DNA from: Anaerolineaceae bacterium
GTDB taxonomy: Bacteria; Chloroflexota; Anaerolineae; Anaerolineales; Anaerolineaceae
Direction: 5' to 3'
NCBI GenBank assembly: GCA_028714615.1
Contig: JAQTMA010000107.1
Span: forward strand, 1 to 13,745
DNA: 13,745 nt
Below, in pieces: positions 1 through 13,745 of this stretch (positions are counted from its first letter, which is position 1; the number at the start of each line of letters is the position of its first letter). The translations under genes and the position numbers were made by a program. The notes below the pieces were generated by a model. The model saw only the letters and a list, made by a program, of their open reading frames with translations. It ran no database searches and was not told the DNA's origin.

Positions 1-195
1 AAGAGGCCGAAGAGGAATTTGTAAGCGATCACCGCCCAAGAGACGTGAATCTCTCTTTCAATCTCCAGATCAAGATTATCTTTCGTCTTTTCAGGCATCG
101 TTCGATAATTCTATCCCAATTCCCCTGCCCCGCCACACCCCATTCGCAACATCGTCGGGTTGAGGGCGGTGCATCAGTCATTTCCTGGATAGGGG

Positions 196-223
196 TTGCC
201 CTTCATACCAAGAATGAAGGCAA
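196..223. other. Stem-loop
   Basis: TTGCCCTTCAT at 196-206 pairs with ATGAAGGCAA at 214-223, a 10-bp stem with one bulged C and a 7-base loop. No T-run follows it on either strand, so it is not a typical intrinsic terminator. It may be an RNA structure at the end of a transcript entering from the left, or a protein-binding site. The function is unknown. Confidence 0.4.
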
Positions 224-286
224 TCCATAATGATGATCGAACCTCAATTAAGGTTGGCCTAAATATTGGTACGAAATCAAAGTAGA

Positions 287-306
287 TTCTGACGAAACCG
301 TCAGAA
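287..306. other. Perfect 7-bp inverted repeat
   Basis: TTCTGAC at 287-293 and GTCAGAA at 300-306 are exact reverse complements around a 6-base spacer. It lies about 130 bp upstream of the proposed hsd promoter and could be an operator for a dimeric regulator or a small hairpin. A 7-bp repeat in AT-rich sequence can also arise by chance. Confidence 0.3.
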
Positions 307-434
307 CCAATCCCACATTCATCGGATTAAATGGACAACCTTCTGCCGCGGGTGTGGAATTCCCATGGCAAATAGGATCCAAATGATTACGATCTGATCA
401 CGACGAGCTGAGTGCAACGAGCCATGATCGAAAC

Positions 435-463
435 TTGCCAATTCCCGGCTTTGGCTATATGAT
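435..463 (+). promoter_or_regulatory. Probable sigma70-type promoter of the hsd operon
   Basis: A -35 hexamer TTGCCA (435-440) and a -10 hexamer TATGAT (458-463) each match the sigma70 consensus at five of six positions, with an ideal 17-bp spacer. Transcription would start near 470 and leave a leader of about 88 bases before the hsdM ATG at 558. The promoter overlaps the alternative TTG start at 435, which argues that this TTG is not used. Confidence 0.6.
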
Positions 464-557
464 AGGAACGTTCGGATCGCCCTGTATAAACCCATCCAAT
501 ACCATATGCGGCCCTTTACCGGTTCATGGCCTCACCCTGGCACAATCAAGGAACCAT

Positions 558-2135
558 ATGCCTGCCAACAATACCGAACTCGAAAAGCGCCTGTGGGCCG
601 CCGCCGACGAGCTGCGCGCCAATTCCAACCTGACCGCCTCGCAATACTCCGCCCCGGTGCTCGGCTTGATCTTCCTGCGCTACGCGGACGCCCGCTTCAC
701 CCACGCCCAGGCGGATCTGGAAGGCAAAGCCACCGGTCGCAAGAAGATCACCAAGATCGATTACCAGGCCCAGGGGGTCATGTACCTGCCGGAGACCGCC
801 CGCTTCTCGGCGCTGGTGAACCTGCCGGAGGGCGAAAACATCGGCAAAGCCATCAACGACGCCATGACCGCCGTGGAAGAGGAGAACGAGGACCTGCGCG
901 GCGTGCTGCCCAAGACCTATAACCGCCTGGATAACAGGGTGCTGTTCGAGCTGCTCAAGATCTTCAACGCTATCCCTATGGACATCGAAGGCGACGCCTT
1001 CGGTAAGATCTACGAGTATTTCCTGGGCAAGTTCGCCCTGAGCGAAGGCCAGCGCGGCGGCGAGTTCTTCACCCCCACCTCGCTGGTCAAGCTGATCGTC
1101 GAGATCATCGAACCTTACCACGGCTACATCCTCGACCCGGCCTGCGGCTCGGGCGGCATGTTCGTGCAATCTGCCGAGTTCGTGCGCCGCCATAAGGGCA
1201 GCGAAAGCGCCATCAGCCTATACGGGCAGGAGCGGGTGGAAGAGACCGTGCGGCTATGCCGTATGAACCTGGCCGTCCACGGGCTGCACGGCGATATCCG
1301 CCAGGGCAACAGCTATTATGAGGATGTCCATGATGCCACCGGCCGCTTTGATTTCGTCATGGCCAATCCCCCTTTCAACGTCAACGGGGTGGACAAGGAG
1401 AAGATCAAGGACGACCGGCAGCGCTACCCGCTGGGCATGCCCAACCCGGATAACGGCAACTACCTGTGGATCCAGTTGTTCTACAGCGCCCTGAATGCTA
1501 CCGGCCGGGCGGGCTTCGTCATGGCCAACTCGGCCAGTGACGCGCGTCAATCCGAGCTGGAGCTGCGCAAACAGCTCATCCAATCCGGCGCGGTGGATGC
1601 GATCGTGGCGGTCGGCCCGAACTTCTTCTACAACGTCACCCTGCCGGTGACGCTGTGGTTTCTGGATAAGGGCAAGCAGGGCACGCCGCGCGAGGACCAG
1701 GTGCTGTTCCTGGATGCGCGCAGTGTTTTCACGCAGGTTGACCGGGCCCACCGCGAGTTTACCCCGGAGCAGGTCGGAATGCTGGCCAGCATTGTGCGAC
1801 TGTACCGGGGTGAGGATCTGAATGGGTTCGTTTTTGATCGGGGAAATTACGCCCTGCCTGAGCCTCAATTAGGGGTTCTGGAGACCGCGTTTACCAACCG
1901 TCAGTATACCGATATCGCCGGTTTGTGCAAAGTTATGGAACGGGAATCAATTGAAGATCAGGGTTGGAGTCTAAACCCCGGGCGTTATGTTGGGGTTATT
2001 GAAAAGCAGCATGACGAGTGGGATTTTTCCGAGCGATTAGAAGAACTGAATGAGGAGCTGGAGCAACTAAACAGCGAGGCGCACACTCTAGAAGCAATTA
2101 TTGCCGATAATTTCGTTACTCTCTTGGAGAACTAG
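558..2135 (+). CDS. hsdM: Type I restriction-modification DNA methyltransferase subunit HsdM
   Basis: This is the N6-adenine methyltransferase subunit (525 aa), which joins HsdS to methylate the target and HsdR to restrict unmodified DNA. The N-terminal helical HsdM domain ([13 protein letters not shown]) is followed by the SAM-binding motif [10 protein letters not shown] at residues 193-202 and the catalytic NPPF at 270-273. A glutamate- and leucine-rich, probably coiled-coil C-terminus (about 490-525) fits the HsdS contact. I chose ATG 558 because AAGGAA at 548-553 sits just upstream, the protein then begins as the family does, and a promoter occupies the earlier in-frame TTG at 435. The gene is GC-rich until about 1840 and then becomes clearly AT-richer, like hsdS. 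Its stop lies 3 bp before the hsdS start. The identification is very secure; the recognised sequence cannot be read from the gene. Confidence 0.95.
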
Positions 2136-2138
2136 CTA

Positions 2139-3353
2139 ATGACAAATAACTGGAAGAAAGTTCGTCTAGGCGATTTAGGAAGAATCGTCACTGGACGAAC
2201 CCCTCCCACGAGTTGTCCTGGTTATTTTGGAGATAAATACCCATTCATTACCCCAACAGATATGAACGGGAGAAAAAAAGCAAGTTCTACTGAACGATAT
2301 CTTTCAATTGAAGGAGCACGTCTACTAAAAAACAATTTAATACCCCCAAAGAGTATTGCGGTTTCTTGTATAGGTTGGCAAATGGGAAAATCCATCCTGA
2401 CGACGCAGCCATCCTTTACTAATCAACAATTGAACACAATAATTCCCAAAGAAGATATCGATTCAGATTTTCTCTACTATATGTTGCTAACTAAAAGAGA
2501 TGAATTATTCAAACTAGGGGCAATGACTGGGGTTAGAACTCCAATTTTAAATAAATCAGCTTTTTCAGATTTCCAGGTAACAATTCCTTCAAAGTCAATA
2601 CAGCAAAAGATATCTTCAATACTTTCCGCTTATGACGACCTGATCGAAAACAACACCCGCCGCATCCACATCCTGGAAGAGATGGCGCAGGTGATTTACC
2701 GCGAGTGGTTCGTTAAGTTCCGCTTTCCCGGGTATGAGGGCGTGCGGATGGTTGGTTCATCTTTAGGAAAAATTCCAATTGGCTGGGAAGTAAGTTGTTT
2801 AAAAAGCATCCTTAATAATATCCGTGATAATGTATCTCCCGGCGACCATCTTAATGACCAATATTATGTTCCAATTGATTGTTTACCTCGTCTTGAGCTT
2901 GCCCTTGAGAATACCTTACCTGGTTTAGAAGCGAAGAGTAGCTTAATTCTATTCAAACGAGATGATATCTTGTTCGGTGCAATGAGAGCTTATTTTCATA
3001 AGGTGGTTGTAGCCCCATTTGATGGGGTCACAAGATCTACTTGTTTTGTATTACGTCCAAGAGAAAGCTATTTATCTTCTTTTTCAATAATGACAGTCTT
3101 TGACAACCGAACAATTGATTATGCTTCGAACCATTCTCGGGGGGCTACAATGCCTTATGCTGTTTGGGATGGATCGTTAAACGACATGCCTATATTAATT
3201 CCTGAGAAGAAATTGTTAATTAAGTTCAATGATTATGTAAGACCATTAATTACAAGAATTCAAAGTAATTTCTTTATTCAAAGAAATCTCCGCCGACAAC
3301 GGGATTTGCTCCTGCCGCGTCTATTAAACGGCGATTTGTATGTGGAAGGGTAA
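2139..3353 (+). CDS. hsdS: Type I restriction-modification specificity subunit HsdS
   Basis: HsdS (404 aa) recognises the bipartite DNA target and holds HsdM and HsdR together. It has the usual order: first target-recognition domain (about residues 1-165, beginning WKKVRLGDLGRIVTG), central conserved helix (166-200, DDLIENNTRRIHILEEMAQ then REWFVKFRFPGYE), second target-recognition domain (about 210-375), and a C-terminal conserved helix ending RRQRDLLLPRLLNGDLY. GGAGA at 2126-2130 is a good ribosome-binding site for ATG 2139. Both recognition domains are AT-rich (32% and 30% GC on sampled 60-base lines), whereas the central conserved stretch is 53% GC and resembles the rest of the operon, so the recognition modules look recombinant. 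The gene is intact and its length is usual for a two-domain HsdS. Confidence 0.95.
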   Translation: MTNNWKKVRLGDLGRIVTGRTPPTSCPGYFGDKYPFITPTDMNGRKKASSTERYLSIEGARLLKNNLIPPKSIAVSCIGWQMGKSILTTQPSFTNQQLNTIIPKEDIDSDFLYYMLLTKRDELFKLGAMTGVRTPILNKSAFSDFQVTIPSKSIQQKISSILSAYDDLIENNTRRIHILEEMAQVIYREWFVKFRFPGYEGVRMVGSSLGKIPIGWEVSCLKSILNNIRDNVSPGDHLNDQYYVPIDCLPRLELALENTLPGLEAKSSLILFKRDDILFGAMRAYFHKVVVAPFDGVTRSTCFVLRPRESYLSSFSIMTVFDNRTIDYASNHSRGATMPYAVWDGSLNDMPILIPEKKLLIKFNDYVRPLITRIQSNFFIQRNLRRQRDLLLPRLLNGDLYVEG

Positions 3354-3379
3354 TCTTTCTGTAAGCCTGTGAGGAGAAT

Positions 3380-4303
3380 ATGCCAGCTATATACTTTTTC
3401 GAGATCCTATCAGCAGTGATTGAATCTGGAGTTCAATCTCTTATGATCCAGGAGAGGCTAACCAAAGATCAAGTATATGAACGGATCTGGAATGAAATCA
3501 GAAATAATCGCCGCGAATGGTTCTCGGGGCGTGTTCCTAATTTAAATTATTGCCTGCCTGAGTGCAGACTAGCATATTTATATGTTATTGCAGCTTCCAA
3601 TGCTAATATTTTTAAAAGAGTCATTGAGATTGATGATGATCTACGAAATCACATAATCGCTTTAGCACAAAACAATGCTCAAATCCGTTTATGTGCCTTT
3701 GGCGCTGGTCCAGGTACTGAGCTTTTAGCAATTTCGAAATTTTTTGATCAATTACGCATCGGTCAAACAGTGTCCATTGATTTTCAATTATTGGATAAGG
3801 TACAAGAATGGATGAGTTCTTGGTTTGGGATTCGGGATCAGATTCTTGCAAGATTCAGGATTAATCATGGAATAAACCCAATTAATTGGCCAATTCATCC
3901 CAACGGGAACTTTGTATCGTGTGATGTTACAGAATTAGGCAGGTTGGCGAATTTGGGTAATGTTTGGAATCAAGAGATTTATATTCTTAATTTTATCCTC
4001 TCAGAAGTATTTGACGACAATCCGGGGCTAAGGGGATTCATGGCTACTGTAAGCCAAAGTGCTCCGCATGGAGCTAGATTTGTTTTTATTGAACGCAGAG
4101 GATACATTTGGGAGAAACAAATTAGTTCAATTGCTCAGGGGGCGGGATTGCAATTGTCCAAATTTACGGAATTATCAAGTCAATCATTAGACCCAGACGA
4201 AGATCCACGGTGTTTAGGCGAGATTTATCGAGCCTTGTCAGCAAACGGGGAAAACCCAAAGCAAGGGTGGAACGTGGTTTATAGTATTGGGATTAAAGCA
4301 TGA
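3380..4303 (+). CDS. Class I SAM-dependent methyltransferase-like protein inside the hsd operon
   Basis: I do not recognise a named family for this 307-aa protein. It shows a Rossmann methyltransferase layout: motif I FGAGPGTE (G108-E114), an acidic residue ending strand 2 (D139, FQLLDKVQEW), an acidic residue after strand 3 (D182, SCDVTEL), and a strand-4 segment IYILNFILSEVFDD (200-213). There is no NPPY/DPPY or PCQ motif, so it does not look like a DNA base methyltransferase; a protein, RNA or small-molecule substrate is possible. GAGGAG at 3371-3376 lies only 3 bases before ATG 3380, which is tight; ATG 3443 (MIQERLTKDQ) is an alternative start. It starts 26 bp after hsdS and overlaps the next gene by 4 bp (ATGA), so the two are probably translationally coupled. 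Its composition is AT-rich, unlike hsdR. Confidence 0.65.
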   Translation: MPAIYFFEILSAVIESGVQSLMIQERLTKDQVYERIWNEIRNNRREWFSGRVPNLNYCLPECRLAYLYVIAASNANIFKRVIEIDDDLRNHIIALAQNNAQIRLCAFGAGPGTELLAISKFFDQLRIGQTVSIDFQLLDKVQEWMSSWFGIRDQILARFRINHGINPINWPIHPNGNFVSCDVTELGRLANLGNVWNQEIYILNFILSEVFDDNPGLRGFMATVSQSAPHGARFVFIERRGYIWEKQISSIAQGAGLQLSKFTELSSQSLDPDEDPRCLGEIYRALSANGENPKQGWNVVYSIGIKA

Positions 4304-5235
4304 TAATATCTGCAAGTTATAAAACGGATATCCCTGCATTCTATAGCAAGTGGTTTATGAACCGCTTGAAGGCAGGATATTGCAAGATAGTAAATCCATA
4401 TGGGAAGCAGGTTTATCGTGTCGATCTACAGAAAGAAGCAGTTGATGGATTTGTTTTTTGGACTAAGAATATTGGCCCATTCATGAAGACCATCAAAACA
4501 ATCAACGCTGAGGGCTATCCTTTTATCATCCAGTACGCAGTTACTGGATACCCGCGTGCTCTTGAATTTTCTGTTGTTGATGCTGAGAAATCAATCCGAT
4601 CTTTTCGTGAGTTAGCCAACAATTATGGATCCCAGGTGGTGGTTTGGCGTTATGACACCATTGTTCTTTCATCTTTGACACCTTATGAATTTCACTTGGT
4701 CAATTTTGAGCGGTTGGCAAAGCAACTAGAAGGCTCGACTGATGAGGTAGTAGTTTCATTCGCTCAGATTTATCGCAAAACATTAAGAAATATGAATTGG
4801 GCATCAAAAGAATTTGGTTTTACTTGGTTTGATCCAGATAATGATTTGAAACTGAGATTAGCATCCGAATTGGCCCAGATCGCCAGAACTTATCGGATGC
4901 AATTGACCATGTGTTCTCAACCGGAATATCTTGCGCCCGGAGTTAAAGAAGCACATTGTATCGATATCCAAAGACTTTCAGCAGTTGCCAATCGTCCAAT
5001 CCATTCAAGGCTCAAAGGCAACCGAAGAGGGTGTGCATGCTACTATTCTCGTGACATTGGGGAGTACGATACCTGCCCTCATGGGTGTGTATACTGTTAT
5101 GCTGTACAAAACCGTGATCTCGCAAAATCCAGATATAAAAGTCATGACCCAGAGAGTGAATTCCTTTTTCCCCCTGAAGGATATGTTCCGTCCAGTAATG
5201 ATGAAGATCAAATAAACCAACCACGGTTATTCTAA
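4300..5235 (+). CDS. DUF1848 family protein with C-terminal radical-SAM-like cysteine motif
   Basis: The 311-aa product matches what I know of DUF1848: an N-terminus MIISASYKTDIPAFYSKWFMN, then VDGFVFWTKN, and a C-terminal GCACYYSRDIGEY followed by TCPHGCVYCYA. The cysteines fall at 245, 247, 259, 263 and 266; C259-x3-C263-x2-C266 has radical-SAM (Fe-S cluster) spacing. Unlike classical radical SAM enzymes, the motif sits at the C-terminal end. The reaction and substrate of the family are unknown to me, so enzymatic activity is inference. ATG 4300 overlaps the stop of the methyltransferase-like gene (ATGA), implying a coupled pair. The last part of the protein is acidic and probably disordered. 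The gene is AT-rich and is followed by a 61-bp gap before hsdR. Confidence 0.8.
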   Translation: MIISASYKTDIPAFYSKWFMNRLKAGYCKIVNPYGKQVYRVDLQKEAVDGFVFWTKNIGPFMKTIKTINAEGYPFIIQYAVTGYPRALEFSVVDAEKSIRSFRELANNYGSQVVVWRYDTIVLSSLTPYEFHLVNFERLAKQLEGSTDEVVVSFAQIYRKTLRNMNWASKEFGFTWFDPDNDLKLRLASELAQIARTYRMQLTMCSQPEYLAPGVKEAHCIDIQRLSAVANRPIHSRLKGNRRGCACYYSRDIGEYDTCPHGCVYCYAVQNRDLAKSRYKSHDPESEFLFPPEGYVPSSNDEDQINQPRLF

Positions 5236-5296
5236 GTAGATTAGTGATCTCGGCTCAGTGATAATCAAATATTCAAGCATTAGAGATCAATTGGTG

Positions 5297-8200
5297 ATGG
5301 ACTATTCCGAAGACACCCTCATCGAACAACCCACCATCCATCTCCTTGAGCAGATGGGCTGGCAGGCTGCCAACTGCTTCGATGAGACCTTCGGCCCTTC
5401 CGGCTCGCTTGGCCGCGAGACCCCCAGCGAAGTCGTCCTCACCTCCCGCCTGCTTTCCGCGCTCCACCAGCTCAATCCCACGCTCCCCGAGCCGGTGTTC
5501 GCGCTGGCCGCCGAAGAGCTGGCGCGCGACCGCAGCCTGGTCTCCCCCGCCGAGGCCAACCGCCAGGTCTACGAGCTGCTCAAGAACGGCGTCCCGGTCA
5601 CCTACCGCGACGGGCAGGACGTGGAGAGCTTCGAGCGCGTGCAGGTCATCGACTGGAACACCCCTACCCACAACGATTTCTTCCTGGCCTCGCAGTTGTG
5701 GGTCTCCGGCGAGATCTACAAGCGGCGCTGCGACCTGGTCGGCTTCGTCAACGGCCTGCCGCTGGTCTTCATCGAGCTGAAGGCCGCCCACGTCGCTTTG
5801 AAACACGCTTACGATGGCAACCTGCGCGATTACAAGGACACCATCCCGCAGCTCTTCTGGTACAACGCCTTCATTATTTTATCCAACGGCTCGCAGAGCA
5901 AGATCGGCAGCCTGACCGCCGATTGGGAGCACTTCAACGAGTGGAAGAAGATCAACGCTGAGGGCGAAGAGGGGGTCATCTCGCTGGAAACCATGCTGCG
6001 AGGGGTTTGCGTGCCGCAGCGGCTGCTCGACCTGGTGGAAAACTTCATCCTGTTCGAAGAGGCACGCGGGGGCTTGCGCAAGATCATCGCCCGCAACCAC
6101 CAGTACCTGGGGGTCAACAACGCCCTGCAAGCCGTGCGGGACGTGCGCCAGAACCAGGGCAGGCTGGGCGTCTTTTGGCACACCCAGGGCAGCGGCAAGA
6201 GCTACTCGATGGTCTTCTTCTCGCAGAAGGTGCTGCGCAAGCTGCCCGGCAACTGGACCTTCCTGGTGGTCACCGACCGGCAGGAGCTGGACGACCAGAT
6301 TTATAAGAACTACGCCAACTGCAACCTCATCCGCGAGGCCGAACACCTGGTGCGCGCTGCTAGCGGCGAGCACCTGCAGGCGCTCCTGCAAGAAGACCAC
6401 CGCTACCTGTTCACCCTCATTCAGAAGTTCCACGCCGAGCCGGGTCAGACCTATCCCCGCCTCTCGCAGCGCAGCGACATCATCGTCATGACCGACGAGG
6501 CGCACCGCAGCCAGTATGACATATTGGCGCTCAACATGCGCAACGCCCTGCCAGGCGCAGCCTTCCTGGCCTTCACCGGCACGCCGCTCATGGCCGGCGA
6601 GGAGAAAACCCGCGCGGTGTTCGGCGATTATCTCTCGGTCTACAACTTCAAAGCCTCGGTCGAAGACCAGGCCACCGTCCCGCTGTATTACGAGAACCGC
6701 ATCCCCGAGCTGCAGCTCACCAATCCCAACCTGAACGCGCAAATGGCCGAGCTGATCGAAGAAGCCTGGCTGGATGAGGACCAGGAGCAGCGCCTGGAGC
6801 GCGAGTTCAGCCGCGAATACCACCTGATCACGCGCAACGAGCGCTTGGACAAAGTGGCCGAGGACATCGTGCTGCACTTCCTGGGGCGCGGCTACCAGGG
6901 TAAGGCCATGGTCATCTCGATCGACAAGGCTACCGCGCTGAAGATGTACAACCGGGTGCAAATATACTGGAAGCTGCACCTGGCCGCCATCCTGGCCGAG
7001 CTGGAGAGCTGCGCAGAAGAAGACCGCCCGGCGCTTGAGGAAAAAGCGGAGTACATGCGCCAGACGGACATGGCCGTGGTGGTTTCGCAGGGCCAGAACG
7101 AGGTGCCCCAGATGGCCGAGAAGGGGCTGGACATCCTGCCCCACCGCCGGCGCATGCTGCAGGAAGACCTGGCGACAAAATTCAAAGACCCGCAGGATCC
7201 CTTCCGCCTGGTGTTCGTATGCGCCATGTGGATGACCGGCTTCGACGCGCCCAGCTGCTCGACGATCTACCTCGACAAGCCGATGAAAAACCACACCCTC
7301 ATGCAGACCATCGCCCGCGCCAACCGCGTCTTCGGCGAGAAGGTCAACGGGTTGATCGTCGATTATATTGGCGTGTTCCGCGACCTCCAGAAAGCGCTGG
7401 CCATCTACGGATCCGGCCTGGGCGGCGAATTGGGCGCGGGCGAGCTGCCGGTTCAAGACAAGCAGGAGCTGGTGGCATTATTGCGCATCGCCCTGCAGAC
7501 CGCGGTCGAATTCCTCACGCTGCACGGGGTCAGCTTGCCGGACATCCAGTCCGCCGAGGAGTTCCAGCGCGTGCGGCTGCTGGATGATGCGGTGGACGCC
7601 TTGCTGGTCAACGACGACACCAAGCGCCAGTATTATCTGCTGGCTGGAAACGTCGACCGATTGTTTGGCGCCATCCTCCCTGACCGCAGCGCCAACGAAT
7701 TCGGCCTGGACCGCAAGACCGTGATGGTCATCGCCCAGAAGATGCGCGCCAACAGCGATCCGGTGGATATCTCCGCGGTCATGGGGCAGGTGGACGTGCT
7801 GCTGGATGCCTCGATTGCCCCCAAGGGTCAGGGCTACGTCATCCACGGCCAATCCGAAAAACCGATCGCCGAGACCAAAGCGGGGAAACCTTCTCATTGG
7901 GTGGACCTGAGCCAGATTGATTTTGAAGCCCTCAAGCGCCAGTTCGCCACCGGCCGCAAGCGCATCGAGATCGAGCGGCTGCGGGCGATGATCAACGCCA
8001 AGCTGCGCAAGCTGCTGGCCTACAACCACCTGCGCATGGATTACTACGAGCAGTTCCAGCACATGATCGATGAGTACAACGCGGGGGTGGAAAATATCGA
8101 TGCCTTCTTTGCCCAGCTCGTCACCTTCGCGCAGGGCTTGAATCAGGAAGAGCAGCGCGGCATTGCCGAGCACCTGAGCGAAGAGGAACTGGCGGTGTTC

Positions 8201-8482
8201 GATCTGCTCACCCGGCCCCACCTGAAGCTCAGCCGTACCGAGCGCGAGCAGGTGCGCGAAGTCGCCAGCCGGCTACTGGACACCTTGAAAGCGGAATATT
8301 TGGTGTTGGACTGGCGCAAGAACCAGCGCACGCGAGCGGGGGTGATGGTGGCGATCCAGCAGGTGCTGGACCGGCTGCCGGGATTGTATGATTCTCCCCT
8401 TTATGAGGAGAAGTGCAGCACGGTCTACCAGCACGTGTATGACTCGTATTACGGGAATGGCAAAAGTGTGTATCGTTCATAA
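5297..8482 (+). CDS. hsdR: Type I restriction endonuclease subunit HsdR
   Basis: HsdR (1061 aa from ATG 5297) is the ATP-dependent translocase and nuclease of the complex. The N-terminal nuclease domain carries a PD-(D/E)xK-type site: D146 (CDLVGFVNG), then E160-L-K162 (VFIELKAAH). The SF2 helicase motor shows Walker A QGSGKS (297-302), Walker B DEAH (400-403), motif III TGTP (427-430) and motif VI QTIARANR (670-677). The C-terminal part resembles the DUF3387/EcoEI-type region (EEELAVFDLL, then LVLDWRKNQRTRAGV). GTG 5258 is an in-frame upstream alternative adding 13 residues, but MDYSEDTLIEQPTIHLLE is how the family normally begins. Neither start has a strong ribosome-binding site. The GC content jumps just after the start (70% on one sampled line), marking the right edge of the AT-rich cassette. 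No frame damage was seen. Confidence 0.95.
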   Translation: MDYSEDTLIEQPTIHLLEQMGWQAANCFDETFGPSGSLGRETPSEVVLTSRLLSALHQLNPTLPEPVFALAAEELARDRSLVSPAEANRQVYELLKNGVPVTYRDGQDVESFERVQVIDWNTPTHNDFFLASQLWVSGEIYKRRCDLVGFVNGLPLVFIELKAAHVALKHAYDGNLRDYKDTIPQLFWYNAFIILSNGSQSKIGSLTADWEHFNEWKKINAEGEEGVISLETMLRGVCVPQRLLDLVENFILFEEARGGLRKIIARNHQYLGVNNALQAVRDVRQNQGRLGVFWHTQGSGKSYSMVFFSQKVLRKLPGNWTFLVVTDRQELDDQIYKNYANCNLIREAEHLVRAASGEHLQALLQEDHRYLFTLIQKFHAEPGQTYPRLSQRSDIIVMTDEAHRSQYDILALNMRNALPGAAFLAFTGTPLMAGEEKTRAVFGDYLSVYNFKASVEDQATVPLYYENRIPELQLTNPNLNAQMAELIEEAWLDEDQEQRLEREFSREYHLITRNERLDKVAEDIVLHFLGRGYQGKAMVISIDKATALKMYNRVQIYWKLHLAAILAELESCAEEDRPALEEKAEYMRQTDMAVVVSQGQNEVPQMAEKGLDILPHRRRMLQEDLATKFKDPQDPFRLVFVCAMWMTGFDAPSCSTIYLDKPMKNHTLMQTIARANRVFGEKVNGLIVDYIGVFRDLQKALAIYGSGLGGELGAGELPVQDKQELVALLRIALQTAVEFLTLHGVSLPDIQSAEEFQRVRLLDDAVDALLVNDDTKRQYYLLAGNVDRLFGAILPDRSANEFGLDRKTVMVIAQKMRANSDPVDISAVMGQVDVLLDASIAPKGQGYVIHGQSEKPIAETKAGKPSHWVDLSQIDFEALKRQFATGRKRIEIERLRAMINAKLRKLLAYNHLRMDYYEQFQHMIDEYNAGVENIDAFFAQLVTFAQGLNQEEQRGIAEHLSEEELAVFDLLTRPHLKLSRTEREQVREVASRLLDTLKAEYLVLDWRKNQRTRAGVMVAIQQVLDRLPGLYDSPLYEEKCSTVYQHVYDSYYGNGKSVYRS

Positions 8483-8575
8483 ATAAAGCAAACACCAGGC
8501 GATCTCTGACCGGCCCGCCAGGATTTGGAATACCCGGTATCCTGCGATCAGCTCAAATTTGGCGTCGCGACTTGC

Positions 8576-8604
8576 TTGGCACTTTTTCCCAAATTCGCTA
8601 TACT
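8576..8604 (+). promoter_or_regulatory. Probable sigma70-type promoter for the secreted protein gene
   Basis: TTGGCA (8576-8581) and TATACT (8599-8604) are separated by exactly 17 bp, both close to consensus. The start of transcription would fall near 8611, giving a leader of about 90 bases before GTG 8704. It separates this gene from the hsd operon. I saw no convincing intrinsic terminator in 8483-8575. Confidence 0.6.
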
Positions 8605-8703
8605 TCTCTTATATTTTCCTCTCGTAAAAAGCTGGAGACACCCATAGTATTGCATCGCTTGGATCCTGCTCCGTACTCGTTTGTACCCTGATCTGGAGGC
8701 GCC

Positions 8704-10404
8704 GTGAACACTTTCCGTCCAATGCCCGGTACGCTGGTATTCCTGTCGTTCGTCGCTGTGCTTACACTGCTCTTTTCCTTCGGGCTGCAGCCGGCAGCCG
8801 CCCAGCCCGTCGGCCTTCCCCAGCCGCCGGTGGTCAGCACTGCGGTCCGCTCTGACGTCTCCCGGCCTCTGCGCGACGCCATTACGGTGAGCAACTCCTC
8901 TTTAGTCGCCAACCTGCCGGATTTCGCCGGCGCGCTCACACCCCCTTCTCCCTCGGCAGCCTACCGGGCGGACGGTGCCTTGCAGACTCTGGCCGGAACA
9001 GCCGCCCTTCCCACCCCCAGCGTCAGTTTTGACGGCGCCTCCAACCTGGATGGCTACTGGCCACCCAGCCCCAGTGGGGATGTCGGGCCGAATCACTACG
9101 TGCTGATGACCAATATCCGTTTCGCCATTTACAACAAAACCGGCGGCCTGCTCTACGGCCCCGTCCGGATTCAAACCATCTGGACCGGCTTTGGCGGTCC
9201 CTGCGAGACAACCAATGGTGGTACACCCATCGTCCTTTACGACCAGTTGGCTGACCGTTGGCTCCTCAGCCAAACGACATACGAAGGTCCAACCTACTAC
9301 CTGTGCGTGGCGCTTTCCACCGGTCCCGATCCAATCGGCACCTACTACCGCTACGCTTTTTCATCCGGCGCGAGCTATTCAGACCTCCCGAGGTATGCCG
9401 TTTGGCCGCAGGCGTATTTCGCCAGCGCCCACGAGATGGCAGCAGACTTCAGTGGTTTTACCGGTGTGCGCGTGTATGCCTTCGACCGGGCGCAGATGCT
9501 CGCCGGCAATCCCAGCCCCCGCGTCGTCTCATTTTTCGCACCTACCGGGACGACCCCGTATAACGTCGGCGATGGCCTGCTTCCGGCTGACCTGGAAGGC
9601 AACCTCCTCCCACCGCCCGACAGCCCCGGCTATTTCCTCGGATCGATGGACAATGATTCACTAACCGCAGCTCCACAGGATGCACTGACCTTGTGGAAGT
9701 TCAAGGTCGATTTCGATACGCCGGCCAATTCCAAATTCACCCTGTCAGCTACCCTGCCGGTGGCCGCCTTCGACTCGATCTTCCCCTGCACAACGCCCCG
9801 CAACTGCATTCCGCAGCCCAATACATCCCAAAAACTGGAGTTCAGTTCCGGGCAGCAGCTCGATTGGCGAGTGACCTACCGTAACTTCGGCTCGCACGAG
9901 TCATTGACAGCCAGCCAATCGGTCGAGGCTTCCCTCGGTCTGGCCGGCATCCGCTGGTATGAGCTGCGCAATCCCGGCGGCGCCCCGGTGGTCTACCAAC
10001 AAGGGACTTACGCCCCCGGCGCATCGGATGGCGTCCACCGCTGGATGGGCAGCCTGGCGATGGACCAGCTCGGCAACCTGGCCCTCGGCTACAGCGCCTC
10101 GGATGGCATCTCTACCTATCCCAGCATCCGCTACACCGGACGCCTGGCAGGCGATGCGCTCGGGCAGATGACCCTGGGTGAAGGCGTGATCATCGACGGC
10201 CTTGGCGCTCAGACAAATACGATCCCGCGCTGGGGTTCATACTCTTCGATGACCGTCGATCCGGTAGATGGCTGCACCTTCTGGTACGCCAATGAATACT
10301 ACCCCACCTCAAGCGCTGCGGCTTGGCGGGTGCGGGTGGGCGCCTTCAAGTACGAACAGTGCTATACACCGGTGCCACTGTATCTGCCCGTGATCGTCAG
10401 ATAA
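8704..10404 (+). CDS. Secreted hypothetical protein, probably beta-propeller-like
   Basis: The 566-aa product has a signal peptide: a hydrophobic core at about residues 10-28 and likely cleavage after A33 (QPAAA then QPVG). The mature part carries motifs of a widespread exported family of unknown function: GDVGPNHYV (from 125), YDQLADRWLLSQ, ADLEGNLLPPP, FGSHESLTASQ and GIRWYELRN. Their pattern suggests repeated beta-sheet blades; the fold is inference. Several cysteines (GGPCETT, YYLCVAL, FPCTTPRNC, DGCTFWY, EQCYTP) could form disulphides outside the cell. The C-terminus PLYLPVIVR resembles a short tail I associate with Chloroflexi exoproteins. GTG 8704 is preceded by GGAGG at 8695-8699; ATG 8722 is an alternative start that would still keep the signal core. 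It has its own promoter and no evident link to the hsd genes. Confidence 0.75.
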   Translation: MNTFRPMPGTLVFLSFVAVLTLLFSFGLQPAAAQPVGLPQPPVVSTAVRSDVSRPLRDAITVSNSSLVANLPDFAGALTPPSPSAAYRADGALQTLAGTAALPTPSVSFDGASNLDGYWPPSPSGDVGPNHYVLMTNIRFAIYNKTGGLLYGPVRIQTIWTGFGGPCETTNGGTPIVLYDQLADRWLLSQTTYEGPTYYLCVALSTGPDPIGTYYRYAFSSGASYSDLPRYAVWPQAYFASAHEMAADFSGFTGVRVYAFDRAQMLAGNPSPRVVSFFAPTGTTPYNVGDGLLPADLEGNLLPPPDSPGYFLGSMDNDSLTAAPQDALTLWKFKVDFDTPANSKFTLSATLPVAAFDSIFPCTTPRNCIPQPNTSQKLEFSSGQQLDWRVTYRNFGSHESLTASQSVEASLGLAGIRWYELRNPGGAPVVYQQGTYAPGASDGVHRWMGSLAMDQLGNLALGYSASDGISTYPSIRYTGRLAGDALGQMTLGEGVIIDGLGAQTNTIPRWGSYSSMTVDPVDGCTFWYANEYYPTSSAAAWRVRVGAFKYEQCYTPVPLYLPVIVR

Positions 10405-10423
10405 ATCCAGGGAAGAATCATAA

Positions 10424-11132
10424 CCGAAGCGATTAATCCGCTCACGGGAATGGACAAATTGGGTAATTAAAGAGGTCCGCTATCGATATGGGTTCACCCT
10501 TGATAATCGGCGGGTTTATCGAGAGTGGTTAATCGCTTATCCCAAGGGACTTCCCCAAAAAATGGTTTGAACGACTTTACTTGCCTGAAGACATTCCGCC
10601 CGAGTTGCGGTCATATTTGCTGAAAGAAAAACGGTTTTCGGTAAGCCTTGTTCACCAAACTCTAGGGACCCATCCGAAGGTTACGATGGATATGGATGAA
10701 GAGTCGAGTGGTACCCGTCGGTGGTTTGCCCTGTCCTTTCCGATATTAAATGCCCTCTCCGAAGGGGATGTGCTTATTGTCGATGAACTCGATGCCAGGC
10801 TACATCCAATATTGGGTAGAGAATTGATTGAAACCTTCCATGATCCGCAGAAAAATCCGAAGGGTGCACAGATTATCTTCAATACACACGATACCACATG
10901 ATTGGATTGTTGTTTGTTTAGAAGAGACCAGGTATGGTTCGTAGAAAAGGATAAGAATGGGGAATCTCATCTATTTCCCCTATTGGATTTCAGTCCTCGC
11001 ATAGGGGAGGCTTTAGCGAAAGGATACCTGCAAGGGATATATGGGGCAATCCCCTTCATTGGTGGATGGAACTTGGACGCTGCTGGGGGGAATCATGGCG
11101 AGGGGACGAATATTATCAAGAGGGCAAATTGA
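10424..11132 (+). pseudogene. Decayed COG1106/RloA-type AAA ATPase (C-terminal part)
   Basis: Three conceptual pieces reconstruct the C-terminal part of an ATPase of the COG1106 (AAA_15, RloA/abortive-infection type) group. Piece one (10424-10562) reads YRYGFTLDNRRVYREWL. The frame then slips by one at a run of six A (10557-10562); with five A the protein would read on as QKWFERLYLPEDIPPE. Piece two carries the ABC-type signature ESSGTRRW (10701-10724), Walker B VLIVDELDARLHP (10770-10808) and NTHDTT. An in-frame TGA at 10899-10901 interrupts it, and piece three continues in the same frame with LFRRDQVWFVEKDKNGES and GAIPFI. The N-terminal half with Walker A is missing, since the preceding gene ends at 10404. 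Truncation plus frameshift plus nonsense codon make this a pseudogene. The family call is from remembered motifs. Confidence 0.75.
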
Positions 11133-11214
11133 ACGAGGGGAAGATTTTCCTAACCCTTCGACCACAGTTTTTGAATTAGTCCAGGAACTCTTTGATGTCG
11201 TCGCGAAACCGTAA
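11095..11214 (+). pseudogene. Possible internally deleted RloB-type remnant
   Basis: A 39-codon frame starts at ATG 11095, preceded by a G-rich GGGGGGAA, and overlaps the end of the ATPase remnant in another frame, as a downstream operon partner would. It reads MARGRILSRGQIERGEDF and then NPSTTVFELVQELFDVV before the stop. RloB proteins, common partners of this ATPase, often begin with a short basic MAR-like stretch, and I recall an NPST-V-Lv-L pattern near their end. The scrap may therefore be an RloB gene that lost its middle. The match is short and from memory, so it could be coincidental. It also overlaps the aminotransferase start and its ribosome-binding site. Confidence 0.3.
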
Positions 11215-12382
11215 ACCGCTTTCCCCCATCCCCGATTTCAAGCTCGAACGTTACTTCGCTCGCTGGGAATTCGAGGCGCCCTACCTGCTGTGTACCTCCG
11301 ACGTCCAGGGATACGCGATGAAAGACCTGCTCCCCCTGGCCGGGGAGGAGGAGCGCGCCCTGTGGAAGGACCTGACCCTCGGCTATACCGAGACACGCGG
11401 TCACCCGCTCCTGCGCCAGGAGATCGCCGGGATCTATACCCGGGCCCAGGCGGAAGATGTATTGTGTTTTACCAGCGCGGAAGAAGCCATCTACGTGTGT
11501 GCGCGCGTGCTGGTGCGCCCGGGCGACCACGTCATTACCACCTTCCCCGGCTACCAATCCGTCTACCAGGTCGCCGAAACCATCGGCGCGCAGGTATCGC
11601 GCCTGGTGCTGGGTCCCGCGCCGGGGAGAGACGGCCGGGAAACCTGGAAATTCGACCTTGACGAGCTGCGCCGATTGATCCGCCCCAACACGCGCCTACT
11701 GCTGGTGAACTTCCCCAACAACCCCACCGGCGCGCTGCCCGAAGCGGAGGAGTGGCAGGCTCTCCTGCAGGTCGCTCGCGAAGCGAACCTGGTCCTTTTT
11801 TCCGATGAAGTCTACCGGCTGATGGAATACGACCCTGCCGACCGGCTCCCGGCGGCAGCCGACGGCTATGAGCGCGCCATCTCGTTGGGGACCATGTCGA
11901 AGCCTTTCGGCCTGGCTGGGCTGCGTACTGGCTGGGTGGCCTGCCGTGACGCAGACCTGCTCGACCAGCTCACCCGTTACAAGGATTACACCAGCATCTG
12001 CGGCAGCGCCCCCAGCGAGATCCTCGCACTGATCGGCCTGCGCGCGCGGGAGCGGGTGCTGGCTCGCAGTATGGGCATCATCCGCGCCAACCTGGCGCTG
12101 GTCGACGAGTTCATGCGCACCCACGCGGATAGCCTCGAGTGGCTGCGCCCCAAAGCGGGTAGCGTCGCCTTCCCGCGCTGGCTGGGCGAGGGAACCATCG
12201 AGCAGTTCGCCAGCGCGTTGGTGCAGGCCGAGGGTGTGCTGCTGCTCCCCGGGTCGGTTTTCGACGTCCCCGGCAACCATTTCCGCCTGGGGCTGGGCCG
12301 CACGAATATGGCTGAAGGCTTGGAGCGCCTGAGCCGGTTTATCAAGGATGATCAAGGGATTCCTGCGCACAATCGGGTATAA
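11195..12382 (+). CDS. PLP-dependent aminotransferase, class I/II
   Basis: This 395-aa enzyme belongs to fold-type I aminotransferases, which move an amino group between an amino acid and a 2-oxo acid in the cytoplasm using pyridoxal phosphate. Visible landmarks are NNPTG (175-179), SDEVY with D204 and Y207 contacting the cofactor ring, the Schiff-base lysine K236 in TMSKPFGLAGLRTGW, and R364 in FRLGLGR for the substrate carboxylate. An N-terminal YTETRGHPLLRQEIA matches the usual substrate-side region. AGGAA at 11183-11187, seven bases upstream, supports ATG 11195 over the adjacent TTG 11192. The length is normal and the gene is GC-rich and undamaged, unlike the remnant just upstream, so it probably belongs to the native chromosome. 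The substrate cannot be told from sequence; capreomycidine-synthase-like or aspartate-family members are possible relatives. Confidence 0.9.
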   Translation: MSSRNRKPLSPIPDFKLERYFARWEFEAPYLLCTSDVQGYAMKDLLPLAGEEERALWKDLTLGYTETRGHPLLRQEIAGIYTRAQAEDVLCFTSAEEAIYVCARVLVRPGDHVITTFPGYQSVYQVAETIGAQVSRLVLGPAPGRDGRETWKFDLDELRRLIRPNTRLLLVNFPNNPTGALPEAEEWQALLQVAREANLVLFSDEVYRLMEYDPADRLPAAADGYERAISLGTMSKPFGLAGLRTGWVACRDADLLDQLTRYKDYTSICGSAPSEILALIGLRARERVLARSMGIIRANLALVDEFMRTHADSLEWLRPKAGSVAFPRWLGEGTIEQFASALVQAEGVLLLPGSVFDVPGNHFRLGLGRTNMAEGLERLSRFIKDDQGIPAHNRV

Positions 12383-12512
12383 GCTGGGATAGCTATCAGC
12401 CACAGGTCGGTTGTTAGCAAAAGCCTGGATTGTTCCTTCGCACCGGTCTCCCGAGTCCTGGCGGCCTTGCCAGGGTGATCGAACGTCCTGTAGTGGCGGA
12501 TTTTTGCAATTC

Positions 12513-12589
12513 GTTCTCGCGCATAGGCGCAAGGACGCGGAGAAAAAATGATTAACAACCTCTGCGCCTCCGCGACTCTGCGCGAGAAC
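12513..12589. repeat. Long imperfect inverted repeat
   Basis: The outer 11 bases GTTCTCGCGCA (12513-12523) are repeated in exact reverse complement at 12579-12589, and the similarity continues inward: 24 of the first 30 positions of the two arms match. The arms are made of GCG-rich words (GGCGCAAGGACGCGG against CTCTGCGCCTCCGCG) around a short AT-rich centre. It lies 130 bp after the aminotransferase stop, and may act as a transcript-end hairpin or be a REP/MITE-like element. No T-run follows. The remainder of 12383-12642 holds only a 10-bp palindrome GATAGCTATC at 12388-12397, just after the stop codon. Confidence 0.6.
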
Positions 12590-12642
12590 ATCAGCGCGAT
12601 TCCATGTCATCGTCTCTGTTTGGGAAAACCCTCCCGATGCGC

Positions 12643-13641
12643 GGTGGGGGTAGGGGCACGGGGTTGGGATGATCACCCAAAATCCTGGAACTCAACCCCC
12701 GAAATTCCGTGGGGGTAAGGGCACGGGGTTGGGATGAACGCCCAAAATCCTGGAACCGAACCCCGAAATGCCATGGTGTACGGGCACGGGGTTGGGATGA
12801 ATACCCAAAATCCTGGAACCGAACCCCGTGCCCATCCACGGGATTTCAACCATCCCGGAAATTGCGTGGAGTAGGGGCACGGGGTTGGGATGAACCTCCA
12901 AAATCCTGGAACTCAACCCCGTGCCCGTACATGGTATATCAACGATCCCCAGAAATTGCGTGGGGGTAGGGGCACGGGGTTGGGATGAACGCCCAAAATC
13001 CTGGAACTCAACCCCGTGCCCATCCACAGGATATCATCGATCCTGGAACCCAACCCCAGAAATTCCGTGGGGGTACGGGCACGGGGTTGCGATGAACCCC
13101 GTGCCCGTCCACGGGGTATCAACCATCCCAGAAATTCCGTGGGGGTACGGGCACGGGGTTGCGATGAACACCCAAAATCCTGGAACCGAACCTCGTGCCC
13201 GTCCACGGGATATCAACCATCCCGGCAATTCCGTTGGGGTAGGGGCACGGGGTTGAGATGAACCCCCAAAATCCTGGAACTCAACCCCGTGCCCGTACAC
13301 GGGGTATCAACGATCCCCGAAATGCCGTGGTGTACGGGCACGGGGTTGAGATGATCACCCAGAATCCTGAAACCGAACCCCAGAAATTCCGTGGGGGTAG
13401 GGGCACGGGGTTGGGATGAACGCCCAAAATCCTGGAGCTCAACCCCGTGCCCGTCCACGGGGTATCAACCATCCCGGAAATTCCGTGGAGTAGGGGCACG
13501 GGGTTGGGATGATCACCCAAAATCCTGGAGCCGAACCCCGTGCCCGTACACGGGATATCAACCACCCCGAAATTCCGTGGAGTAGGGGCACGGGGTTGGG
13601 ATGATCACCCAAAATCCTGGAACCGAACCCCGTGCCCCTAC
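12643..13641. repeat. Array of 12 palindromic tandem repeat units, non-coding
   Basis: The core GGGCACGGGGTTG occurs 12 times, starting at 12654, 12719, 12782, 12875, 12970, 13077, 13149, 13243, 13336, 13401, 13494 and 13586. The intervals are 65, 63, 93, 95, 107, 72, 94, 93, 65, 93 and 92 bp. A full unit of about 93 bp contains the core, a conserved CCCAAAATCCTGGA linker, the inverse arm AACCCCGTGCCC, a small palindrome such as CCCGTCCACGGG, then ATATCAACCATCCC and AAATTCCGTGG. The 63-65 bp units lack the inverse arm, the 72-bp unit lacks the linker, and the 107-bp unit has a partly duplicated linker. Frames are open on both strands, but most intervals are not multiples of three, so a conserved repeat protein is unlikely. 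Confidence 0.85.
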
Positions 13642-13670
13642 AGAATTTCTACCCAACTCACATTCCTGCT

Positions 13671-13720
13671 CTTGACCTTTTCTTGACCCATTTCGATATC
13701 ACCTTGACGCCCCCTTGACC
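13671..13720 (+). promoter_or_regulatory. Four direct CTTGAC(C/G) repeats, probable operator
   Basis: CTTGACC occurs at 13671, 13682 and 13714, and CTTGACG at 13703, so successive starts are 11, 21 and 11 bp apart, close to whole helical turns. Two pairs of 11-bp-spaced direct repeats is the layout used by OmpR/PhoB-type response regulators; the identity of any regulator is inference. TATAAG at 13731-13736 could be the -10 of a promoter for a gene to the right of the window, but no repeat lies at an ideal 17-bp distance from it (10 and 21 bp for the nearest two), which would fit an activator-dependent promoter. Confidence 0.45.
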
Positions 13721-13745
13721 TTGAAAAGGATATAAGTAACCAGGA

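Follow-up and report, generated by a model that had tools for sequence, protein, structure and literature searches.

In EcoprrI, the gene of the anticodon nuclease PrrC lies between hsdS and hsdR. The available parts of two papers describe PrrC as embedded in a type IC restriction-modification (R-M) operon and activated when the restriction enzyme is inhibited (PMC3874165, PMC12707154). Other two-gene systems that invite comparison are Kiwa (KwaA-KwaB), which is a known anti-phage system, and TcmP (TIGR04474) with DUF5131. Here, we analyzed a window of 13,745 nucleotides from an Anaerolineaceae bacterium (Chloroflexota; assembly GCA_028714615.1, contig JAQTMA010000107.1), in which genes encoding a SAM-dependent methyltransferase-fold protein (MT) and a DUF1848 protein are found within a type I R-M operon. 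As far as the available part of the PrrC source goes, both cases involve non-R-M genes inside such an operon (PMC3874165), but a Pfam search (E≤0.1) matched the proteins of our pair to no nuclease. Like the pair, Kiwa is a two-gene cargo found in the same hsdS-hsdR slot (loci L123 and L129), although its proteins are unrelated. TcmP/DUF5131 likewise combines an MT-like protein with a Cys-motif protein in a two-gene unit, but there the Cys motif sits elsewhere in the protein.

The R-M operon of the window is intact according to the list of open reading frames and the Pfam matches, with hsdM (435..2135; PF02384, 1.4e-82, and PF12161), hsdS (2139..3353; PF01420, 7.9e-33) and hsdR (5258..8482; PF04313, PF18766 and PF11867) all present on the forward strand. 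The hsdR start is a GTG at 5258, an ATG at 5297 also being possible. The slot between hsdS and hsdR (3354..5257, forward strand), which we delimit from the gene content of related operons and from composition, holds the MT gene (3380..4303, forward strand, 307 residues) and the DUF1848 gene (4300..5235, forward strand, 311 residues), both with ATG starts and overlapping by 4 bp (ATGA). The first-pass annotation had described two intact, 4-bp-overlapping genes inside the hsd operon, and this description holds. Both reading frames are genes, since each has many full-length relatives: 85 for MT and, for DUF1848, 6496 proteins at E≤0.001, with Chloroflexota names among the close relatives in the best 120 of 6496 listed. 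The pair is probably of foreign origin because its composition is unlike that of hsdM and hsdR: G+C is 39.7% for MT and 41.1% for DUF1848 vs 59% and 61%, respectively, and GC3 is 33% and 36% vs 76% and 85%. As for hsdS, its overall G+C of 39% combines two variable parts at 36-37% with a central part at 56%, as would be expected of exchanged target-recognition domains. Farther downstream, an apparent remnant of an AAA_21-type ATPase (C-terminal fragment of 106 residues, PF13304) lies at 10581-10901, and imperfect tandem repeats with periods of ~63-158 occupy 12644-13642, where overlapping open reading frames on both strands are probably spurious.

MT belongs to a rare, PF11312-like family. In the window protein, the glycine-rich stretch GAGPG lies at residue 108 and a [DNS]PP[YFW] motif is missing, which bears out the earlier claim of a SAM-binding motif without a DNA-methyltransferase catalytic motif. 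Assignment as a DNA methyltransferase was considered and rejected, given the missing motif and the lack of any Pfam match to a DNA methylase at E≤0.1. The Methyltransf_34 model (PF11312) matches 26 of 28 aligned MT proteins at E≤5 (best 1.2e-8), and the window protein misses its gathering cut-off with 15.0 of 26 bits. At the sequence level, MT is kin of PF11312 proteins but no member by that cut-off. The best fold matches of the MT model are METTL17/Rsm22-type chains; Foldseek alone placed NNMT and histamine methyltransferase first, with TM-scores of 0.38-0.53, and a second look put METTL17/Rsm22 first. The fold that MT is predicted to have in common with Rsm22/METTL17 is set against two differences: the Pfam matches of the 28 members include no Rsm22 model, and the Cys/His cluster motif (CHxxCP) is absent from MT. 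The Cys residues of the window protein are at 58, 62, 105, 181 and 278 only, C62 and C105 alone being invariant. The glycine loop and an acidic residue are kept even in rows that are 18-24% identical. A PDB sequence search with the MT profile returned no believable match. A 499-residue MT relative (P0034), considered as a fusion protein that would prove linkage, was discarded, having on reading an N-terminal extension only.

The second protein matches PF08902 (DUF1848) over the entire profile (1-262 of 262) with an E-value of 2.5e-90 and 303.3 bits against a cut-off of 30.5. Its sole CX3CX2C motif, CPHGCVYC, is at residues 259-266 of 311 (codons at 5074..5097, forward strand) and is found in 28/28 aligned proteins. 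Both the DUF1848 identity and the radical-SAM-like Cys trio noted in the first-pass annotation thus stand. Since Cys 205, 220, 245 and 247, which the first-pass annotation had left unmentioned, are also invariant, making seven in all in the 28 sequences, a second Fe-S cluster is possible. The Radical_SAM model (PF04055) matches 17 of the 28 proteins weakly at E≤5, with a best value of 6.1e-4 and no match for the window protein. When 10 DUF1848 proteins were examined singly, six matched with E-values of 0.037-0.12, all below cut-off, and in all six the beginning of PF04055 (position 5 to 28 at most) aligns with residues 257 to 282 at most. In the fold search, the N-terminus of the DUF1848 model aligns with radical-SAM chains beyond their cluster; for PFL-AE, the alignment starts at residue 71, the motif being at 30-37. 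The Z-values of 8-10 are modest, with other barrels close behind, and the cluster loop has a pLDDT <50. The C-terminal position of the Cys motif, the start of PF04055 near the protein end and the alignment with PFL-AE past its cluster together suggest that DUF1848 is a radical-SAM enzyme with a circular permutation that would have placed the first strand, cluster loop and first helix at the C-terminus.

Neither Foldseek with the DUF1848 model (no match at E≤0.001) nor a PDB sequence search with the DUF1848 profile (no believable match) identified a relative. In a comparison with a protein that we take, from its motif, to be photoproduct-lyase-like, the likeness of DUF1848 was 74% across the 53 columns surrounding the Cys motif; the absence of photoproduct lyase from the 50 fold-search matches listed says nothing against this likeness. 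The PADLOC model RTasDUF1848, labelled DRT, matches the window protein at 1.5e-44, and its name implies that DUF1848 has been noted beside reverse transcriptases. Our literature search, whose scope excluded most subscription papers and bioRxiv preprints that are not in PMC, found no paper naming DUF1848.

The first-pass annotation had likened the pair to TcmP and DUF5131. The likeness is upheld for the architecture; kinship is not, since hhalign gives a probability of 0.8% for MT vs TcmP, 8.1% for DUF1848 vs DUF5131 and 0.4% for the distant MT clade vs TcmP. Homology was rejected after comparison with 15 TcmP and 13 DUF5131-like open reading frames from 18 planctomycete loci, and the pair has no NCBIfam match at E≤0.1, TcmP (TIGR04474) included. 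In 13 of these 18 loci (L057-L074), TcmP has an adjacent or nearby DUF5131-like gene, which we presume to be such from its motif. In L069 (380-2343), TcmP is beside a photoproduct-lyase-like radical-SAM-type protein, named from its motif, with no DUF5131. In view of this other neighbor, TcmP too may exchange partners.

That MT and its neighbor form a conserved unit is borne out by the adjacency count, in which the gene directly downstream of MT in all 20 collected loci encodes one of two proteins, which argues that the pairing is not chance. It is DUF1848 in 10 (the window, L008, L010, L011, L013, L014, L030, L031, L032 and L134) and an ALKBH2/3-like dioxygenase, hereafter AlkB, in the other 10 (L001, L003, L004, L005, L006, L007, L009, L012, L135 and L136). 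These loci come from samples (one genome scan with 12 loci, and 1998 sampled genome searches), and the 20 leave out two weak MT loci: L090, where the MT match (E=1.6e-4) has DUF1848 downstream, and L099, where the match (E=3.7e-10) has AlkB upstream. In L099 (7093-9121), the order is reversed, AlkB being followed by a 453-residue protein whose N-terminal part is helical and which matches PF11312 weakly (8e-4). When whole orders were searched, the pair turned up in the seed genomes only (1/87, 1/45 and 1/60). Matching the MT and DUF1848 lists by equal record size gave seven in common, one being the window and two being shorter than 2300 bases and perhaps due to chance; we do not count these as evidence. 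No title describing the pair was found in the literature searched, a scope that omits most subscription papers and non-PMC bioRxiv preprints and is no proof that the pair is unpublished.

The two partners have replaced each other. We built a tree of 19 MT rows, omitting L012, where the MT gene (894-1819) is split over two frames and the AlkB partner is intact. The near and distant MT clades are each fully supported and each contain both partner types, so that the supported branches require no fewer than two switches of partner, to which the tree, being unrooted, gives no direction. A cyanobacterial AlkB-partnered set (support 84/93, and 95/94 in another tree) falls among the DUF1848-partnered rows of the near clade, its nearest kin there being the window, L008 and L011. 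Since the MT of L011 is close (50%) and its DUF1848 distant (35%), the partners appear to be reshuffled, and the lack of correlation between MT and DUF1848 identities (0.06, n=10) is in keeping with this. MT and AlkB identities correlate at 0.95, a value reached in 2 of 5000 shuffles (n=8, L099 included).

ALKBH2 and ALKBH3 are demethylases that act on N1-methylated adenine and N3-methylated pyrimidines. The AlkB partners match human ALKBH3 at 6.6e-59 over most of the protein and ALKBH2 at 8.8e-50, but E. coli AlkB at only 2.4e-4 and ALKBH8 at only 4.6e-4, and they keep the iron and 2-oxoglutarate residues. Unlike ALKBH2/ALKBH3, they are encoded by genes of bacterial, plasmid or phage-like origin that are linked to an MT gene; the window itself has no gene of this type. 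Scans of a viral collection found no locus with profile A1, three with A3 (L134-L136) and the same three contigs with A4. By our reading of the genes, and not by family matches, L134 has an integrase-like gene by the pair and L135 and L136 have phage-structure-like genes. The L134 MT is identical to the Sorangium protein P0208.

Many DUF1848 genes occur alone or beside other genes. Among 24 DUF1848 loci in 300 sampled genomes of two phyla, three of which have no upstream DNA, an MT-like gene is directly upstream in eight. It matches the MT profile in four (G006, G906, G909 and G010, of which G006 and G010 are centre genomes picked because they have the pair), matches weakly in one (L090) and is recognized by motif or weak profile only in three (L076, L087 and L088). 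In the viral collection, three of seven DUF1848 loci have such a gene (L140, on the contig of L134, L141 and L143), the L141 and L143 proteins being kin to those of L076 and L087 (2e-15 and 1e-58, respectively). Since MT-like genes of other kin are also found upstream of DUF1848, several methyltransferase lineages may work with it.

The unit is also enriched at R-M loci, so that the outcome by which the first-pass annotation would have been refuted (homologues never adjacent, or no enrichment near defence genes) did not occur: homologues are adjacent, and hsdM is within 5 kb of the DUF1848-type pair in four of eight genomes (G006, G011, G906 and G1176), against an expectation of 0.039 calculated from genome sizes and the number of hsdM genes (P ~3e-8, with the 5-kb limit chosen after seeing the data). 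Among the others, the pair in G909 shares its 4-kb contig with hsdS, that in G007 is surrounded by genes for a ResIII-type helicase, an AAA ATPase and an N6/N4 methylase, and the contigs of G008 and G010 stop near MT. The AlkB-type pair has hsdM within 5 kb in only one of eight genomes (G137, with the match at the coordinates of plasmid pNLP4; P ~0.017), and the chromosomal loci L003-L006 are surrounded by enzyme, transport and signalling genes. The R-M link is therefore mainly one of the DUF1848 form. L008, from another phylum, has the hsdM-hsdS-pair-hsdR order of the window. Serine-recombinase genes lie upstream of the MT-DUF1848-hsdM block in L014 (Pfam match), L079 and L098 (by reading L030/L031), which suggests that the block is mobile.

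We read the gap between hsdS and hsdR as a general cargo slot; neither this nor the AlkB partner in half of the MT loci had been noticed in the first-pass annotation. In 201 sampled Chloroflexota genomes, the window hsdR has 11 relatives at E≤1e-150 (closest HsdR 62%), eight of which have a visible slot; the contigs of L120, L122 and L130 stop before hsdS and were left out. The slot is without cargo in five of the eight (L121, L124, L125, L127 and L128), holds KwaA-KwaB in two (L123:3024-4563 and L129:9192-10856) and holds a PADLOC candidate PDC-M14A-like gene of 348 residues with an unmatched gene of 368 residues in one (L126:4906-7027). The MT-DUF1848 pair is in none of the eight. Outside this set, a GmrSD-type nuclease (L098) or a PDDEXK-domain gene (plasmid pNLP4) occupies the gap between hsdS and hsdR. 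By eye, a 317-residue gene beside the pair in L080 starts with a Cys-rich stretch similar to that of the L126 slot gene. Between hsdM and hsdS, L123 (5930-7551) and L126 (9015-10686) have an RmrA-like regulator and a small protein, which matches PemK/MazF in L123 and, in L126, looks alike with no match in the PADLOC scan.

The reading that we favor, at somewhat less than an even chance, is that the pair is a nucleic-acid base-modification module, a methyltransferase writer with a C-H-activating partner, carried as a passenger in a type I R-M operon. MT would bind SAM and methylate an RNA or DNA base. The partner would then attack a C-H bond of that methyl. With AlkB, an iron-oxo species would do so and lead to removal by oxidation; with DUF1848, a 5'-deoxyadenosyl radical would lead to removal or further change. 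That the partner acts on the methyl installed by MT is suggested by the finding that two unrelated enzymes, both of a C-H-activating type, replace each other next to one MT. Given that the AlkB partners belong to the ALKBH2/3 type, the likely mark would be an N-methyl on the Watson-Crick face, such as m3U/m3T, m3C or m1A; that DUF1848 also acts on such a mark is our guess. The pair would be carried as defence cargo, and a passenger is favored over a module of the type I enzyme because MT pairs occur with no nearby hsd genes, in most AlkB-type loci and on phage-like contigs, and because in L010 a helicase and another type of methylase are beside the pair.

An unlikely rival is a guard or toxin-antidote in a PrrC-like position, with MT methylation of tRNA, rRNA or DNA on the Watson-Crick face being toxic, the partner reversing it in healthy cells, and phage interference with restriction or with the partner unleashing MT. 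What the available parts of the sources say of PrrC, embedded in a type IC operon and active upon inhibition of the enzyme, offers a precedent (PMC3874165, PMC12707154), and the presence of Kiwa in the same slot and the demethylase type of the AlkB partner fit as well. However, pairs are found without near R-M genes, as in the seven of eight AlkB-type genomes with no hsdM within 5 kb and in phage-like L135/L136, and both the toxicity of MT and a physical tie to the restriction complex are assumptions of this explanation.

Rather unlikely is a repair module, in which the AlkB or radical enzyme would directly reverse base damage in DNA or RNA and the MT-fold protein would only recognize the substrate or recruit the enzyme, so that nucleic acid of the host or of a phage is protected, perhaps from side reactions of R-M methylases. 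The ALKBH2/3 type of the partner speaks for repair, and METTL17, a relative in fold, is presented as an assembly factor in the available part of one paper (PMC9892005). Against this, the glycine loop and acidic residue conserved in the most divergent MT rows would be needless in a pure binder, and the photoproduct-lyase-like resemblance of DUF1848 is confined to the short stretch around the Cys motif. We give still less weight to a stable hypermodification of, say, tRNA or DNA bases. Here, the partner would add to the methylated base and not remove the methyl, which would shield the nucleic acid from nucleases or counter-defence. The AlkB partners, however, are far closer to ALKBH3 than to ALKBH8, and two unrelated enzymes yielding the same product seem less likely than two that both erase. 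Chance landing of an ordinary mobile gene pair between hsdS and hsdR would fit the low G+C of the insert and its absence from the related Chloroflexota operons, but is very improbable given the proximity of hsdM in half of the DUF1848-type genomes and the identical gene order in another phylum.

Returning to the base-modification module, it might also embody an undescribed defence principle, a writer and eraser of Watson-Crick-face methylation, with two unrelated erasers swapped and the whole moved by phages, plasmids and the hsdS-hsdR slot, acting either as a toxin under certain conditions or in marking nucleic acid as own or foreign; this we put forward as a speculation with a modest chance of being right. 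DUF1848 is a family with thousands of members, for which replacement by an ALKBH2/3-like dioxygenase beside the same MT is a concrete chemistry lead, and the hsdS-hsdR slot is a practical place in which to seek further defence genes.
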